In this document: positions 1-64,000 of the stretch, piece by piece | Layout: the number at the start of each line of letters is the position of its first letter | Numbering within the stretch: the stretch's first letter is position 1 | Assembly: GCA_947494645.1 (NCBI GenBank) | Contig: CANLVO010000001.1 | Coordinates: 1,178,001-1,242,000 of the forward strand | Length of the DNA stretch: 64,000 bases | DNA from: an uncultured Litoreibacter sp. | Lineage (GTDB): Bacteria > Pseudomonadota > Alphaproteobacteria > Rhodobacterales > Rhodobacteraceae | Reading direction: 5' to 3' | The notes under the pieces: model-generated | Seen by the model: only the letters and a program-made list of their open reading frames with translations | What the model was told of the DNA's origin: nothing | Database searches by the model: none | Translations under genes and position numbers: made by a program

Positions 1-2
1 GC

Positions 3-1049
3 GTGGTGATCGACCCTGACAACATGATTGTCGAGGCCAACACGGCGATGGAGACATTCTTGAACCTGTCGGCCCGGTCGCTGAAAACAAGGCCCGTCTG
101 GGACATGATCCACGTGGATGCGCCGCTGGATGAGGCGGTGCTGCGCATTCGGCGCGACGACGCACCCTTGTTTGTGAACAATGTCGATGTGGGATCGGGC
201 GAGCGGGCGCCGGTGCAGTGCAATATCCAGTTTTCCAACCTGATCGACCGGCCCGGATATATCCTGATCCTGATGAAGCCGCGCGAGATTGCCGACAAGA
301 TCGGGCAGGCGCTGCAAAGCAAGACCGCCGCCAAATCTGCCATTGGCATGGCCGAGATGCTGGCCCATGAGATCAAGAACCCGCTGGCGGGCATTACCGG
401 GGCCGCGCAGCTTTTGTCGATGAACCTCGAGCCTGCGGATCAGGAACTGACCGACCTGATCGTCACAGAGAGCCGCCGGATCGTGCAGTTGCTGGAACAG
501 GTGGAGCAGTTTGGCAATTTGCGCCCGCCGGAGCGCCGCGCGGTGAACCTGCATGACGTGCTGGACCGGGTGCGCAAATCAGCCGCCGTGGGCTTTGGGG
601 CGCATATGAAGATCAATGAGGATTACGACCCCTCGTTGCCCCCGACATTCGCGGACCCCGATCAGCTGGTGCAGGTGTTTTTGAACCTGCTGAAAAACGC
701 CGCTGAGGCGCAGTTGCAAGGCGGCACGATCACGGTGCGCACGTTCTATGAGCAATCTCTGAGGGTGGCGCGGCCGGATGGCACGCGGGTGTCGGTGCCG
801 CTGAACGTCGAAGTGATTGACGACGGGCCGGGCCTGCCGCCCTCCCTTGCCGGTGACGTGTTCGAGCCGTTCGTGTCGGGCCGTGAAAACGGCACCGGGC
901 TGGGGCTGGCACTGGTTTCAAAAATCGTCTCGGAGCATGACGGCTGGATCGCCGTGTCCAGCGTGCCCGGGCGAACTGTATTTCGCATTTCCCTGCCGCT
1001 CGCCCCCAAACCGACCGAGCCAGAGCAGCTTACTGAGAAGGAGAATTAG
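3..1049 (+). CDS. ntrB: Nitrogen sensor histidine kinase NtrB, cut by the left edge
   Basis: Cytoplasmic sensor kinase that phosphorylates and dephosphorylates NtrC in response to nitrogen status through PII. A PAS-type sensor segment (about residues 1-90 of the visible part) is followed by the H-box AHEIKNPLAG with the phospho-accepting His at about residue 122, an N-box region (NLLKNAAEAQ) and the ATP-binding G2 box GTGLGLALVS. The reading frame is open to the left edge and begins inside the PAS domain, so a short N-terminus is missing; the GTG at position 3 is not a credible start. The stop codon abuts the ntrC start, and an AGAAGGAG Shine-Dalgarno lies at the 3' end. In relatives a dusB (nifR3) gene usually lies just upstream. 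Confidence 0.93.
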   Translation: MVIDPDNMIVEANTAMETFLNLSARSLKTRPVWDMIHVDAPLDEAVLRIRRDDAPLFVNNVDVGSGERAPVQCNIQFSNLIDRPGYILILMKPREIADKIGQALQSKTAAKSAIGMAEMLAHEIKNPLAGITGAAQLLSMNLEPADQELTDLIVTESRRIVQLLEQVEQFGNLRPPERRAVNLHDVLDRVRKSAAVGFGAHMKINEDYDPSLPPTFADPDQLVQVFLNLLKNAAEAQLQGGTITVRTFYEQSLRVARPDGTRVSVPLNVEVIDDGPGLPPSLAGDVFEPFVSGRENGTGLGLALVSKIVSEHDGWIAVSSVPGRTVFRISLPLAPKPTEPEQLTEKEN

Positions 1050-2423
1050 ATGGACGGCACAGTTCTGGTCGCCGATGACGACCGCACCATCCGCACCGTT
1101 TTGACGCAGGCGCTGACGCGGGCCGGGTGCAAGGTCCATGCGACCTCTTCTTTGACGACGCTCATGCGCTGGGTGGGTGAAGGGAAGGGTGATCTGGTGA
1201 TCTCGGACGTGATGATGCCGGACGGCAACGGGATCGAGGCGCTGCCGGAGATCCTGCAGCTGCGGCCCGGCCTGCCGGTGATTGTGATCTCGGCTCAGAA
1301 CACGATTACCACGGCGATCGCGGCGAATGAGGCGGATGCCTACGACTACCTGCCCAAACCGTTCGACCTGCCGGACCTTATGAAACGCGCCAACCGCGCG
1401 CTGGAGCGCAAGCGCGTGATGGCCCGCAGCGTGGCGGAACCTTCGGAGGCGGCGCAAAATGGCGACGAGCTGCCCCTGATCGGGCGGACGCCTGCGATGC
1501 AGGCCCTCTATAAGCTGGTGGCGCAAGTGGTGAACACGGAGCTGGCGGTGATGATCACCGGAGAAAGCGGGACGGGCAAAAGCCTGATCGCGCGGGCGAT
1601 CCATGATTTCTCCGACCGGCGGACGTTGCCGTTCGTGACGGCGACCCCGAAGGATCTGGCGGATATTGACGGGCCAGCGGCGATTTTGAGCCGGGCCAAG
1701 GGCGGCTCGATCCTGTTTGACGAGGTCGGGGACTATGACGAGGAGGCGCAGGCGCGGCTGGTGCGGATGCTCGACAGCCTGACCGATGACGCACCGCGGA
1801 TCATGGCGTCGAGCCAGCAATCATTGAACGACAAGCTGGACCGGGGCGAGATGCGGCAGGATTTGTTTTACCGGCTCTGCGGTGTGACGCTGAACATCCC
1901 GTCGCTGCGCGAGCGGGTCGACGACATCCCGCTGCTGTCGGACCATTTTCTGGCACGGGCGGAGCGCGACGGGGCCCCGCATAAGGTGCTGAGCCGCGAG
2001 GCGCGGGAGATGATCCGCGCCTATAGCTGGCCCGGCAATGTGCGGCAGCTGGAAAACACCGTGCGCCGCCTGATTGTGACCTCGCAGGAACAAGAGATCG
2101 GCCATGCGGAAGTAGAGATGGTGCTGGGCAACCAGCCCGAGATTGAGCCTTTGATCGGGGGCGGCGATGCCGAAAAGCTGTCTGCTGCCGTGGGCAAGCA
2201 TCTTCGGCGCTACTTTGACCTGCATGGCGGCGTGTTGCCGCCGCCGGGGCTCTATGGCCGGATCCTGCGGGAGGTGGAGCTGCCTTTGCTGGAGATTGCG
2301 CTGGATGCGACTGCCGGAAATCAGGCCAAGTGCGCGGACCTTCTGGGGATCAACCGGAATACTTTGAGAAAAAAGGTTACAGATCTGGATATTCACGTGA
2401 CACGCCGCCGCAAATTGATGTAA
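1050..2423 (+). CDS. ntrC: Nitrogen response regulator NtrC, sigma-54 loop absent
   Basis: Response regulator of nitrogen assimilation genes. The receiver domain carries the acidic pocket ADDD and phospho-Asp at residue 53 (ISDVMMPDG), and the conserved Lys in LPKPF. A central AAA+ domain has Walker A GESGTGKS and Walker B ILFDEVGD. The C-terminal Fis-type helix-turn-helix is [20 protein letters not shown]. The stretch that should hold the GAFTGA loop is deleted: the chain passes from [11 protein letters not shown] directly to ILSRAKGGS. This matches what is known for Rhodobacter capsulatus NtrC, which works with housekeeping RNA polymerase instead of sigma-54. It starts directly after the ntrB stop, so the two are translationally linked. 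Confidence 0.95.
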
Positions 2424-2506
2424 AAACGCCACAGTCACCGTGGCGAAAGGACAGCACTGTTGTTCAGAGATCACATCAATAAAGAGTGGCAAGTGGTGGA
2501 AAGCAG

Positions 2507-4768
2507 ATGAAAAGCAGTGCAGGGCTGGCGTCCTGGGACAGGCTGAATCAGTTAAGAAAGAAGCGCAGATTCCGTAATCTGTCGACCCTTGGACTGGTGG
2601 TCCTCGGGCCATTTCTGGCTGTCGTCACCTATCTTGGCTTTGGTCCCTTTGATCTGGACCCGACCTCGAAAGGCATCCGCTTTATCCTGCTCGCTGATCT
2701 CGTTTACGTGCTCGTTATCGCGGGTCTGGTCTTCATGACCATCGCCCGCCTGATCGTGAAACGGCGCGAGGCGGCCGCCGGCTCGCGGCTGCACTTGCGG
2801 CTGACGGGCGTGTTTACCCTGCTGGCGCTGGTCCCGACTGTGCTTGTGGCGATCTTTGCAGTTGTGACCCTGAACTTTGGCCTTGAGGGCTGGTTCTCGG
2901 ACCGGGTGCGCAATGTGGTTGGCAGCTCGCTGGCGGCGGCGCAGGCCTATGAAGGCGAGCAGCGCAACACGCTGGCCGAAGACACGCGCAGGTTGGCAGG
3001 GTACTTGAGTGTCGCCCGACAAGCCAATGTAAACATTGACGATAGAAGCCTGCCGGAAGTGCTGACGCAGGCACAGCAACAGGTGCAGCGGGGCCTGAAA
3101 GAGGCGTTCATCATCGACGGCACAGGGCAGCTGAAGGCGCGGGGCGCGCGCAGCTACCTATTTGATTTCGAGACCCCTGACGAAGAGACACTGGCCGCCG
3201 CGCGGGCGGGTGATCTGAACATCATCGAGGATTGGGTGAACAATGAATTCCGGGCCCTGCTGGCGGTGCCGGGTTTCGTGGATCGCTACCTGTATGTCTC
3301 GCGCACGGTGGATGGCGAGATCCTCGCGCTGCTGGATGACACGCAACAAAACGTGCGGCTCTATGAGCAGCTCGAGCGGGACCGGGGGCGGCTGCTGCTG
3401 GATTTCGGGCTGCTCTATCTGGGGTTTGCGCTGATCTTGATCCTCGCGGCCATGTGGCTTGGGCTGTGGTTTGCAGAGCGGCTGGCGCGGCCCGTGGGGC
3501 GCTTGGCGCAGGCGGCTCAGAAGGTTGGGGCAGGTGATCTGGATGCGCAGGTAATCCCCGCTGACAGCGGTGACGAGATTGAGCTTTTGGGCAATCTTTT
3601 CAACCAGATGACGCATCAACTTAAAGGGCAGCGGGCGACGCTTCTGGAGAACACTGCGCAGATTGAGCGGCGCAGGCGGTTGTTTGATTCCGTGCTGTCC
3701 TCTGTCACGGCGGGCGTGATTGGTCTGGACGCTGCGGGTCAGGTGACGATCCTGAACCGATCTGCCCGGCGGATGTTGGATTTGGGTGAGGATGATCACA
3801 CAGGTACACAGCTTGGCGACGTAGCACCGGAATTCGTGACGCTGTTGGAGCGGTTGCAAGAGACCCGTACCGAGACCGCGCAGATGGAGATCAAGGTGAC
3901 CCGGCGCGGGCAGTTGGAAAGCCTGTTGGTGCGGATGGCCACCCGGCTGCGCCAGGACGGCACGCCCGAGGGGTTTGTTGTGGCCTTTGACGATGTGACC
4001 GATCTGGTTTCGGCCCAGAAAATGGCCGCTTGGGGCGATGTGGCACGCCGGATCGCGCATGAGATCAAGAACCCGCTGACGCCTATTCAACTGGCCGCCG
4101 AGCGGTTGAAGCGCAAGTTCACCCCATTGGCGGGCGACGAGCTGGACGCGCTGGAGCAATATACGGATGTGATCGTGCGCAAGACCGGGGATCTGCGCCG
4201 CATCGTTGACGAGTTCTCGAAATTCGCGCGGATGCCGGAGCCTGAGATGCGCAAGGCGGACCTGATGGATCTGGTGCGCGACGCGGTGGTATTGCAGCAA
4301 GCGGGCCAGCCGGAGGTGGAGATCACGCTGGAGGCGTCTGCACAGCATCTGGAAACCGAGTTGGACCAGACCATGATTGGCCAAGCGCTGACCAACCTGA
4401 TCAAGAACGCAGGCGAAGCGATTGAAACCTATCGTGAAAAGGGCGCGCCGGATGGGTTCAAACCGCAAATACGCGTTGTCGTCGATGGGCGCGGAGAGAC
4501 AGCGTTGTTGACGATTTCAGATAACGGGATCGGGCTGCCGGAAGACCGCGCCCGCCTGTTTGAACCTTACGTGACAACCCGCGACGAGGGCACCGGCCTT
4601 GGCCTGCCTATCGTGCGCAAGATCATTGAAGAGCATGGCGGCACCTTGTCGCTAAAAACCGCAGACCCGTTCGACGGGAGCGACCACCGAGGCGCGCAGG
4701 CAGAGATCATCTTGCCGCTTCTGGGGGACGTGTCCCGCAGCAAAACCGTGGCCCGAGCCGCGGAGTAA
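2507..4768 (+). CDS. ntrY: Membrane nitrogen sensor histidine kinase NtrY
   Basis: Sensor kinase partner of NtrX. The N-terminus has transmembrane segments (about residues 25-45, 55-75 and 95-120), a periplasmic stretch of about 150 residues, another transmembrane helix near residue 310, then HAMP (ARPVGRLAQAAQKVGAGDLD), PAS, H-box RIAHEIKNPLTP and a C-terminal HATPase domain with GTGLGLPIVRKI. About 754 residues, normal for the family. I chose the ATG at 2507 because GGTGGA lies about 7 bases upstream; a GTG at 2486 is in frame and would add seven residues. It follows ntrC by an 80-bp gap and precedes ntrX by 20 bp, so ntrYX is one unit. Confidence 0.94.
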   Translation: MKSSAGLASWDRLNQLRKKRRFRNLSTLGLVVLGPFLAVVTYLGFGPFDLDPTSKGIRFILLADLVYVLVIAGLVFMTIARLIVKRREAAAGSRLHLRLTGVFTLLALVPTVLVAIFAVVTLNFGLEGWFSDRVRNVVGSSLAAAQAYEGEQRNTLAEDTRRLAGYLSVARQANVNIDDRSLPEVLTQAQQQVQRGLKEAFIIDGTGQLKARGARSYLFDFETPDEETLAAARAGDLNIIEDWVNNEFRALLAVPGFVDRYLYVSRTVDGEILALLDDTQQNVRLYEQLERDRGRLLLDFGLLYLGFALILILAAMWLGLWFAERLARPVGRLAQAAQKVGAGDLDAQVIPADSGDEIELLGNLFNQMTHQLKGQRATLLENTAQIERRRRLFDSVLSSVTAGVIGLDAAGQVTILNRSARRMLDLGEDDHTGTQLGDVAPEFVTLLERLQETRTETAQMEIKVTRRGQLESLLVRMATRLRQDGTPEGFVVAFDDVTDLVSAQKMAAWGDVARRIAHEIKNPLTPIQLAAERLKRKFTPLAGDELDALEQYTDVIVRKTGDLRRIVDEFSKFARMPEPEMRKADLMDLVRDAVVLQQAGQPEVEITLEASAQHLETELDQTMIGQALTNLIKNAGEAIETYREKGAPDGFKPQIRVVVDGRGETALLTISDNGIGLPEDRARLFEPYVTTRDEGTGLGLPIVRKIIEEHGGTLSLKTADPFDGSDHRGAQAEIILPLLGDVSRSKTVARAAE

Positions 4769-4788
4769 AATCAAGAGGAGCAGACCCC

Positions 4789-6207
4789 ATGAGTGACATT
4801 CTAATCGTTGATGACGAGCGCGACATCCGAGAGCTGATCTCGGACATTCTGAAGGACGAGGGGTTCAGCACGCGGCTGGCAGGCACCTCAGAGGAATGTA
4901 TGGAGGAGCTGAACAAGGAGCCTCCGGGGCTGATGATTTTGGACATCTGGCTGAAGGACAGCGCGATGGACGGGATCGACATCCTGAAACATGTCAAACG
5001 CGACACGCCGGAAATACCGGTGGTGATCATCTCGGGCCACGGCAATATCGAGATCGCAGTCGCGGCCATCAAGCAAGGCGCCTACGACTTCATCGAGAAG
5101 CCGTTTAACATTGACCAGCTGATGGTGGTGATCACCCGCGCGATGGAGGCCTCAAGGCTGCGGGCAGAGAACGTGCAGCTGAAACGCGGCGACGTGGCCA
5201 ACACCGAAATGATCGGCGAAAGCGCCGCGTTCCGCACGTTGCACAGCCAGCTTGAGAAGGTGACGAATTCCAACGGGCGGGTGATGCTGACCGGGCCTGC
5301 GGGCTCGGGCAAGGACGTCGCGGCGCGGTATATTCACGCCAATTCGAACCGCGCCTCGGCGGCATTTGTGACGGTGAACTGCGCCACCATGGAGCCTGAC
5401 CGTATGGAAGAGCTGCTCTTTGGCCGGGAGAGCCCGGAGCGTGGCGTAGAGCCGGGGTTGCTGGAACAGGCGCATGGCGGCGTGGTGTTCTTTGACGAGG
5501 TGGCGGATATGCCGCTGGGCACGCAGTCGAAGATCCTCCGCGTGCTGGTCGAGCAAAGCTTCCAGCGGGTTGGCGGCAACGACAAGGTGAAGGTGGACCT
5601 GCGGGTGATCTCTTCGACCAACAAGGATTTGGCGGAGGAAATCCGCGAAGGCCGGTTCCGCGAGGAGCTGTATCACCGCCTGAACGTGGTGCCGATCCAT
5701 GTGCCATCGCTGGAAGAGCGCCGCGAGGACATCCCATCGCTAGGCGATTTCTTTGTGGAAGCGTTCAACAAGGTGCAGGGCCTGCCTTTGCGCAAGATTT
5801 CCGAGGACGCGGCCGCGCTGCTGCAGACCATGTCGTGGCCGGGCAACATCCGTCAGTTGAAAAACGTGATGGAGCGCGTGCTGATCCTGGGGCCAAGCTC
5901 CGGCGACATTGAAGCCAAGGAACTGCCGGATCTGGAAGCGGGCGAGGAGCAATCCGACGGCCTGAAAATCGGCGGCACGCTGGCGACACTGCCGCTGCGC
6001 GAGGCGCGTGAACTGTTTGAGCGCGAATATCTGATGACGCAGATCAACCGCTTCGGCGGCAATATCTCCCGGACGGCGGCCTTTGTCGGCATGGAGCGCT
6101 CTGCTTTGCACCGCAAGCTGAAATCGCTGGGGGTTGTGACCTCGAACAAGGCAGGCGCCCGGATCGCCGAGGTGCAGGACGAGCTGGAGAATGCGGGGGG
6201 CGAGTGA
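4789..6207 (+). CDS. ntrX: Nitrogen/redox response regulator NtrX
   Basis: NtrC-family response regulator paired with NtrY. The receiver domain carries VDDE and phospho-Asp at about residue 52 (MILDIW), with the conserved Lys in IEKPF. AAA+ domain: Walker A GPAGSGKD, Walker B VVFFDEVAD, and the arginine-rich sensor region SWPGNIRQLKNV. C-terminal Fis-type HTH NISRTAAFVGMERSALHRKL. GAFTGA is not present; the corresponding segment reads FGRESPERGVEPG, so sigma-54 engagement is unlikely. Family members are linked to nitrogen, respiration and cell-envelope control in alphaproteobacteria. A Shine-Dalgarno AGAGGAG lies upstream of the ATG. Downstream, a convergent TPR gene begins 12 bp away. Confidence 0.94.
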   Translation: MSDILIVDDERDIRELISDILKDEGFSTRLAGTSEECMEELNKEPPGLMILDIWLKDSAMDGIDILKHVKRDTPEIPVVIISGHGNIEIAVAAIKQGAYDFIEKPFNIDQLMVVITRAMEASRLRAENVQLKRGDVANTEMIGESAAFRTLHSQLEKVTNSNGRVMLTGPAGSGKDVAARYIHANSNRASAAFVTVNCATMEPDRMEELLFGRESPERGVEPGLLEQAHGGVVFFDEVADMPLGTQSKILRVLVEQSFQRVGGNDKVKVDLRVISSTNKDLAEEIREGRFREELYHRLNVVPIHVPSLEERREDIPSLGDFFVEAFNKVQGLPLRKISEDAAALLQTMSWPGNIRQLKNVMERVLILGPSSGDIEAKELPDLEAGEEQSDGLKIGGTLATLPLREARELFEREYLMTQINRFGGNISRTAAFVGMERSALHRKLKSLGVVTSNKAGARIAEVQDELENAGGE

Positions 6208-6219
6208 GAGAGGCGGGCG

Positions 6220-7638
6220 CTAGGCCTGCGGGGCCTTCGCGCGCCCTTCTCTGCTGAAGCGGATCAACTCGTCAGTGACCCGTCGGTCGTAGTGGCCATC
6301 CGGCAGGATCTGGGCCTGCCGCTCGGCCAGCGGCTCGAGAATAGCGAGCGCCTCGTCAAAGCGGCCGACATTGCCAAGGCACTTACCGACAACCCGTTGT
6401 GCAGTCAGAAAATTGACGTTGGTCGGGAGCATGTCTTTCCTGTGGTTCGCCAGCGATTTTTCAGCAAAGTCCAAGGCCTCTTCCGAGCGCCCAAGCCCTG
6501 TAAGCATTTCGGACACTTTGTTCTGTGGGGTGCCAAGCTCAGACCCGGTTGCGCCAATCTCCTCAAGGCGATTGCAAATCTCGATCCCTTCATCGCCCAG
6601 GGCGGGATCCTGTTCCAGCCGCGAACGAGGATCAAGCAATTGCAGACGGGACACCAGTTGCATCTTCTCAGGGGCACGGTCTCGGAGTCTTTCGACTTTC
6701 TTCGCCGCGACTTTTGCAGCTTTCTGGAAATCTTTTTGCACTATGCTGGTGATGATGGAGACATTTGCCGCGTTGCTGAACAGCCAATCGAATTCGGCCA
6801 TAGGTGAACCCGGGGTGAAAGGCGGGATGGCGGCGATTACCTTGTCGACCTGATCTGCGGCATCCTCGGTCTTGCCATTGTAGAACATCGCATCTGCAAC
6901 GTAATAGTCGCCATCAAGCGCCTGAACGGAGCCCGCCGGGAAAAGACGTTTGGCCAGACGGGCAAGGGCCTGCGCGGTTTCGACATAGATTAGAACATTG
7001 CCGGTATCGCGCTGCTTCTGGGTCAGCCCGCGCAACACGTGATATTCGTCGAAGGCGGCCTGCGCCGGGTCGGAGTTTTCCTTGATCTTGACCTGTGCAC
7101 CAGCGGCGGACACAGCGACGGCCTGCTTCAGCTCGGGTATGATTTGAGCCAGACGTTCATTGTCCGGATCGCTCAGTCGGGCCGCTTGAGCGAAGGCAAG
7201 GGCATTAGCGTAGCTGAGGCCACCATCCTTGGCGGCGTTGGCAATCTCGGCACTCATGCGCAGGCTGTAGGCCCGGGACAGGCCTTTGGCATGGAAGTCC
7301 AGATAGCGCTCTGACTGGGTAGCGGCAGGGCCCACATTGCCATCGCGCTCGGCATGACGGACAGAGGAGAAAAACGTGTCCGGCGCGTTTTGCTCCAGCG
7401 TGGCGACCCGCTTGGCTTCTGTCTCGACCTTTTCCTTCAGGGTTTTGTTTTCCAGCTGCAAGCTGTCGCGCGTCTCGATCGCCGCATTGTAGCGTTTTCG
7501 CGCCGCCCGTCGGGTGAAGCCGTAAACCGTGCCCAACATACCTAAAAGCGGCAAGAGAACCGATAGGATGAAGGCTAATTCGCCAGCGGGACCCTGTGCC
7601 TCGAATGAGGTGAGGACTTCGCGCATCCATTGAAACAT
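6220..7638 (-). CDS. Membrane-anchored TPR-repeat protein of unknown function
   Basis: A 472-residue protein not assigned to a named family. A hydrophobic helix at about residues 20-42 (ELAFILSVLLPLLGML) is followed by a basic stretch (RRAARKRY) and a heptad-like coiled coil (about 45-85). The rest is alanine-rich helical repeats with TPR/Sel1-like pairs, clearest at residues 390-455 (GRSEEALDFAEKSLANH, then GRFDEALAILEPL). It probably sits in the inner membrane with a large cytoplasmic protein-binding domain. It runs opposite to ntrX and trkA and interrupts an order that I recall as adjacent in several relatives. Its start faces trkA across a 97-bp shared upstream region. Function unknown. 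Confidence 0.8.
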   Translation of the reverse strand: MFQWMREVLTSFEAQGPAGELAFILSVLLPLLGMLGTVYGFTRRAARKRYNAAIETRDSLQLENKTLKEKVETEAKRVATLEQNAPDTFFSSVRHAERDGNVGPAATQSERYLDFHAKGLSRAYSLRMSAEIANAAKDGGLSYANALAFAQAARLSDPDNERLAQIIPELKQAVAVSAAGAQVKIKENSDPAQAAFDEYHVLRGLTQKQRDTGNVLIYVETAQALARLAKRLFPAGSVQALDGDYYVADAMFYNGKTEDAADQVDKVIAAIPPFTPGSPMAEFDWLFSNAANVSIITSIVQKDFQKAAKVAAKKVERLRDRAPEKMQLVSRLQLLDPRSRLEQDPALGDEGIEICNRLEEIGATGSELGTPQNKVSEMLTGLGRSEEALDFAEKSLANHRKDMLPTNVNFLTAQRVVGKCLGNVGRFDEALAILEPLAERQAQILPDGHYDRRVTDELIRFSREGRAKAPQA

Positions 7639-7735
7639 AATACGTCACCAAAACAAGCAGACCCGCAGCGCGGTAATGCTTTTATATTAGCATCGCTTGA
7701 GGCATAGAAGTCCATATGGAAACGGGATGTAGCCG
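7639..7735. promoter_or_regulatory. Divergent promoter region with ATGCT/AGCAT inverted repeat
   Basis: The 97 bp between the divergent TPR gene and trkA must hold promoters for both. It contains an inverted repeat, ATGCT at 7676-7680 and AGCAT at 7689-7693, separated by the AT-only spacer TTTATATT. The palindrome could be an operator or the AT-rich core of a promoter. No regulator is assigned. Confidence 0.4.
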
Positions 7736-9112
7736 ATGAAGGTCATTATCTGCGGCGCGGGGCAGGTGGGGTGGCAGATTGCCCGCCATTTGTCCGGCGA
7801 AAACAACAGCGTGACGGTGGTCGATAACAACCCCGATCTGGTGGCGCGGGCCACGGAGACGCTGGACGTTCAAGGCATCACCGGCAATGCCAGCTACCCC
7901 GACATTCTGGACGCGGCGGGTGCGCGGGATGCGGATATGATTATCGCGGCCACGTTCTCGGACGAGGTCAATATGGTGACCTGCCAGGTGGCCCATTCGG
8001 TGTTCTCTGTGCCGCGCAAGATCGCCCGGTTGAGGGCGCAATCCTATTTGACGGCGATTTACTCGGACCTGTATCGCCGGGACCATTTGCCGATCGACGT
8101 GGTGATTTCGCCCGAGCGCGAAGTGGCGGAGGCCGCGTTGCGGCGCCTCGCGAGCCCGGCGGCATTTGACACGGAGAGCTTTCTGAGCGGGCAAATGCAG
8201 CTGTTGGGCATTCGGTTGGCAGAAGACTGCCCGGTGCTGAACACGCCGCTGCGGCAGTTGACGGACCTGTTTTCAACCCTGCGAGCCACTGTTGTGGGCG
8301 TCAGGCGCAAGCGCAGCCTGTTTGCGCCCAGCGCGGGGGACCAGCTTTTCGCAGATGACGAGATTTATCTGGCGACACACACCGACGACGTGGCACGCGC
8401 CATGGAAATCTTCGGCAAGGCGCAGAAAAAGCAGGAACGTGTTGTGATCCTTGGTGGCGGCAATGTCGGGCTGGCCGTGGCGCGGGCGCTGGAAGCCCGC
8501 ACGGAGCGGATCCGGGCCAAGGTGATTGAAAAGAACCGCCGTTGTGCCGAACTGGCAGCGGATGCGCTGGAGCGCACGATTGTTCTGAACGGCGACGGCC
8601 TGAATGCGGATTTGCTGCATGAAGCGAATATCGCACGGGCTGATGCGGTGCTGGCCGTGACAGATGACGACAAGACCAACCTGCTGGCGGCTGTGCGGGC
8701 CAAGGCGGAAGGCTGCCCGATGGCGATTTGTCTGATCAATGACCCGACGCTGATCCCGCTGATGGAGCCTTTGGGTATTGATGCCTATATCAACCCACGG
8801 GCGACCACGGTGTCCTCGATCTTGCGCCATGTGCGCCATGGACGGGTGCGCCAGATCTATTCCATTGGCGACGCCGAGGCAGAGGTGATCGAGGCGCAGG
8901 TGATGTCGACTTCGCCCATCACGGGCCAGAAGATCAGCGACATTTCCTTCCCCGAAGGCGTGCTGGTCGGCGCCATCCAGAAAGGCCAGAAGGTGATCCG
9001 CCCGACGGGCGACACCCGTGTCGAAGAGGGCGACGTGATCGTTATTTTCGCGCTCGCGCAAGACGTCCCAGAGGTGGAGCGACTGTTGCAGGTCTCCATC
9101 ACGTTCTTCTAG
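7736..9112 (+). CDS. trkA: Trk system potassium uptake regulator TrkA
   Basis: Peripheral cytoplasmic NAD-binding subunit that gates the TrkH potassium channel. Two tandem RCK modules are visible: the first Rossmann motif GAGQVGWQIA at the N-terminus and the second GGGNVGLAVA at about residue 240, each followed by a RCK-C/TrkA-C domain. At 458 residues it is the normal two-copy TrkA length. It lies 36 bp upstream of trkH on the same strand, forming one operon. In relatives trkA commonly follows ntrX, which supports co-inheritance of this block. Confidence 0.95.
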   Translation: MKVIICGAGQVGWQIARHLSGENNSVTVVDNNPDLVARATETLDVQGITGNASYPDILDAAGARDADMIIAATFSDEVNMVTCQVAHSVFSVPRKIARLRAQSYLTAIYSDLYRRDHLPIDVVISPEREVAEAALRRLASPAAFDTESFLSGQMQLLGIRLAEDCPVLNTPLRQLTDLFSTLRATVVGVRRKRSLFAPSAGDQLFADDEIYLATHTDDVARAMEIFGKAQKKQERVVILGGGNVGLAVARALEARTERIRAKVIEKNRRCAELAADALERTIVLNGDGLNADLLHEANIARADAVLAVTDDDKTNLLAAVRAKAEGCPMAICLINDPTLIPLMEPLGIDAYINPRATTVSSILRHVRHGRVRQIYSIGDAEAEVIEAQVMSTSPITGQKISDISFPEGVLVGAIQKGQKVIRPTGDTRVEEGDVIVIFALAQDVPEVERLLQVSITFF

Positions 9113-9148
9113 GTGGCAGGTCTTGTCCCTCTGCAGGGCGTCTGAGCC

Positions 9149-10678
9149 ATGAGCCTTTTGCGCAACTTGCCGCTTTTCGTGCTGATGATGGGCGTGGCCA
9201 GCGCCTTGATGCTGATCCCGGCGATGCATGCCTTGGCGCTGGATTTGCACCGCACCGCGCAGCCGTTTTTCTACAGCGCTATCCTGTTTGGCGTACTGAC
9301 CGCGCTGATTGGTCTGGCCACATATAACAAACCCAAGAGCAACGTGGCGCGGGGTCATCTGGTGACCCTGATCGCCGCCTATGCGGGCTTGCCGATCATG
9401 CTGGCCGTGCCGATGCGCGAGGCGATTGGCAATATCAGCTTCTTTGAGGTTTATTTCGAGATGGTCTCGTCGCTGACCACCACAGGGGCCTCGATCATTG
9501 AGCCGCCGTCGCGGGTGGTCTCGCCCATTCACCTGTGGCGCGCCCTTGTGGGCTGGATGGGCGGCTACCTGATCTTGCTGGCCGCGATTGCCGTGCTGGC
9601 CCCACTGAACCTTGGCGGCTACGAGGTGTTGCGGCCCGTGTCGCGATCCTCCAACGCGGACAAGCTAATGGGGACGGGCGATCCGACAGAGCGGATCATC
9701 CGCTTCAGCCGCCAACTGTTTCCGATCTATCTGGGGGCCACGGTCGCGTTGTGGGTCTTGCTGGTGATCTCGGGGGCGACGCCGTTTCTGTCGCTGTGTC
9801 TGGCCATGTCGACGCTGGCCACCAGCGGGATCACGCCCTCGGGCGGGTTGAACCCGTGGCAGGTGGGCATCTGGTCGGAAGTGCTGATTTTCGCGTTTCT
9901 GTTTCTTGCCATCTCGCGGCAGGTCTTCAGCAACGAGGCAGGATTGCCGTTCATGACCCGGCTGCGGGAGGACCGCGAGGTGCGGATGACGGTGATGATC
10001 GTCTCGCTTCTGCCGCTGGCGCTGTTTCTGCGCCATTGGGTCGGCGCGTTTGATTATGAGGAGCAGGGGGACCTGATGGCCTCTGTCCGGGCGTTCTGGG
10101 GCGGGCTGTTCACCGTCATGTCCTTTCTGACCACCACCGGCTTTGCCAGCCATGACTGGGAGGCCGCACGCGCCTGGTCCGGCCTGCCGACGCCGGGGCT
10201 GGTGTTGGCGGGATTGGCCATCGTGGGCGGCGGGGCCGCCACGACTGCGGGCGGCGTGCGGCTTTTGCGTGTCTACGCGCTGTATAAACACGGCACGCGG
10301 GAGATGGGGCGGCTGGTCCATCCCAGCTCTATCGGGACGGCGGGGGCGCTGGGGCGTCAGGTGCGGCGCGAAGGGGCGTTCATTGCGTGGATTTTCTTCA
10401 TGCTTTTTGCCATTTCCATCGCCGTGGTGATCTTGGCGCTGACCGCCACGGGGCTGGATTTCGAGGCCGCCACGTCTTTTGCAATTTCGGCCTTGTCGAC
10501 CACCGGGCCGTTGGCGGATATCTCGCTGGCAAATACCTCTTTGGACGGCGAGGACGCGGTGACCTATGCGACGCTCTCAGACGCAGCAAAGGGCATTTTG
10601 ATCGCCGCGATGGTGGTGGGACGGCTGGAAACACTGGCGATTATCGCGCTTTTCAACCCGGATTTCTGGCGCTCCTGA
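9149..10678 (+). CDS. trkH: Trk potassium uptake channel subunit TrkH
   Basis: Integral membrane pore-forming subunit of the Trk potassium uptake system. The 509-residue chain is almost entirely hydrophobic, with filter-like motifs around conserved glycines: TTTGAS (residue ~111), TSGITPSGG (~228), TTTGFASHDW and STTGPLADIS, corresponding to the four P-loops of the SKT superfamily. The signature GGGAATTAGGVRLLRVY is present near residue 360. The ATG follows trkA by 36 bp. A weak hairpin (GGCTGG ... CCAGCC, about 10720-10740) lies in the gap before hfq and may end the trk transcript. Confidence 0.95.
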   Translation: MSLLRNLPLFVLMMGVASALMLIPAMHALALDLHRTAQPFFYSAILFGVLTALIGLATYNKPKSNVARGHLVTLIAAYAGLPIMLAVPMREAIGNISFFEVYFEMVSSLTTTGASIIEPPSRVVSPIHLWRALVGWMGGYLILLAAIAVLAPLNLGGYEVLRPVSRSSNADKLMGTGDPTERIIRFSRQLFPIYLGATVALWVLLVISGATPFLSLCLAMSTLATSGITPSGGLNPWQVGIWSEVLIFAFLFLAISRQVFSNEAGLPFMTRLREDREVRMTVMIVSLLPLALFLRHWVGAFDYEEQGDLMASVRAFWGGLFTVMSFLTTTGFASHDWEAARAWSGLPTPGLVLAGLAIVGGGAATTAGGVRLLRVYALYKHGTREMGRLVHPSSIGTAGALGRQVRREGAFIAWIFFMLFAISIAVVILALTATGLDFEAATSFAISALSTTGPLADISLANTSLDGEDAVTYATLSDAAKGILIAAMVVGRLETLAIIALFNPDFWRS

Positions 10679-10831
10679 GCAACGGTTTTGCACCGATGCG
10701 CACCCGGTTGAAAATCGGGGCTGGTAGTTTCCGGCCAGCCGTTTCATAATTTGTAAAGAACTCGGGCAGTTGCGCACCTGTTGGCGTGTCCCCTGACCGG
10801 CAAATAAGAACCGACCAAAAGGCACAAGACC

Positions 10832-11065
10832 ATGGCCGCTGACAAGCAAAACCTGCAAGACGTCTTCCTCAACCATGTCCGCAAAGAGAAGATCCCGGTG
10901 ACGATCTTTTTGATCAACGGGGTGAAGCTGCAAGGCGTGATCACGTGGTTTGACAATTTCTGTGTGCTTTTGCGCCGGGATGGTCAGTCGCAGCTGGTGT
11001 TCAAGGGCGCCATCTCGACAATCATGCCATCCGCGCCGATCAGCCTATATGAAGGCGACGAATAA
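10832..11065 (+). CDS. hfq: RNA chaperone Hfq with altered Sm2 motif
   Basis: Sm-like hexameric RNA chaperone that helps small RNAs pair with mRNAs. 77 residues; the Sm1 region ([18 protein letters not shown], then [12 protein letters not shown]) is typical for alphaproteobacteria and contains the Gln8/Asp9-equivalent QD. The Sm2 motif, normally Y-K-H-A-I-S-T, reads F57-K58-G59-A-I-S-T here: the aromatic is Phe and the proximal-site His is Gly. The codons ttc aag ggc make the reading unambiguous. The C-terminal tail is short and acidic (SLYEGDE), usual for the group. It is followed without a gap by hflX. Confidence 0.96.
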
Positions 11066-11103
11066 TTCTCGAAGTTGAAGAGCGCAGCACCACCCGCGCG
11101 TGG

Positions 11104-12360
11104 GTGCTGCATCCCGACCTGAAATCCAAAGACAGCATCTCGGCCCGCGCCCCTGAGGAGGCATTGGCCGAGGCCGTTGCGTTGGGCGTAGCGCTGCCGG
11201 GGCTGGACGTTGTGGGCCATGAGGTCGTGCCTTTGCCCAAGACCCGGGCAGGCACGCTCTTTGGCAGCGGCAAGATCGAAGAGCTGGCGGCGCGCATCAA
11301 AGCCAACGAGATCGAGCTGGTCCTGATCGACGGCCCTGTGACACCCGTGCAGCAGCGAAACCTGGAGAAAGAGTGGAAGGTCAAGATCCTTGACCGGACC
11401 GGGCTGATCCTCGAGATCTTCTCAGACCGCGCGGCGACGCGCGAGGGTGTGTTGCAGGTGGAGCTGGCCGCACTGTCCTATCAGCGGACGCGTCTGGTGC
11501 GGGCCTGGACCCACCTTGAGCGGCAACGCGGCGGTTTGGGCTTTGTGGGCGGGCCGGGTGAAACGCAGATCGAGGCCGACAGACGCGCCATTGACGAGCG
11601 GATCAACAAGATCAAGACGCAGCTGGCCAAGACGGTAAAGACCCGCGAGCTGCACCGCGCGGCGCGGGCCAAAGTGCCGTTCCCAATTGTCGCTTTGGTG
11701 GGCTACACCAACGCGGGCAAATCGACGCTGTTCAACCGCCTGACGGGGGCGGATGTGATGGTGAAAGACATGCTCTTTGCGACGCTCGACCCGACGATGC
11801 GCTCTGTCGAATTGCCTGATGGGGTGGAAATCATCATGTCGGACACGGTTGGGTTCATTTCCGATTTGCCGACACAGCTGGTGGCGGCGTTTCGGGCGAC
11901 CTTGGAAGAGGTTCTGTCAGCGGACCTGATCCTGCATGTGCGCGATATCTCGCATCCCGAGACAGATGCGCAGGCCGATGACGTGCGGCGCATCTTGTGC
12001 GATCTGGGGGTGGATCAAGAGATCACCACGCTGGAAGTCTGGAACAAGCTCGACAAGCTGGACGCGGCCGGGCTGGAGGCCCGTCAGAACACGGCGGCGC
12101 GGGAAGAGCGGATTTTTGTGACCTCGGCCCTGACGGGCGCGGGGATGGAGCCTTTGCTGGAGGCCATCTCGCGGGACGTGACGGAGGCCACGGTTTCGGA
12201 GGACTTGCGGTTCGGCTTTGACGAGGGGCGCAAGCGCGCGTGGTTGTTCGAGCAAGACGTGGTGGACAGTGAGGACGCGGCGGAAGACGGGTTTGTTTTG
12301 AGCGTGACCTGGACCGCGACGCAGAAGGCGCGGTTTGACAAAGAGTTTGCTGCCTCTTGA
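11104..12360 (+). CDS. hflX: Ribosome-associated GTPase HflX
   Basis: Ribosome-splitting/rescue GTPase of the Obg-HflX superfamily. The N-terminal HflX domain contains the GSGKIEEL and QQRNLEKEWKVKILDRT signatures, the family motif GGPGETQIE, then the G domain: G1 GYTNAGKST, G3 DTVGF, G4 NKLD. The first canonical start in frame is the GTG at 11104, but that begins inside the conserved stretch R-A-W-V-L-H-P-D. The frame is open back to a TGA at 11050 and encodes [13 protein letters not shown] immediately upstream. The probable true start is a rare ATT at 11065, overlapping the hfq stop by one base. Forms an operon with hfq, as in many bacteria. Confidence 0.93.
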   Translation: MLHPDLKSKDSISARAPEEALAEAVALGVALPGLDVVGHEVVPLPKTRAGTLFGSGKIEELAARIKANEIELVLIDGPVTPVQQRNLEKEWKVKILDRTGLILEIFSDRAATREGVLQVELAALSYQRTRLVRAWTHLERQRGGLGFVGGPGETQIEADRRAIDERINKIKTQLAKTVKTRELHRAARAKVPFPIVALVGYTNAGKSTLFNRLTGADVMVKDMLFATLDPTMRSVELPDGVEIIMSDTVGFISDLPTQLVAAFRATLEEVLSADLILHVRDISHPETDAQADDVRRILCDLGVDQEITTLEVWNKLDKLDAAGLEARQNTAAREERIFVTSALTGAGMEPLLEAISRDVTEATVSEDLRFGFDEGRKRAWLFEQDVVDSEDAAEDGFVLSVTWTATQKARFDKEFAAS

Positions 12361-12406
12361 AAGCGGGAGCCCGCGCGATAGGTCATGCCGCACCCAAGGA
12401 GAGCCC

Positions 12407-12808
12407 ATGACCTACGCCATCCTCTATTTCTCTACTTTCATTGTGTTTCTTGCGCTGGATTTTCTGGGTCTGAGCTACATCGTGAAGCCGGTCTTCGACA
12501 AGCATGTGCCTGAGTTGATCCTCGACAAACCGCGCTTCGTCCCGGCGCTGGTGTTTTACGCCTTCTATATTGGCGGGCTGTTGTGGTTTGTATCACTACC
12601 GGCGCTGCTGGATGACCGGTCTATCCTGTGGACCTTTGCCTCTGGCGCGTTGCTTGGCGCGATAGCCTACGGGACCTATGAGTTCACCTCGTTGGCCGTC
12701 ACGAAGGGCTGGAGCTGGGAGATGGTGGCCGTAGACGTGACCTGGGGGATGTGCCTGACGGGCGTGTCTGCCTGTGCGGGTGTGCTGGCCACGCGCGCGT
12801 TTGGCTAG
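12407..12808 (+). CDS. DUF2177 family membrane protein
   Basis: A 133-residue integral membrane protein. Four hydrophobic segments are visible: residues 1-22 (ILYFSTFIVFLALDFLGL), 45-65 (ALVFYAFYIGGLLWFV), 75-95 and 108-130. The motif ALDFLG followed by a G-x-YE-F-T-S-LA-x-x-K-x-W segment fits the DUF2177 family, whose function is not established. The ATG at 12407 is preceded by AAGGAG (about 12396-12401), so I did not use the in-frame start at 12335, which would overlap hflX. It follows hflX by 46 bp and is probably cotranscribed. Confidence 0.85.
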   Translation: MTYAILYFSTFIVFLALDFLGLSYIVKPVFDKHVPELILDKPRFVPALVFYAFYIGGLLWFVSLPALLDDRSILWTFASGALLGAIAYGTYEFTSLAVTKGWSWEMVAVDVTWGMCLTGVSACAGVLATRAFG

Positions 12809-12820
12809 AACTGGTTGCGC

Positions 12821-12888
12821 CGCGCTTTGCGCGTCGCCGGGGTGGGGCTCTGCCCCCGTCGCTGCGCTCCTCCCCCGGAGTATTTTTG
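12821..12888 (+). repeat. GC-rich nested-hairpin intergenic element with T-run
   Basis: Downstream of the DUF2177 gene lie CGCGC-TTT-GCGCG (12821-12833) and a nested structure: outer arms CCGGGG (12837-12842) and CCCCGG (12873-12878) around GGGGC-TCT-GCCCC (12844-12856). A short T-run follows (12883-12887). It could act as a terminator on the plus strand. I recall similar GC-rich elements ending in a T-run scattered in Roseobacter genomes, which suggests a dispersed repeat, but only one copy is in this window. Confidence 0.55.
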
Positions 12889-12951
12889 AAGCAGTGATAG
12901 GGGGGAGGCTGTCACGGTTTAGAGGATGGCGCTGGTGACGGGCGTGATGGG

Positions 12952-13488
12952 TTAGGGCAGCAGTGGGACGATATCGCAATTGTCGGGGTCGGAGCCGGTC
13001 ATTTCGCGGATAACATGGCCGTGGCAGACGACGCCCAAGGAGCGCGTGTCGCGGCTGTGGAGCTCTTGCGCATAGGCTTTGACGCGGGCGGCGAAGACCG
13101 GCAGGGGCTCCTCGGGGACGCCGTGATCATTGAGCGGGCCTTGATGCCACCAGACATCGGGCAGGTGGTCGAACGCCATATCGGGGAAATTTTCTTTCAA
13201 GGCCGCAGGCGAGAGGCCGACATCGCAGCTATGGCCGAGATGCTCGCGGGCCTCTGCCTCGACCTGGAGCGGGTGACCCGGGAAGATCAGCCGGGCGGTC
13301 TGGATGGCGCGGGTGAGCGGTGAGCAGATCACATGGGTGATGCCCAGCGCCCTGACGGTCTCGCGGGCCCTCTCGGCTTGCGTGATGCCCAGTTCCGTGA
13401 GCGGGGCGTCGAAGATCATCGGATCACCTGAGCCGGTGAAGGCCGCGTTAAACGCGGACTGGCCATGGCGGATCAGGTAAATACTCAC
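12952..13488 (-). CDS. Histidine phosphatase family protein
   Basis: Phosphoglycerate-mutase-like histidine phosphatase, 178 residues. The catalytic motif LIRHGQSAFN at residues 5-14 supplies the phospho-His. SPLTRAIQTARL is the typical second motif, and VCHGHV near residue 158 supplies the second catalytic His. The substrate is unknown; SixA-like, GpmB-like or alpha-ribazole phosphatase activities all occur in this fold. The ATG overlaps the stop of the upstream acylase gene by 4 bp, so the two are translationally coupled. Confidence 0.85.
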   Translation of the reverse strand: MSIYLIRHGQSAFNAAFTGSGDPMIFDAPLTELGITQAERARETVRALGITHVICSPLTRAIQTARLIFPGHPLQVEAEAREHLGHSCDVGLSPAALKENFPDMAFDHLPDVWWHQGPLNDHGVPEEPLPVFAARVKAYAQELHSRDTRSLGVVCHGHVIREMTGSDPDNCDIVPLLP

Positions 13489-15944
13489 TGGGCTGGGACC
13501 AATCTGTTTGTGCCCACCGCGCCTGCGCGGGCCAACGCGGGGTCAAGCGTCATGGGGATGTATTCGCCGCGCCGCCACAACACCCCAAGATCGTCATAAT
13601 GCCGCGAGACCGGGTGCCCCGATTGCCCCGTGGCCATGATGAAGACCGAGCTTTCGGGATCGGCGAAATCATAGACCCCGCGGTAACCTGCGGCATGCAC
13701 GTTGCGAAACGGCTCTGGCCCGGTGCCGCGCGTGCGGCCGCGGCGCAGCGTGTTGTCACCGCCTGAGGTGGACTGGCGGATGTTCACGAACCAGCTGAGA
13801 CCGGGAATTTGGCCCAGCACCTGATGGTCATGCGTGGCCTCATGCGCATCGCCCCAACGCCAGCTTTCGATATTGGGTCCGTATTTTTCGGTGAGAGTGA
13901 GAAGCGCCTCATCAAGCGCCTGACGAGCGGTATCAACGCAGGTCTCGGGGGCGGCGGATTGCACGACGTCGCACCAGACCGAAGCGCCGTCGAGGTCGCG
14001 GTAGACGCGTTCAATAAAGAGCGGCTCGAGATGGCCGAACTCTTGCGCCAAGGGACCGATTTCATCGCGGATCAGGCGTTGCTGGAGGGTTCGCAGCCAA
14101 CTTGCATAGATCAGCGGCTCGGGCAGGTGCTCGGACATCTCGCCGTTCCAGCTGGCCAACAGATCGAGCGCTTGCTGGCGTTGGCGTGCGGGAGAGCCAT
14201 CGGGCGCGGCCTCGCCGATGAACCACAGATCTGCGGCGACCAGAGGCAGAAGGGAGCGTGCGGTGAAGGAGACGTCATCAAGCTGCGCTTCGATAAAGCT
14301 GTCGCGGGTGTGGACCTGCCTGTTCAACATCAGCCGCCGCCAGCGTTGAACCCGCTGGGTATCGCCATAGCTGTGGCTGACATGGTTCGGGAAGGGGCGG
14401 TCGACCATCTTGTTGTTGGTATTGCCCAGGATACCGCCTTCGGGGTTTTGAAAGAGCGGGTTGGAGGCGTCGGGCATGACGCCCTGCCAACGGTTTTGGG
14501 TGAGCCAGCCGGGCGAGGGGATGCGGCCGCGGGATTGATGCGCGGGGCTGCGGCGCGGGATATGGCCGATGGTTTTCAACGCGATATCTTCGGCATCCGC
14601 CATGGTCAGGTTCTGCGCGGGCGCCACGTAATCGCGGCTGGCCTCGATCATTGCGGGGATATCTTGGGCCTTCATGATCTTCAGCGCGGCCTGCAGCGAG
14701 GTGTTTTGATCGGTAAGAGCAGTCCAGCTGAGCGCTGTGACGTAGCCGCCGGGGGTGATCGCACCGAGATTGAAATGCTTGCCGGGCAGGACGGGGCCAT
14801 TATCGGTCCAGCGCAGGGTGAGGGTGACGGGCGCGCCTTCGGCCACCTCGATGATGGATTGACGGGTGCGGAAAGGTTTGAAGCCGTCGGGGGTCTCGTA
14901 CTCGTTGGGGTTCTCTGGGTTCAGCTTCTCGATATAGAGGTCCTGATCATCGACATAGGCGGTGGTCAGGCCCCAACCGGTTTGCGCGGTGCGGCCCGTC
15001 AGCACCACGGGCATGCCGGGGATGGTGCCGCCGATGACGGCGCCTGTGGCCAGATCAAGCCGGGCGAGATACCAAATCGACGGCGCGCTGAGGCCCAGAT
15101 GCGGGTCATTGGCCAGAAGTGTACCGCCTGCGGCAGAGCGCACCGGCGCGGCGGCAAAGGCGTTGGACGCGCCGGAGAGCGCGCGGGGTTGTACCGGGTT
15201 TAGCGGGTCGCGCGGCGTGGATTGGGCAAATTGCGGGAAGCGCTCGCCTTGAAAGAGCGAGGCGAAATCAAGCGCGGCGATGCCGTTGGAGGGATCGTCG
15301 GGGACCAGATCCGCGACCCGTTCGGGTGGCAAGAGGAGCGAGGCGCGGGCGCGGATGACCTCTTCGCTGAGATGGCCTGACAGTTGCAGCGCCATGACCT
15401 TGACCACGGCGATGCTGTCGGCGGGCTGCCAGGGGGCAATGTCGGGGGCAAAGAGGAAGAATTCAGGTGCGCCGCGGCCAAGGGCCTGTGCATTGACCGT
15501 GCGCAGCCACGCGTTGACCCCGTCGGCATAGGCGTTGAGCATGGCCATGGTTTCGGGGTCCTGCGCGGCGACGGAGCGTTGCGCGTGGCCGTAGAGGTCA
15601 AGGCGGCGCAACAGCTCGTCGGTTTGCACGGTGCGCGGGCCGAACAGCTCTGACAGGCGACCCTGTGCGGTACGGCGCAGCATGGTCATTTGCCACAGGC
15701 GGTCCTGCGCGTGGGCAAAACCGAGACCGAAGAACACATCCGTGTCGGCCTCGGCAAAGATATGCGGGACGCCGGAATTGTTGCGCACAATCTCGACCTC
15801 TCCACCGATGCCTTGCACCGAAAAGCTGGCGTCGTAATCGGGCAGCGACCGGGAGGCCAGATAGTAGGCCACGGTAAACGCCAATGCGAAGAGGAAAGCC
15901 AGCAGCAGAAACAGACGGAACGACCACTTGAACACTGCCGACAT
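13485..15944 (-). CDS. Penicillin acylase family Ntn-hydrolase
   Basis: Large N-terminal-nucleophile hydrolase of the penicillin amidase family (penicillin/cephalosporin acylase, AHL acylase, aculeacin acylase). An N-terminal transmembrane anchor (FKWSFRLFLLLAFLF) is followed by the A-chain with IVRNNSGVPHIFAE and FAHAQDRLWQM. The autoprocessing site is SGA-SNAF, where the Ser (residue 260 from this start) would become the B-chain nucleophile, followed by GGTLLANDPHLG. Length about 819 residues, usual for the family. Start chosen at 15944 (AGGA 8 bases upstream); a second in-frame ATG at 15977 also has an AGGGA. Likely periplasmic; the substrate cannot be read from the sequence, though an N-acyl-homoserine lactone or another amide is possible. 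Confidence 0.9.
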   Translation of the reverse strand: MSAVFKWSFRLFLLLAFLFALAFTVAYYLASRSLPDYDASFSVQGIGGEVEIVRNNSGVPHIFAEADTDVFFGLGFAHAQDRLWQMTMLRRTAQGRLSELFGPRTVQTDELLRRLDLYGHAQRSVAAQDPETMAMLNAYADGVNAWLRTVNAQALGRGAPEFFLFAPDIAPWQPADSIAVVKVMALQLSGHLSEEVIRARASLLLPPERVADLVPDDPSNGIAALDFASLFQGERFPQFAQSTPRDPLNPVQPRALSGASNAFAAAPVRSAAGGTLLANDPHLGLSAPSIWYLARLDLATGAVIGGTIPGMPVVLTGRTAQTGWGLTTAYVDDQDLYIEKLNPENPNEYETPDGFKPFRTRQSIIEVAEGAPVTLTLRWTDNGPVLPGKHFNLGAITPGGYVTALSWTALTDQNTSLQAALKIMKAQDIPAMIEASRDYVAPAQNLTMADAEDIALKTIGHIPRRSPAHQSRGRIPSPGWLTQNRWQGVMPDASNPLFQNPEGGILGNTNNKMVDRPFPNHVSHSYGDTQRVQRWRRLMLNRQVHTRDSFIEAQLDDVSFTARSLLPLVAADLWFIGEAAPDGSPARQRQQALDLLASWNGEMSEHLPEPLIYASWLRTLQQRLIRDEIGPLAQEFGHLEPLFIERVYRDLDGASVWCDVVQSAAPETCVDTARQALDEALLTLTEKYGPNIESWRWGDAHEATHDHQVLGQIPGLSWFVNIRQSTSGGDNTLRRGRTRGTGPEPFRNVHAAGYRGVYDFADPESSVFIMATGQSGHPVSRHYDDLGVLWRRGEYIPMTLDPALARAGAVGTNRLVPAQ

Positions 15945-16025
15945 TGGATTTCCTGCTCTTGACGCCTTGGGGTCCATGTATCATCCCTGAGCGGCGGAAT
16001 TCAATCAAACAGCAAGGTGGTCGGC

Positions 16026-16901
16026 ATGGCAAAGGTGAGTTTTCTTGGGTTAGGCGTGATGGGCTACCCGATGGCGGGTCATCTGGTCAAAGCGGGCCAT
16101 GATGTGTGCGTCTATAACCGCACCACCGCCAAGGCGCAGGCCTGGGTCGAGGAGCATGGCGGAACCATGGGCAAAACCCCGCGCGACGCGGCTGAGGGCG
16201 CGGATTTCGTGATGGCATGCGTGGGCAATGATGATGACCTGCGCAGCGTGTGCTTGGGCGAGGATGGTGCGCTGGGCGCGATGGCACCTGGCACCATTTT
16301 TGTGGACCACACGACCGTGTCGGCCAAGGTCACGCGGGAGCTTTATGCAGCGGCTGATGGCAAGCAGGTGAGTTTTGTGGACGCGCCCGTGTCGGGCGGT
16401 CAGGCCGGCGCGGAAAACGGCCAGCTTGGCATCATGTGCGGCGGAGATGAGGGGGCATACGCGCGGGCGGAGCCTGTGATGCAGGCCTATGCCAAGGCGT
16501 GCAAGCGGCTGGGTAAAAGCGGCGCGGGACAATTGACCAAGATGGTGAACCAGATCTGCATTGCCGGGTTGGTGCAGGGCCTCTCGGAAGGGCTGCATTT
16601 TGCGGAGAAAGCGGGGCTGGACGGCAAGGCCGTGGTGGAGGTGATCAGTCAGGGTGCTGCCGGGTCGTGGCAGATGGCGAACCGCTATGAGACCATGCTG
16701 GACGGCGAATTCGAGCACGGGTTTGCGGTCGACTGGATGCGCAAGGATCTGGGGATTTGCCTTGATACGGCGGACGAGAACGGCGCGTCGCTGCCTGTGA
16801 CGGCAGTGGTGGATCAGTATTACAAGGACGTCCAGAAGCTGGGTGGCGGGCGGTGGGACACGTCCTCGCTGATCCAGCGGTTGCGGAAGATGGACCTGTA
16901 A
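16026..16901 (+). CDS. NAD(P)-dependent beta-hydroxyacid dehydrogenase
   Basis: Member of the 3-hydroxyisobutyrate dehydrogenase/tartronate semialdehyde reductase family. The Rossmann motif FLGLGVMGYPMAGHL sits at the N-terminus. DAPVSGGQAGAENGQLGIMCGG is the substrate-binding signature, and the catalytic Lys lies in GAGQLTKMVNQ. 291 residues from the ATG at 16026; the GTG at 16017 in the same frame is less likely because GGTGG lies just before the ATG. Its last codon touches the ATG of the flavin oxidoreductase downstream, so the two form one transcript and may act on related 2- or 3-hydroxyacids. Confidence 0.88.
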   Translation: MAKVSFLGLGVMGYPMAGHLVKAGHDVCVYNRTTAKAQAWVEEHGGTMGKTPRDAAEGADFVMACVGNDDDLRSVCLGEDGALGAMAPGTIFVDHTTVSAKVTRELYAAADGKQVSFVDAPVSGGQAGAENGQLGIMCGGDEGAYARAEPVMQAYAKACKRLGKSGAGQLTKMVNQICIAGLVQGLSEGLHFAEKAGLDGKAVVEVISQGAAGSWQMANRYETMLDGEFEHGFAVDWMRKDLGICLDTADENGASLPVTAVVDQYYKDVQKLGGGRWDTSSLIQRLRKMDL

Positions 16902-18329
16902 ATGGCGTTTGCCGCGCCCTCTGAGGCGCTGCTGGACCGCTTGAAGGCCTGTGTCGGCGCGTCGGGCTGGAAGGCACCGGCGGATGCGCCGCGCTATTTT
17001 GAGGACCCACGCGGGCGGTTTGAAGGGCAGGGCGCTTTGGTGCTGATGCCCACCAGCACGGCGCAGGTGTCGGAAATTGTGACGCTCTGCGCGGCTGAGG
17101 GTGTGGGCGTGGTGCCCTATAGCGGCGGCACGGGCGTTGTTGCGGGGCAGTTGTCCATTGACGATGAAAACGCGGTCATTCTGTCACTGGAGAAGATGAA
17201 CGCGGTGCGGGACATCAGCGCGGATGACGCAGTGATGGTGGTCGAGGCGGGCTGCATTCTGGAAAACATCCATGCGGCGGCTTTGGAGGCCGATATGATC
17301 TTTCCGTTGAGCATGGCCTCAAAGGGCAGCTGTTGCATTGGCGGCAATCTGGCGACGAATGCGGGCGGCATTCAAGTGCTGCGCTACGGCAATGCACGGG
17401 ACCTGTGTCTTGGGATCGAGGCTGTGCTGGCCGATGGCACGGTCCTGAACGAGCTGGCGCCGCTGCAAAAGAACAATACCGGCTATGATCTGCGGCACCT
17501 GCTGATTGGCAGCGAGGGGACCTTGGGCATTATCACGGCGGCGGCGTTGAAGCTGAAACCGCGTGACGCGGAGACGGGGACGGCGTTTCTGGCGATTGGG
17601 TCTCCGGCGGAGGGGTTGGCGCTGTATAAGGCGCTGAAAACGCATCTGGGCGAAAGCCTGTCGGCGCTGGAGCTGATGAGCGGGCTGGGCATTGATCTGG
17701 TGACCTCAAGTTTTGCGGATCTGCGCAACCCGTTCGCGGAAACCCCGCCCTGGGCGCTGCTGATGGAGGCCTCGGGCCCTGCTGGGATGGTCGACCGGAT
17801 CGAGGCCGCGTTGGAGGCATGCTTTGAACAGGAGCTTTTGCAGGATGCGGTGATCGCGCAGTCCGAGGCGCAGCGGGACGCGCTGTGGGATCTGCGGGAG
17901 TATACGCCAGAGGCCAACCGGATGGCTGGGGCGTTTTGCAATAGCGATACGTCTGTGGCGGTCAGCAAGGTGGATGGGTTCATTGCCGACACAGTGGCAG
18001 CGATTGCGGCCATTCATGAGGGCGTGCAGATCAACAGCTACGGGCATCTTGGGGATGGCAACATCCACCACAACGTGTTTCCGCCCGAGGGCATTGGGAA
18101 AGCCGCGTTTTTGGCGGACAACCCCGGGATCATCGACAAGGTGCGGTTGGCGATCAATGACGTGACGCATGCGCATGGCGGCTCGATCAGTGCGGAGCAT
18201 GGGATCGGGCGGTTGAAGACCGGAGATCTGGAGAGCTATGGCAGCCCGGCGCGGCAGATGATGCTGCGGCAGATCAAAACAGCGCTGGACCCCAACAATA
18301 TTCTGAACCCGGGTGCGTTGATCAGATAG
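16902..18329 (+). CDS. FAD-binding 2-hydroxyacid oxidoreductase (GlcD/D-lactate type)
   Basis: Flavoprotein of the PCMH/vanillyl-alcohol oxidase fold. The N-terminal FAD-binding domain contains PYSGGTGVVAGQLS and GGNLATNAGGIQVLRYGN; the C-terminal FAD-oxidase domain has GHLGDGNIHHNVF and SAEHGIGRLK. This places it with glycolate oxidase GlcD, D-lactate dehydrogenase and D-2-hydroxyglutarate dehydrogenase; I cannot separate these. 475 residues, usual length. The ATG directly follows the upstream dehydrogenase stop. The 3' end is followed by a hairpin before a convergent gene. Confidence 0.9.
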   Translation: MAFAAPSEALLDRLKACVGASGWKAPADAPRYFEDPRGRFEGQGALVLMPTSTAQVSEIVTLCAAEGVGVVPYSGGTGVVAGQLSIDDENAVILSLEKMNAVRDISADDAVMVVEAGCILENIHAAALEADMIFPLSMASKGSCCIGGNLATNAGGIQVLRYGNARDLCLGIEAVLADGTVLNELAPLQKNNTGYDLRHLLIGSEGTLGIITAAALKLKPRDAETGTAFLAIGSPAEGLALYKALKTHLGESLSALELMSGLGIDLVTSSFADLRNPFAETPPWALLMEASGPAGMVDRIEAALEACFEQELLQDAVIAQSEAQRDALWDLREYTPEANRMAGAFCNSDTSVAVSKVDGFIADTVAAIAAIHEGVQINSYGHLGDGNIHHNVFPPEGIGKAAFLADNPGIIDKVRLAINDVTHAHGGSISAEHGIGRLKTGDLESYGSPARQMMLRQIKTALDPNNILNPGALIR

Positions 18330-18341
18330 CACCCCAAAGTG

Positions 18342-18370
18342 ACGGGCGGCACCGTTTAAGCTCCGCCCGT
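18342..18370. terminator. Hairpin between convergent genes
   Basis: Arms ACGGGCGG (18342-18349) and CCGCCCGT (18363-18370) form an 8-bp GC stem around a 13-nt loop in the 53-bp gap between the convergent flavin oxidoreductase and YSC84 genes. There is no clear T-run on either side, so it may be a Rho-assisted or bidirectional 3' end. Confidence 0.45.
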
Positions 18371-18382
18371 AAGCTGTTGGAT

Positions 18383-18955
18383 TTATGGAATGATCCGGTT
18401 GTACTTGGCGCCTTCGATGGTGGCACCTGCGATCAAACCGGCCTGTCCAAAGATCAGCGCGATCACAGGGGACAGCGCCGTCGTGGTGTCCACGCCCAGA
18501 TTGCCCGCGTCATTTGCCACGGCGTATTCGGCGTCAGCGCCGAGCGTCCAACCGGGGGAACGGCGGAAGTCGCTGAGCGCATCCTCGGTCATGAAGAACA
18601 GCGCGTTGGAGAATTGCTGCGCTCCAAGCTGGAAGCCGAAGGTTGCTGTGGTGGCGGAGTAGTAGTCCACGGTGGCGCCACCAACGCGCAACGCGCCGCG
18701 CCCAAACGAGCCGCCGGGGCCGAACAGGCCAGCTTTGGTGATGACGGGCATCATCAGGATGCCGACGGCCTTGTCTGCGAGATCGCGACTGCCGGGCACG
18801 TTTTGATACATGAAGTTGAAGGCTTGGTCGACGCGGGCGTCCAGCTTTGCGCCGCCTTGGCTGTTGACGCCATTGCCGCAGGCCGCAAGCCCGCCAAGCG
18901 CGGTTGCGCTAACCAGAAAGTTGCGCCGAGAGACGCGTGAAGTCGCATGTTCCAT
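18383..18955 (-). CDS. YSC84/SYLF-domain lipoprotein
   Basis: A 190-residue exported protein. The N-terminus has a twin-Arg-like signal (SRRNFLVSATALGGLAAC) with a lipobox LAAC, so it is likely lipidated at Cys27. The mature part matches the YSC84-related (SYLF/lipid-binding) family: KAVGILMMPVITKAG, GGSFGRGAL, YYSATTATFGFQLGAQ, and DTTTALSPVIALIFGQAGLIAGATIEGAKYNRI. SYLF domains bind phospholipids in eukaryotes; the bacterial role is unknown. The gene stands alone between two minus/plus transcripts. Confidence 0.85.
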   Translation of the reverse strand: MEHATSRVSRRNFLVSATALGGLAACGNGVNSQGGAKLDARVDQAFNFMYQNVPGSRDLADKAVGILMMPVITKAGLFGPGGSFGRGALRVGGATVDYYSATTATFGFQLGAQQFSNALFFMTEDALSDFRRSPGWTLGADAEYAVANDAGNLGVDTTTALSPVIALIFGQAGLIAGATIEGAKYNRIIP

Positions 18956-19074
18956 AGGGTCCGCCTGTTTTTGCTTTTGCTCTGTTCGCCCGACTTTTGC
19001 GGTGCGTTACGGCAATAATATCGCAAGCGCGTTGCGGTGTCACGTCAATTAGCAGCTATATCTTGTGGGCCGGA

Positions 19075-20061
19075 CTAGCCGTTCAGAAGGGCCGCCACAC
19101 GCGGGGCAAAATAGGTGAGCACTCCGTCGCATCCCGCGCGTTTGAAGCCGATCAGGCTTTCCAGCATGCAGGCCTCGTCATCAATCCAACCCTGCTGGCC
19201 CGCCGCCATGATCATCGCGTATTCGCCAGAGACCTGATAGGCGAATGTCGGTGCGCCGAACTGGTCTTTGACCGCGCGGCAGATATCGAGGTAGGGCTGG
19301 CCGGGTTTGACCATGACCATGTCGGCGCCCTCATCAAGGTCGCGGGCCACAAGCCGCAAAGCCTCGTCGGCATTGGCGGGGTTCATCTGGTAGGTTTTCT
19401 TGTCGCCGGTCAGCGCGCCTGACGCGCCCACGGCGTCGCGGAACGGCCCGTAATAGGCGGAGGCGTATTTGGCGGCGTAGCTGAGGATCGCGGTGTCTTT
19501 GAAGCCTTGGGCTTCCAGCTCAGACCGAATGGCTCCGATGCGGCCGTCCATCATGTCGGAGGGGCCAAGGATGTCGGCCCCGGCCTCGGCCTGCGCGAGG
19601 GCCATTTTGACCAGCGCCTCGACGCTTTCGTCGTTAACGATCACACCGTCGCGGACGATGCCGTCATGGCCGTTGATATTATACGGATCGAGCGCCACGT
19701 CGGTCATGATGGCCACGTTGATGCCAGCCTCACAAATGGCGCGGGTGGCGCGGTTGGACAGGTTTTCGGGGCTCCACGCCTCCTCGCAGCCTTGGGTTTT
19801 CAAGGCGGGGTCGGTGTAGGGAAAGAGGCAGATGGCGGGGATTCTGAGCGCCTCCGCTTCCCGGGCGGCTTTTACGATCAGATCAATGCTCAAACGCTCG
19901 ACGCCGGGCATGGAGGGCACGGGCGTTCGGGCGTTCTCGCCTTCCATGACGAACATGGGCCAGATCAGGTCAGACGGGCTGAGCACGCATTCCTGCACCA
20001 GCGCCCGGATGGCAGGGGTGGTTTTCAGGCGTCTGAACCGTGTGGAAAGCGCGAGCGTCAT
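19075..20061 (-). CDS. hemB: Delta-aminolevulinic acid dehydratase HemB (porphobilinogen synthase)
   Basis: Condenses two 5-aminolevulinate molecules to porphobilinogen in heme, cobalamin and bacteriochlorophyll synthesis. Catalytic Schiff-base lysines are seen in SYAAKYAS and VMVKPGQPY. The metal-site segment reads DVALDPYNINGHDG, with Asp/Ala in place of the three zinc-binding cysteines, which is the Mg2+-dependent/Zn-independent type known from Bradyrhizobium and Rhodobacter relatives. 328 residues from the ATG at 20061; a TTG at 20073 would add four residues. Confidence 0.95.
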   Translation of the reverse strand: MTLALSTRFRRLKTTPAIRALVQECVLSPSDLIWPMFVMEGENARTPVPSMPGVERLSIDLIVKAAREAEALRIPAICLFPYTDPALKTQGCEEAWSPENLSNRATRAICEAGINVAIMTDVALDPYNINGHDGIVRDGVIVNDESVEALVKMALAQAEAGADILGPSDMMDGRIGAIRSELEAQGFKDTAILSYAAKYASAYYGPFRDAVGASGALTGDKKTYQMNPANADEALRLVARDLDEGADMVMVKPGQPYLDICRAVKDQFGAPTFAYQVSGEYAMIMAAGQQGWIDDEACMLESLIGFKRAGCDGVLTYFAPRVAALLNG

Positions 20062-20203
20062 AGTTTCGTCCAATAGCTGTGATCCTTCCCGTGGGTGCCA
20101 CGTTTTTTGGTGCGCCTCAAGCGCGCACGCACTGGCGCTGCCCCGACGCCGCCTATAGGGTGGCGCAACTGCGACGATACACGACCTGAGAGGCCCCTCA
20201 GCT

Positions 20204-20719
20204 TTGGATTTCTACGTTACTGCTTTCGAGCTGATTGACCCACGGTCTTTTTCGAACCTTTGGTTCTGGATCATGCTCGCCGTTTTCTGGTCCACCGCCT
20301 CGCATTACGTGCTGGGCGTGCCGTTTGACATGGTCTCGCGTGCGGCCAAGCATGGCGGGCAGGCCGAGCAGGATCTGGAAGACCTCGTACGGATCAATGC
20401 CAACCGGCTGACCTATATTGCCGAAGAGGCCGGGATGTGGCTGACGGTTTTTGCGTCGTTCATGATTACTGGGCTGGTGTTGACCGGCTTTGTCTACGGG
20501 GTGGAGTTTTGCCAAGCGCTGTCGCTCGTCATGGTGCCGATGCTGATCATCTTCGCGCTGTCGATCCGCAACGCACGGCGCGCCCGCGGCGTGTCAGGCG
20601 AGGCGTTGCGCAAGATCCTGAAAGGCCACCGGCTGACGATCCAATTGTTGGGAATGGTGTCGATCCTGATCAGCTCGATGTGGGGCATGTATGTCAATAT
20701 CACCGCGGGCGTGCTCTGA
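20204..20719 (+). CDS. Small membrane protein conserved in Rhodobacterales
   Basis: A 171-residue protein with transmembrane helices near residues 18-38 (LWFWIMLAVFWSTASHYV), 78-100 (GMWLTVFASFMITGLVLTG), 105-120 and 143-165. I recall relatives annotated as a component of the SufBCD complex, but no sequence feature here shows an iron-sulfur role, so I treat the function as unknown. The start is a TTG at 20204, with GAGAGG upstream; no ATG fits. It lies 27 bp before mfd. Confidence 0.65.
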   Translation: MDFYVTAFELIDPRSFSNLWFWIMLAVFWSTASHYVLGVPFDMVSRAAKHGGQAEQDLEDLVRINANRLTYIAEEAGMWLTVFASFMITGLVLTGFVYGVEFCQALSLVMVPMLIIFALSIRNARRARGVSGEALRKILKGHRLTIQLLGMVSILISSMWGMYVNITAGVL

Positions 20720-20746
20720 CCGCTTGACCTCGGCAGCTTGTGCCGT

Positions 20747-23700
20747 ATGTCACCGGGGATGAGCAGCGCCCCCACCAAAGTCACGATCTCCGGCGCCCCA
20801 GAGGGGTATGACGCCAAGCTGGTTTTGGACGAGCTGGCCAAAACGGGCTGCGTGATCCATGTGGCGCGCGACGACCGGCGGATGGATGCGATGGCCACGG
20901 CCTTGGGCTTTTTCGCGCCTGACGTGCCGGTTCTGAGCTTTCCAGCCTGGGATTGCCTGCCTTACGATCGAACCTCGCCCAATTCAGACGTCTCCGCCAC
21001 GCGGATGGCGACGCTTGCTGCTTTGGCGCAGGGCGTGCCGGGGCCATTTGTGCTGCTGACAAGCCTTGCGGCGGTGTCGCAATTTGTGCCGGCGCGCAGC
21101 GTTCTGGCAGAATCGAGCTTTACCGCAGAGGTGGGCGGGCGCATCGACGAGGCCGCCTTGCGCGGTTTTCTGGTGCGCATGGGGTTCACTCAAAGCCCCA
21201 CGGTGATGGAGCCCGGAGACTACGCCATTCGCGGCGGCATTATTGACATCTACCCACCCGGCGAGGCGGGCCCGGTGCGGCTGGACCTGTTTGGTGACGT
21301 ACTGGATGGCGCGAGGCGGTTTGACCCTGCGACGCAACGCACGACGGAGAAGCTGAGCCGGATTGAGCTGGCTCCTGTCTCGGAAGTTATCCTAGACGAG
21401 GCGGCGATCACACGATTTCGGCAGAGCTACCGGATCGAGTTTGGCGCGGCGGGCACGGATGACCCGCTGTATGAGGCGGTCAGCGCCGGGCGCAAACATG
21501 CGGGCATCGAGCATTGGCTGCCGTTTTTCCATGAGCGGCTGGAGCATCTGTTCGACTACCTGCCGGACGCCTCGATCAGCTTGGATGACCAGATGACACC
21601 CGCGCGGCTGGCCCGCTGGGAGACAATCGAAGACCAGTATGACAACCGCGTCGAGGCAATGAAATCCAAAGCGCGGCTGGACACGGTTTACAAGCCGGTG
21701 CCGCCCGGACTGCTCTATCTTGATGACGCGGCCTGGGAGGCTGTGATTGCGGAGCGGCGCGTGCTGCAATTCGCAATTCTGCAACAGGCCACGGGGCCCG
21801 GTGTGACGGATGCGGGCGGACGCGACGGGCGCAACTTTGCCCCAGAACGGCAATCCGAAAACCTGAACCTTTTCGGGGCGTTGGGGGCTCATGTTCAGAA
21901 GCTCAGGGCCGAGAAACCAGTGGTGATTGCCAGCTTCTCTGCCGGAGCGCGGGAGCGGCTGCAGGGGCTGCTGGCGGATCAGGAGATCCACGACACGGTT
22001 CTGATTGATGATGCCCGCGCGCTGACGCCCGGCGGCGTGTATCTGACGATCTGGGGGCTTGAGCAGGGCTTTGTCACGCCGGATCTGGCGGTGATTTCCG
22101 AGCAGGACGTACTGGGCGACCGGCTTATTCGAGGCGCGCGCAAGAAAAAGCGGGCGGAGAACTTCCTGACGGAGGCACAAACGCTCAGCCCCGGCGATCT
22201 AGTGGTGCATGTTGATCACGGGATTGGGCGGTTCACCGGCATGGAGACGGTGACGGCGGCGGGCGCTCCGCATGAATGTATTTTGCTCGAATACGCGGGC
22301 GGCGACCGGTTGTATCTGCCGGTGGAGAACGTGGAGCTGCTGTCGCGTTACGGCCATGAAGAAGGCTTGCTCGACAAGCTGGGCGGCGGCGCGTGGCAGG
22401 CCAAGAAAGCGCGGCTGAAACAGCGCATCAAGGATATGGCCGACAGGCTGATCCGGGTGGCGGCTGAGCGCGAGCTGCGCCGCGCCCCCATTCTGGAGCC
22501 AGCGGATGATATGTGGGAGGCGTTCAATGCGCGCTTCCCCTATGAAGAGACCGGGGACCAGCTGACCACCATCGAGGCCGTGCTGGACGATTTGGCCAAG
22601 GGCCGCCCGATGGACCGTCTGGTCTGCGGCGATGTGGGTTTTGGCAAGACGGAGGTCGCAATGCGTGCGGCCTTTGTGGCGGCGGCAGCGGGTCTGCAAG
22701 TAGCAGTGGTGGCGCCCACGACGCTGCTGAGCCGCCAGCACACGCAAAGCTTCAAGGACCGGTTCCGGGGCTTCCCGCTGACAGTACGGCAATTGTCGCG
22801 CTTTGTGGGCACAAAGGAAGCGACCCGGACCCGCGAGGGGATAGCGCGGGGCGAAGTGGATATTGCCATTGGCACCCATGCGCTTTTGTCCCAACAGGTG
22901 AAGTTCAAGAACCTTGGCCTGCTGATCATCGACGAAGAGCAGCATTTCGGGGTGCAGCACAAGGAAAAGCTGAAGCAGATGCGCAGCGACATCCATGTGC
23001 TGACGCTGTCGGCCACGCCGATCCCGCGCACGCTGCAATTGTCATTGTCCGGTGTGCGGGAGTTGAGCATCATTGGCACGCCGCCCGTGGATCGTCTGGC
23101 GATCCGCACCTATGTCAGCGAGTTTGACGCGGTGACCATCCGCGAGGCGCTTTTGCGTGAGCATTATCGCGGCGGACAGAGCTTTTACGTGGTGCCGCGC
23201 GTCTCCGACCTGCCTGACATCGAGGAGTTCCTGAAAACGCAGGTGCCTGAAGTGAGTTACGTCGTGGCGCATGGGCAGATGGCGCCCGGCGATCTGGATC
23301 AGCGGATGAATGCGTTTTACGACGGCAAATATGACGTGCTGCTGGCCACGACGATTGTCGAATCCGGGATCGATATTCCGACCGCCAACACGATGGTGAT
23401 CCACCGCGCCGATATGTTCGGGCTGTCGCAGCTTTACCAGATCCGGGGCCGGGTGGGGCGCTCGAAGACGCGGGCCTATGCCTATTTGACAACGAAGCCG
23501 CGGGCGAAACTGACACCCACGGCAGAGAAGCGTCTGCGTGTGTTGGGCTCGCTGGACAGCCTTGGGGCCGGGTTCAACATTGCCTCCCAAGACCTCGATA
23601 TTCGCGGTGCGGGCAATGTGCTGGGCGAAGAGCAATCGGGCTCGGTGCGCGAAGTGGGGTATGAACTGTATCAATCCATGCTGGAGGAGGCGATTGCCAA

Positions 23701-24220
23701 GATACGCTCGGGCCAGATGGAGGGCGTGCCGGAGGCAGATGATCAATGGGCGCCCACGATCAATCTGGGCGTGCCGGTGTTGATCCCCGAAGACTACGTC
23801 TCGGATCTGGATGTGCGGCTCGGGCTCTACCGTCGCCTGTCCGGGTTGACCACCAAAGTGGAACTGGAAGGCTTTGCCGCAGAGTTGATTGACCGCTTCG
23901 GCCCGTTACCGCGCGAAGTGAACACGTTGTTGCTGGTCGTGCGCATCAAAGCGATGTGCAAACGCGCCGGTATCTCCAAGCTGAACGCAGGCGAGCGTGG
24001 GGCGACGATCGAGTTCCATGAAAACAAGTTCGCCAAGCCCGAGGGGCTGGTCGAGTATCTGACCGACGCGCGCAATCTGGCAAAGATGAAGGACAACAAG
24101 ATTGTGGTACGCCGCGATTGGAAGAATGACGCGGACAAGATCAAGGGTGCGTTTGCGATTGCGCGTGATCTGGCGGAGAAGGCCGGGACGTTCAAACCGG
24201 CCAAGAAGAAGAGCGCCTGA
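20747..24220 (+). CDS. mfd: Transcription-repair coupling factor Mfd
   Basis: DNA translocase that removes stalled RNA polymerase and recruits UvrA to the template strand. Order of domains: UvrB-like N-terminal region (LSFPAWDCLPYDRTSP), RNA-polymerase-interacting CarD-like domain (LVVHVDHGIGRFTGME near residue 485), RecG-like helicase with Walker A DVGFGKTEVAMR (~628) and Walker B LLIIDEEQHFG (~727), TPIPRTL, QIRGRVGRS, and a C-terminal TRCF domain. About 1157 residues, full length. The start is uncertain: TTG 20738, ATG 20747 and ATG 20759 are all in frame, none with a strong Shine-Dalgarno. Confidence 0.95.
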   Translation: MSPGMSSAPTKVTISGAPEGYDAKLVLDELAKTGCVIHVARDDRRMDAMATALGFFAPDVPVLSFPAWDCLPYDRTSPNSDVSATRMATLAALAQGVPGPFVLLTSLAAVSQFVPARSVLAESSFTAEVGGRIDEAALRGFLVRMGFTQSPTVMEPGDYAIRGGIIDIYPPGEAGPVRLDLFGDVLDGARRFDPATQRTTEKLSRIELAPVSEVILDEAAITRFRQSYRIEFGAAGTDDPLYEAVSAGRKHAGIEHWLPFFHERLEHLFDYLPDASISLDDQMTPARLARWETIEDQYDNRVEAMKSKARLDTVYKPVPPGLLYLDDAAWEAVIAERRVLQFAILQQATGPGVTDAGGRDGRNFAPERQSENLNLFGALGAHVQKLRAEKPVVIASFSAGARERLQGLLADQEIHDTVLIDDARALTPGGVYLTIWGLEQGFVTPDLAVISEQDVLGDRLIRGARKKKRAENFLTEAQTLSPGDLVVHVDHGIGRFTGMETVTAAGAPHECILLEYAGGDRLYLPVENVELLSRYGHEEGLLDKLGGGAWQAKKARLKQRIKDMADRLIRVAAERELRRAPILEPADDMWEAFNARFPYEETGDQLTTIEAVLDDLAKGRPMDRLVCGDVGFGKTEVAMRAAFVAAAAGLQVAVVAPTTLLSRQHTQSFKDRFRGFPLTVRQLSRFVGTKEATRTREGIARGEVDIAIGTHALLSQQVKFKNLGLLIIDEEQHFGVQHKEKLKQMRSDIHVLTLSATPIPRTLQLSLSGVRELSIIGTPPVDRLAIRTYVSEFDAVTIREALLREHYRGGQSFYVVPRVSDLPDIEEFLKTQVPEVSYVVAHGQMAPGDLDQRMNAFYDGKYDVLLATTIVESGIDIPTANTMVIHRADMFGLSQLYQIRGRVGRSKTRAYAYLTTKPRAKLTPTAEKRLRVLGSLDSLGAGFNIASQDLDIRGAGNVLGEEQSGSVREVGYELYQSMLEEAIAKIRSGQMEGVPEADDQWAPTINLGVPVLIPEDYVSDLDVRLGLYRRLSGLTTKVELEGFAAELIDRFGPLPREVNTLLLVVRIKAMCKRAGISKLNAGERGATIEFHENKFAKPEGLVEYLTDARNLAKMKDNKIVVRRDWKNDADKIKGAFAIARDLAEKAGTFKPAKKKSA

Positions 24221-24260
24221 AACAGGTGCGCTTGCGCGCGCATGAAGATTTGCGTTCTTT

Positions 24261-24277
24261 CAGGAGCTTTGCTCCTG
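24261..24277. other. Small hairpin after mfd
   Basis: CAGGAGC-TTT-GCTCCTG forms a perfect 7-bp stem 41 bp past the mfd stop, in the gap to the convergent peroxiredoxin-like gene. No T-run follows, so termination is possible but not shown. Confidence 0.35.
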
Positions 24278-24345
24278 AGCCACGCGGGCAAAACCTCAGA
24301 GTACTTGTGACCAAATGGAGAGGCTTTGCCGCGCGTGTAATGGGG

Positions 24346-24882
24346 TCAGACGGCGCCTTGATATTCGCCGCGTGCGGGGTAGCTGTTGGTGATGGCAAAA
24401 TCGAGCGCGCCGAGCAGCTCGCTGAAATGCGGGCGCACGAAGGGCATGGTTTGCACCGACATGTAGTAGAGCGTCTGGTCTTTATTGACGAGGAAGAGGC
24501 CCGGCTCGGAGAAGAGGGCGGGCTCTTCGATGCCGATGGACGTTTTGCCGCGCGAGGTTGAGATGTAGAGCCCCCAGTCGCGGGCTTCCTGCAGCGGCAG
24601 GTCATAGGCGAAGCGGAGGGTGGAGGCTTCGATCTTCTCGGCCATGGCTTTGGTGCGCTCCTCGCCGTCTGAGGAGATAGCGACCGTCTTGACGCCTTTT
24701 TCCGCGAATTTCGGTGTCAGCTTCTCGAGCTCCTTGAGGTAGGTCGCGCAGAGCGGGCAGTGCAGGCCGCGGTAAAAACAGACGACCGTGCCAAGATCGG
24801 CACCGTCAGAGGCAAGGTCGAACTGGCCGCCATTCAGGAGCGGCAGGGTCAGGTTTGGGGTTTTCTCGCGGGGCATCAACAT
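24346..24882 (-). CDS. AhpC/TSA peroxiredoxin-like protein
   Basis: Thioredoxin-fold protein of 178 residues. FYRGLHCPLCATYLKELEKL holds a C-x-x-C in the position of the peroxidatic Cys of peroxiredoxins. VKTVAISSDGEERTK and AYDLPLQEARDWGLYIS follow the AhpC/TSA pattern. The CPLC dithiol resembles a thiol-disulfide oxidoreductase more than a classical 2-Cys peroxiredoxin, so either peroxide reduction or disulfide chemistry is possible. The gene is monocistronic and lies between mfd and the MFS gene. Confidence 0.8.
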   Translation of the reverse strand: MLMPREKTPNLTLPLLNGGQFDLASDGADLGTVVCFYRGLHCPLCATYLKELEKLTPKFAEKGVKTVAISSDGEERTKAMAEKIEASTLRFAYDLPLQEARDWGLYISTSRGKTSIGIEEPALFSEPGLFLVNKDQTLYYMSVQTMPFVRPHFSELLGALDFAITNSYPARGEYQGAV

Positions 24883-24977
24883 GAGCGTGTCCTTTTTGGG
24901 TTCGGAGTAAGTGCTGGTCTAGGAGCAAGGTTTTTACGAGACCATCTGTACGGGCGCACAGGTCCTGTGCGCAATGC

Positions 24978-26174
24978 TCAGTCGGGGCGCAAAGCCCAGC
25001 GTGTCATAGCAAATCCCAGAGATGACAAAACCGCGACCCCGACGGCCCAAGGCACCGGCGTGCCGTTGAAAGCGAGCCCGATGGGGATGGCGATGGCCAC
25101 GCCCATGATCGTGGCGCATGAGCCCGTCACAGAGGCAGCAAGCCCTGCGATATGACCGACAGGCTGCATTGCGAGCGCATTGAGGTTGCCGATGACCAGC
25201 CCGACGGTGAAGAAATTCGACGCGGTCCAGATCATGAAGAGGGCGAAGGGCACATCACCGGTTAGTCCTGTGACGGCGACGATGAAGGACAACAGCGCCT
25301 GACCGCCAAAACCCAGCTGGATCATCGTGCGCATGCCGAGCGCGATGACGAGGCGGGCATTCAGGATGCTGGCAGTGCCGCCGATGACGGCGATGAGCGC
25401 GAACCATTGTGGAAAGCTCTCTCCGCGGCCGAAGGTGATCTCGAATGTGGGCTGGATCGTGCTGAGGGTGGCGAAGAGCATCCCAAAGGTCAGCGATTGC
25501 GTGAGCGTGCTGAGCGTGAAGCTGCGATGCGAGAAACACTCGCGGGTGGCCGCCCAAAGGGTTGTTGGCCTGAACGGATGGCGGCGCTCTGGGGGCAGGG
25601 TTTCGGGTTGGCGCAGCGCCAGCCAAGAGATGGCCAGGAGGCAAAACAGGATGAAGGCCGGAAAGATCATGCGCCAACCAAAGGCGTCGATGATCAGCGC
25701 GCCGATGAGCGGGGCCACAGCCGGGACCAGCGTGAAGATCATCATCGCGTAGGACATGATCTGCGCCATGCGGCGGCCTTCATAGATGTCGCGGATGATG
25801 GCCAGGGCCACAACGCGCGGGCCTGCGACGCCGAGGCCCTGAAGGGCGCGGGCGGCCAGCATTTCGTTCAAGCTGTTTGCCTGCCAGGCAATGGCCGCAC
25901 CCACGATATAGAGCGCGGCCCCGGCGAAGATCACGCGTTTGCGGCCAAAGCTGTCAGAGAGCGGCCCGGTGAAAAGCGTGCCGACGCCCATGCCGAACAC
26001 AAAAGACGTCAGGATCAGTTGCGCGCGGTTGGGAGCGTCGGGGCTGATCTCCGCTGCGATCTCGGGCAGGGCGGGCAGCATGGCGTCGACAGAAAAGGCG
26101 ACCATCGCAAAGAGCATGGCGACCAGTCCGATGAACTCTGGTTGTGAGAGGCGCTGTGTTGGGCTGAGGGGCAA
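24978..26174 (-). CDS. MFS multidrug efflux transporter, Bcr/CflA type
   Basis: Inner-membrane proton-coupled drug exporter of the DHA1 group, 398 residues with 12 predicted transmembrane helices. Recognisable features are SVDAMLPALPEIA at the end of TM1, GMGVGTLFTGPLSDSFGRKRVI (motif A between TM2 and TM3) and RALQGLGVAGPRVVALAIIRD (motif B). This matches Bcr/CflA exporters. It lies 6 bp downstream of the DsbA-family gene on the same strand and is the last gene of a three-gene unit. Confidence 0.87.
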   Translation of the reverse strand: MPLSPTQRLSQPEFIGLVAMLFAMVAFSVDAMLPALPEIAAEISPDAPNRAQLILTSFVFGMGVGTLFTGPLSDSFGRKRVIFAGAALYIVGAAIAWQANSLNEMLAARALQGLGVAGPRVVALAIIRDIYEGRRMAQIMSYAMMIFTLVPAVAPLIGALIIDAFGWRMIFPAFILFCLLAISWLALRQPETLPPERRHPFRPTTLWAATRECFSHRSFTLSTLTQSLTFGMLFATLSTIQPTFEITFGRGESFPQWFALIAVIGGTASILNARLVIALGMRTMIQLGFGGQALLSFIVAVTGLTGDVPFALFMIWTASNFFTVGLVIGNLNALAMQPVGHIAGLAASVTGSCATIMGVAIAIPIGLAFNGTPVPWAVGVAVLSSLGFAMTRWALRPD

Positions 26175-26180
26175 CGGCCG

Positions 26181-26831
26181 TTAGGCCTGATCCGGTTGGA
26201 TGCGTAGCTCGGATAGGACGCGCTCCCAGAGATCGGCGGGTTGTGCGCCGGGCAGGACATGTTGGTTGGCGACCACGAAGGTGGGGACGCCTGTGACGCC
26301 GCGCGCGCGGGCATGGGCGTCGCGCTCGGCGATATCGTCGCGGTCGGCGTCGCTGGCCAGAAGCCGGGCGATCATATCGGAGTTCATCTCCGCCTCGGTG
26401 GCGATCTCGGTCAGAACGGCGTGATCGCCAATGTCGCGGCCTTCGACGAAATAGGCTTTGAACAGTTTGGACACGATGGCGGTCTGGCGACCTTCCAGCC
26501 CGGCCCAGTGGATGAGGCGGTGGGCGTCGATGGTATTGGGCGTGGTCTTGATGCCTTCGAAATTAATCTCGAGCCCGGCGGCGATGGCGGCCTCCTCGAT
26601 GCGGCCATAGACCTTCACCGCGTTCTCCTTGCCGCCAAACTTGGTTTCAAGATATTCGCGCCGGTCCATACCGCCTGCGGGCATGTCGGGGTTCAGCTGG
26701 AACGGGTGCCATTCGATCTTGAACGGGTGGTCGTGATTTTTCTCAAGCGCACGGTCCAGCCCGGCCTTGCCGATATAGCACCAAGGGCAGATCGGGTCGG
26801 AGATGATATCAAGCTGGATCGTTGCGGTCAT
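26181..26831 (-). CDS. DsbA family oxidoreductase (FrnE-like)
   Basis: Thioredoxin-fold oxidoreductase of the DsbA/2-hydroxychromene-2-carboxylate isomerase clan. The N-terminal active site is SDPICPWCYIGK (CPWC), then an all-helical insert, and a cis-Pro segment GVTGVPTFVV. No signal peptide, so the protein is cytoplasmic, which fits FrnE-like proteins. 216 residues. The start overlaps the 3' end of the acyl-CoA ligase gene by 23 bp, indicating cotranscription. Confidence 0.88.
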   Translation of the reverse strand: MTATIQLDIISDPICPWCYIGKAGLDRALEKNHDHPFKIEWHPFQLNPDMPAGGMDRREYLETKFGGKENAVKVYGRIEEAAIAAGLEINFEGIKTTPNTIDAHRLIHWAGLEGRQTAIVSKLFKAYFVEGRDIGDHAVLTEIATEAEMNSDMIARLLASDADRDDIAERDAHARARGVTGVPTFVVANQHVLPGAQPADLWERVLSELRIQPDQA

Positions 26832-28332
26832 GGTTGGCCTCGTAGCTGTCGCGCAAGGCGCGTCTGTTCAATTTGCCGTTGGGGCCATATGGAAGCGTGG
26901 CCGCGTAGATGTAAAGCCGGGGCTGCTTGTAGCGGGCCAGTTTTTCCTCTGCATGGCGGCGCAGCGATTGTTCATCCGCGTCGCCTGTATAATAGAGCGC
27001 GATCAGGCTTGTATCAGTGGTGGCTTGCACCTCGACGGCTGCGCAGGCGGTGAGACCCGGCGCGTGCATCATCGCGGCCTCCACATCCAGCGGCGAGACA
27101 CGGTAGCCGCCCGCGTTCATCATGTCGTCCGCACGGCCGAGATAGGTGATCGCGCCGTCGGGGGCCATTTGGGCCATATCGCCTGTGCGAAACCAGCTTT
27201 GGGCAAGGGGCTGTGCGCCGAGATAGCCGAGCATCAGGCCGGGGTCGGAGCCTGCCACGGCCAGCTCGCCGGGTGTATCGAACGCAGCGGGCGCGTCACC
27301 GTCCAGAACCGCCACGCGGCGGCCCGGCTGTGGCCTGCCGGAACTGCCCTCAGGCGCAGGGCGCAAGGGGCTGCCGGAAATGAAGGTGGAACATTCCGAC
27401 ATGCCAAGCGCCTCGTGGATGGCAGTGCCAGTTGTCTGCTCCCACGCTGCACGGATTGTGGCAGGCAGCTGTTCCCCGGCAGAAAGGCCGTGGCGCAGCG
27501 CGGGCATGCGAGGCGGGAACGGGTGGCGCAGCATCTGGCGATACACACCGGGTGCGGCGGCAAAGATGGAGATGTTGTTATGCGCGATGATCTCCGGCAG
27601 TTCGGAGACGGGCGTGCCCTCGGGGGTGACGAGGGCCGTTGCGCCGATGCTCCACGGATCCATGAGGCCCGTGCCGAGCGTGTAAGTCCAGTTGAAGGCC
27701 CCGGCATGCAGCATCCGGTCGTTTTCGGTGAGCCCGTACCAGCCGTGATGCATCATGCGCCGCGCCCAGATGGCGCGATGCGCGTGGCAGACGCCTTTCG
27801 GGGACCCGGACGTACCGGAGGTGAAGATGATATAGGCCAGCCGGTTCGGGTCGCCCATCACTGGCTGGGCAGGCGGCAGCGCGTGCATGTCGCGCAGACG
27901 GTCGGTGGTGATGAGGGGCAGGGCGCGGCCTTGCGGCAGCGCGGTGGCCCCATCGGTTAGGATCGCGTGAGGCTGGCATATATCGCAGAGCGCGGCGACC
28001 TCTGCCTCTGTCAGTTGCGCGGAGGTGGGCACGGGGATGACGCCGACATAGAGCGCCGCGAGATAGGCCAGAGGGAACTCCAACCGGTTGCCGAGGCGAA
28101 AGAGCAGCCGGTCGCCGGGGCGCAGCCCGTGGGACAAAAGCCCGGTGGCGATGCCGCGCACATGGGTGCGCAGCGTGCCGTAGCTGATGGTGCTGCCCGG
28201 ACCGGTGCGCGTTGCGGGGACCTCGAAGGCGTTGCGGCCATCGGGCGCGCCGTCGCCTGCCAGCACATAGGCCGCCATGTTGAACGGCGTCGGGCAGGGG
28301 GGTGGTGGGCCTAGGTCGAAAATCGCGCTCAT
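26809..28332 (-). CDS. AMP-forming acyl-CoA synthetase (benzoate-CoA ligase-like)
   Basis: ANL superfamily ligase of 507 residues that activates a carboxylate with ATP and CoA. A3 motif YIIFTSGTSGSPKGV, A5-like EALGMSECSTFISG, A7/A8 WFRTGD and GRADDMMNAGGYRVSP, and A10 PNGKLNR with the catalytic Lys are present. The overall layout resembles benzoate-CoA/acyl-CoA synthetases, but the acid pocket cannot be assigned by eye. It heads the operon with the DsbA-like and MFS genes. Confidence 0.88.
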   Translation of the reverse strand: MSAIFDLGPPPPCPTPFNMAAYVLAGDGAPDGRNAFEVPATRTGPGSTISYGTLRTHVRGIATGLLSHGLRPGDRLLFRLGNRLEFPLAYLAALYVGVIPVPTSAQLTEAEVAALCDICQPHAILTDGATALPQGRALPLITTDRLRDMHALPPAQPVMGDPNRLAYIIFTSGTSGSPKGVCHAHRAIWARRMMHHGWYGLTENDRMLHAGAFNWTYTLGTGLMDPWSIGATALVTPEGTPVSELPEIIAHNNISIFAAAPGVYRQMLRHPFPPRMPALRHGLSAGEQLPATIRAAWEQTTGTAIHEALGMSECSTFISGSPLRPAPEGSSGRPQPGRRVAVLDGDAPAAFDTPGELAVAGSDPGLMLGYLGAQPLAQSWFRTGDMAQMAPDGAITYLGRADDMMNAGGYRVSPLDVEAAMMHAPGLTACAAVEVQATTDTSLIALYYTGDADEQSLRRHAEEKLARYKQPRLYIYAATLPYGPNGKLNRRALRDSYEANHDRNDPA

Positions 28333-28382
28333 GGGCTAGCGCTAGGACGCGCACGGATTGGATGCAAGCAATTGAGGCAGGG

Positions 28383-29033
28383 CTAGTCGCGCGAAAAGAG
28401 CCACGCGAGTGCGCCGGTGGCCAGTGCAGCGGTCACGAGTTGCACGGCTATGAAGGCGGGTGCATGTGCCGGGTCGATGCCTGCAAATGTGTCCGACAGC
28501 CCCCGTGCGATGGTGACGGCGGGATTGGCAAAGCTGGTCGACGAGGTGAACCAATAGGCCCCGGTGATGTAGAGCGCCACGAGCATGGGCACGGCCTCGG
28601 GGCGGGACTTGAGCCCACCGAAGATCATCAGGAGCAAACCGAACGTTGCAATGGCCTCAGACAGATATTGCGCGGCTCCAGTGCGGGGCGTGGTGGACAG
28701 CTGGAAGACCGGCAGGTCGAACATCAGATGAGTGAGCCAAACGCCCAAGATGCCGCCGATGATCTGAGCAGCGACATAGGCGACAGCCACGGCCGTGGTG
28801 ATCTCGCCGCGCAGACGGAAGGCCAGTGTCACGGCGGGATTGAAATGCGCGCCAGAGATGGGGCCGAGGATGGTGATCAGCACATAGAGGATGCAGCCCG
28901 TGGCGATGGCGTTGGCCAGAAGGGCTATCGCGGTGTTTCCGTCTCCGAGGGCCGCGCCCATGATGCCCGAACCTACGACGCCGATGAGAAGGAATGCGGT
29001 GCCAAGGGCCTCGGCGATGGTGCTGCGGGTCAT
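28383..29033 (-). CDS. Aquaporin/MIP family channel
   Basis: Six-helix channel for water or small neutral solutes, 216 residues. Both half-helix signatures are present: SGAHFNPAVTLAF and SSTSFANPAVTIARG. The second loop reads SFANPAVT instead of the usual Asn-Pro-Ala-Arg-Ser, so the selectivity-filter Arg is replaced by Val. This matches what I know of AqpS-type channels that pass As(III) or methylated arsenicals. No arsenic resistance gene is adjacent, so substrate remains open. Confidence 0.85.
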   Translation of the reverse strand: MTRSTIAEALGTAFLLIGVVGSGIMGAALGDGNTAIALLANAIATGCILYVLITILGPISGAHFNPAVTLAFRLRGEITTAVAVAYVAAQIIGGILGVWLTHLMFDLPVFQLSTTPRTGAAQYLSEAIATFGLLLMIFGGLKSRPEAVPMLVALYITGAYWFTSSTSFANPAVTIARGLSDTFAGIDPAHAPAFIAVQLVTAALATGALAWLFSRD

Positions 29034-29122
29034 GGGGCTCTCGTGCTGCGCAAATGTCGAATTCGGTGACGTTAGAGGCGCTATGTAAAGGCTTTATGTC
29101 AAGGCCTCCGCGGATGGGGCTG

Positions 29123-29158
29123 CACAAAAGAAAACGGCCTCCCCCGAAGGAGAGGCCG
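29123..29158 (-). terminator. Rho-independent terminator of the small secreted protein gene
   Basis: On the minus strand the stem CGGCCTC/GAGGCCG (29152-29158 with 29135-29141) is followed by TTTTCTTTT. It lies about 67 bp past the stop of the 98-residue secreted protein gene and precedes the aquaporin gene. Confidence 0.8.
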
Positions 29159-29224
29159 CTTGTAGGTGATGAGAGGAGGCCGGGGAGGACGGCCTGCTCT
29201 TATCCCGTTGGCTAAGGGTTGGTC

Positions 29225-29521
29225 TTAGTTGACCATGCGCTCAGCAGCGGAGTCGTTGTAGAGCGAGAACATTTTTTCCAGAGCGGACGCGTCTACGGAG
29301 CGTGTGCGGTCGAAGTTCACAGTGGTTTCAGCAGGCGATGTGTTGGTCAGCGCGAATTTTTCGGCGGCTGCCACTGGGTTGCCTGTGGATGTTTCGCTGA
29401 TGACACGCTCAGCGGCGCTGTCATTGCCCAGCGCGAAGAATGCTTCAACGTTGCTGACGTCTGCAGCAGCAGGAGCAGCGAAAGACAGGGCGAGAGCGGC
29501 GGATGCGATGATGGTTTTCAT
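29225..29521 (-). CDS. Small secreted protein with three F-[AS]-L-x-N repeats
   Basis: A 98-residue protein with a Sec signal peptide (residues 1-20, ending APAAA-D). The mature part carries three copies of a motif: FALGNDSAAE (29-38), FALTNTSPAE (56-65) and FSLYNDSAAE (85-94), spaced 27 and 29 residues. No Cys, no membrane segment after the signal, so it is periplasmic or released. I do not recognise a named family. An own terminator and a 262-bp upstream region suggest it is a separate, regulated transcript. Confidence 0.75.
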   Translation of the reverse strand: MKTIIASAALALSFAAPAAADVSNVEAFFALGNDSAAERVISETSTGNPVAAAEKFALTNTSPAETTVNFDRTRSVDASALEKMFSLYNDSAAERMVN

Positions 29522-29783
29522 TTTGTATTCTCCAGGTTTTGTGTGCCTTGCGGCGGATTGTTGTGACAGCGTTGTTGCTGTTGATGAGATAGATATGGGG
29601 TCGCCACCCCCGCACGACTACTCACGGAAACGTAAAAATGGGCCGTTTATGGTGCGCTTGTGCACAGTCTTTGTGAGAACCTGATAAGACGATAACGCCA
29701 GCGTGAGAAAGCCCTCACAAGCTGTGAGATCGTTGAAATCATGGCAAAAATACGCCGACGGACCAGTGTTGTTCAGACAGGCT
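29522..29783. promoter_or_regulatory. Upstream region with three GTGAGA repeats
   Basis: Between the secreted-protein gene and the patatin gene 3' end. Three GTGAGA hexamers lie at 29673, 29703 and 29724, that is 30 and 21 bp apart, close to whole helical turns. The last one is in the palindrome TCACA-AGC-TGTGA (29715-29727). These could be sites of an unknown regulator of the secreted-protein promoter. Confidence 0.35.
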
Positions 29784-30827
29784 TCATGAGAACATAGCCC
29801 GCAGGTCGACGGTGGAGCGGTTGTTCAGATCTGACCAATGTGCGCGCAGGAAAGCATCCGCCCCGTCGCGACCAGCCTGCTTTAGCTCGCCTAGTACATA
29901 GGGGGTGGGCACCATCTTGGTGGCGACAGAGAGCTGGGTCATCAGACGGTCATCAGAAATCATGTGGACCAGCACGTCTTCCATTGTGCCCGGCTTGACC
30001 GCGCCGTTGGCCAGCAGGTTGCGGACGAATTGGATGGCGCGCAACTCGCGGAAAAGGGAGCCGTTGAAGCTGATCTCGTTGATCCGGTTCTGGATCTCTT
30101 GCGGAGATTTCGGGACATCCTCGCGGTAAAGCGGGTTGATGTTGATAATAACGATGTCCTGGGTGTCATTATAAAAGAGCGGGAACAGCGCGGGGTTGCC
30201 CATATAGCCGCCGTCCCAATAGGCCTCCTCCTGCCCGGTGCGGGGATCGAACTTTTCCACCGCCTTGAAGAGGGTGGGCAAGCAACCTGAGGCCAGCAGC
30301 GCGTCGCTGTCGATCTCATCACCCTCAAAGATCCGGATCTTGCCCGTGCGCACATTGGTCGCGCAGATGAACAGCTCGGGCCCTTCGGAGGCGCAGACGC
30401 GGTCATATGAAAGCTGTTCCACGATCGCGCCCAGCGGATGCGGCATCAGATTACCGAACTGGTAGGGGCTCATCATGCGGCTCATCATGTCGGCGGCAAG
30501 GAAGGCTGGGGACAGCTCCATCGCCTTGCTGACGCTTTGGGGCGTGACGCCCGTCATCCACGCGGGCAGGGAGGGTTGATCAAGCGCGCCGATTTCTTGC
30601 CAGAGCCAGGTGAGTTTCGCGCGTGCGCCGTCGCGGCCATCCTCGACCCAGCCAGACTTGAGCGCGGCGGCGTTTAGGGCACCGGCTGAGGTGCCGGACA
30701 TGCCGGTGATCTCAAGCTTGTCTTCCTCAAGCAGGCGGTCGAGCACACCCCATGTGTAGGCGCCATGCGCCCCGCCACCTTGCAGCGCGAGGTTGATCGA
30801 CTTGGAGGCGGATTTAGCCATTGCCAT
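29784..30827 (-). CDS. Patatin-like phospholipase family protein
   Basis: Serine lipase/esterase of the patatin family, 347 residues. The oxyanion motif LQGGGAHGAYTWG, nucleophile elbow GMSGTSAG and catalytic Asp motif WDGGYMGNP are all present, giving an intact Ser-Asp dyad. No signal peptide, so it is probably cytoplasmic. It is the last gene of a unit with 3-hydroxybutyrate dehydrogenase and a pentapeptide-repeat protein; the start overlaps the latter by 14 bp. The context suggests action on polyhydroxybutyrate or its oligomers, but this is inference; phospholipase activity is equally possible. Confidence 0.88.
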   Translation of the reverse strand: MAMAKSASKSINLALQGGGAHGAYTWGVLDRLLEEDKLEITGMSGTSAGALNAAALKSGWVEDGRDGARAKLTWLWQEIGALDQPSLPAWMTGVTPQSVSKAMELSPAFLAADMMSRMMSPYQFGNLMPHPLGAIVEQLSYDRVCASEGPELFICATNVRTGKIRIFEGDEIDSDALLASGCLPTLFKAVEKFDPRTGQEEAYWDGGYMGNPALFPLFYNDTQDIVIININPLYREDVPKSPQEIQNRINEISFNGSLFRELRAIQFVRNLLANGAVKPGTMEDVLVHMISDDRLMTQLSVATKMVPTPYVLGELKQAGRDGADAFLRAHWSDLNNRSTVDLRAMFS

Positions 30828-31155
30828 TTAATGTGTCATAGGCGGCGACCATGTCGCTGAGGGGGATGCCGTCAAGAGTGACATCTGTGATGTTGGCGTT
30901 GCTGATCGCGAGGCCTTGCAGGTTGGCATTGTCGATCTTCACACCCGACAGGTTCACATTCGTGAAGGAGGCCCCAGACAGGTTGGCATTGTCGAAGCCC
31001 AACCCTTCGGCATTCACATCTGAGAACCGTGCCTGCATCAGATGGCTGTCGGTAAAGGTTGCATCTTTCAGGCTGACACGTGTGAAGGTCGAGCCGCACA
31101 GGAACATGTTGTCGATATTGAGCTGCTCGCGGCCTGCTTCCTCTTGCTCGCTCAT
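30814..31155 (-). CDS. Pentapeptide-repeat protein
   Basis: A 113-residue protein made mainly of A(D/N)LXX-type pentapeptide repeats: from about residue 45, FDNANLSGASFTNVNLSGV, then IDNANLQGLAIS and NANITDVTLDG. Such repeats form a right-handed quadrilateral beta helix. The ATG at 31155 overlaps the bdhA stop in ATGA, so the upstream frame opening to 31221 is not used. Function is unknown; the short length rules out DNA-gyrase mimics of the usual size. Confidence 0.85.
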   Translation of the reverse strand: MSEQEEAGREQLNIDNMFLCGSTFTRVSLKDATFTDSHLMQARFSDVNAEGLGFDNANLSGASFTNVNLSGVKIDNANLQGLAISNANITDVTLDGIPLSDMVAAYDTLNGNG

Positions 31156-31925
31156 AACGCGGTCCAGCCGCCATCGACACTGATCGTCGTGCCGGTGATT
31201 TGTGCCGCTGCGTCTGAGCACAGGAATGCGGCGACGCCGCCCAGTTGTTCGGTGGTGGCGAATTCCTTGGAGGGCTGGCGCTCGAGCAGCACTTTTTCGA
31301 TCACCTCTTCCTCCGTCATGTCGTATTTCTTGGCAGTGTCGGGGATTTGCGCCTCGACCAGTGGTGTGCGGACATAACCGGGGCAGATGGCGTTGGCTGT
31401 GATCGGTTCGCGTGCGGTTTCCAGCGCGACGACTTTGGTCATACCCACGACGCCGTGCTTGGCCGAGACATAGGCAGATTTATAGGGCGAGGCCGTGAGC
31501 CCGTGGGCGGAGGAGATGTTGATAACCCGGCCCCAGCCAGCCTTGCGCATCAGCGGGATGGCGGCGGCGGTGGTGTGAAACACGCTTGAGAGCATGATGG
31601 CGATGATCATGTCCCACTTTTCTGCCGGGAACTCATCAATGGGAGCCACATGTTGAATACCTGCATTGTTGATCAGGATATCGACCTCACCGGCTTTCTC
31701 GATCAGCGCACGGGCCTGATCGCCTTTTGACAGATCGGCCTGGATATAGCGGGCTTGGGTTTTGGTGACGCGTGAGATTTCTTCGGCGAGCGCGTGGTCG
31801 TCTTTATTATCCGTGTAGGAGTTCAACACCACATTAGCCCCAGCGCGGGCCAGCTCTTGTGCGATGCCAAGGCCGATGCCTGAATTGGACCCGGTTATGA
31901 CGGCGGTTTTTCCTTTGACGGACAT
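31152..31925 (-). CDS. bdhA: 3-hydroxybutyrate dehydrogenase BdhA
   Basis: Short-chain dehydrogenase that interconverts D-3-hydroxybutyrate and acetoacetate, the last step of PHB breakdown. NAD motif TGSNSGIGLGIAQ, NNAGIQHV, catalytic Ser and Y-x-x-x-K in SSAHGLTASPYKSAYVSAKHG, and the family segment CPGYVRTPLVEAQIPD. 257 residues. The three genes bdhA, pentapeptide repeat and patatin overlap end to end on the minus strand. Confidence 0.92.
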   Translation of the reverse strand: MSVKGKTAVITGSNSGIGLGIAQELARAGANVVLNSYTDNKDDHALAEEISRVTKTQARYIQADLSKGDQARALIEKAGEVDILINNAGIQHVAPIDEFPAEKWDMIIAIMLSSVFHTTAAAIPLMRKAGWGRVINISSAHGLTASPYKSAYVSAKHGVVGMTKVVALETAREPITANAICPGYVRTPLVEAQIPDTAKKYDMTEEEVIEKVLLERQPSKEFATTEQLGGVAAFLCSDAAAQITGTTISVDGGWTAL

Positions 31926-32051
31926 ATGGGGAATCCTTGTGATGGTCAGTTCGCACGCAACATATATGCTGCAGGTGCGAAAGGCACGTGCACTTTGTGC
32001 ACAGAGATGTGACTGAGGGCGAGAACCCGCTTGAATGGCGTGTTGCGTCAG

Positions 32052-32131
32052 GCCAAAAAAAAAACACCAGCCGAAGCTGGTGTTAAGTTATTGAGGCAGG
32101 TTTCATACAGGCAAGAAACCTATCGAGCAGT
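32052..32131 (-). ncRNA. Predicted Hfq-type small RNA, about 80 nt
   Basis: An intergenic transcription unit with no ORF. A minus-strand promoter has -35 TTGGCG (32161-32166) and -10 TATAAA (32138-32143) with a 17-bp spacer, which predicts a start near 32131. The RNA would hold a first hairpin AGGUUUC/GAAACCU with loop UUGCCUGUAU (32098-32121) and end in a stem AACACCAGC-UUCG-GCUGGUGUU (32063-32084) followed by a run of U (32055-32064). The terminator faces away from every annotated gene on that strand (the region upstream belongs to a plus-strand gene), so an sRNA is the simplest reading. No expression evidence here. Confidence 0.65.
32055..32084 (-). terminator. Strong UUCG-loop Rho-independent terminator
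   Basis: Minus strand: nine-base-pair stem AACACCAGC/GCTGGTGTT with a TTCG tetraloop, then a run of about ten T. On the plus strand the A-run precedes the stem and no T-run follows, so it acts on the minus strand. It ends the predicted sRNA. Confidence 0.9.
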
Positions 32132-32137
32132 AAGAGC

Positions 32138-32166
32138 TTTATAAGCAATGACTTGCCTCTCGCCAA
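32138..32166 (-). promoter_or_regulatory. Sigma-70-type promoter of the predicted sRNA
   Basis: Minus-strand TTGGCG (32166-32161), 17-bp spacer and TATAAA (32143-32138). Five-of-six and near-consensus -10 matches are unusual in this GC-rich sequence, which supports a real promoter. Confidence 0.6.
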
Positions 32167-32245
32167 GCATAAAGTTTGTGTTGGCCAAAAAGCCTCTTTA
32201 CGATCAGATGTAACAAAAAATGGGGCGTGAGGGAGAGTTGCCAAA

Positions 32246-34057
32246 ATGAGATCAGTGTTTTTCCAAGCAGGAACCTCCTTGGCCTTTGCAGCGGGCCTTT
32301 TGATCGGTGGTGCGGCGCTGGCCGAGCCGAAACATGGCATAGCTATGTATGGCGACCCCGCTCTGCCACCAGACTTTGTGTCTTTGCCCTATGTGAACGC
32401 AGATGCCCCGTTTGGCGGGGCCGTCTCGGCTGGTGAGGTTGGCAGCTTCGATTCACTGAACCCACATATCCAAAAGGGACGTGTGCCCTGGCAGCTACGG
32501 TTCTTGGCATACGAGTCCCTGATGGGGCGCAGTTTGGACGAGCCGTTCACCCTCTATGGCCTGCTGGCCGAATCGATAGATGTCAGCCCGAACGGCGATT
32601 CTGTAGAATTCGTCCTGCGCGAAGAGGCGCGGTTCTCGGATGGCAGCCCGGTCACTGTCGAAGACGTGATCTGGTCGTATGAGACATTGGGGACCAGGGG
32701 CCATGGTCGGTATCGCGGCAGTTGGACCAAGGTGGAGAAGGTCGAGCAAACCGGACCGCAATCGGTGAAGTTTACGTTCAACGTGGAAGACCGTGAGCTG
32801 GCCTTGATTATGGGCATGCGTCCGGTTCTGAAAAAGGCGCAATGGGAGGGCAAGGAGTTTGAAGACTCTGGGCTCGATGTGATCCCGATTTCATCTGCGC
32901 CTTACGTGATCGACGACTTTGAGGCGGGCCGCTTCGTATCGTTGAAGCGGAACCCTGACTATTGGGGGCAAGATATTCCGTTTCGCCGGGGCACCAATGT
33001 CATTGACGAGGTGCGGATGGAGTTCTTCTCTGACGCCACCGCGATGTTTGAGGCCTTCAAGGCGGGCGAGTTGACCTCGCACCGGGAGACCAACGCGCAA
33101 AAATGGGCGCAGCAGTTCGACTTTGCCCGCGTGCAATCGGGCGACGTGGTGAAATCCGAGATTGCGCATGACCGGCCTTCGGGCATGACCGGCTTTGCGA
33201 TGAACACGCGGCGCGAAGTGTTCAGCGACTGGCGCGTGCGCGAGGCGATGATACAGGCGTTCAACTTCGAGTTCATCAACACGGCGCTCAATGGCGGGGA
33301 TCAGCCGCGCATCACGTCGTATTTCTCCAACTCGGTGCTGGGAATGGGGCATGGGCCTGCTGAGGGCCGGGTACTAGAGTTGCTGGACGCGCATAAGGAC
33401 ACGCTGCAGCCGGGCGCAATCGAGGGCTACAGCCTGCCCGAAAGCGACGGCTCACAGCGCAACCGCGCGGGCATCGTGAAAGCGCAAGAGCTGCTGGCGG
33501 AGGCCGGCTATGAGGTCAAAGACGGGGTGATGACCTCTGCCGATGGCAAACCGCTGAGCTTCAAAATATTGGCAAGCTCGGGCAGCTCGGAAGTGGCGGC
33601 GATACTGAACATCTACACCCAGGCGCTGGAGCGGATCGGGGTGTTTGTCACGGTCGATACCATTGACGGGGCACAATACCGCGAGCGCACGGATCAGTTC
33701 GACTTTGACATGACCTATTTCACCCGCGGCCTGAGCCTGAGCCCGGGCAATGAACAGCTGGCCTATTGGGGCACGGATGCAGCTGATACGAACGGCTCGC
33801 GCAACCTGCCGGGGATCAAGATGCCTGCGGTAGATGCGATGGTACAGGAGATGCTAACCGCCAGCAGCCGGGAGGAATATCTGGCTGCCGTGAAGGCGTT
33901 GGACCGGATGCTGATGGCCGGGCGGTATGTGATCCCGATCTGGTTCTCGCCCATTTCGCGGCTGGCCCATAATAAAGAGATGAAACGCCCGGACGTCACA
34001 CCTGCTTATGGCGACTGGCCGGGCTACCTGCCGGATGTGTGGTGGGTCGAAGAGTAA
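32246..34057 (+). CDS. Extracellular solute-binding protein, YejA type (peptide ABC transporter)
   Basis: Periplasmic family 5 substrate-binding protein of 603 residues. Signal peptide at residues 1-26 (ending GGAALA-EP). The start HGIAMYGDPALPPDFVSLPYVN and GGAVSAGEVGSFDSLNPHIQKG are typical of YejA-like oligopeptide binding proteins; SVEFVLREEARFSDGSPVTVEDV is the family 5 core. The permease and ATPase genes usually next to yejA (yejB, yejE, yejF) are not adjacent, so this protein is an orphan. A GAGGGAGAG Shine-Dalgarno precedes the ATG. The predicted sRNA lies divergently upstream. Confidence 0.9.
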   Translation: MRSVFFQAGTSLAFAAGLLIGGAALAEPKHGIAMYGDPALPPDFVSLPYVNADAPFGGAVSAGEVGSFDSLNPHIQKGRVPWQLRFLAYESLMGRSLDEPFTLYGLLAESIDVSPNGDSVEFVLREEARFSDGSPVTVEDVIWSYETLGTRGHGRYRGSWTKVEKVEQTGPQSVKFTFNVEDRELALIMGMRPVLKKAQWEGKEFEDSGLDVIPISSAPYVIDDFEAGRFVSLKRNPDYWGQDIPFRRGTNVIDEVRMEFFSDATAMFEAFKAGELTSHRETNAQKWAQQFDFARVQSGDVVKSEIAHDRPSGMTGFAMNTRREVFSDWRVREAMIQAFNFEFINTALNGGDQPRITSYFSNSVLGMGHGPAEGRVLELLDAHKDTLQPGAIEGYSLPESDGSQRNRAGIVKAQELLAEAGYEVKDGVMTSADGKPLSFKILASSGSSEVAAILNIYTQALERIGVFVTVDTIDGAQYRERTDQFDFDMTYFTRGLSLSPGNEQLAYWGTDAADTNGSRNLPGIKMPAVDAMVQEMLTASSREEYLAAVKALDRMLMAGRYVIPIWFSPISRLAHNKEMKRPDVTPAYGDWPGYLPDVWWVEE

Positions 34058-34108
34058 AGCAACGATAAGGCCCCACGACGAGGGCTTAGGACAAGAGGGA
34101 AAGCAGAT

Positions 34109-34234
34109 ATGAAACGGATCGTTCTGGCGGTGGTGGCACTGGGTGCATTGGGCACAGTGTCGGCCTGCAACACGGTTGAAGGCGTCGCCGAAGACGTCAA
34201 GCAAACCAGCAAGGCCGTGCGCCGCGCCATTTAG
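34109..34234 (+). CDS. Entericidin-like small lipoprotein
   Basis: A 41-residue reading frame. The N-terminus MKRIVLAVVALGALGTVSAC is a lipoprotein signal with lipobox VSAC (Cys20), followed by NTVEGVAEDVKQTSKAVRRAI, the typical NTVxGxGxDV tail of entericidin EcnA/B proteins. AGAGGGAAAG lies just upstream of the ATG. Entericidins are outer-membrane lipoproteins tied to stress and cell lysis in E. coli; no role is known in this group. Confidence 0.85.
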   Translation: MKRIVLAVVALGALGTVSACNTVEGVAEDVKQTSKAVRRAI

Positions 34235-34306
34235 GCCTGCGACACTGCGCGCTCTTTTGAACAAGAGAGGTCGCGCTTAGTTGTTGATGGAAGGGAGCGT
34301 CTTTCC

Positions 34307-34765
34307 ATGACACCTTTGAATGACGCCTATTCGTGGCGCGTTGATGCCCGCGTGCCCGCGTTTGACGACGCAGGATCGCTGACCGTGATGGACGCGACCT
34401 GCGGGCTTTGTGCACGCGGGGCCAAGTGGATCTCCCGCAATGATACGGCGGGCGCATTTCGGATTATTCCAATTCAATCAGAGCTTGGCGCGGGACTGCT
34501 GCGCCATTTCGGGATGATCCCGGATGACCCCTTGTCCTGGCTCTATCTGGAGGATGGTCTGGGCTATAGCTCGCTGGATGCCACAATGATGGTGGGCCGC
34601 AAACTCGGGGGACGCTGGCGGGTTTTGGATGGGTTGCGGGTAGTTCCGAAGCCCCTGCGTGACGCTGCTTACTGGATGGTGGCGCGGAACCGCTACAAAA
34701 TCATGGGACGCGCGGATCTCTGTGCGATGCCGGACCCGGATGTGCAGCGCAGGTTGCTGCAGTGA
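34307..34765 (+). CDS. DCC-family thiol-disulfide oxidoreductase (DUF393)
   Basis: A 152-residue protein with the DCC signature VMDATCGLCARGAKW: Asp at the start and a C-x-x-C pair, as in the predicted thiol-disulfide oxidoreductases of DUF393. Downstream LYLEDGLGYSSLDATMMVGRKLGG and RYKIMGRADLC fit the family. It is cytoplasmic. The last 4 bp overlap the ATG of the following saccharopine dehydrogenase/DUF4166 gene, so the two are coupled. Confidence 0.85.
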   Translation: MTPLNDAYSWRVDARVPAFDDAGSLTVMDATCGLCARGAKWISRNDTAGAFRIIPIQSELGAGLLRHFGMIPDDPLSWLYLEDGLGYSSLDATMMVGRKLGGRWRVLDGLRVVPKPLRDAAYWMVARNRYKIMGRADLCAMPDPDVQRRLLQ

Positions 34766-36438
34766 AAGTCGTGATCCTTGGCGGCTATGGCGTCTTCGGC
34801 GGCAGGCTGGCGCGACTGTTATTGGGCGACGGCCTAAAGGTTGTTGTCGCAGGGCGGTCCTTGGCCAAGGCGGAGGCGTTCACGGCGGAGCACGGCGGTG
34901 AGGCGCTGCGCCTTGACCTGAGTGACGAAGCGGCGCTGCGCGACGTGCTTGAGCCGGGTGACGTTCTGGTCGACGCCGCGGGGCCGTTTCAGAGCTATGC
35001 AGATTACCGGGCCGCGCGGGTGGCTGTGGCGTGCGGCTGCCATGTGTTGGACCTGAGCGACGATGCTGAGTTCACAACAGGCATTTCTGAGTTGGACGCG
35101 GTGGCGACCGAGGCAGGCGTGACGGTGCTGTCCGGTGTGTCCTCCGTGCCTGCCTTGTCGAGCGCGGTGGTGGAGAAGCTGCGAAGCGGGTTGGAAGAGG
35201 TCACCCTAATCGATGCCGCGATCCTGCCGGGCAACCGCGCCCCGCGCGGGCGCTCTGTTATGGCGGCGATCCTGTCTCAGGTTGGACGACCCATGAAAGT
35301 TTGGCGCGGCGGTGCGTGGCGGAAGCAGTTGGCGTGGGCGGGCAATCAACCGAAAACGTTGCCGAAGGGGTTGCGCCGGGCGTCGTCGCCGATTGGCGCA
35401 CCAGATCTGGCCTTGTTTCCGGACGCATTCAGCGCGCGGTCAGTGCTGTTTCGCGCGGGGCTGGAATTGCCAGTGATGCATCACAGCCTCCGCGTTTTGG
35501 GATGGCTGCATCGCAAGGGGCTGCTGCCTAGGTTGGACCGCCTGACGACGCCGCTTTTGTGGGGAGCGGAGATGTTGAAACCCTTTGGATCGGACCAAGG
35601 CGGGATGGTGGTACGCGTCGCGGGGCGGCCTGCAGATGGCTCAGCACAGACGCGCGGCTGGCGGTTGCATATGGGGCAGGGACAGGGACCATTTGTGCCC
35701 GCCGTGCCTGCGTTGCTGATGATCCGACGGTTGATCGAGGGTGATGTTGCTGCGGGCGCTCGTCCGGCCATTGCCGAGTTCACCTTGAGCGAAGCGGAAG
35801 ACGCCTTGGCAGAGCTCGGCGGCAGTTTTGACGCGGAGGTTGAGCCCGCGACGCCGTTGTTCGAGCAGGCGCTTGGTCAGACCATATGGCGCACGATGCC
35901 TGCAAGCTGGCGGGCTGCGCATGACGTCTGGGATCTTCATGAGCTGTCTGGCATGGCGCGGGTGACACGGGGCAAAGGGGCCGCCGCCACGCTGATTGCC
36001 AAGCTGTTCCGGTTTCCCCCAGAGCGGGCAGAGACGCCTGTGCATGTGACAATGGAGCGGGTGGGCGAGACGGAGGTCTGGACACGCGACTTTGACGGGC
36101 AAAAGTTCCGTTCCGTGCTGTCACCAGCGGGAGACGGGGTCGTGCGGGAGCGGTTTGGTCCGTTTGCGTTTCAGATGTCGCTGCCCGTGGATCAAGGCGC
36201 TATGGGCATGCCGGTGACGCATGGGTGGTTTCTGGGCGTTCCTTTGCCCAAGGCGCTATTGCCCCGTTCAGAGACGCGGGAGTTTGACGAAGATGGCGTG
36301 TTTCAGTTTGACGTGAGGCTCAGCGCGCCGCTTGTCGGTCTGATCGTGCATTACCGCGGATGGCTTGAGCCGTCCGTCTATTCGGCAGCCTCGGCGGTCA
36401 GTGATGGCGGCGTGGAGGGGTCCTTGCCGTTCGGGTAG
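34762..36438 (+). CDS. Saccharopine dehydrogenase-like/DUF4166 fusion protein
   Basis: A 558-residue two-domain protein. Residues 1-140 form an NADP-binding Rossmann domain of the saccharopine dehydrogenase family (VVILGGYGVFGGRLARLL, GRSLAKAEAF, DAAGPFQSY). The C-terminal part (about 370-545) matches DUF4166: TMPASWRAAHDVWDLHE, FRFPPERAETPVHVTMER, and VRERFGPFAFQMSLPVD. Functions of the fused protein are unknown. The 3' end overlaps the convergent DUF502 gene by 61 bp. Confidence 0.85.
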   Translation: MKVVILGGYGVFGGRLARLLLGDGLKVVVAGRSLAKAEAFTAEHGGEALRLDLSDEAALRDVLEPGDVLVDAAGPFQSYADYRAARVAVACGCHVLDLSDDAEFTTGISELDAVATEAGVTVLSGVSSVPALSSAVVEKLRSGLEEVTLIDAAILPGNRAPRGRSVMAAILSQVGRPMKVWRGGAWRKQLAWAGNQPKTLPKGLRRASSPIGAPDLALFPDAFSARSVLFRAGLELPVMHHSLRVLGWLHRKGLLPRLDRLTTPLLWGAEMLKPFGSDQGGMVVRVAGRPADGSAQTRGWRLHMGQGQGPFVPAVPALLMIRRLIEGDVAAGARPAIAEFTLSEAEDALAELGGSFDAEVEPATPLFEQALGQTIWRTMPASWRAAHDVWDLHELSGMARVTRGKGAAATLIAKLFRFPPERAETPVHVTMERVGETEVWTRDFDGQKFRSVLSPAGDGVVRERFGPFAFQMSLPVDQGAMGMPVTHGWFLGVPLPKALLPRSETREFDEDGVFQFDVRLSAPLVGLIVHYRGWLEPSVYSAASAVSDGGVEGSLPFG

Positions 36439-37115
36439 ACCAGCCCGGCGGAGATCACCAGTTTGGCTGCGTCTTCTACTGACATCTCGAGCTCGATCAC
36501 GTCGCTTCGCGGCACGAAAAGCAAAAAGCCTGACGTGGGGTTTGGCGTGGTCGGCAAGAAGACAGAGACCTTCTGGTCTTCGACCGGAATGCCAGCCGCA
36601 ACCTCGCCCTTGGCAGAGGTCGAGATAAAGGCGATGGCCCAGATGCCGCGACGGGGGTATTCAACCAGGCAGGCCTTATCAAACGAGGTGTCGCGCTGAG
36701 AAAACACTGTCTCCGCGATTTGTTTGACCCCGGAATAGATGGAGCGGACGACGGGCATTCGGTCGACGAGGTTCTCGCCAAAGCGCAGCAGGGACCGACC
36801 CAGAAACCCTTTGGTGATCCAACCAACAATGGCGGTGAAGAACAGAAAGATCACCACGCCGATGCCGCGGACGTTCACGCTGATGCGGTTTTCGGGGTAG
36901 CCCATGGCCCAGTTGACGAGCTCTTCGGGGTGGTAGGCGCGCGGGATGAACGGCCAGACCCAGCTGTCGATCCAGCCGACGACGGTCCAGATCAGCCAAA
37001 GCGTCATCCCGATGGGTGCGACGACGATCAGGCCTGCCAGAAAATTACTGCGCAGGCGCGAGAAACGGCCGGGGCGGCGGCGCTTGATATCGGCAGGTGG
37101 CTGAGTGTCAGGCAT
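36378..37115 (-). CDS. DUF502 family membrane protein
   Basis: A 245-residue inner-membrane protein. Two transmembrane helices are visible: LAGLIVVAPIGMTLWLIWTV (about 29-48) and VVIFLFFTAIVGWITKGFL (about 88-106). YSGVKQIAETVF and LVEYPRRGIWAIAFIS are the DUF502 signatures. The function is unknown; it may be a plant-COV-like or exported-protein partner. The final 61 bp are shared, antisense, with the DUF4166 gene. Confidence 0.88.
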   Translation of the reverse strand: MPDTQPPADIKRRRPGRFSRLRSNFLAGLIVVAPIGMTLWLIWTVVGWIDSWVWPFIPRAYHPEELVNWAMGYPENRISVNVRGIGVVIFLFFTAIVGWITKGFLGRSLLRFGENLVDRMPVVRSIYSGVKQIAETVFSQRDTSFDKACLVEYPRRGIWAIAFISTSAKGEVAAGIPVEDQKVSVFLPTTPNPTSGFLLFVPRSDVIELEMSVEDAAKLVISAGLVYPNGKDPSTPPSLTAEAAE

Positions 37116-37221
37116 GGTGGTCCGGGCCAGTTCGAAAATCCTACTGGACCAACCTAAAGACGCAGGACACCCTATACAAGCGGGGTTCCGCGCAACTCTG
37201 TGTTTTGAATTACAATGTTAT

Positions 37222-38130
37222 CTATGTGCCCATCGCTGCGGCGATCTGGGCTGCCAGACGTGCATTGTTGCGCACCAGTGCGATATTGGTGTCCAGCGAC
37301 CGGCCCTCGGTCAGCTCGAATATCCGTTTAAGCAGGAAGGGCGTCACGGATTTCGCGGTGATCTTCTGCTCGTCGGCCTCGCGCAAAGCCTGCTCGATCA
37401 TCGGCGTTATCTCGGCCTGTGGAATTTCTGCCTCTGGCGGAACCGGGTTGGCGATCAGCTGACCGCCGGGCAGGTTGAGAGCGACACGCATCTGATGCGC
37501 CTTGGCGATCTCGGCGGCGCTGTCCAGACGTTGTGGGGCTTGCAGGTCGGACATCGTCGACCAGAACGCCGGCAGGTGATCCTGACCATAGGCAATGACC
37601 GGCACACCGAGGGTTTCGAGCACCTCAAGCGTTTTGGGAATGTCGAGGATGGCCTTTGCCCCAGCGGCCACCACAGTGACGGGGGTTTGAGCTAGTTCTT
37701 GCAGATCAGCGGAGATATCAAAACTCAGCTCTGCGCCGCGATGCACGCCGCCAATGCCGCCGGTGGCGAAGACGTGGATGCCCGCCAGATGCGCCGCGAT
37801 CATGGTGGCGGCGACTGTTGTAGCCCCGGTGCCCTTGGTCGAGAGGCACAGCGCCATATCGGCGCGTGAAAGTTTCGCCGCGTCCGGGCGTTGGGCGAGA
37901 TCTTCCAGTTGCGCGTCCTCAAGGCCGATATGCAGCGTGCCGTCCAAGACGGCGATGGTGGCCGGGACTGCGCCTTCCTGGCGGATCAACTGCTCTACAC
38001 CGCGAGCCATTTCAAGGTTTTGCGGATAGGGCATCCCGTGGGTGATGATGGTGCTTTCCAGCGCCACAACGGGCCGGCCTGCTGTCTGGGCGGCGGCGAC
38101 TTCCGTTGAACGGATCATGGGGAGCGTCAT
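37222..38130 (-). CDS. psuG: Pseudouridine-5'-phosphate glycosidase PsuG
   Basis: Cleaves the C-C glycosidic bond of pseudouridine-5'-phosphate to uracil and ribose-5-phosphate. The N-terminus VVALESTIITHGMPYPQN and the segments ATIAVLDGTLHIGL, STKGTGATTVAATMIAAH, VFATGGIGGVHRGAE and TLGVPVIAYG are characteristic. 302 residues. Its ATG overlaps the psuK stop by 4 bp, so it follows psuK in one operon. Confidence 0.95.
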   Translation of the reverse strand: MTLPMIRSTEVAAAQTAGRPVVALESTIITHGMPYPQNLEMARGVEQLIRQEGAVPATIAVLDGTLHIGLEDAQLEDLAQRPDAAKLSRADMALCLSTKGTGATTVAATMIAAHLAGIHVFATGGIGGVHRGAELSFDISADLQELAQTPVTVVAAGAKAILDIPKTLEVLETLGVPVIAYGQDHLPAFWSTMSDLQAPQRLDSAAEIAKAHQMRVALNLPGGQLIANPVPPEAEIPQAEITPMIEQALREADEQKITAKSVTPFLLKRIFELTEGRSLDTNIALVRNNARLAAQIAAAMGT

Positions 38131-39008
38131 TTATAGGTTTCTCCGGAAATGTAGATCGCGGCCGCCTCTAGTGCCCGGGCGAGGGCCGTTTCAGTATCAG
38201 CGCCCTGCGCCTCCGAGGCGATATGAGCCGCCATGAATGTATCGCCTGCGCCAGTGACCCGCGTGACCAGAACCTCGGGCGGTGTCAGCGTGACCAGCGC
38301 GTCATCGCTGGCGATGGAGGCCGGTCTGGGCCCGTCAGTGACGACGGCTCTGTAGGCGCCTTTGTCTTTCAGCGCCTGGGCTGCGTCAGCAGCGGAATTG
38401 ACAGGGCGGTGGAGCAGAAGCGCAGCTTCTTCGGTGTTCACGTAAAGCGTGGCCTTGCCGCCCGTCAGGAACGGCATCAGCCGTTCGGCTTTACCGGGGG
38501 AGGCGGGGGCGACGCGCAGGTCAGTCTCTGCAAACTCGGGCGCGTGGGCGATTTGCTCCAGCAGTGCTGTGGTCAGATTGCCGTCCAGCGCCACGATACC
38601 GTCCCAGCCCTTCAGCGCGCCTTGGGTGAGCGGCAACAGGATCTTGTCGCCTGCAGCTTCCAGCGAGTGCGCATCGGCGACAGCGGCGATTAACCCGTTG
38701 GCGCCCTCTACGGCCATGTAGCGGTCGGTGGGCAGATCCTCGGACCGGTAAATGTGGGAGGCGTCGACACCGAGCCTTGTACAGGCGCGGATCAGTTCGG
38801 CCCCTTCATCGTCTTGGCCCACAGCGGCCAGCAGCGCAGGGTGCAGCCCATAGGCTTTCAGCGCCATCGCGATATTCATCGCGACGCCGCCCGGAATGCG
38901 GGTGATCCGGCCCGGCACGTCGGAGCCTACATGCATATGGGCCGTGGCGCGCCCGATGATGTCCCACAGGACCGCGCCGATGCACAGGATGTCAGGGTGT
39001 TTGCTCAT
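38127..39008 (-). CDS. psuK: PfkB-family pseudouridine kinase PsuK
   Basis: Phosphorylates pseudouridine to supply PsuG. 293 residues with the PfkB fold: GGVAMNIAMALKAYG near the N-terminus and the C-terminal ATP/anion-hole signature VTRVTGAGDTFMAAHIA with the catalytic Asp. The kinase substrate is inferred from coupling with psuG (4-bp overlap). Together they salvage pseudouridine from RNA turnover. Confidence 0.9.
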   Translation of the reverse strand: MSKHPDILCIGAVLWDIIGRATAHMHVGSDVPGRITRIPGGVAMNIAMALKAYGLHPALLAAVGQDDEGAELIRACTRLGVDASHIYRSEDLPTDRYMAVEGANGLIAAVADAHSLEAAGDKILLPLTQGALKGWDGIVALDGNLTTALLEQIAHAPEFAETDLRVAPASPGKAERLMPFLTGGKATLYVNTEEAALLLHRPVNSAADAAQALKDKGAYRAVVTDGPRPASIASDDALVTLTPPEVLVTRVTGAGDTFMAAHIASEAQGADTETALARALEAAAIYISGETYK

Positions 39009-39052
39009 CCGCTCTTCTTGTCGTCAAAGCCGGAAAGACACAAGCGCTGCCA

Positions 39053-39652
39053 TCACCGTTGAAAAAGCAATTTCACGTAGCTGCGAAACATCAGGACCTG
39101 TCGGGCGGAGGCTTTGGGGTCGCCCACAGCTTTTGAAAGGATGATGCCACCCTCAACAACCCCGCTGAGCATATCGGCGAGATCCGTGAGGTTGACCTTG
39201 TCTTTCGGCGGGTACGTCTCGGCGATGGTTTGAAACATCGTCTCGAACCGGTTGCGCCAGCCCAGCAATGCGCGGCGGTTGGCCTCGTGGACCTGCGTGT
39301 TGAACAGGCGGGATTGGTAGCAGGACGTGGCCACCAGACAGCCCGGATGCCCGCCGGGGATATCGTCCAGCAGTTCTGCCAGCAGTTTGAGTCCGATCAG
39401 CATCGCCTGCAGCGGATCGTCGGACAGATCTTCCGCGCGGGAGAAGATGTCGTCAAAGAGCTGATCCTCGGCCTCGATGTAGCGATCCAGCAGGGCGAGA
39501 GCGAGGGCGTTCTTATCGTGAAAATGGTAAAAGAAGCCGCCCTTGGTGATCTCGGCCTCGGCGGTAATCTCTTCGATGGACGTGGCCTCGAACCCTTTTG
39601 CGAGAATGCCCCTCTCGGCGATATCGAGGATACGTGTGCGTGTCTCCGTCAT
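39053..39652 (-). CDS. TetR/AcrR family transcriptional regulator
   Basis: A 199-residue regulator. The N-terminal helix-turn-helix reads TRTRILDIAERGILAKGF, then ITKGGFFYHFHDKNALALA. The C-terminal helical domain (ligand binding) resembles TetR_C with the LLELLDDIPGGHPGCLVATSCY core. The ATG at 39652 with AGGTGG upstream is preferred over an upstream opening at 39817. It is divergent from the homocysteine methyltransferase/GNAT pair, with an operator-like palindrome between them, so it probably represses itself and that pair. Confidence 0.88.
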   Translation of the reverse strand: MTETRTRILDIAERGILAKGFEATSIEEITAEAEITKGGFFYHFHDKNALALALLDRYIEAEDQLFDDIFSRAEDLSDDPLQAMLIGLKLLAELLDDIPGGHPGCLVATSCYQSRLFNTQVHEANRRALLGWRNRFETMFQTIAETYPPKDKVNLTDLADMLSGVVEGGIILSKAVGDPKASARQVLMFRSYVKLLFQR

Positions 39653-39669
39653 GTGCCACCTGAGTTTTG

Positions 39670-39686
39670 CTGTACCTATGGTATAG
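39670..39686. promoter_or_regulatory. Predicted TetR-type operator
   Basis: The 17-bp inverted repeat CTGTACC-TAT-GGTATAG has 6 of 7 arm positions matched. It lies 18 bp upstream of the TetR ATG, in the shared region with the divergent methyltransferase gene, and overlaps a TATAGT -10-like hexamer. Confidence 0.55.
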
Positions 39687-39853
39687 TAGATGCAGTTCGA
39701 GCGGCAATATACGGGATGTGAAACGCGCGAAGCCTCTGAAAAGGTTGCGCATTTCGGGGCTGGTGCGCTGCACCGCAAGACCACTAGGCCTATCGCCGCG
39801 GCTCCGCGATACAGCATCCTGCAAAACGAACCTGTTATTTGATTGGAGTTTCC

Positions 39854-40795
39854 ATGAATACGTCAATTCAAGAGCTGATGTCCTCCGACCGCCCGTACCT
39901 TACCGATGGCGGGCTGGAGACCTCTATGATTTTCCACGAAGGCTTTGACCTGCCGCATTTCGCAGCCTTCCCGTTGCTCAAGACGGAGGCCGGGCGGACC
40001 GCGCTCAAGGCCTATTACGAGCGGTTTCTGGGTATCGCAGAACAGTCGGGACGTGGATTTGTCCTCGACACGCCGACATGGCGCGCGGGCATGGCGTGGA
40101 CCGGGCATTTCGAATTCAGCGATGCTGAGATGGCCGAAGTGAACAAGGACGCCGTCGCATGGTGCCAAGCGCTGCGTGACACGTGGGCGGAGCGTGTGGG
40201 GTCTATCGTCATCAACGGGCAAGTCGGTCCGGCGGGCGATGCCTACGAGGTTGATCAAGCATTGTCTGAGCAGGATGCGCTTGAGGTCCATCGCGGCCAA
40301 TTGAAAGCTTTGGCGGAAGCAGGCGCGGACCTGGCCAGCGCGATGACGCTTGGCGCGGCCAGTGAAGCCATCGGCATCGCCCGTGCGGCCAAATCGGTGG
40401 ACATACCACTGGTGATTGCGTTCACCACTGAGACCGATGGCAATTTGCCGAATGGTCAAGCGTTGAACGACGCGATCGCCGAAGTGGATGCAGCCACCGA
40501 CGCAAGCCCTCTTTTCTACATGATCAACTGCGCCCATCCGGATCATTTCAAGACCCGTCTGACCGGCAATGGTTGGCTGGAACGCATCGGCGGGGTCCGG
40601 GCCAACGCCTCGCGGCAGAGCCATGCGGAGCTGGATGCCTGTACCGTTTTGGATGACGGCAACCCGGCAGAGTTTGGTGATCTGAATGCGGCCTTGTCCC
40701 AGATGTTACCCAGCTTGCGCGTGCTTGGCGGATGTTGCGGCACGGATCACCGCCATGTGGGTGAGGTAGCGGCCAAGGAAGGGGTCGCGGCATGA
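39854..40795 (+). CDS. Homocysteine S-methyltransferase family protein
   Basis: A 313-residue methyltransferase of the zinc-dependent homocysteine S-methyltransferase fold. LTDGGLETSMIF at the start and zinc ligands in NCAHPDHF (Cys) and GGCCGTDHRH (CC) near the C-terminus are intact. Family members use S-methylmethionine, betaine or a methylated thiol as donor; the donor is not determined here. ATG at 39854 preceded by TGGAG; the TTG at 39839 is less likely. It overlaps the following GNAT gene by 4 bp. Confidence 0.88.
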   Translation: MNTSIQELMSSDRPYLTDGGLETSMIFHEGFDLPHFAAFPLLKTEAGRTALKAYYERFLGIAEQSGRGFVLDTPTWRAGMAWTGHFEFSDAEMAEVNKDAVAWCQALRDTWAERVGSIVINGQVGPAGDAYEVDQALSEQDALEVHRGQLKALAEAGADLASAMTLGAASEAIGIARAAKSVDIPLVIAFTTETDGNLPNGQALNDAIAEVDAATDASPLFYMINCAHPDHFKTRLTGNGWLERIGGVRANASRQSHAELDACTVLDDGNPAEFGDLNAALSQMLPSLRVLGGCCGTDHRHVGEVAAKEGVAA

Positions 40796-41361
40796 GCATG
40801 ACGTTGAGACCCGCCCGGAAAACCGACGCGGCGGAGCTGGCGCAACTGGTCAACATGGCCGGGGAAGGGATGCCTTTGGCGCTTTGGACGGGGATGGCAG
40901 AGGAGGGCCAGGACCCTTGGGAGGTCGGCAAGGCCCGTGCTGAGCGCGATGAGGGATCCTTTTCGTGGCGCAACGCGGTCGTGGCGGAGGTTGACGGTGC
41001 AGTGGCCGGGATGGTGATCACCTATAAGACGGCCGCGGAGCCGGAGGAGATCACGCCCGATACACCACCGGTGTTTGTCCCGCTCATCGCGTTGGAGAAC
41101 AAGGCGCCGGAGACCTGCTATGTCAATGTGCTGGCCACCATGCCCCAGCACCGACGCAAGGGCGTCGCGCGCCAATTGATGGCCCAAGCGGAGGAGGGCA
41201 AGCCTGCCAACGGCATGTCCCTGATTGTCGCCGAAGGCAACGCCACGGCGCGGGCGTTCTACGAAGGCCTAGGCTATCGTGAAACCGCGCGGGCGGCAGT
41301 GGTGGAGGGCGAGGGCTGGCGCACCGATCACAAGGACTGGATCCTGATCAACAAACGCTAG
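40792..41361 (+). CDS. GNAT family N-acetyltransferase
   Basis: A 189-residue acetyltransferase. The acetyl-CoA site QHRRKGVARQLM (motif A) and the following ATARAFYEGLGYRETARAAVV (motif B) are clear. The substrate is unknown. It overlaps the methyltransferase gene at ATGA and belongs to the TetR-controlled pair. A strong hairpin follows. Confidence 0.88.
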   Translation: MSMTLRPARKTDAAELAQLVNMAGEGMPLALWTGMAEEGQDPWEVGKARAERDEGSFSWRNAVVAEVDGAVAGMVITYKTAAEPEEITPDTPPVFVPLIALENKAPETCYVNVLATMPQHRRKGVARQLMAQAEEGKPANGMSLIVAEGNATARAFYEGLGYRETARAAVVEGEGWRTDHKDWILINKR

Positions 41362-41369
41362 ACCGGAAT

Positions 41370-41408
41370 CGCCCCTGCCATGCAACAAAGGCTTGCGGGG
41401 CAGGGGCG
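41370..41408 (+). terminator. Hairpin after the GNAT gene, upstream of rpsB
   Basis: A perfect 10-bp stem CGCCCCTGCC (41370-41379) and GGCAGGGGCG (41399-41408) with a 19-nt loop and a short T-run. It starts 9 bp past the GNAT stop. A promoter for rpsB overlaps it: TTGCGG-17 bp-TATACG near 41393-41421 fits a sigma-70 promoter. Confidence 0.65.
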
Positions 41409-41536
41409 TTTGACCTATACGGCGCTCACTTCACAGGCGGGGTCGGGCCTTGCGGGGAGAAATCCCGCATCGGTCCACCGGTTGAGCATCTGCTCTGACA
41501 CCCCGCCGAGGATTGAAACCGGAAAGGAAAACGGAC

Positions 41537-42400
41537 ATGGCTTTGCCAGAATTCTCGCTCCGTCAGCTTTTGGAAGCTGGCGTACACTTTGGTCACCAGA
41601 CCGCACGTTGGAACCCTCGCATGGACCCGTATATCTACGGCTCCAAGAACGGGATCCACATCATGGACCTCACACAAACCGTACCGATGCTGGACCAAGC
41701 ACTGCAGGTTGTGCGCGACACCACCGCAAAAGGCGGCCGCGTGCTGTTCGTTGGCACCAAGCGTCAGGCCCAGCGCCCGATTGCAGAAGCCGCTGAAAAA
41801 TGCGCGCAGTATTACATGAACCACCGTTGGCTCGGCGGCACGCTGACCAACTGGAAAACCGTGTCGAACTCGATCTCGCGTCTGAAGAAGATCGACGAAG
41901 CCATGGAAACCGGGTTCTCCGGCCTGACCAAGAAAGAGCGTCTGGGCATGGAGCGCGACCAAGGCAAGCTGCAAGCCTCACTGGGCGGTATCCGCGAGAT
42001 GGGTGGCACACCTGACTTGCTGTTCGTCATCGACGTGAACAAGGAAGACCTTGCCATTGCCGAAGCCAAGAAGCTGGGCATTCCGGTGATTGCGGTTGTG
42101 GACAGCAACTGTTCCCCTGACGGCATCGACTACCTGATCCCGGGCAATGACGACGCCTCGCGTGCGATTGCGCTTTATACCGATCTGGTTGCCCGCGCGG
42201 CGCTGGACGGCATGCAGGCCCAAATGGGCAATGCCGGTGTTGATCTGGGTGCGTCCGAAGAAGCTCCGGTTGAGGAAGCCGTCGCGGACATGCCGCTGGG
42301 TGGCGCGTCTGATGAAGCTGCTGCCAACGACGCCGTCGCCAAAGAAGGCGTGCTGGACATCGAAAGCACCAAAGAGACCGTCGAAGCCGCCAAAGAGTAA
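41537..42400 (+). CDS. rpsB: 30S ribosomal protein S2
   Basis: Small-subunit protein on the back of the 30S head-body junction. 287 residues; starts [21 protein letters not shown], followed by [12 protein letters not shown], and [29 protein letters not shown]. An acidic C-terminal extension (about 240-287, [18 protein letters not shown]) is beyond the E. coli core length. The ATG at 41537 is chosen because GAAAGGAAAA lies just upstream; the frame opens earlier at 41513. It is followed by tsf after 80 bp. Confidence 0.97.
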
Positions 42401-42480
42401 GGCGCACGACATCGCTTTTGCCGAAGGCGGGGCCAGACCTGCCTTCGGGACCGAAACACAAATCACAGGAGATCCATGAG

Positions 42481-43356
42481 ATGGCGATTACCGCTGCAAT
42501 GGTGAAAGAACTGCGCGACAGCACAGGCGCAGGCATGATGGACGCGAAGAAAGCGTTGACCGAAAACGATGGCGACATGGACGCTGCAGTTGACTGGCTG
42601 CGTACCAAGGGCCTCGCGAAAGCTGCCAAGAAGTCCGGCCGCACCGCGGCGGAAGGTCTGGTTGCCGTGAACACTGATGGTGGCGTTGGCGTTGCTGTAG
42701 AGGTGAACTCCGAGACTGACTTCGTGGGCAAGAACGCCGAATTCCAGGAAATGGTCGCGGGTATCGCCACGGCCGCGCTTGGCGTGTCCGATGTCGAGGC
42801 GCTGAAGGCGGCTGATATGGGCGGTAAATCCGTCGAAGCCACCGTGACCGACAAAGTCGCCACAATCGGCGAGAACATGTCCGTGCGCCGCATGGCACGT
42901 CTGGAGGGCACGTCTGTTGTCTCCTACGTGCACAACGCGGCGACCGCAGGCATGGGCAAGATCGGCGTGCTGGTTGCGCTGTCTGGCGACAACGAGGCGT
43001 TCGGCAAGCAGGTTGCGATGCACGTCGCCGCAGTGAACCCGGCGTCCCTGTCTGAGGCAGATCTTGACCCGGCCGTTGTTGAAAAAGAGAAGCAGGTTCA
43101 AATGGACATTGCCCGCGAAAGCGGCAAGCCAGAAGCGGTGATCGAAAAGATGATCGTGGGCCGGATGAAGAAATACATGGCTGAGGTCACTTTGCTGAAC
43201 CAGTCCTTCGTCGTGAACCCTGACCTGACCGTGGGTGCCGCCGCCAAAGAAGCTGGCGTCGAGATCACCGGCTTTGTCCGCCTGGAAGTCGGCGAAGGCA
43301 TCGAGAAGAAAGAAGAGAACTTCGCAGAAGAGGTTGCTGCAGCCCTGAAAGGGTAA
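42481..43356 (+). CDS. tsf: Elongation factor Ts
   Basis: GDP exchange factor for EF-Tu. 291 residues: [27 protein letters not shown], the core [10 protein letters not shown], and [14 protein letters not shown] at 42481 with ACAGGAGATCC upstream; the earlier in-frame opening at 42418 overlaps the rpsB 3' region and is not used. It shares an operon with rpsB and ends in a strong terminator. Confidence 0.97.
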
Positions 43357-43382
43357 CCCGCACTTTCTTTCGGAAGATTAGG

Positions 43383-43416
43383 AACGGCGTTGAGGTCTCC
43401 CTCAACGCCGTTTTTT
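43383..43416 (+). terminator. Rho-independent terminator of rpsB-tsf
   Basis: A perfect 13-bp stem AACGGCGTTGAGG (43383-43395) and CCTCAACGCCGTT (43400-43412) with loop TCTC, followed by a six-T run. It lies 27 bp past the tsf stop. Confidence 0.95.
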
Positions 43417-43696
43417 CATACCACGCCCCAAGGTTCATGCTGGGGAGCTGGGGACTTGCGGCTGTGGCGTGAAAGGTGCCGTCCAAAGGGTCGAAATAGA
43501 ACCAATGGACGGCTTTCCGGAAAGTCCGGATCGAACGCGAATTTTCCCTCAAATCCGGGCAAACGCAGCTCGACGAAAGTCCCATGGCAAAAAGCCACCA
43601 CTCACGGAACGTCCTAAAAATTAAGTAAAAGCTGCGTAAATGCAAAGTAAGGTAAACCTTACCTTTGCCGTTAACCTTTTGTTAAGAAACTCAGAA
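43417..43696. other. Convergent intergenic region with imperfect palindrome
   Basis: Between the tsf terminator and the LuxR stop I find no credible gene. Short ORFs exist on both strands but lack family patterns and Shine-Dalgarno sequences. The region is comparatively AT-rich at its end and holds an inverted repeat at 43642-43668, GCAAAGTAAGGT-AA-ACCTTACCTTTGC, with one bulged base; the inner arms GTAAGGT/ACCTTAC are perfect. On the minus strand it could form a 3' hairpin of the luxR transcript. Confidence 0.5.
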
Positions 43697-44452
43697 TCAG
43701 CGCTCAATCAGGAAGAACTGATTTTGCGATGAGGCCTTGAGAATGGCCTGAGCCGTGGTGTCGACGTCAAGAGACTCGCGCGCCAACCGCAGGTGTTTCT
43801 CAACAGTAGCGGGGTTCAGGCCCATGATTGTCGCCGTATCCTGGATGGTTTTGCCATCTGCGACCCATTCCAAAACCTCGCGCTGACGCGCGGTCAATTG
43901 CCGGCGTTGACCCGTGGTATGAGGCAATTGGACCACCTTGAGATGCAAGATCTTGTTGGCCAACTCGATCTCAGAACCGCTTTCGGCCCAGAGGTCATCG
44001 ACGTCAGCCTGCGTCATCCCATCGCGTGCGCAAAGGCCAATGGCGCCTTTGGCCCTGAGAGACACCTCGTGGAAGCTGATCGTATAGCCCGCAACAACGT
44101 TCATCCGTTGATTGAGAGCCATAGCCTCCATCATGTCAGGGGTGACCTGTCCTGCGGCAATTTGCTCGCGGATCATGTTCCAGCTGCAAGACCCGGTATT
44201 CTCTGACGCCCAAGCCACCATTGGGCCTTTGGAGTACATGCCCTGACCGATGAATTCGTCGACATAGGCAGGGTCCTGATTGGTCAGGATCAAAGCGTCT
44301 TGCAAATCACCCAGCGAGGAGCCGGTCCCAAACCGGGTATAGGCATAGAGCAGGCGGTCAAAGCCATACTCGTTCATCTTGGCAGTATGGACATCCCATG
44401 CCGCCTCGATCGTGTTGGCGTCGGTCATCTGGTGCAGGTAGCTGTCGATCAT
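43697..44452 (-). CDS. LuxR-family regulator with autoinducer-binding domain (solo)
   Basis: A 251-residue transcription factor. The N-terminal autoinducer-binding domain (residues 15-165) keeps the hydrophobic pattern of quorum-sensing regulators; the C-terminal GerE-type HTH LTARQREVLEWVADGKTIQDTATIMGL, then NPATVEKHLRLARESLDV, is clear. No luxI-type synthase is adjacent, so this is an orphan (solo). Its ATG overlaps the aroQ stop in ATGA, so it is translationally coupled to the shikimate gene. Confidence 0.9.
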   Translation of the reverse strand: MIDSYLHQMTDANTIEAAWDVHTAKMNEYGFDRLLYAYTRFGTGSSLGDLQDALILTNQDPAYVDEFIGQGMYSKGPMVAWASENTGSCSWNMIREQIAAGQVTPDMMEAMALNQRMNVVAGYTISFHEVSLRAKGAIGLCARDGMTQADVDDLWAESGSEIELANKILHLKVVQLPHTTGQRRQLTARQREVLEWVADGKTIQDTATIMGLNPATVEKHLRLARESLDVDTTAQAILKASSQNQFFLIER

Positions 44453-44892
44453 GCGTCTGCCCCCAAATGGCTTAGGGCTGCGTCGATGGCCAATGTGTAG
44501 CCGCGCGCACCGAAGCCGCTGATGATCCCAAGTGCCACCGGAGCCAAGTAAGACCTGTGGCGGAATTCTTCACGGGCGTGGACGTTGGACAAGTGCAGCT
44601 CGATCACCGGCAGGCCAACGGAGGACACGGCGTCCATCAAAGCGACGGACGTGTGCGTATAGGCGCCCGCATTGAAAATTATGGCGTCATGGGCGCCTTT
44701 GGCGGCATGGATATGATCAACCAATGCGCCTTCGTGGTTCGATTGAGCGAAGGCAAGTGACACGCCTTTTTGCTCAGCATGCACGCGGCACATCTTCTCA
44801 ATATCGTCGAGCGTCACTCGACCATACACATCCGGTTGCCGGGTGCCCAGAAGGTTCAAATTGGGCCCATTCAACACAAGGAGAGATGACAT
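44449..44892 (-). CDS. aroQ: Type II 3-dehydroquinate dehydratase AroQ
   Basis: Dehydrates 3-dehydroquinate to 3-dehydroshikimate in the shikimate pathway (dodecameric type II enzyme). 147 residues: start LVLNGPNLNLLGTRQPDVYG with the catalytic Tyr, FAQSNHEGALVDHIH, the His motif IIFNAGAYTHTSVAL and EVHLSNVHAREEFRH (here IELHLSNVHAREEFRH). It is the first gene of a two-gene unit with luxR-type regulator. Confidence 0.96.
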   Translation of the reverse strand: MSSLLVLNGPNLNLLGTRQPDVYGRVTLDDIEKMCRVHAEQKGVSLAFAQSNHEGALVDHIHAAKGAHDAIIFNAGAYTHTSVALMDAVSSVGLPVIELHLSNVHAREEFRHRSYLAPVALGIISGFGARGYTLAIDAALSHLGADA

Positions 44893-45011
44893 TTTACGCG
44901 TTTCTTTTTGTTTTTGCGGCAGCGATCACGATAATGCGAACTAGGCTACCTGTCGAGGAGTCTAGGGGGAAAATTAACCATATTGCATCAGAACGCGTAG
45001 AAACCCGTTTT

Positions 45012-45029
45012 CTGGTTTTCCAAAACCGG
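45012..45029 (+). promoter_or_regulatory. Operator-like palindrome upstream of uxaC
   Basis: CTGGTTTT-CC-AAAACCGG has 7 of 8 arm positions matched and a perfect 14-bp core GGTTTTCCAAAACC. It lies 55 bp upstream of the uxaC start in the 191-bp aroQ-uxaC gap. It resembles sites of LacI- or GntR-type sugar regulators. No regulator gene is adjacent. Confidence 0.5.
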
Positions 45030-45083
45030 CTGGTCAGGCGGGTGTTTTCGTGGCTATCAAGTGCCAAAGGGCAGGGGGCCACG

Positions 45084-46490
45084 ATGACATTGCTTGATGA
45101 AAACCGGTTATTTCCAAGTGCTCCGGCGGAGCGCGGGCTGGCCAAAGCTCTCTATGCTGAGGTTAAGGACTTGCCGATCATCAGCCCACATGGCCATACG
45201 GATCCTCGCTGGTTTGCCGAGAACGCGCCGTTTCCTGACCCTGCGGCGCTTTTTGTAACGCCGGATCATTACGTGTTTCGGATGCTGCACTCGCAAGGTG
45301 TCGCGCTCGAGAATCTGGGCGTTCCACGCGTTGACGGCGGCAAGGTTGAGCAAGACCCGCGCAAGATTTGGCGTTTATTTGCAAAGCACTACCACTTGTT
45401 TCGAGGCACGCCTTCGCGCCTGTGGCTGGACCACGCATTTGAAGGCGTGTTTGGCCTGACATCGCGCCTATCAGAGCAAACCGCTGACGCATATTTCGAC
45501 ACGATCTCGGAAAAGCTGGCAGAGCCCGCGTTTCGCCCACGGGCTTTGCATGAGCAGTTTGGTCTGGAGGTTTTGGCGACCACGGACAGCGCTTTGGATG
45601 ATCTGTCATGGCATCAAGAGATCGCACAAAGCGGCTGGCCGGGCAGGGTGATCCCGACCTATCGACCCGACGCGGTGGTTGACCCCGAGTTTGAGGGATT
45701 TGCCGACAACGTCGCCCGATTTGGAGAGATCACGGGCGAGGACTGCACGACGTGGAACGGGTATCTCGCAGGTCATCGCGCGCGCCGCGCGTTTTTCATA
45801 AGCCAAGGGGCCACGGCCAGCGATCATGGGCATCCGACGGCCCGGACAGAAGACCTTCCGGCTGATGTGGCTGCGGGCCTGTTCGACAAAGCGCTGACCG
45901 TCCGATGCTCGGCCGAGGAGGCGGAGCGATTCCGCGGGCAAATGCTGACGGAAATGGCCCGAATGAGCATAGAGGACGGTTTGGTGATGCAGCTGCATCC
46001 GGGCTCGTTGCGAAACCACAATTCGGACGTGTTCCGTGGGTTCGGCCGGGACAAGGGCTTCGATATTCCGACCCGAACGGATTACGTCACTGCGTTGGCT
46101 CCCTTGTTGAACGCGGTCGGACGCGATCCTCGGTTCAGTATGATCATCTTCACCCTTGATGAAACGAGCTATTCCCGTGAACTGGCGCCATTGGCTGGCG
46201 TCTACCCGGCGCTCAAGCTTGGGCCGCCTTGGTGGTTTCATGACAGCTTTGAGGGCATGATGCGCTTCCGGCAGATGGCGACCGAGACCGCAGGGTTCTA
46301 CAACACCGTGGGCTTTAACGATGACACACGGGCGTTTTGCTCCATCCCGGCCCGGCACGATGTTGCAAGGCGGGTCGATTGCGCATTCCTGGCGGGATTG
46401 GTTGCGACGGGACGGCTGGACGAGGCAGAGGCCGTGGAGCTTGCCCACGCGCTGACCTACGGATTGGCGAAAGCGGCGTATAAGCTATGA
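45084..46490 (+). CDS. uxaC: Glucuronate (uronate) isomerase UxaC
   Basis: Isomerises D-glucuronate to D-fructuronate and D-galacturonate to D-tagaturonate. 468 residues: metal-site motif LPIISPHGHTDPRWFAEN, HYVFRMLHSQGV, SRLWLDHAFEGVFGL and KLGPPWWFHDSFEGMMRFR. The ATG at 45084 with AGGGGG upstream is chosen; the frame opens 120 codons earlier without homology. The last 4 bp overlap uxuB. Confidence 0.95.
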   Translation: MTLLDENRLFPSAPAERGLAKALYAEVKDLPIISPHGHTDPRWFAENAPFPDPAALFVTPDHYVFRMLHSQGVALENLGVPRVDGGKVEQDPRKIWRLFAKHYHLFRGTPSRLWLDHAFEGVFGLTSRLSEQTADAYFDTISEKLAEPAFRPRALHEQFGLEVLATTDSALDDLSWHQEIAQSGWPGRVIPTYRPDAVVDPEFEGFADNVARFGEITGEDCTTWNGYLAGHRARRAFFISQGATASDHGHPTARTEDLPADVAAGLFDKALTVRCSAEEAERFRGQMLTEMARMSIEDGLVMQLHPGSLRNHNSDVFRGFGRDKGFDIPTRTDYVTALAPLLNAVGRDPRFSMIIFTLDETSYSRELAPLAGVYPALKLGPPWWFHDSFEGMMRFRQMATETAGFYNTVGFNDDTRAFCSIPARHDVARRVDCAFLAGLVATGRLDEAEAVELAHALTYGLAKAAYKL

Positions 46491-47911
46491 GCCCTGAGGT
46501 GTTGAAACGCTGTGCGCCTGCGCCAAGACCGGGGATCGTACATCTGGGTCTCGGCGCATTCTTTCGTGCCTTTGGTGTGCCGTTCATTGAGGACGCAATG
46601 AGGGCAGGGGGCGGCGATTGGGGCGTTATCGGTGTATCGCTGCGTAGTCCCGCGACGCGGGATGCGTTGGCCGCGCAAAACTGGGCCTATACTTCGGTCA
46701 CGCTGGGTCCGGACGGTTTTGAGACACGCCAGATCGAGGCTTTGCACGACGTCTTGGTCGCCCCGGAAGACCCTGAGGCTGTGATCGCTGCACTGGCTGA
46801 TCCGGCGACGTGCATTGTAACCCTGACGGTAACGGAGAAGGGGTATTGTCATATCCCGGCCAGTGGCGGGCTGAACATGGCGCACCCGGATATTGTGCAC
46901 GACCTGGCACATGCCGACCCCGTCTCTGCGCCGGGCTTTCTTGTTCGTGCTCTGGCCCGCCGGCGTGCAGCCGGGCTTGCGCCTTTCACTGTGATGAGCT
47001 GCGACAACCTGCCTGAGAATGGCGTACTGACGCGGCGCATTACCTGTGATCTCGCGCGTCAGATGGACCCTGAATTGGCCAGTTGGATCGAGGCGGAAGG
47101 CAGGTTTCCGGCAACCATGGTGGACCGGATCACACCTGCGACGACGCAGGCCGATATTGACACGCTCGCAACACAATCCGGTATTCTGGACCGCGCGCCG
47201 GTGTTTCACGAACCGTTTCGGCAGTGGGTTGTTGAAGACAGCTTTGTGGGTCAAAACAGACCGGATTTTGCCGCCGCGGGCGTGACTATGACGCATGATG
47301 TCCAGCCCTTTGAGGATATGAAGCTGCGAATGTTGAACGGGGCACATTCGGCATTGGCGTATCTCGGTTATCTGGGTGGGTACGAGACCATATCTCAGGT
47401 CATGGCAGATGATGTTTATTCACGATATATCAATGTGCTATGGTGCGAAATTATACCAAATGTGGCGGCGCCACATGGTGTTAATCTTGACGCGTATGCG
47501 GCGTCGTTGAAAGACCGCTTTTCCAACCCCGGCATTCAGCACAGGACCTGGCAAATTGCGATGGATGGCAGTCAGAAGCTGCCGCAAAGGCTGTTGCAGA
47601 CCTTGTCCGAAGCGATGAAGGCCGGCAGGCCGACAGAAGCGCTCTGTCTCGCGGTGGCTGGTTGGATGCGCTATGTCAGCGGATCTGACGAGACGGGGGC
47701 TGCCATCGATGTGTGTGATCCGCTTGCAGAACGCTTGGCAAAGGTCGCTGCGTCGCAGACAACACCGCGCGCCAAGGCCGAGTCGTTGCTGGGTGTGCGA
47801 GATGTATTCTCAAATGAGTTGGCCAAGAAGCTGAATGGACCTGTAGGCGACGCCGCAGAGACAATTTGGGCCGAGGGGGCACGTGGGGCGATCAGGAGGC
47901 TCGTTTCCTAG
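46487..47911 (+). CDS. uxuB: Mannitol dehydrogenase family protein (fructuronate reductase)
   Basis: NAD-dependent long-chain dehydrogenase of the mannitol dehydrogenase/fructuronate reductase family, 474 residues. NAD-binding segment PGIVHLGLGAFFRAFGVPFIED, then VTLTVTEKGYCH, MVDRITPAT and MKLRMLNGAHSALAYLGYL carry the catalytic Lys and Asn/His. Coupling to uxaC (4-bp overlap) supports D-fructuronate to D-mannonate reduction. Mannonate dehydratase uxuA and the transporter are not in the window. Confidence 0.9.
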   Translation: MSPEVLKRCAPAPRPGIVHLGLGAFFRAFGVPFIEDAMRAGGGDWGVIGVSLRSPATRDALAAQNWAYTSVTLGPDGFETRQIEALHDVLVAPEDPEAVIAALADPATCIVTLTVTEKGYCHIPASGGLNMAHPDIVHDLAHADPVSAPGFLVRALARRRAAGLAPFTVMSCDNLPENGVLTRRITCDLARQMDPELASWIEAEGRFPATMVDRITPATTQADIDTLATQSGILDRAPVFHEPFRQWVVEDSFVGQNRPDFAAAGVTMTHDVQPFEDMKLRMLNGAHSALAYLGYLGGYETISQVMADDVYSRYINVLWCEIIPNVAAPHGVNLDAYAASLKDRFSNPGIQHRTWQIAMDGSQKLPQRLLQTLSEAMKAGRPTEALCLAVAGWMRYVSGSDETGAAIDVCDPLAERLAKVAASQTTPRAKAESLLGVRDVFSNELAKKLNGPVGDAAETIWAEGARGAIRRLVS

Positions 47912-48042
47912 GTCGCTTGAAATGGTGTCCGATGAGAAAGGCGTGATCACGTTCGCAACTGCATCTAATACTCATAATGGGAATTATGTTAATATTGAAT
48001 ATTGGCTAAATGCAGGCAGCAGCCATATGATCTGATTTGATA
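47912..48042. other. AT-rich convergent gap with palindromes
   Basis: The 131-bp gap between convergent uxuB and the SnoaL-like gene is distinctly AT-rich compared with its neighbours. It contains CATAAT-GGGA-ATTATG (47973-47988) and AATATTGAATATT nearby. The stems are short, and there is no clear terminator. No gene is visible. Confidence 0.5.
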
Positions 48043-48567
48043 TCAAGGACTTGGCGGCGTTTTCTTACCTTGATCGAACCCCTCCCAGCCCTCACCGTTG
48101 AACACGTCGACGCCGAGCTGTGCCAAGACATATGGGAAGTCGACCATCACCCAGTTGTCGACGATCTTGCCGTCGACGACCTTCCAGAAATCCATGTAGC
48201 GGATCTCGATGCGCTTGCCTGTTGCCTCGATCCCCATGAAAGTGCCGCCGTGTGTGGCTTGCTGTTGACCGAACGCGGCGGCCCATTCACCCATGTAAAG
48301 CCGGGCCTCGTCGATACAGGTCTTGTCATGGAATGCGGCTTGGAACGGCTTTTGCCAATTGTCCTGAAATTCGCGGATGCCTTGCTTGGTGCCGCAGCCT
48401 GTGTTGCCCATCCAGCGAAACGTCTCGGAAAAGAAGTCGCCAATGTCTGCGATACGGTGATCGTTGAGCCCGTCAACCATTCCCTCGATGACGCGGCGCG
48501 TCTCCTCGGTCTTTGACATGTCTGTGTCGCGGCTGAGCACCGCTTGTTCCGGACGTGAGCCTTTCAT
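48043..48567 (-). CDS. SnoaL-like/NTF2-fold protein
   Basis: A 174-residue cytoplasmic protein of the SnoaL-like (NTF2) fold: EETRRVIEGMVDGLND, then MDFWKVVDGKIVDNWVMVDFPYVLAQLGVDVFN. Polyketide cyclases, ester cyclases and dehydratases share the fold, so the reaction cannot be assigned. It starts 7 bp past the phoB stop on the same strand, so it appears to be the last gene of the pst-pho operon. An internal ATG (residue 17) could also be used. Confidence 0.75.
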   Translation of the reverse strand: MKGSRPEQAVLSRDTDMSKTEETRRVIEGMVDGLNDHRIADIGDFFSETFRWMGNTGCGTKQGIREFQDNWQKPFQAAFHDKTCIDEARLYMGEWAAAFGQQQATHGGTFMGIEATGKRIEIRYMDFWKVVDGKIVDNWVMVDFPYVLAQLGVDVFNGEGWEGFDQGKKTPPSP

Positions 48568-48574
48568 GGTGAGC

Positions 48575-49261
48575 CTAACCTAATGCGTAGCCCGCGCCGC
48601 GCACGGTGCGCAGCGGATCTTCACCACCTGTGCTAGTAAGCACCTTGCGCAGGCGCCCGACATGCACGTCGACGGTGCGGGTATCGACATAGATATCGCG
48701 CCCCCAGACACGGTCAAGCAGCTGTTCACGGGACCAAACCCGGCCCGGACGTTCCATAAAGGTGGTCAGCAGCCGGTATTCGGTTGGCCCAAGCTTCAAA
48801 GGCGCGTCAGAGCGTGTCACACGATGTTCTTCGATGTCGACGATGATGTCATCATATTGCAGCCGTTCCCCCATCGCTGCAGGTCTCGTACGCCTGAGTT
48901 GCGTACGGATACGGGCCAGAAGCTCAGCCACAGAGTACGGCTTGACCACATAATCATCAGCGCCTGTTTCAAGCCCGCGAACGCGATCTGTTTCCTCCGA
49001 TCTGGCAGAGAGCATAATCACCGGCAGCTTGGCCGATTTGGCATCGCGTTTGAGCTGCCGGCATACCTCAATTCCCGAAACATTGGGCAGCATCCAGTCG
49101 AGCACCACAAGGTCAGGTTGGTCGTCCTTCACGCTCAAAAGCGCTTCTTCGCCATTCGCGGCGGTGACGACGCGGTAGCCTTCTGCCTCGATATTGTAGG
49201 CCAGAACCTCGCGTTGCGAAGGATCATCTTCCACAATCAAAACAATAGGTTCGGCGACCAT
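48575..49261 (-). CDS. phoB: Phosphate regulon response regulator PhoB
   Basis: OmpR-family regulator that binds Pho boxes under phosphate starvation. Receiver: VLIVEDDPSQREVL, phospho-Asp55 (LVVLDWMLPN), Lys in VVKPYS. C-terminal winged helix: LKLGPTEYRLLTTFMERPGRVWSREQLLD and VDVHVGRLRKVL. 228 residues from the ATG at 49261; the frame opens further upstream inside phoU. The ATG falls within 2 bp of the phoU stop. Confidence 0.95.
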   Translation of the reverse strand: MVAEPIVLIVEDDPSQREVLAYNIEAEGYRVVTAANGEEALLSVKDDQPDLVVLDWMLPNVSGIEVCRQLKRDAKSAKLPVIMLSARSEETDRVRGLETGADDYVVKPYSVAELLARIRTQLRRTRPAAMGERLQYDDIIVDIEEHRVTRSDAPLKLGPTEYRLLTTFMERPGRVWSREQLLDRVWGRDIYVDTRTVDVHVGRLRKVLTSTGGEDPLRTVRGAGYALG

Positions 49262-49262
49262 G

Positions 49263-49982
49263 TTAATCTTCCTTTGGCGCAGACATGTAAGACGTGCTGT
49301 CCGCTTTGTCCCGGTCGTCATCGGGCACTTCGCCGGTGACGAGGTAGACTACTTGCTCTGCAATCGACGTGACGTGATCGCCCATGCGTTCGATGTTCTT
49401 GGCGATGAAATGCAGATGCATACAGGCGGTGATATTGCGCGGGTCTTCCATCATATGGGTCAGGAACTCGCGGAACAGCGCGTTATACATCTGGTCCACC
49501 TCGGTGTCGCGGGCGCGTACATCTGCGGCAAGACCTGCATCGCGCTGGATATAGGCGTCGAGCGCGTCTTTCATCATCAGGTTCACCAGCTTCGTCATCC
49601 GGCGGATGGACGCGCCAGTGCCGTTGACGGGCTGCATCTCGGACAGCACAGAGGTGCGCTTGGCCATGTTCTTGGCGTAGTCCCCTACCCGCTCCAGATT
49701 GCCGGAGATTTTCAGAACAGACAGCACAGTGCGCAGATCACCGGCTGTCGGCGAGCGCATGGCGATGACGCGGGCCACTTCGCCTGCGACTTCTTCCTCA
49801 AGCGCATCGATGAGCTTGTCATTCTTGCGTACGGTGGCGGCGAGGTCGACGTCGCGCATCTCCAACGCTTTGGCGCTGTCGGAAATGGCGGTCTCGACCA
49901 GCCCGCCCATCTTCATGATCAACGCCTGAATGCCGTCGAGATCGCGGTCAAACGCGGAGGCGATATGTGTTGTCTCGTTCAT
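49263..49982 (-). CDS. phoU: Phosphate signaling protein PhoU
   Basis: Links the Pst transporter to PhoR and keeps the Pho regulon off in high phosphate. 239 residues of two three-helix PhoU repeats: IQALIMKMGGLVETAISDS, LISALEEEV-like DALEEEVAGEVARVIAMRS, and EFLTHMMEDPRNITACMHLHFIAKNIERMGDH with the metal-binding E-x-x-x-D/R motif. ATG at 49982 with AGGAG upstream; the preceding TTG at 49988 is not preferred. Located between pstB and phoB as in most Pho operons. Confidence 0.95.
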   Translation of the reverse strand: MNETTHIASAFDRDLDGIQALIMKMGGLVETAISDSAKALEMRDVDLAATVRKNDKLIDALEEEVAGEVARVIAMRSPTAGDLRTVLSVLKISGNLERVGDYAKNMAKRTSVLSEMQPVNGTGASIRRMTKLVNLMMKDALDAYIQRDAGLAADVRARDTEVDQMYNALFREFLTHMMEDPRNITACMHLHFIAKNIERMGDHVTSIAEQVVYLVTGEVPDDDRDKADSTSYMSAPKED

Positions 49983-49994
49983 GTGCAAATCTCC

Positions 49995-50795
49995 TTAGCC
50001 GATCCGGCCAGTGATGTAGCTTTCTGTGCGGGGGTCTTCGGGGTTGGTGAAGATCTTATCGGTGTCGCCGAACTCCACGAGATTTCCGAGGTGGAAGAAC
50101 GCGGTCTTCTGGCTGACGCGGGCTGCCTGCTGCATGGAGTGGGTCACGATAACCAATGTGAATTCCTGACGCAGCTCGTCGATCAGTTCTTCGATTTGTG
50201 CTGTGGCAATGGGATCGAGCGCCGAGCATGGCTCGTCCATCAGGAGCACCTCCGGCGCTGTAGCGATTGCCCGACCGATGCACAGGCGTTGCTGCTGACC
50301 GCCAGAAAGCCCGGTGCCGGGCGCATCGAGCCGGTCTTTGACCTCGTCCCAGATCGCGGCGCGGCGGAGGGATTTCTCGACAATCTCGTCAAGCTCGGCT
50401 TTGTTGCGGGCCAGCCCGTGGATCTTGGGTCCGTAAGCCACATTGTCGTAGATCGACTTGGGGAACGGGTTGGGTTTTTGGAACACCATACCGACACGGG
50501 CACGCAGCTGGACCGGGTCGACGTCCTTGGCGTAGATGTCCTGCCCATCGAGAAGAATATCGCCCGTCACGCGGCAGATATCGATCGTGTCGTTCATGCG
50601 GTTGATGCACCGCAGGAAGGTGGATTTGCCACAGCCGGACGGCCCGATAAAGGCGGTGACCGCCTTGTTCTGAATGTTGACGTCCACCTCTTTGATGGCG
50701 TGCGTGTCGGCATAGAATACGTCTACGCCCTTTGCCGTGATCTTGATGTCTTCGTCGGCCATGACCCGCTCCATAGATTTCATATCGTCTAGCAT
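49995..50795 (-). CDS. pstB: Phosphate ABC transporter ATP-binding protein PstB
   Basis: ATPase of the Pst high-affinity phosphate importer. Walker [18 protein letters not shown] signature [16 protein letters not shown], Walker [14 protein letters not shown] and the switch His in [10 protein letters not shown]. 266 residues from the ATG at 50795, 11 bp after the pstA stop, with GAGG upstream. The frame opens at 50846 inside pstA. Confidence 0.96.
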
Positions 50796-50805
50796 ATTTT
50801 CGACC

Positions 50806-52584
50806 TCACCAGCGGCGCTCAAAGCGTTTGCGTAAGAAGACGGCAATGGCGTTCATTACCACAAGAAACAGCAAGAGCACACAGATCGCCGCCGCCGTAC
50901 GCGCCTCGAACGCGCGTTCGGGGAAGTCCGACCAACGGAACACTTGCACGGGCAGCACGGAGGCGCTGTCGGTGATCCCTTGGGGGATATCGACGATGAA
51001 GGCGACCATGCCGATCATGATCAGCGGTGCGGTTTCACCCAGCGCCTGCGCCATGCCGATGATGGTACCGGTCAGGATGCCGGGCATCGCCAGCGGCAAT
51101 ACATGGTGGAAGCTTGCTTGGAGCGGGCTGGCGCCGAGGCCCACGGCAGCATCGCGAATGGAGGGCGGTACGGCGCGGATCGCGGCGCGGGAGGCGATGA
51201 TGATTGTGGGCAGGGTCATCAGCGCAAGGACAAGACCACCTGCAATCGGTGCCGATCGCGGTACACCGAAGACACCGAGGAACAGCGACAGACCCAGCAG
51301 ACCAAACACGATGGAGGGGACAGCGGCGAGGTTGTTGATGTTGACCTCGATGAAGTCAGTAAGCTTGTTTTTGGGCGCAAACTCTTCAAGGTAGATTGCG
51401 GCTGCCACCCCGATGGGGAAGGCCAGCGCGAAGGTGACGAGCATGGTCCAGAAGGACCCAACTGCGGCCCCGAGGATACCGGCAAGCTCTGGCTCACGGG
51501 AATCGCCTGCCGTGAAGAACCGGGCGTTGAAGACCTGCTCTACCTGCCCCTTGCTTCTCAGCGCCTCGATCCAGACGATCTGGTTGTCTGTGACCTTGCG
51601 AGCATTCTCAGGCAGATCGGTGACAAAGAGGCCCCATGAGTTTGACGCAGTGACCTCGCGCGCCATCGGGATCACGGGTTCGGCCACGCCACCTGTGGGC
51701 GTGATGCGGGTCATCTTCAGCCAGCCATCGGCCACTTGGATCAACACCGACCGGTTGTCTTCACTGAGCGCCTCATCCCCGCCTTCGGCCTCTGCGCGGG
51801 CCTCCAAATCATCGGCCTCCGCCAAAAGCTGGTCGCGTGCGGCTGCACGGGCTTCGGCCTGCTTTTCGTTCCGAGACCGGTCTTCCTCGGTCTCGGCGGC
51901 TTCGGCGCGGCGGGTGAACTCGACCACGCCGTTCTCCTGCAAAGCGGCCTGGCGACGGACGATGCGGGCTTGATCGACCAGCGCCTCTTTTACGCGGGCC
52001 AGAGCGGCGGCAAAGTCGCCCTCCGACGAGCTGACAATGTAGCTGTCACCGTCTGCGGTGAGGGTAAGGTTGCCCTCGGTCTCTTTCTCGATCAGCGCAC
52101 CGAAATCGTTCTTCAAATAGAGGTCGGTGACGTCGGAGGCGAGAAACGGATAGGTGACGGTTTCGCCCACCAGCGCCGGGTTCTCGGCCACATAATCAGC
52201 CAGCTCGAACGCGGCCCCAGCGGATGTCAGATCATACAGCTGACGGCGCGTGGTGCGGCCCTTTGCATCCGGAAACTGCTCCTTCAACATGTCCTTGGTC
52301 AACCCGGTGAAGTCGCCACGCCGAATGATCCTCGGAACGCCGGTGCCGTCCGGGTCAATTTCAGCGGCTTCAAGTGTGATAGGCAGGCTCAGATAGGTCT
52401 CTGTCAGCGCGCCGCTTGCCTTGCCGACTACGGACCACAGAAGCGCGACCAGCGCGGCCCCAGCCAAGAAAATTGCGATCATGCCATAGAGCTTGAGACG
52501 CCATTCAGCTGCACGACGCTTGGCAGTGCGCTTGTTGGCGGTTTCGCCTGAATGCATGCCCGTCAGTGCTGTCATATCAACCAT
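50806..52584 (-). CDS. pstA: Phosphate ABC transporter permease PstA with large insertion
   Basis: Inner-membrane permease of the Pst system. The C-terminal 225 residues (about 366-592) are the usual PstA with EAA loop region ([28 protein letters not shown]). In front of it, after a transmembrane helix (about 33-52), is a ~310-residue periplasmic segment of the DUF3333 type found in alphaproteobacterial PstA. It includes a highly charged, alanine/glutamate-rich coiled coil at about residues 223-275 ([20 protein letters not shown]). E. coli PstA is under 300 residues, so this protein is about twice as long. Start ATG 52584. Confidence 0.93.
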
Positions 52585-52596
52585 CAGACCCGCCCC

Positions 52597-53973
52597 CTAA
52601 TCGTAAAGTTCGCGGTATTTGCGCACGATGCGTTGCGCGACCACGTTCATCAGCAAAGTGATGCAGAACAAGGTGAACCCCAGAGTGAAGGCGGGTCCGG
52701 CGGCGGTGGAGGCTTCCGTGTCTCCGGTGATCAGCATTACGATCTGCACAGTCACGGTGGTGACGGCTTCCAGCGGGTTCGCCGTTAGGTTGGCCCCCTG
52801 CCCCGCGGCCATGACTACGATCATGGTTTCACCCACGGCGCGCGAGATGCCCAGCAGTACCGCAGAGACAATACCCGGCAAGGCGGCTGGCAGGACCACC
52901 TGACGGATGGTTTCGGCCTTTGTCGCCCCGAGCCCATAGGAGCCGTCGCGCAGCGATTGCGGCACCGCGTTGATCACGTCATCTGACAGCGACGAAATGA
53001 ACGGAATAATCATGATGCCCATCACAATGCCTGCGGCCAAGGCAGATTCAGAGGCGATGGGCAGACCAATGCTCTCGCCCGAATTGCGCAGGAACGGAGC
53101 CAGCGTGATCGCGGCGAAGAAACCATAAACCACGGTCGGGATGCCTGCGAGAATCTCGAGCATTGGTTTGGCCCAAGCACGCACTTTCGGTCCGGCAAAG
53201 TCGGACAGGTAAATTGCAGCGAAAAGCCCGATGGGTGTGGCGACCAGCATTGCAATGATGGTGATCAACAAGGTCCCTGCGAAAAGCGGGATCGCGCCAA
53301 CCTTGTCCGGATCCAGTTTGCCCGCCTGCACGCCCGACAACGGTGACCATGTGGTGCCGAAGAGGAACTTGTGGACCTGCCAGTCGATATTGTTGAAGAA
53401 GTTCAGCGTCTCGAAGATGAGCGACAAAACGATGCCCGCTGTGGTCGCGACCGCAATGACGGCCATCATCGCAAGAAGACGGCGGACGATGGTCTCTGAC
53501 CGGTTTCGCGCGCGCCAGCCAATATGCGCCGACCGCAGGCACCAAAGACCTGCCCCAAGCGCGGCCAGCAGGCTCAGCGCCATGGTGCCGTAATGATGCA
53601 ATGCGGTCTGTGCGCCGATCTCGCTGGCAATCTGGGTGCGCAATGCGTCGGTTTTCGACGCGATCCCCCCCTCGGCCAAGGCGCGGGCGTCGTTGAGAAC
53701 CAGTTCGACCTCGATCGGGCTGAGTTCCGGTTGGGCCTCAATGATATGCGCAACATATCGGCTTTCGATCAATGCGCCCCAAAGGCTCCAGATCAATACG
53801 AGGGTCGCGATGCCCGCGATGGCCGCCAGCAGAAATGCAAGAAAACCGTGGTAGTTGGGACGAGAATGAAGCGCCTGCGGTGTATCACCGGCAAGGCGAA
53901 ACGCACGGTTTCGGGCAGCATAGTAAAACACCGCGCCAAGCACGAATACCGCAAGAAATGTCAGTCCAAACAT
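52597..53973 (-). CDS. pstC: Phosphate ABC transporter permease PstC
   Basis: Second permease of the Pst importer, 458 residues. The C-terminal half has six transmembrane segments and the EAA loop GSYGLGATKAETIRQVVLPAALPGIVSAV. The N-terminal half is extended: two transmembrane helices and a periplasmic part (about 70-140) that E. coli PstC lacks, typical of alphaproteobacteria. ATG at 53973 with GGGAGG just upstream. It starts after the strong hairpin following pstS. Confidence 0.94.
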   Translation of the reverse strand: MFGLTFLAVFVLGAVFYYAARNRAFRLAGDTPQALHSRPNYHGFLAFLLAAIAGIATLVLIWSLWGALIESRYVAHIIEAQPELSPIEVELVLNDARALAEGGIASKTDALRTQIASEIGAQTALHHYGTMALSLLAALGAGLWCLRSAHIGWRARNRSETIVRRLLAMMAVIAVATTAGIVLSLIFETLNFFNNIDWQVHKFLFGTTWSPLSGVQAGKLDPDKVGAIPLFAGTLLITIIAMLVATPIGLFAAIYLSDFAGPKVRAWAKPMLEILAGIPTVVYGFFAAITLAPFLRNSGESIGLPIASESALAAGIVMGIMIIPFISSLSDDVINAVPQSLRDGSYGLGATKAETIRQVVLPAALPGIVSAVLLGISRAVGETMIVVMAAGQGANLTANPLEAVTTVTVQIVMLITGDTEASTAAGPAFTLGFTLFCITLLMNVVAQRIVRKYRELYD

Positions 53974-54017
53974 GTGCCTCCCAAGCATGGCGTCGCGACG
54001 TGCTGTTAGGTGTGAAT

Positions 54018-54052
54018 GGGCGGGGCTGCAACATGATCATGCAGCCCCGCCC
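54018..54052 (-). terminator. Strong hairpin between pstS and pstC
   Basis: A perfect 13-bp stem GGGCGGGGCTGCA/TGCAGCCCCGCCC (54018-54030 and 54040-54052) with a 9-nt loop. There is no T-run after it. It lies 22 bp past the pstS stop and 45 bp before the pstC start, so it probably stabilises the pstS mRNA 3' end or attenuates transcription into the permease genes rather than ending the operon. Confidence 0.7.
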
Positions 54053-54074
54053 GATATTTCTCAGACGTTGTGGA

Positions 54075-55058
54075 TCAATCCCACTCGTTGCCAGTCATCT
54101 TGGTCAGCGACGAGACATTGCCGGACACAGTCTCAAACATGTCTTCTGGCAGCGGGATCAGGCCCTTGTCGATCAGGTAACCCTCTTCCCCTGCCGCGTC
54201 TTCGGACATGAATTCACTGGCGAATTCCTGAATGCCCGGGATTACACCGACATGCGCGTTCTTGATGTAGAAATAGAGCGAGCGGGAGATCGGGTAGTCG
54301 CCTTCCGCGATGTTGTCGAATGTCGGCTCTACGCCGTCCACTTCGGAGCCCTGCAGCGCGTCGGAGTTTTGGTCAAGGAAGGAGAAGCCGAAGACGCCCA
54401 GGGCGTTCGGGTTTGCCTCAAGCTTGGAGACGATCAGGTTGTCGTTCTCACCAGCTTCGATAAACGCGCCATCGTCGCGCACAGTGATGCCTTCACATTC
54501 AATGCCTGCGCCTTCGCAGCCCTCATGCATCACCAGCTCCTCAAAAGCGTCGCGTGTGCCGGAGGATGGTGGCGGTCCGAGGACCTCGATCTTGATCGCG
54601 GGCAAGGACGGGTCGACTTCGTCCCATGTCGTGGGCTTGGGGCCCTGCTCGGCCAGTGCGATCACGATCTGCTCGCGTGTCAGGCTGAACACCGGGCCAC
54701 CTTTGGCGTTGGCGACAACAATGCCGTCATAGCCGATGATGGCTTCAGTCACGTCTGTGACCCCGTTTTCTTTGCATAGCTCGAACTCGCTGGATTTCAT
54801 CCGACGGGAAGCATTGGTGATGTCAGGATTGTCAGTGCCGACGCCGGCGCAGAACAGTTTCATTCCGCCACCGGATCCGGTGGATTCAACAACTGGCGTT
54901 TGGAAATCTGTTGAGCGGCCAAATTGCTCGGCCACGGCAGTAGAGAATGGGAATACGGTGGAGGAGCCCACAATCCGGATTTGGTCGCGAGCAGTTGCGG
55001 TGGTGGAGGCTGCGGCAACCAAGATGGCGGCACAGGCAGCAGGTTTGATGAACGACAT
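54075..55058 (-). CDS. pstS: Phosphate-binding protein PstS
   Basis: Periplasmic phosphate receptor of the Pst importer. Signal peptide residues 1-23 (FIKPAACAAILVAAASTTATA-RD). Phosphate-binding motifs: IVGSSTVFPFSTAVAE near the N-terminus, ESTGSGGGMKLFC and PPPSSGTRDAFEELV. 327 residues, slightly longer than average. GAGGGAGTG lies upstream of the ATG. It is the first gene of the operon behind a Pho box. Confidence 0.95.
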   Translation of the reverse strand: MSFIKPAACAAILVAAASTTATARDQIRIVGSSTVFPFSTAVAEQFGRSTDFQTPVVESTGSGGGMKLFCAGVGTDNPDITNASRRMKSSEFELCKENGVTDVTEAIIGYDGIVVANAKGGPVFSLTREQIVIALAEQGPKPTTWDEVDPSLPAIKIEVLGPPPSSGTRDAFEELVMHEGCEGAGIECEGITVRDDGAFIEAGENDNLIVSKLEANPNALGVFGFSFLDQNSDALQGSEVDGVEPTFDNIAEGDYPISRSLYFYIKNAHVGVIPGIQEFASEFMSEDAAGEEGYLIDKGLIPLPEDMFETVSGNVSSLTKMTGNEWD

Positions 55059-55141
55059 ATTGTCACTCCCTCAATCTTTTGTTTTCCGATGCACCCCCAC
55101 GGCGCACCCTATGGACCGACGTCTAGACAGCCATCACCGGA

Positions 55142-55174
55142 GTTTTGTGACGCTTTTGTAAGAGTTTTATGACA
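55142..55174 (-). promoter_or_regulatory. Pho box upstream of pstS (three 11-bp units)
   Basis: Read on the minus strand: TGTCATAAAAC, TCTTACAAAAG, CGTCACAAAAC, three tandem 11-bp units ending in A/C-A-A-A-[CG] and matching the PhoB half-site pattern CTGTCAT-AAA. It ends about 84 bp upstream of the pstS start and 17 bp from the phoR stop. It is where PhoB of this operon is expected to bind. Confidence 0.8.
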
Positions 55175-55190
55175 CCGATCAGTTGGCGCC

Positions 55191-56234
55191 TCAGACCGTC
55201 GGAATAATGACTGAGAAACAGCTTCCAACACCTTGTTTCGATGTTATTTTAAGTCGGCCACGGTGTCGATTAACAATGTGCTTTACGATGGCCAGACCAA
55301 GGCCCGTGCCGCCCATTTCACGGCTTCTGTGATCATCGACCCGGTAGAACCGTTCCGTAAGACGGGGCAAATGTAACACATCGATTCCCTCGCCTTCGTC
55401 CCGCACGTCGATTCTATAGGCTGGCTTGCGCAGGGCGCGGTCGTGCTCGACATGAGAGAGCGCCACGTGGATTGTCTTATCCGACCCACCGTACTTGATC
55501 GCATTCTCGATCAGGTTCAAAAACAGTTGCGTGAGCTGGTCCCGGTCGCCCTGCACCATTGCCGTCCCCTCAGTGCCGTCTGTCGTTACTGTCACGCGGG
55601 CATCTTTCAACTTACCCTCGAGCGTCGCAATCACCGAGCGCAAGACACCTGCCACATCCACCTCCGCCCGTGGGCGCACATGTTGATCTGCCTGCACCCG
55701 GCTAAGCGACAAAAGGTCAGAGACCATACGGTTCATACGCAGCGCCTCGTTTTCCATGATGCCGAGAAACCTGTCCCGTGCCTTTGGGTCGTCCCGAGCG
55801 GTGGTGCGAAGGGTTTCGATGAAGCCGGTGAGCGCCGTTAGAGGCGTGCGCAGCTCGTGGCTGATATTGGCGACAAAGTCGCGGCGGATGGTCTCGGAAT
55901 CCTCGGCTTGGCTGCGGTCTTCGAAACTCAGCACTGCCCCCGTTATCAAGGGGCCATCACGCAAAGGCGCGGCGCGAAAGTGATAGACAACTTCACCTGA
56001 TAAGCCATTGAAAACAAATCTGGCATCCGCATCGCGACCCTCTTGAAGAGCCGCATCCATGGCCGTCAACACTGCCGCTTGTCTCAAGAGCGTCACGGCA
56101 TTCATACCGCCCGGATCATGGCCAAAAAGTTCCAGCAAGGCGGGGTTGGTGGTCGTGATGCGGTAGCCTGCATCGATCACCATCACAGGAAGCGGAATAC
56201 CCCCCAGGATTGCCTTGATGTCATGCAGGGTCAC
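55191..56234 (-). CDS. phoR: Phosphate regulon sensor histidine kinase PhoR, soluble form
   Basis: Sensor kinase for PhoB, 347 residues. PAS domain at about residues 10-105, HisKA with H126 in DFVANISHELRTPL, N-box NLIENAIKY, and HATPase GTGLGLAIVKHIV. Unlike E. coli PhoR there is no N-terminal hydrophobic helix, so it looks cytoplasmic and would need PhoU/Pst for membrane input. It starts with a 4-bp overlap to the transsulfuration-type gene, so its own promoter is likely not immediately upstream. Confidence 0.92.
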   Translation of the reverse strand: MTLHDIKAILGGIPLPVMVIDAGYRITTTNPALLELFGHDPGGMNAVTLLRQAAVLTAMDAALQEGRDADARFVFNGLSGEVVYHFRAAPLRDGPLITGAVLSFEDRSQAEDSETIRRDFVANISHELRTPLTALTGFIETLRTTARDDPKARDRFLGIMENEALRMNRMVSDLLSLSRVQADQHVRPRAEVDVAGVLRSVIATLEGKLKDARVTVTTDGTEGTAMVQGDRDQLTQLFLNLIENAIKYGGSDKTIHVALSHVEHDRALRKPAYRIDVRDEGEGIDVLHLPRLTERFYRVDDHRSREMGGTGLGLAIVKHIVNRHRGRLKITSKQGVGSCFSVIIPTV

Positions 56235-57403
56235 AACGCCGCAAACCCTCGTGTAAACTCGTCTTTGAGCAGCTCGATATCTTCGACGCCCACAGAGACA
56301 CGGAAGAATCCTTCGCTCATACCCAGCGCGGCGCGCCCCTCTGGTGTCAGCCCCCGATGCGACGAGGAGGCCGCGTGGCTGACCGTTGTTCCGATATCGC
56401 CAAGCGTTGGAGCAAAGGCCATTTCGGGCATAGCGCGGGTGAGCGTGTTGGCCGCCGCCCTGCCCCCGGAAATCTCGAAGCTGACCATGTTGCCGAAACG
56501 CGGACCCAGCAATACGCCTGCACGGTTGTGGTCCGGGTGATCGGGCCTGCCCGGGTAAAGCACGCGTGCTCCCAAGGTGGCGATGTGATCGGCCAGAAGT
56601 GCCGCGTTTTCCTCCGCCCGGTCATAGCGCAAGTGAAAGGACATCAACCCGCGTTCTGCCATCCAGCAGTCATAGGGGCTGCCACTGAGGCCGAGCGTGA
56701 TGATCGTGCCCTCAATCGCCTCTCGATGCGCCGGATCTGGTGCCGCGACGTAGCCGAGCATGGCGTCGGAATGACCCGCCAGCAGTTTGGTGATGGAGTG
56801 AATAACGACATCCGCGCCATGATCGAAAGGGCGGTACGCGCGTGGGGTCGTGAAAGTATTGTCTACCACCAGGATAATTCCCCGGGATTTCGCGAGAGCG
56901 GCAATGCCTTCCATATCCGCAACCCGCAACGTCGGGTTCGAGACGACTTCGACGAGGATCATCTTGGTCGCAGGCGTCACCGCTGCCTCGATGGCAGAGA
57001 TGTCCGTGGGGTCCGCCAAACTATGGGATATCCCATAGCGAGGCAGTTCTTTCGTCAGCATGCGGAGCGACCGCCCATAAAGCTGATTGCCACCAATAAT
57101 ATGATCGCCTTGATCAAGAAGCCCCAGCAATGTGGCTGTGACAGCCGCCATGCCCGTGGCTGTGATCAGCCCGCCGGTTGTGCCTTCCAAAGCGTCGATT
57201 TTTGCGGCCAGCACGCTGGCATTGGGATGACCCTCGCGCGAATAGGTATATCCGAACGCGTCGCCATCATATTGCGCATCTAGGGTGTCGGGATCCGGCG
57301 ACGCGTAGACGACAGAGGGTTGCAGGGGCGTGCCTACTGCCCTGCTGACAGACTGCGGAAAAGCGGTGCGACGCACCAGATTGTCGGGGATATCCTTGCT
57401 CAT
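56231..57403 (-). CDS. PLP-dependent transsulfuration family enzyme
   Basis: Cys/Met metabolism fold-type I enzyme, 390 residues. PLP-binding Lys in [29 protein letters not shown], and [20 protein letters not shown] for the Tyr/Arg that hold the phosphate. Candidates: cystathionine gamma-synthase/lyase, O-acylhomoserine sulfhydrylase or methionine gamma-lyase. I cannot separate them. The last 4 bp overlap phoR, and the proA stop is near its start, so amino-acid and phosphate-sensing genes share a transcript. Confidence 0.85.
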
Positions 57404-58665
57404 GACCGCGTGGTCCCGTCGCCTGTTACGATGTATTTGAAGCTGGTCAACTGCTCCGCACCGACCGGGCCGCGCGCGTGCATTTTCCCGGTGGCAATGC
57501 CGATCTCGGCCCCCATGCCAAACTCTCCGCCATCTGCGAACTGCGTGGACGCATTGTGCATCAGGATCGCGCTGTCCAACTCATGGGTGAAGCGATCAGC
57601 TGCCGCCTGATCCTCGGTCATGATGCAGTCGGTGTGGTTCGAGCCGTAGGTGCGGATATGCTCCATGGCCTCATCGATACTGCTGACAGTTCTGGCGGCG
57701 ATTGCCATATCGAGATACTCGTGCCCCCAGCTGGCATCCGTTGCCGTTGATGTGCCTTCAATCTCGTTCAGTTTCATGTCCGCATCGACCGTGACACCTT
57801 GGTCCAGCAGTGCCCTGATCACGCCCTGCCCGATTGTATCGGCCACGTCTTCATGGATCAGCAAGCACTCCGCGGCGCCGCAAATACCGGTGCGTCTGGT
57901 CTTGGCGTTCAGAACGACTTTGAGCGTTTTCTCGGCGTCAGCGGCCTTGTCGATATAGATATGTACGATGCCCTCCAGATGGGCAAAGACCGGAACGCGG
58001 GCCTCGCGCTGCACCAAGCCCACAAGACCCTTGCCACCACGAGGTACGATCACGTCGATATATTGCGTGGCCGTCAGCATTTCCGACACCGCTGCACGGT
58101 CACGCGTGGGCACAAGCTGGATCGCGTCAGCTGGCAGACCCGCTGAGGTCAGGCCAGTCTGCATAGCCGCATGGATGGCTTGGGCGCTATTGAGGCTTTC
58201 GGAGCCGCCGCGCAGGATCACTGCATTGCCTGATTTCAGGCAAAGCGCGCCAGCATCTGCAGTAACGTTTGGGCGGCTTTCATAGATAACTCCAATCACG
58301 CCGAGTGGCGTGCGGACGCGTTTGATATTGAGGCCCGAGGGTTGGTTCCATTCGTCGATAACTGCGCCGACCGGATCCGCTTGCTCAGCCACGGCGCGCA
58401 GCCCGTCGACGATCCCGCGCACACGGTCTTCATCAAGCATGAGCCGGTCCATCATCGCGGGGCTCAGGCCCTTTTCCTCTCCGAAGGCGAGGTCTTTCTC
58501 ATTGGCTGCGATGATCTCAGCCCGGGTGGCCCAAACGGCTTCCGCAGCCCCGATGAGAGCCGCGTGCTTTCGTTCGGCGGTGGCCATCGCAAGCTGTGTC
58601 GAGGCGGCTTTGGCGCGGGCTCCAATATCGGCCATCATGGCCGGAATGTCGTTGAGGTCTTTCAT
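57400..58665 (-). CDS. proA: Gamma-glutamyl phosphate reductase ProA
   Basis: Second step of proline synthesis; reduces gamma-glutamyl phosphate to glutamate semialdehyde. Aldehyde-dehydrogenase fold, 421 residues: [31 protein letters not shown], the catalytic Cys in [13 protein letters not shown] and [17 protein letters not shown] at 58665; an earlier opening at 58695 is in frame. It overlaps the transsulfuration gene by 4 bp and follows proB by 32 bp. Confidence 0.96.
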
Positions 58666-58697
58666 GATCATGTACCTAGCAGGTCCGTGTAACAAAT

Positions 58698-61399
<2,702 letters not shown>

Positions 61400-61403
<4 letters not shown>

Positions 61404-62002
61404 GCGACCGCTCCTCCGAACAATACAAACAGGACGGTGGCGACAGTCAGAGCCGCCAAAGTCCACATCAAATACCGCTCACGCGGGGTCCCCGCGACCG
61501 TGCGCGCGATCTGTTGGCCGCTATACGTCCAGATCGGATGCAGCAGCAACTGTACCACCAAGAATACGCCAGCGATGGTCAGGGTCGCCTCGAAACTTGG
61601 TGTGCCCGGTTCTGTGAAAGCCGTGAAGCCTGCGGTGATCATTGCCCACGCTTTGGGATTAAGCGGATGAACAATGAGCCCTGCCAGAAAGCCCGGTGCC
61701 TGCGGCTGCGAGTCAGTGGCCAACCGCATATTGGCCACGCGCCAGGCGAGCCAGATGATATAGGCGGCCGAGATGTATTTGAGGCCTTCAAACACCCATG
61801 GGGCAGCATCAGCCAGCTGCATTAACCCAAAGCCCACCGGCCAGATGACCAATTGCTTGCCTAAAGCGACCCCCGCCACGAAGGGCAAGGCCCGGCGCAA
61901 CCCATAGCGTGCGCCCGTGGCCAGCAACGCCATATTAGCGGGCCCGGGTGTCCCGACCTGAGAGGCCGCGAATATCGCAAAACTGGTGATGGCAACGCCC
62001 AT
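61400..62002 (-). CDS. LysE family amino-acid exporter
   Basis: A 200-residue inner-membrane exporter with six hydrophobic segments. Family features: GTPGPANMALLATGARYGLRRALPFVAGVALG near the N-terminus and LNPKAWAMITAGFTAF in the middle. Substrate unknown (basic amino acids, threonine or homoserine lactone in relatives). Coupled with the downstream GNAT gene by a 4-bp overlap. Confidence 0.88.
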
Positions 62003-62025
62003 GGGCTGCCCTTTCGAAGGGAAAC

Positions 62026-62057
62026 GAAAAAGGGGACCGGCTTTTGGCCGATCCCCT
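62026..62057 (-). terminator. Rho-independent terminator of rplU-rpmA
   Basis: Minus strand: stem GGGGATCGGC/GCCGGTCCCC (62048-62057 with 62033-62042) with one G-T mismatch, then TTTTTC. It follows the rpmA stop by 25 bp. Confidence 0.85.
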
Positions 62058-62082
62058 CCAAATCTGTGCTTGAAGCTTCGGC

Positions 62083-62352
62083 TTACTCAGCGGCCTCCGC
62101 CACTGGGAGAACCGATACAAATGTGCGGCCTTTCAGACCCTTGTGGAACTTCACTGCGCCCGGGACGGTTGCAAAGATTGTGTGATCCTTGCCCATACCC
62201 ACGCCCTCGCCCGGCCACTTAACTGTGCCGCGCTGACGCACGATGATGTTGCCTGGGATCACGGCTTCGCCGCCGTACTTCTTGACGCCAAGGCGGCGAC
62301 CTGCGGAATCGCGACCGTTACGGGACGAACCACCTGCTTTTTTATGTGCCAT
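62083..62352 (-). CDS. rpmA: 50S ribosomal protein L27
   Basis: Large-subunit protein near the peptidyl transferase centre. 89 residues: [31 protein letters not shown], and [28 protein letters not shown]. The N-terminus begins directly with the functional tail, with no Firmicutes-type prosegment. It follows rplU by 12 bp. Confidence 0.97.
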
Positions 62353-62364
62353 CTCGTGTTCTCC

Positions 62365-63072
62365 TTAGCCTTTAGCGAGTTTCTTGGCTTGCTTGAGCCA
62401 GTCGTCACGCTCAATGCGGCCTTTGAAATTCAGTTTCTCGTCCATAGCAGCGATGTCGTCTTTTGACCATGCTGCGATTTGGGCGAATGTTGTGACGCCG
62501 AGATCATGCAGTTTCTTCACAATCACCGGACCAACGCCGCTGATTTGTGTCAGATCATCTGCGTCCGACTTTGCGGCTGCCTTCTTGGGAGCGGCCTTCT
62601 TAGGCGCAGCTTCTTTCTTGGCAGCAGGTTTGGCTGCTGGCTTCTCAGCCTTGGGTGCAGCTTTCTTGGCAGGCTTCGGCGCGGCTTTCTTGGGCGCGGC
62701 AGCGTCCAACGCGGCGACAGATACCCCTGCCCCGTTGATCGCAGCTTTCACGCCGGACTTGCCTGCGCCTTTTTCCAGGATCTCGGTGACTTTGAGCAGC
62801 GTCAGTTGCTGACGGTGGCCCTTGGTGCGCTTGGAAGAGTGCTTCCGGCGGCGCTTGACGAAGTTGATTGTCTTCACGCCTTTGATCTGATCGATGACCT
62901 CGGCCTGTACGCCTGCATCATCCACCAGCGGTGCGCCAACTTTGTTGCCAACCATTAGAATTTCGTTGAACTGAACCTTGTCGCCAGCGGCGGCGTCCAG
63001 TTTTTCGACACGCAAAACGTCGCCAGATGCGACCTTGTATTGCTTGCCGCCGGTTTTGAGAACCGCGAACAT
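62365..63072 (-). CDS. rplU: 50S ribosomal protein L21 with C-terminal helix-hairpin-helix module
   Basis: The first ~100 residues are canonical L21 ([45 protein letters not shown]). E. coli L21 ends there. Here a lysine/alanine/proline-rich linker (about 128-170, repeated AAPKKAA units) leads to a helix-hairpin-helix-like domain (about 172-232: [20 protein letters not shown], then [20 protein letters not shown]). The total is 235 residues in one unbroken frame. The extra module resembles C-terminal HhH modules seen in other alphaproteobacterial proteins and could bind RNA or DNA. It is the first gene of the rplU-rpmA unit. Confidence 0.95.
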
Positions 63073-63238
63073 AATTTAACCCTTTGCTTCCGCGTCCTGT
63101 GGCCCCGCAAAATCTACGGCGTTTGTGAGCTATAGCCCTGCCTCGGACAGCGCGCTCCGGATCGGAGCGTCTGTTTCAAATATCCGACGATGTGCCGGAG
63201 ACGCGCGTATGCGTGAGCTTTTGCCCTAAGTCAAGCCG
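63073..63238 (-). promoter_or_regulatory. rplU leader and promoter region
   Basis: The 166-bp gap before rplU. A weak sigma-70-type promoter is possible on the minus strand (TTGACT near 63226-63231, with CATACG 17 bp further on). I see no tRNA or RNA gene in it. Confidence 0.35.
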
Positions 63239-64000
63239 CTAGGTGTCATCACCCGCCATAAACTCTGCCATGGCGCGTCCCAGTTCATAGCTGTGCATCT
63301 CGAACACCTGATCGAAGCCTGCAAAAAGTGCCGTATTCAGCTGTTGACCAGCAGGTTCCTGCGAGATGGCCACGTAGTCTTCCATCTCTTCCATCGACAG
63401 CAGGGAGTAGGCGAGGACGGAAAAGTTCATTGTCCAATTTTCCATCTCGCTGCGGATTTCGGGCTCTTGCGTATAAACCTGATTGAGCATCGAGCTTTCA
63501 TCCAAAGCGCCGAACAACTCGCTCGTGCCGAGCCCACGATAAAACGCAAGGTTTGCATTCAATGCCCCCATCACATTGCTGTCGACAAGGTTGTTGATGC
63601 TGATGAACTGCTCATAAAGGGCGATCCGCGTGGGATCAGTTTCGCGCAACATTTCCACGCTCTCTGCTGCTGCTTCTTCTGCTGCGTCATCGGCGAGCGC
63701 GGTCCGCGCGGCAAGCTCGATATCGACAATCCGCTGACCCAGTTCAGACTCGAAGAACGCAATCGCGTCTTCAGAGCCTTCAAGCTTCGTGGCCGTGTTC
63801 AAGCCAATGCGAAATGCCGCGTCCATCTTGTCAATCGAGTAGATGCGTTCCGCACGGGACCTCCAAGCTGGTGACAAGGTAATCGCCTCGTCTTCTTGCG
63901 CGATTTCGATCGCGCCCTGCACGCCTTCTTCTTGAAGGATCTTGAACACCTCCTCCATCTTCAGCGCCTCATAGTAGCGGTCAATCAACGCTCCCGCATT
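63239..64000 (-). CDS. DUF2059-like protein, cut by the right edge
   Basis: The visible ~253 residues are helical and highly acidic with no membrane segment: MEEVFKILQEEGVQGAIEIA, FFESELGQRIVDIELAARTAL, and QEPAGQQLNTALFAGF. Two DUF2059-like segments appear, (F/Y)-x-S-E-x-G-Q-x(I/L). The reading frame continues to the right edge (the TTG at 63988 is not a credible start), so the N-terminus, perhaps with a signal peptide, is outside the window. Function unknown. Confidence 0.65.
   Translation of the reverse strand, partial: NAGALIDRYYEALKMEEVFKILQEEGVQGAIEIAQEDEAITLSPAWRSRAERIYSIDKMDAAFRIGLNTATKLEGSEDAIAFFESELGQRIVDIELAARTALADDAAEEAAAESVEMLRETDPTRIALYEQFISINNLVDSNVMGALNANLAFYRGLGTSELFGALDESSMLNQVYTQEPEIRSEMENWTMNFSVLAYSLLSMEEMEDYVAISQEPAGQQLNTALFAGFDQVFEMHSYELGRAMAEFMAGDDT

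Follow-up and report, generated by a model that had tools for sequence, protein, structure and literature searches.

Between a 3-hydroxybutyrate dehydrogenase-like gene (bdhA, 31152-31925, minus strand) and a divergent gene for a YejA-like solute-binding protein (32246-34057, plus strand), the original prediction had placed a small RNA gene on the minus strand and had named the adjacent solute-binding protein gene as its possible target. Positions refer to the window, which is the whole stretch of 64,000 nucleotides analysed here, from an uncultured Litoreibacter sp. After bdhA, a patatin-like gene (29784-30827) and a pentapeptide-repeat-like gene (30814-31221) follow on the same strand, both named from their translations. 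This locus raises two questions: whether the intergenic sequence is a small RNA (sRNA) gene of its own, and with which RNA its product would pair.

The intergenic sRNA gene and its conservation

All the parts that had been predicted were found in order on the minus strand: a -35 hexamer TTGGCG (32161-32166), a spacer of 17 nt, a -10 hexamer TATAAA (32138-32143), a 7-bp hairpin, and a terminator with a UUCG loop. Judging from the sequence, transcription probably starts at the A at 32131, which is 115 nt from the start of the divergent gene, the distance that the prediction had given, and the RNA would be about 75 nt long (approximately 32131-32055). The hairpin AGGTTTC-TTGCCTGTAT-GAAACCT (32098-32121) is formed by the arms AGGTTTC (32121-32115) and GAAACCT (32104-32098) around a loop of 10 nt, and none of its seven pairs varies among the 24 loci aligned. 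After it come a linker rich in A and U and an intrinsic terminator with a U tail; the terminator stem is AACACCAGC-TTCG-GCTGGTGTT (32063-32084) and its T tail extends to 32055. This last helix covaries, as both sides have changed in five of its nine pairs (24 of 39 loci aligned), and for the structure as a whole the covariation score reaches 0.243, versus 0.071 in shuffles. Furthermore, none of 200 dinucleotide shuffles of the 75-nt RNA folds as well as the RNA itself (z = -4.85).

The promoter matches the sigma70 consensus at four of six positions in the -35 and five of six in the -10. A sigma70 consensus scan did not list it, because the scan requires a T at the last base of the -10, and found two promoters elsewhere versus 1.3 expected. 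The support for this promoter comes instead from its conservation across 39 loci (G000-G036 without G032, plus G095, G135 and G212), where the three bases of the -35 TTG are kept in 39, 38 and 38 loci and TAT (-12 to -10) in 38. Overlapping the -35, the 16-bp element CAAACTTTATGCTTGG (32163-32178, minus strand; family consensus CAAACTTTTAGCTTGG) is conserved in most of these loci and lies within the region common to the divergent yejA gene. No other site with fewer than two mismatches to CAAACTTTTAGCTTGG was found in six genomes, and the reversed control gave more matches in five of the six; a regulon sharing this element was consequently discarded as a candidate.

The original prediction had proposed a search for conservation of the RNA in related genomes, and this conservation extends far beyond the terminator. 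A 78-nt query of the gene found a match in 289 of 295 Rhodobacteraceae genomes (288 of 294 genera, and 258 of the 260 good genomes). In an order-wide draw, 61 of 61 genomes matched the gene, every one of them in Rhodobacteraceae, and a 320-bp query on 61 genomes (E ≤ 0.001) matched each of the 36 family relatives but no genome among the 24 from other families. Concerning the class, a covariance model of the gene was run on 142 genomes, where two Rhodobacteraceae genomes scored 104-105 bits and eight of the 140 genomes from outside the family scored at most 27.6 bits, in a search whose stricter filters lose weak matches. These low scores were not convincing as homologues outside Rhodobacteraceae. 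The sRNA is mostly single-copy in the family.

Positions 1-40 of the sRNA are identical in the 39 loci except for one T to A change in G035. An exact 40-mer scan of named genomes gave at least 118 stretches, including some from Ruegeria, Sulfitobacter, Paracoccus, Leisingera, Jannaschia, and Roseobacter; as they were picked by exact match, they were left out of the conservation counts. Among the six genomes without a match to the gene, four still carry within one mismatch the 15-mer GCCTGTATGAAACCT, which comprises the loop and the 3' arm of the hairpin (32098-32112). Three genomes with a BLAST match to the gene (G073, G103, G146) have diverged copies that do not contain the 15-mer even with one mismatch allowed, and therefore the core is not invariant everywhere.

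These results support an intergenic gene that is independent, with a promoter and an intrinsic terminator of its own, as the prediction had proposed, and the presence of a real sRNA at 32131-32055 is nearly certain on this sequence evidence. The conserved block could also be read as a micropeptide gene of seven codons (ATG AAA CCT GCC TCA ATA ACT TAA), whose ATG and first codons indeed fall inside it. Nevertheless, the stop codon is not in this position in 8 of the 39 loci, conservation reaches well upstream of the ATG, and no ribosome-binding site was seen there, so this reading was rejected and its probability is negligible.

Complementarity to the leader of mraZ

The 15-mer of the sRNA is perfectly antisense to AGGTTTCATACAGGC (site 1), which lies outside the window, at G000:C1:617937-617951, in the leader of mraZ, the first gene of the dcw cluster. 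In this genome mraZ is downstream of site 1, on the opposite strand to the 15-mer match. A search of six whole genomes with a 62-nt core (E ≤ 10) ranked the mraZ leader first among the matches away from the sRNA gene in all six. The comparison was extended to 37 leaders (G000-G036 without G007, plus G095), and perfect complementarity of at least 14 nt was found in 31 of them (20/20 in the genus of the window and 11/17 elsewhere). In 35 leaders it covers at least 11 nt, with site 1 located 178-230 nt before mraZ. Same-sense and reversed controls gave 5-9 nt, and the leaders of seven genomes from other families showed no complementarity longer than 9 nt. The exceptions are G034 (9 nt) and G028 (none), which both retain the sRNA. 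Site 1 carries one mismatch in G001, G010, G036, G035, and G095, while G024 and G031 have a shorter version of it.

A pattern search for the 15-mer allowing one mismatch gave at least two copies in 226 of 295 genomes (tallied by hand), and the reversed 15-mer gave any copy in only 15 of 295. Twenty extra exact copies from 19 genera were located; 19 of them sit 179-248 nt upstream of mraZ, which indicates where such copies lie and not how frequent they are, since they were picked as exact matches. A second copy need not be the leader, as in G028 the second copy (within one mismatch) is outside the mraZ leader. In addition, one genome has a third exact copy (L329, G178:C11:106681-106695) which is not upstream of mraZ and may be a possible partner or a chance match.

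Five other 14-nt matches to the core were present in the six genomes, three in G023 and one each in G001 and G029. Judged by the surrounding open frames they are non-orthologous, so no second recurrent long match was found in these genomes and a second conserved target was rejected, with the limit that targets with seeds of 7-10 nt would escape such a search. Only in G023 does one of them (L285) overlap the initial codons of an acyltransferase-like gene.

The data support the distant mraZ/dcw leader as the strong conserved complementarity of the sRNA, and a functional pairing between both RNAs appears highly probable. No covariation was seen in this pairing because both partners hardly vary.

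On the other hand, the target suggested in the original prediction was not borne out. On the yejA side, compared in 33 loci, the longest antisense match averages 6.6 nt (maximum 9) and that of shuffles 6.2 nt (maximum 8), and on the bdhA side the average is 6.2 nt (maximum 8), a figure that stands without a shuffle control; neither gene showed a complementarity signal as a local target. The same data bear on the reading in which there would be no independent RNA and the sequence would be an attenuator leader of bdhA or a cis-antisense element of yejA. The gene order fits it: bdhA is downstream on the same strand in the window, and yejA is the divergent neighbour in 38 of 38 relatives (among the 118 named loci listed from the 40-mer scan, divergent yejA was found in 107/109 and bdhA downstream in 85/103 of those with enough flank). 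However, bdhA is closer than 0.9 kb in just 23 of the 38 relatives, begins at 0.98-1.45 kb in 8, and was not found in the stretch in 7, and the sRNA core stays unchanged while the position or presence of bdhA varies, which argues that the sRNA is independent of it. As the antisense matches average 6-7 nt on either side, equal to shuffles on the yejA side, and the strong one is in the mraZ leader, a local element of this type is very improbable.

Apart from site 1, the 5' segment CTGCTCG of the sRNA (32124-32130, minus strand) is the complement of CGAGCAG (site 2), also in the mraZ leader. This heptamer is present in 32 of the 37 leaders versus 1.5 expected from mononucleotide shuffles, and outside site 1 the remaining 7-mers of the sRNA complement all recur in fewer than 20 leaders. 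It is always downstream of site 1, 31-44 nt further along, in the antiparallel order that pairing requires, and it is also found in 18 of the 19 extra 15-mer copies upstream of mraZ. Site 2 is missing in G014, G021, G024, G028, and G034. In G014 the sequence at this place, as read from the antisense listing, is CGAGTAG, which preserves the pairing through G-U, and G035 retains CGAGCAG though the rest of the loop has diverged. This loop is the conserved apical loop GCGAGCAGACATCCCCCCAGGTGG of a second leader hairpin (from G000:C1 617985, L003, and in other leaders). The sRNA accounts for CGAGCAG only and not for the ACATCCCCCCAGGTGG part, which is lost in G035.

The 5' end of the leader is paired with the strand that follows site 1 on its 3' side, in a stem termed here P1, so that sites 1 and 2 flank the 3' strand of a conserved stem. 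In 35 leaders the P1 arms pair better with their own partner than with permuted ones (0 of 5000 permutations as good), in a permutation that ignores relatedness and with 20 of the 35 leaders from one genus. Double changes are observed in G001 (GATAAAG/CTTTATC) and G016 (GGAGAGAG/TTCTCTCC). Co-folding of both RNAs predicts a duplex at site 1 in 6/6 genomes, interrupted by the mismatch in G095. The co-folding gain beats 60/60 shuffles in six of ten genomes and 59/60 in three more, and fails in G024, where 18/60 shuffles are as good.

Possible effect of the pairing on the dcw leader

The dcw leader is also the source of the sRNA UpsM, which according to the literature account arises by partial termination in it. 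The long terminator-bearing leader has been reported as exclusive to Rhodobacteraceae, and UpsM cleavage is described as requiring RNase E, Hfq, and RpoHI/HII (PMC5089854). UpsM is the 5' UTR of mraZ and holds the conserved complement, whereas the sRNA described here is a separate gene and would be its partner RNA. The RNase E cut has been published at genome position 694,720 (PMC6238624). Genome G095 appears to be R. sphaeroides 2.4.1, as it holds the probe sequence of StsR, another sRNA of this species, and the published cut falls in its mraZ leader; the sRNA gene of G095 is at what should be positions 1,443,996-1,444,071 of chromosome 1 of this strain, minus strand. In UpsM numbering, site 1 (with one mismatch) occupies nt 48-62 and the 3' strand of P1 nt 64-75, ending next to the cut (nt 77), and site 2 follows at nt 99-105, with the UpsM start uncertain by about 8 nt (206-nt UpsM versus 268-nt 5' UTR). 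With the 206-nt numbering, four nucleotides at the beginning of the P1 5' arm would fall upstream of +1.

Regarding these data, the sRNA can be proposed as a trans-acting, base-pairing RNA of about 75 nt whose main conserved partner is the dcw leader/UpsM and whose clamp on it would promote cutting by RNase E, a proposal for which acceptance and doubt weigh equally. The loop UUGCCUGUAU would first contact site 1, and then the AGGUUUC of the leader would displace the identical 5' arm of the sRNA hairpin, so that the duplex would in most cases reach 15-18 bp. This would release the 5' end CUGCUCG for pairing with site 2, at the loop of the leader hairpin that follows. This two-point clamp would open P1 and expose the RNase E site, UpsM and the dcw mRNA would be cut, and the expression of division genes would presumably fall when the sRNA is made. 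Transcription of the gene, use of Hfq, and duplex formation in the cell are presumed in this scheme.

The opening of P1 for RNase E is judged the most likely effect because of the analogy with StsR, whose binding is described as opening a double-stranded region of UpsM to RNase E (PMC8307010). As a mechanism it is tentative, at best evenly balanced, and among the points against it, UpsM cleavage in R. sphaeroides is already explained by StsR and needs RpoHI/HII. The geometry itself would also suit a protective duplex in which the pairing shields the leader. Site 1 abuts the 3' strand of P1, with one contact on either side of the cut, so pairing could block the cut as well as expose it. Nevertheless, StsR, the one studied sRNA on the dcw leader, is reported to promote cleavage, and the arms of the UpsM terminator stem (nt 159-170 and 181-192) are overlapped by neither site 1 nor site 2; shielding is therefore considered unlikely.

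Other partners of the sRNA may exist, since its 40 conserved nucleotides exceed the needs of the two leader contacts. This excess is also compatible with a different role for UpsM, that of a sponge which, in fast-growing cells, would draw the sRNA off its other mRNA targets, with the dcw leader itself unregulated. UpsM is reported as very abundant, making up some 60% of the sRNA bound to Hfq in exponential phase (PMC8307010, PMC5089854), and sponge RNAs pairing with conserved sRNAs have a described precedent in CrfA/SisA (PMC12559287). However, the six genomes gave no second recurrent long match to the core, within the limit on short seeds given above, and the presence of site 2 and the placement of both contacts around P1 suggest an effect on the structure of the leader. 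Titration by UpsM is for these reasons rather unlikely, if slightly less so than shielding.

Returning to the clamp, its unusual feature is the predicted placement of two contacts around an RNase E site. As the sRNA is a near-exact antisense of the start of the dcw message, it probably helps to decide the timing of division. To our knowledge, the coupling of division-gene expression to the state of growth is understood in little more than a few model bacteria. An sRNA that is conserved throughout a widespread family, absent from Rfam, and provided with one outstanding partner at the head of dcw makes this control of division directly testable.

Comparison with StsR and other known sRNAs

The original prediction had called the gene undescribed. 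This holds in that neither the window nor four other sRNA loci contain a match at the cut-off of any Rfam 15 family, and in that the exact sequence was not found in the literature searched, where a 13-mer matched in four papers, all unrelated by title. It is less secure for unnamed transcripts: an earlier detection, for instance in supplementary lists, is quite possible because 144 putative sRNAs were reported on an R. sphaeroides array and 167 are listed for P. denitrificans. Two of the latter, Intergenic 134 and Intergenic 60, are similar to the present sRNA in size and conservation as far as they are described, and the sRNA may be identical with one of them or with an RSs sRNA of R. sphaeroides. 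The main text of the R. pomeroyi sRNA paper does not contain the word mraZ.

Among the alphaproteobacterial sRNAs of similar size, the alphaR8/suhB/MmgR family (RF00519, which includes SisA-D of Caulobacter) was considered because a PHB gene adjoins the sRNA. The two align weakly through a UUCUU stretch and the terminator, with a score of 21.6 bits versus a cut-off of 41 (23.9 for the G035 copy). A characteristic conserved 10-mer has been described for this family; in the form read from the Rfam consensus, UUUCCUCCCU, it is not in the 24 aligned sRNA loci, so this identity fails on both score and motif. In the 23 genomes of Rhodobacteraceae that were searched, RF00519 matched only at other loci, and one of these matches, at an unrelated locus of G021 (L213, G021:C2:357377-357451), is an alphaR8/suhB RNA above the Rfam cut-off, with 60.4 bits. 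SorY of R. sphaeroides (RF02651) is another sRNA of Rhodobacteraceae with a similar layout. However, its score of 23.1 bits is below the Rfam cut-off of 111 and its consensus is unlike the present sRNA outside the terminator, and this identity was also rejected.

The closest known system is StsR of R. sphaeroides (formerly RSs0827), described as a small orphan sRNA of 72 nt with a terminator and complementarity to the leader/UpsM region. Identity with StsR was first assumed because of the match to UpsM, and was then discarded: the StsR Northern probe sequence, printed in PMC11354728, is absent from the gene and was found at another locus (L172, L173), and StsR has a different sequence. The exact complement of the probe is present in 2 of 295 genomes (G095 and G135) versus 289 of 295 for the present sRNA, in a search allowing up to two mismatches that a diverged StsR would escape. 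G212 gave one match with two mismatches, without similar surroundings.

StsR is reported as RpoHI/HII-dependent. The promoter of the present sRNA looks sigma70-like, but in the 39 loci it has TTG at -35, C at -14 in 34, and T at -13 in 26, bases that have been noted for RpoH promoters too (PMC3441632). TTGGCG, 17 nt, and TATAAA fit sigma70 equally well.

Both sRNAs are complementary to the UpsM/dcw 5' UTR, at different sites, as far as sequence can tell for the one described here. In our own reading of the sequence, the likely StsR site on UpsM is GGGACAGTGAA (11 nt, nt 5-15), which overlaps the 5' strand of P1. Because of this overlap, two different sRNAs appear to address opposite sides of P1, one nearly family-wide and one, by its probe, in 2 of 295 genomes. 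Both genomes with the StsR probe have a weakened site 1, with one mismatch in G095 and no second copy of the 15-mer within one mismatch in G135; with two genomes, the coincidence of StsR with a weakened site 1 is only a hint. It could be that the present sRNA, whose own hairpin would be invaded as it takes hold of the leader on both sides of the RNase E strand, is the ancestral post-transcriptional switch of the dcw (division and cell-wall) operon in Rhodobacteraceae, and that StsR replaced or joined it in the Rhodobacter lineage, where site 1 has decayed, a scenario that we hold with more doubt than confidence.

In the Rfam sense, the sRNA is a new family of an already known kind, that of trans-acting sRNAs on a 5' leader and the sRNA derived from it, and the comparison suggests that StsR, in R. 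sphaeroides, is a local variant of a control point shared across the family.
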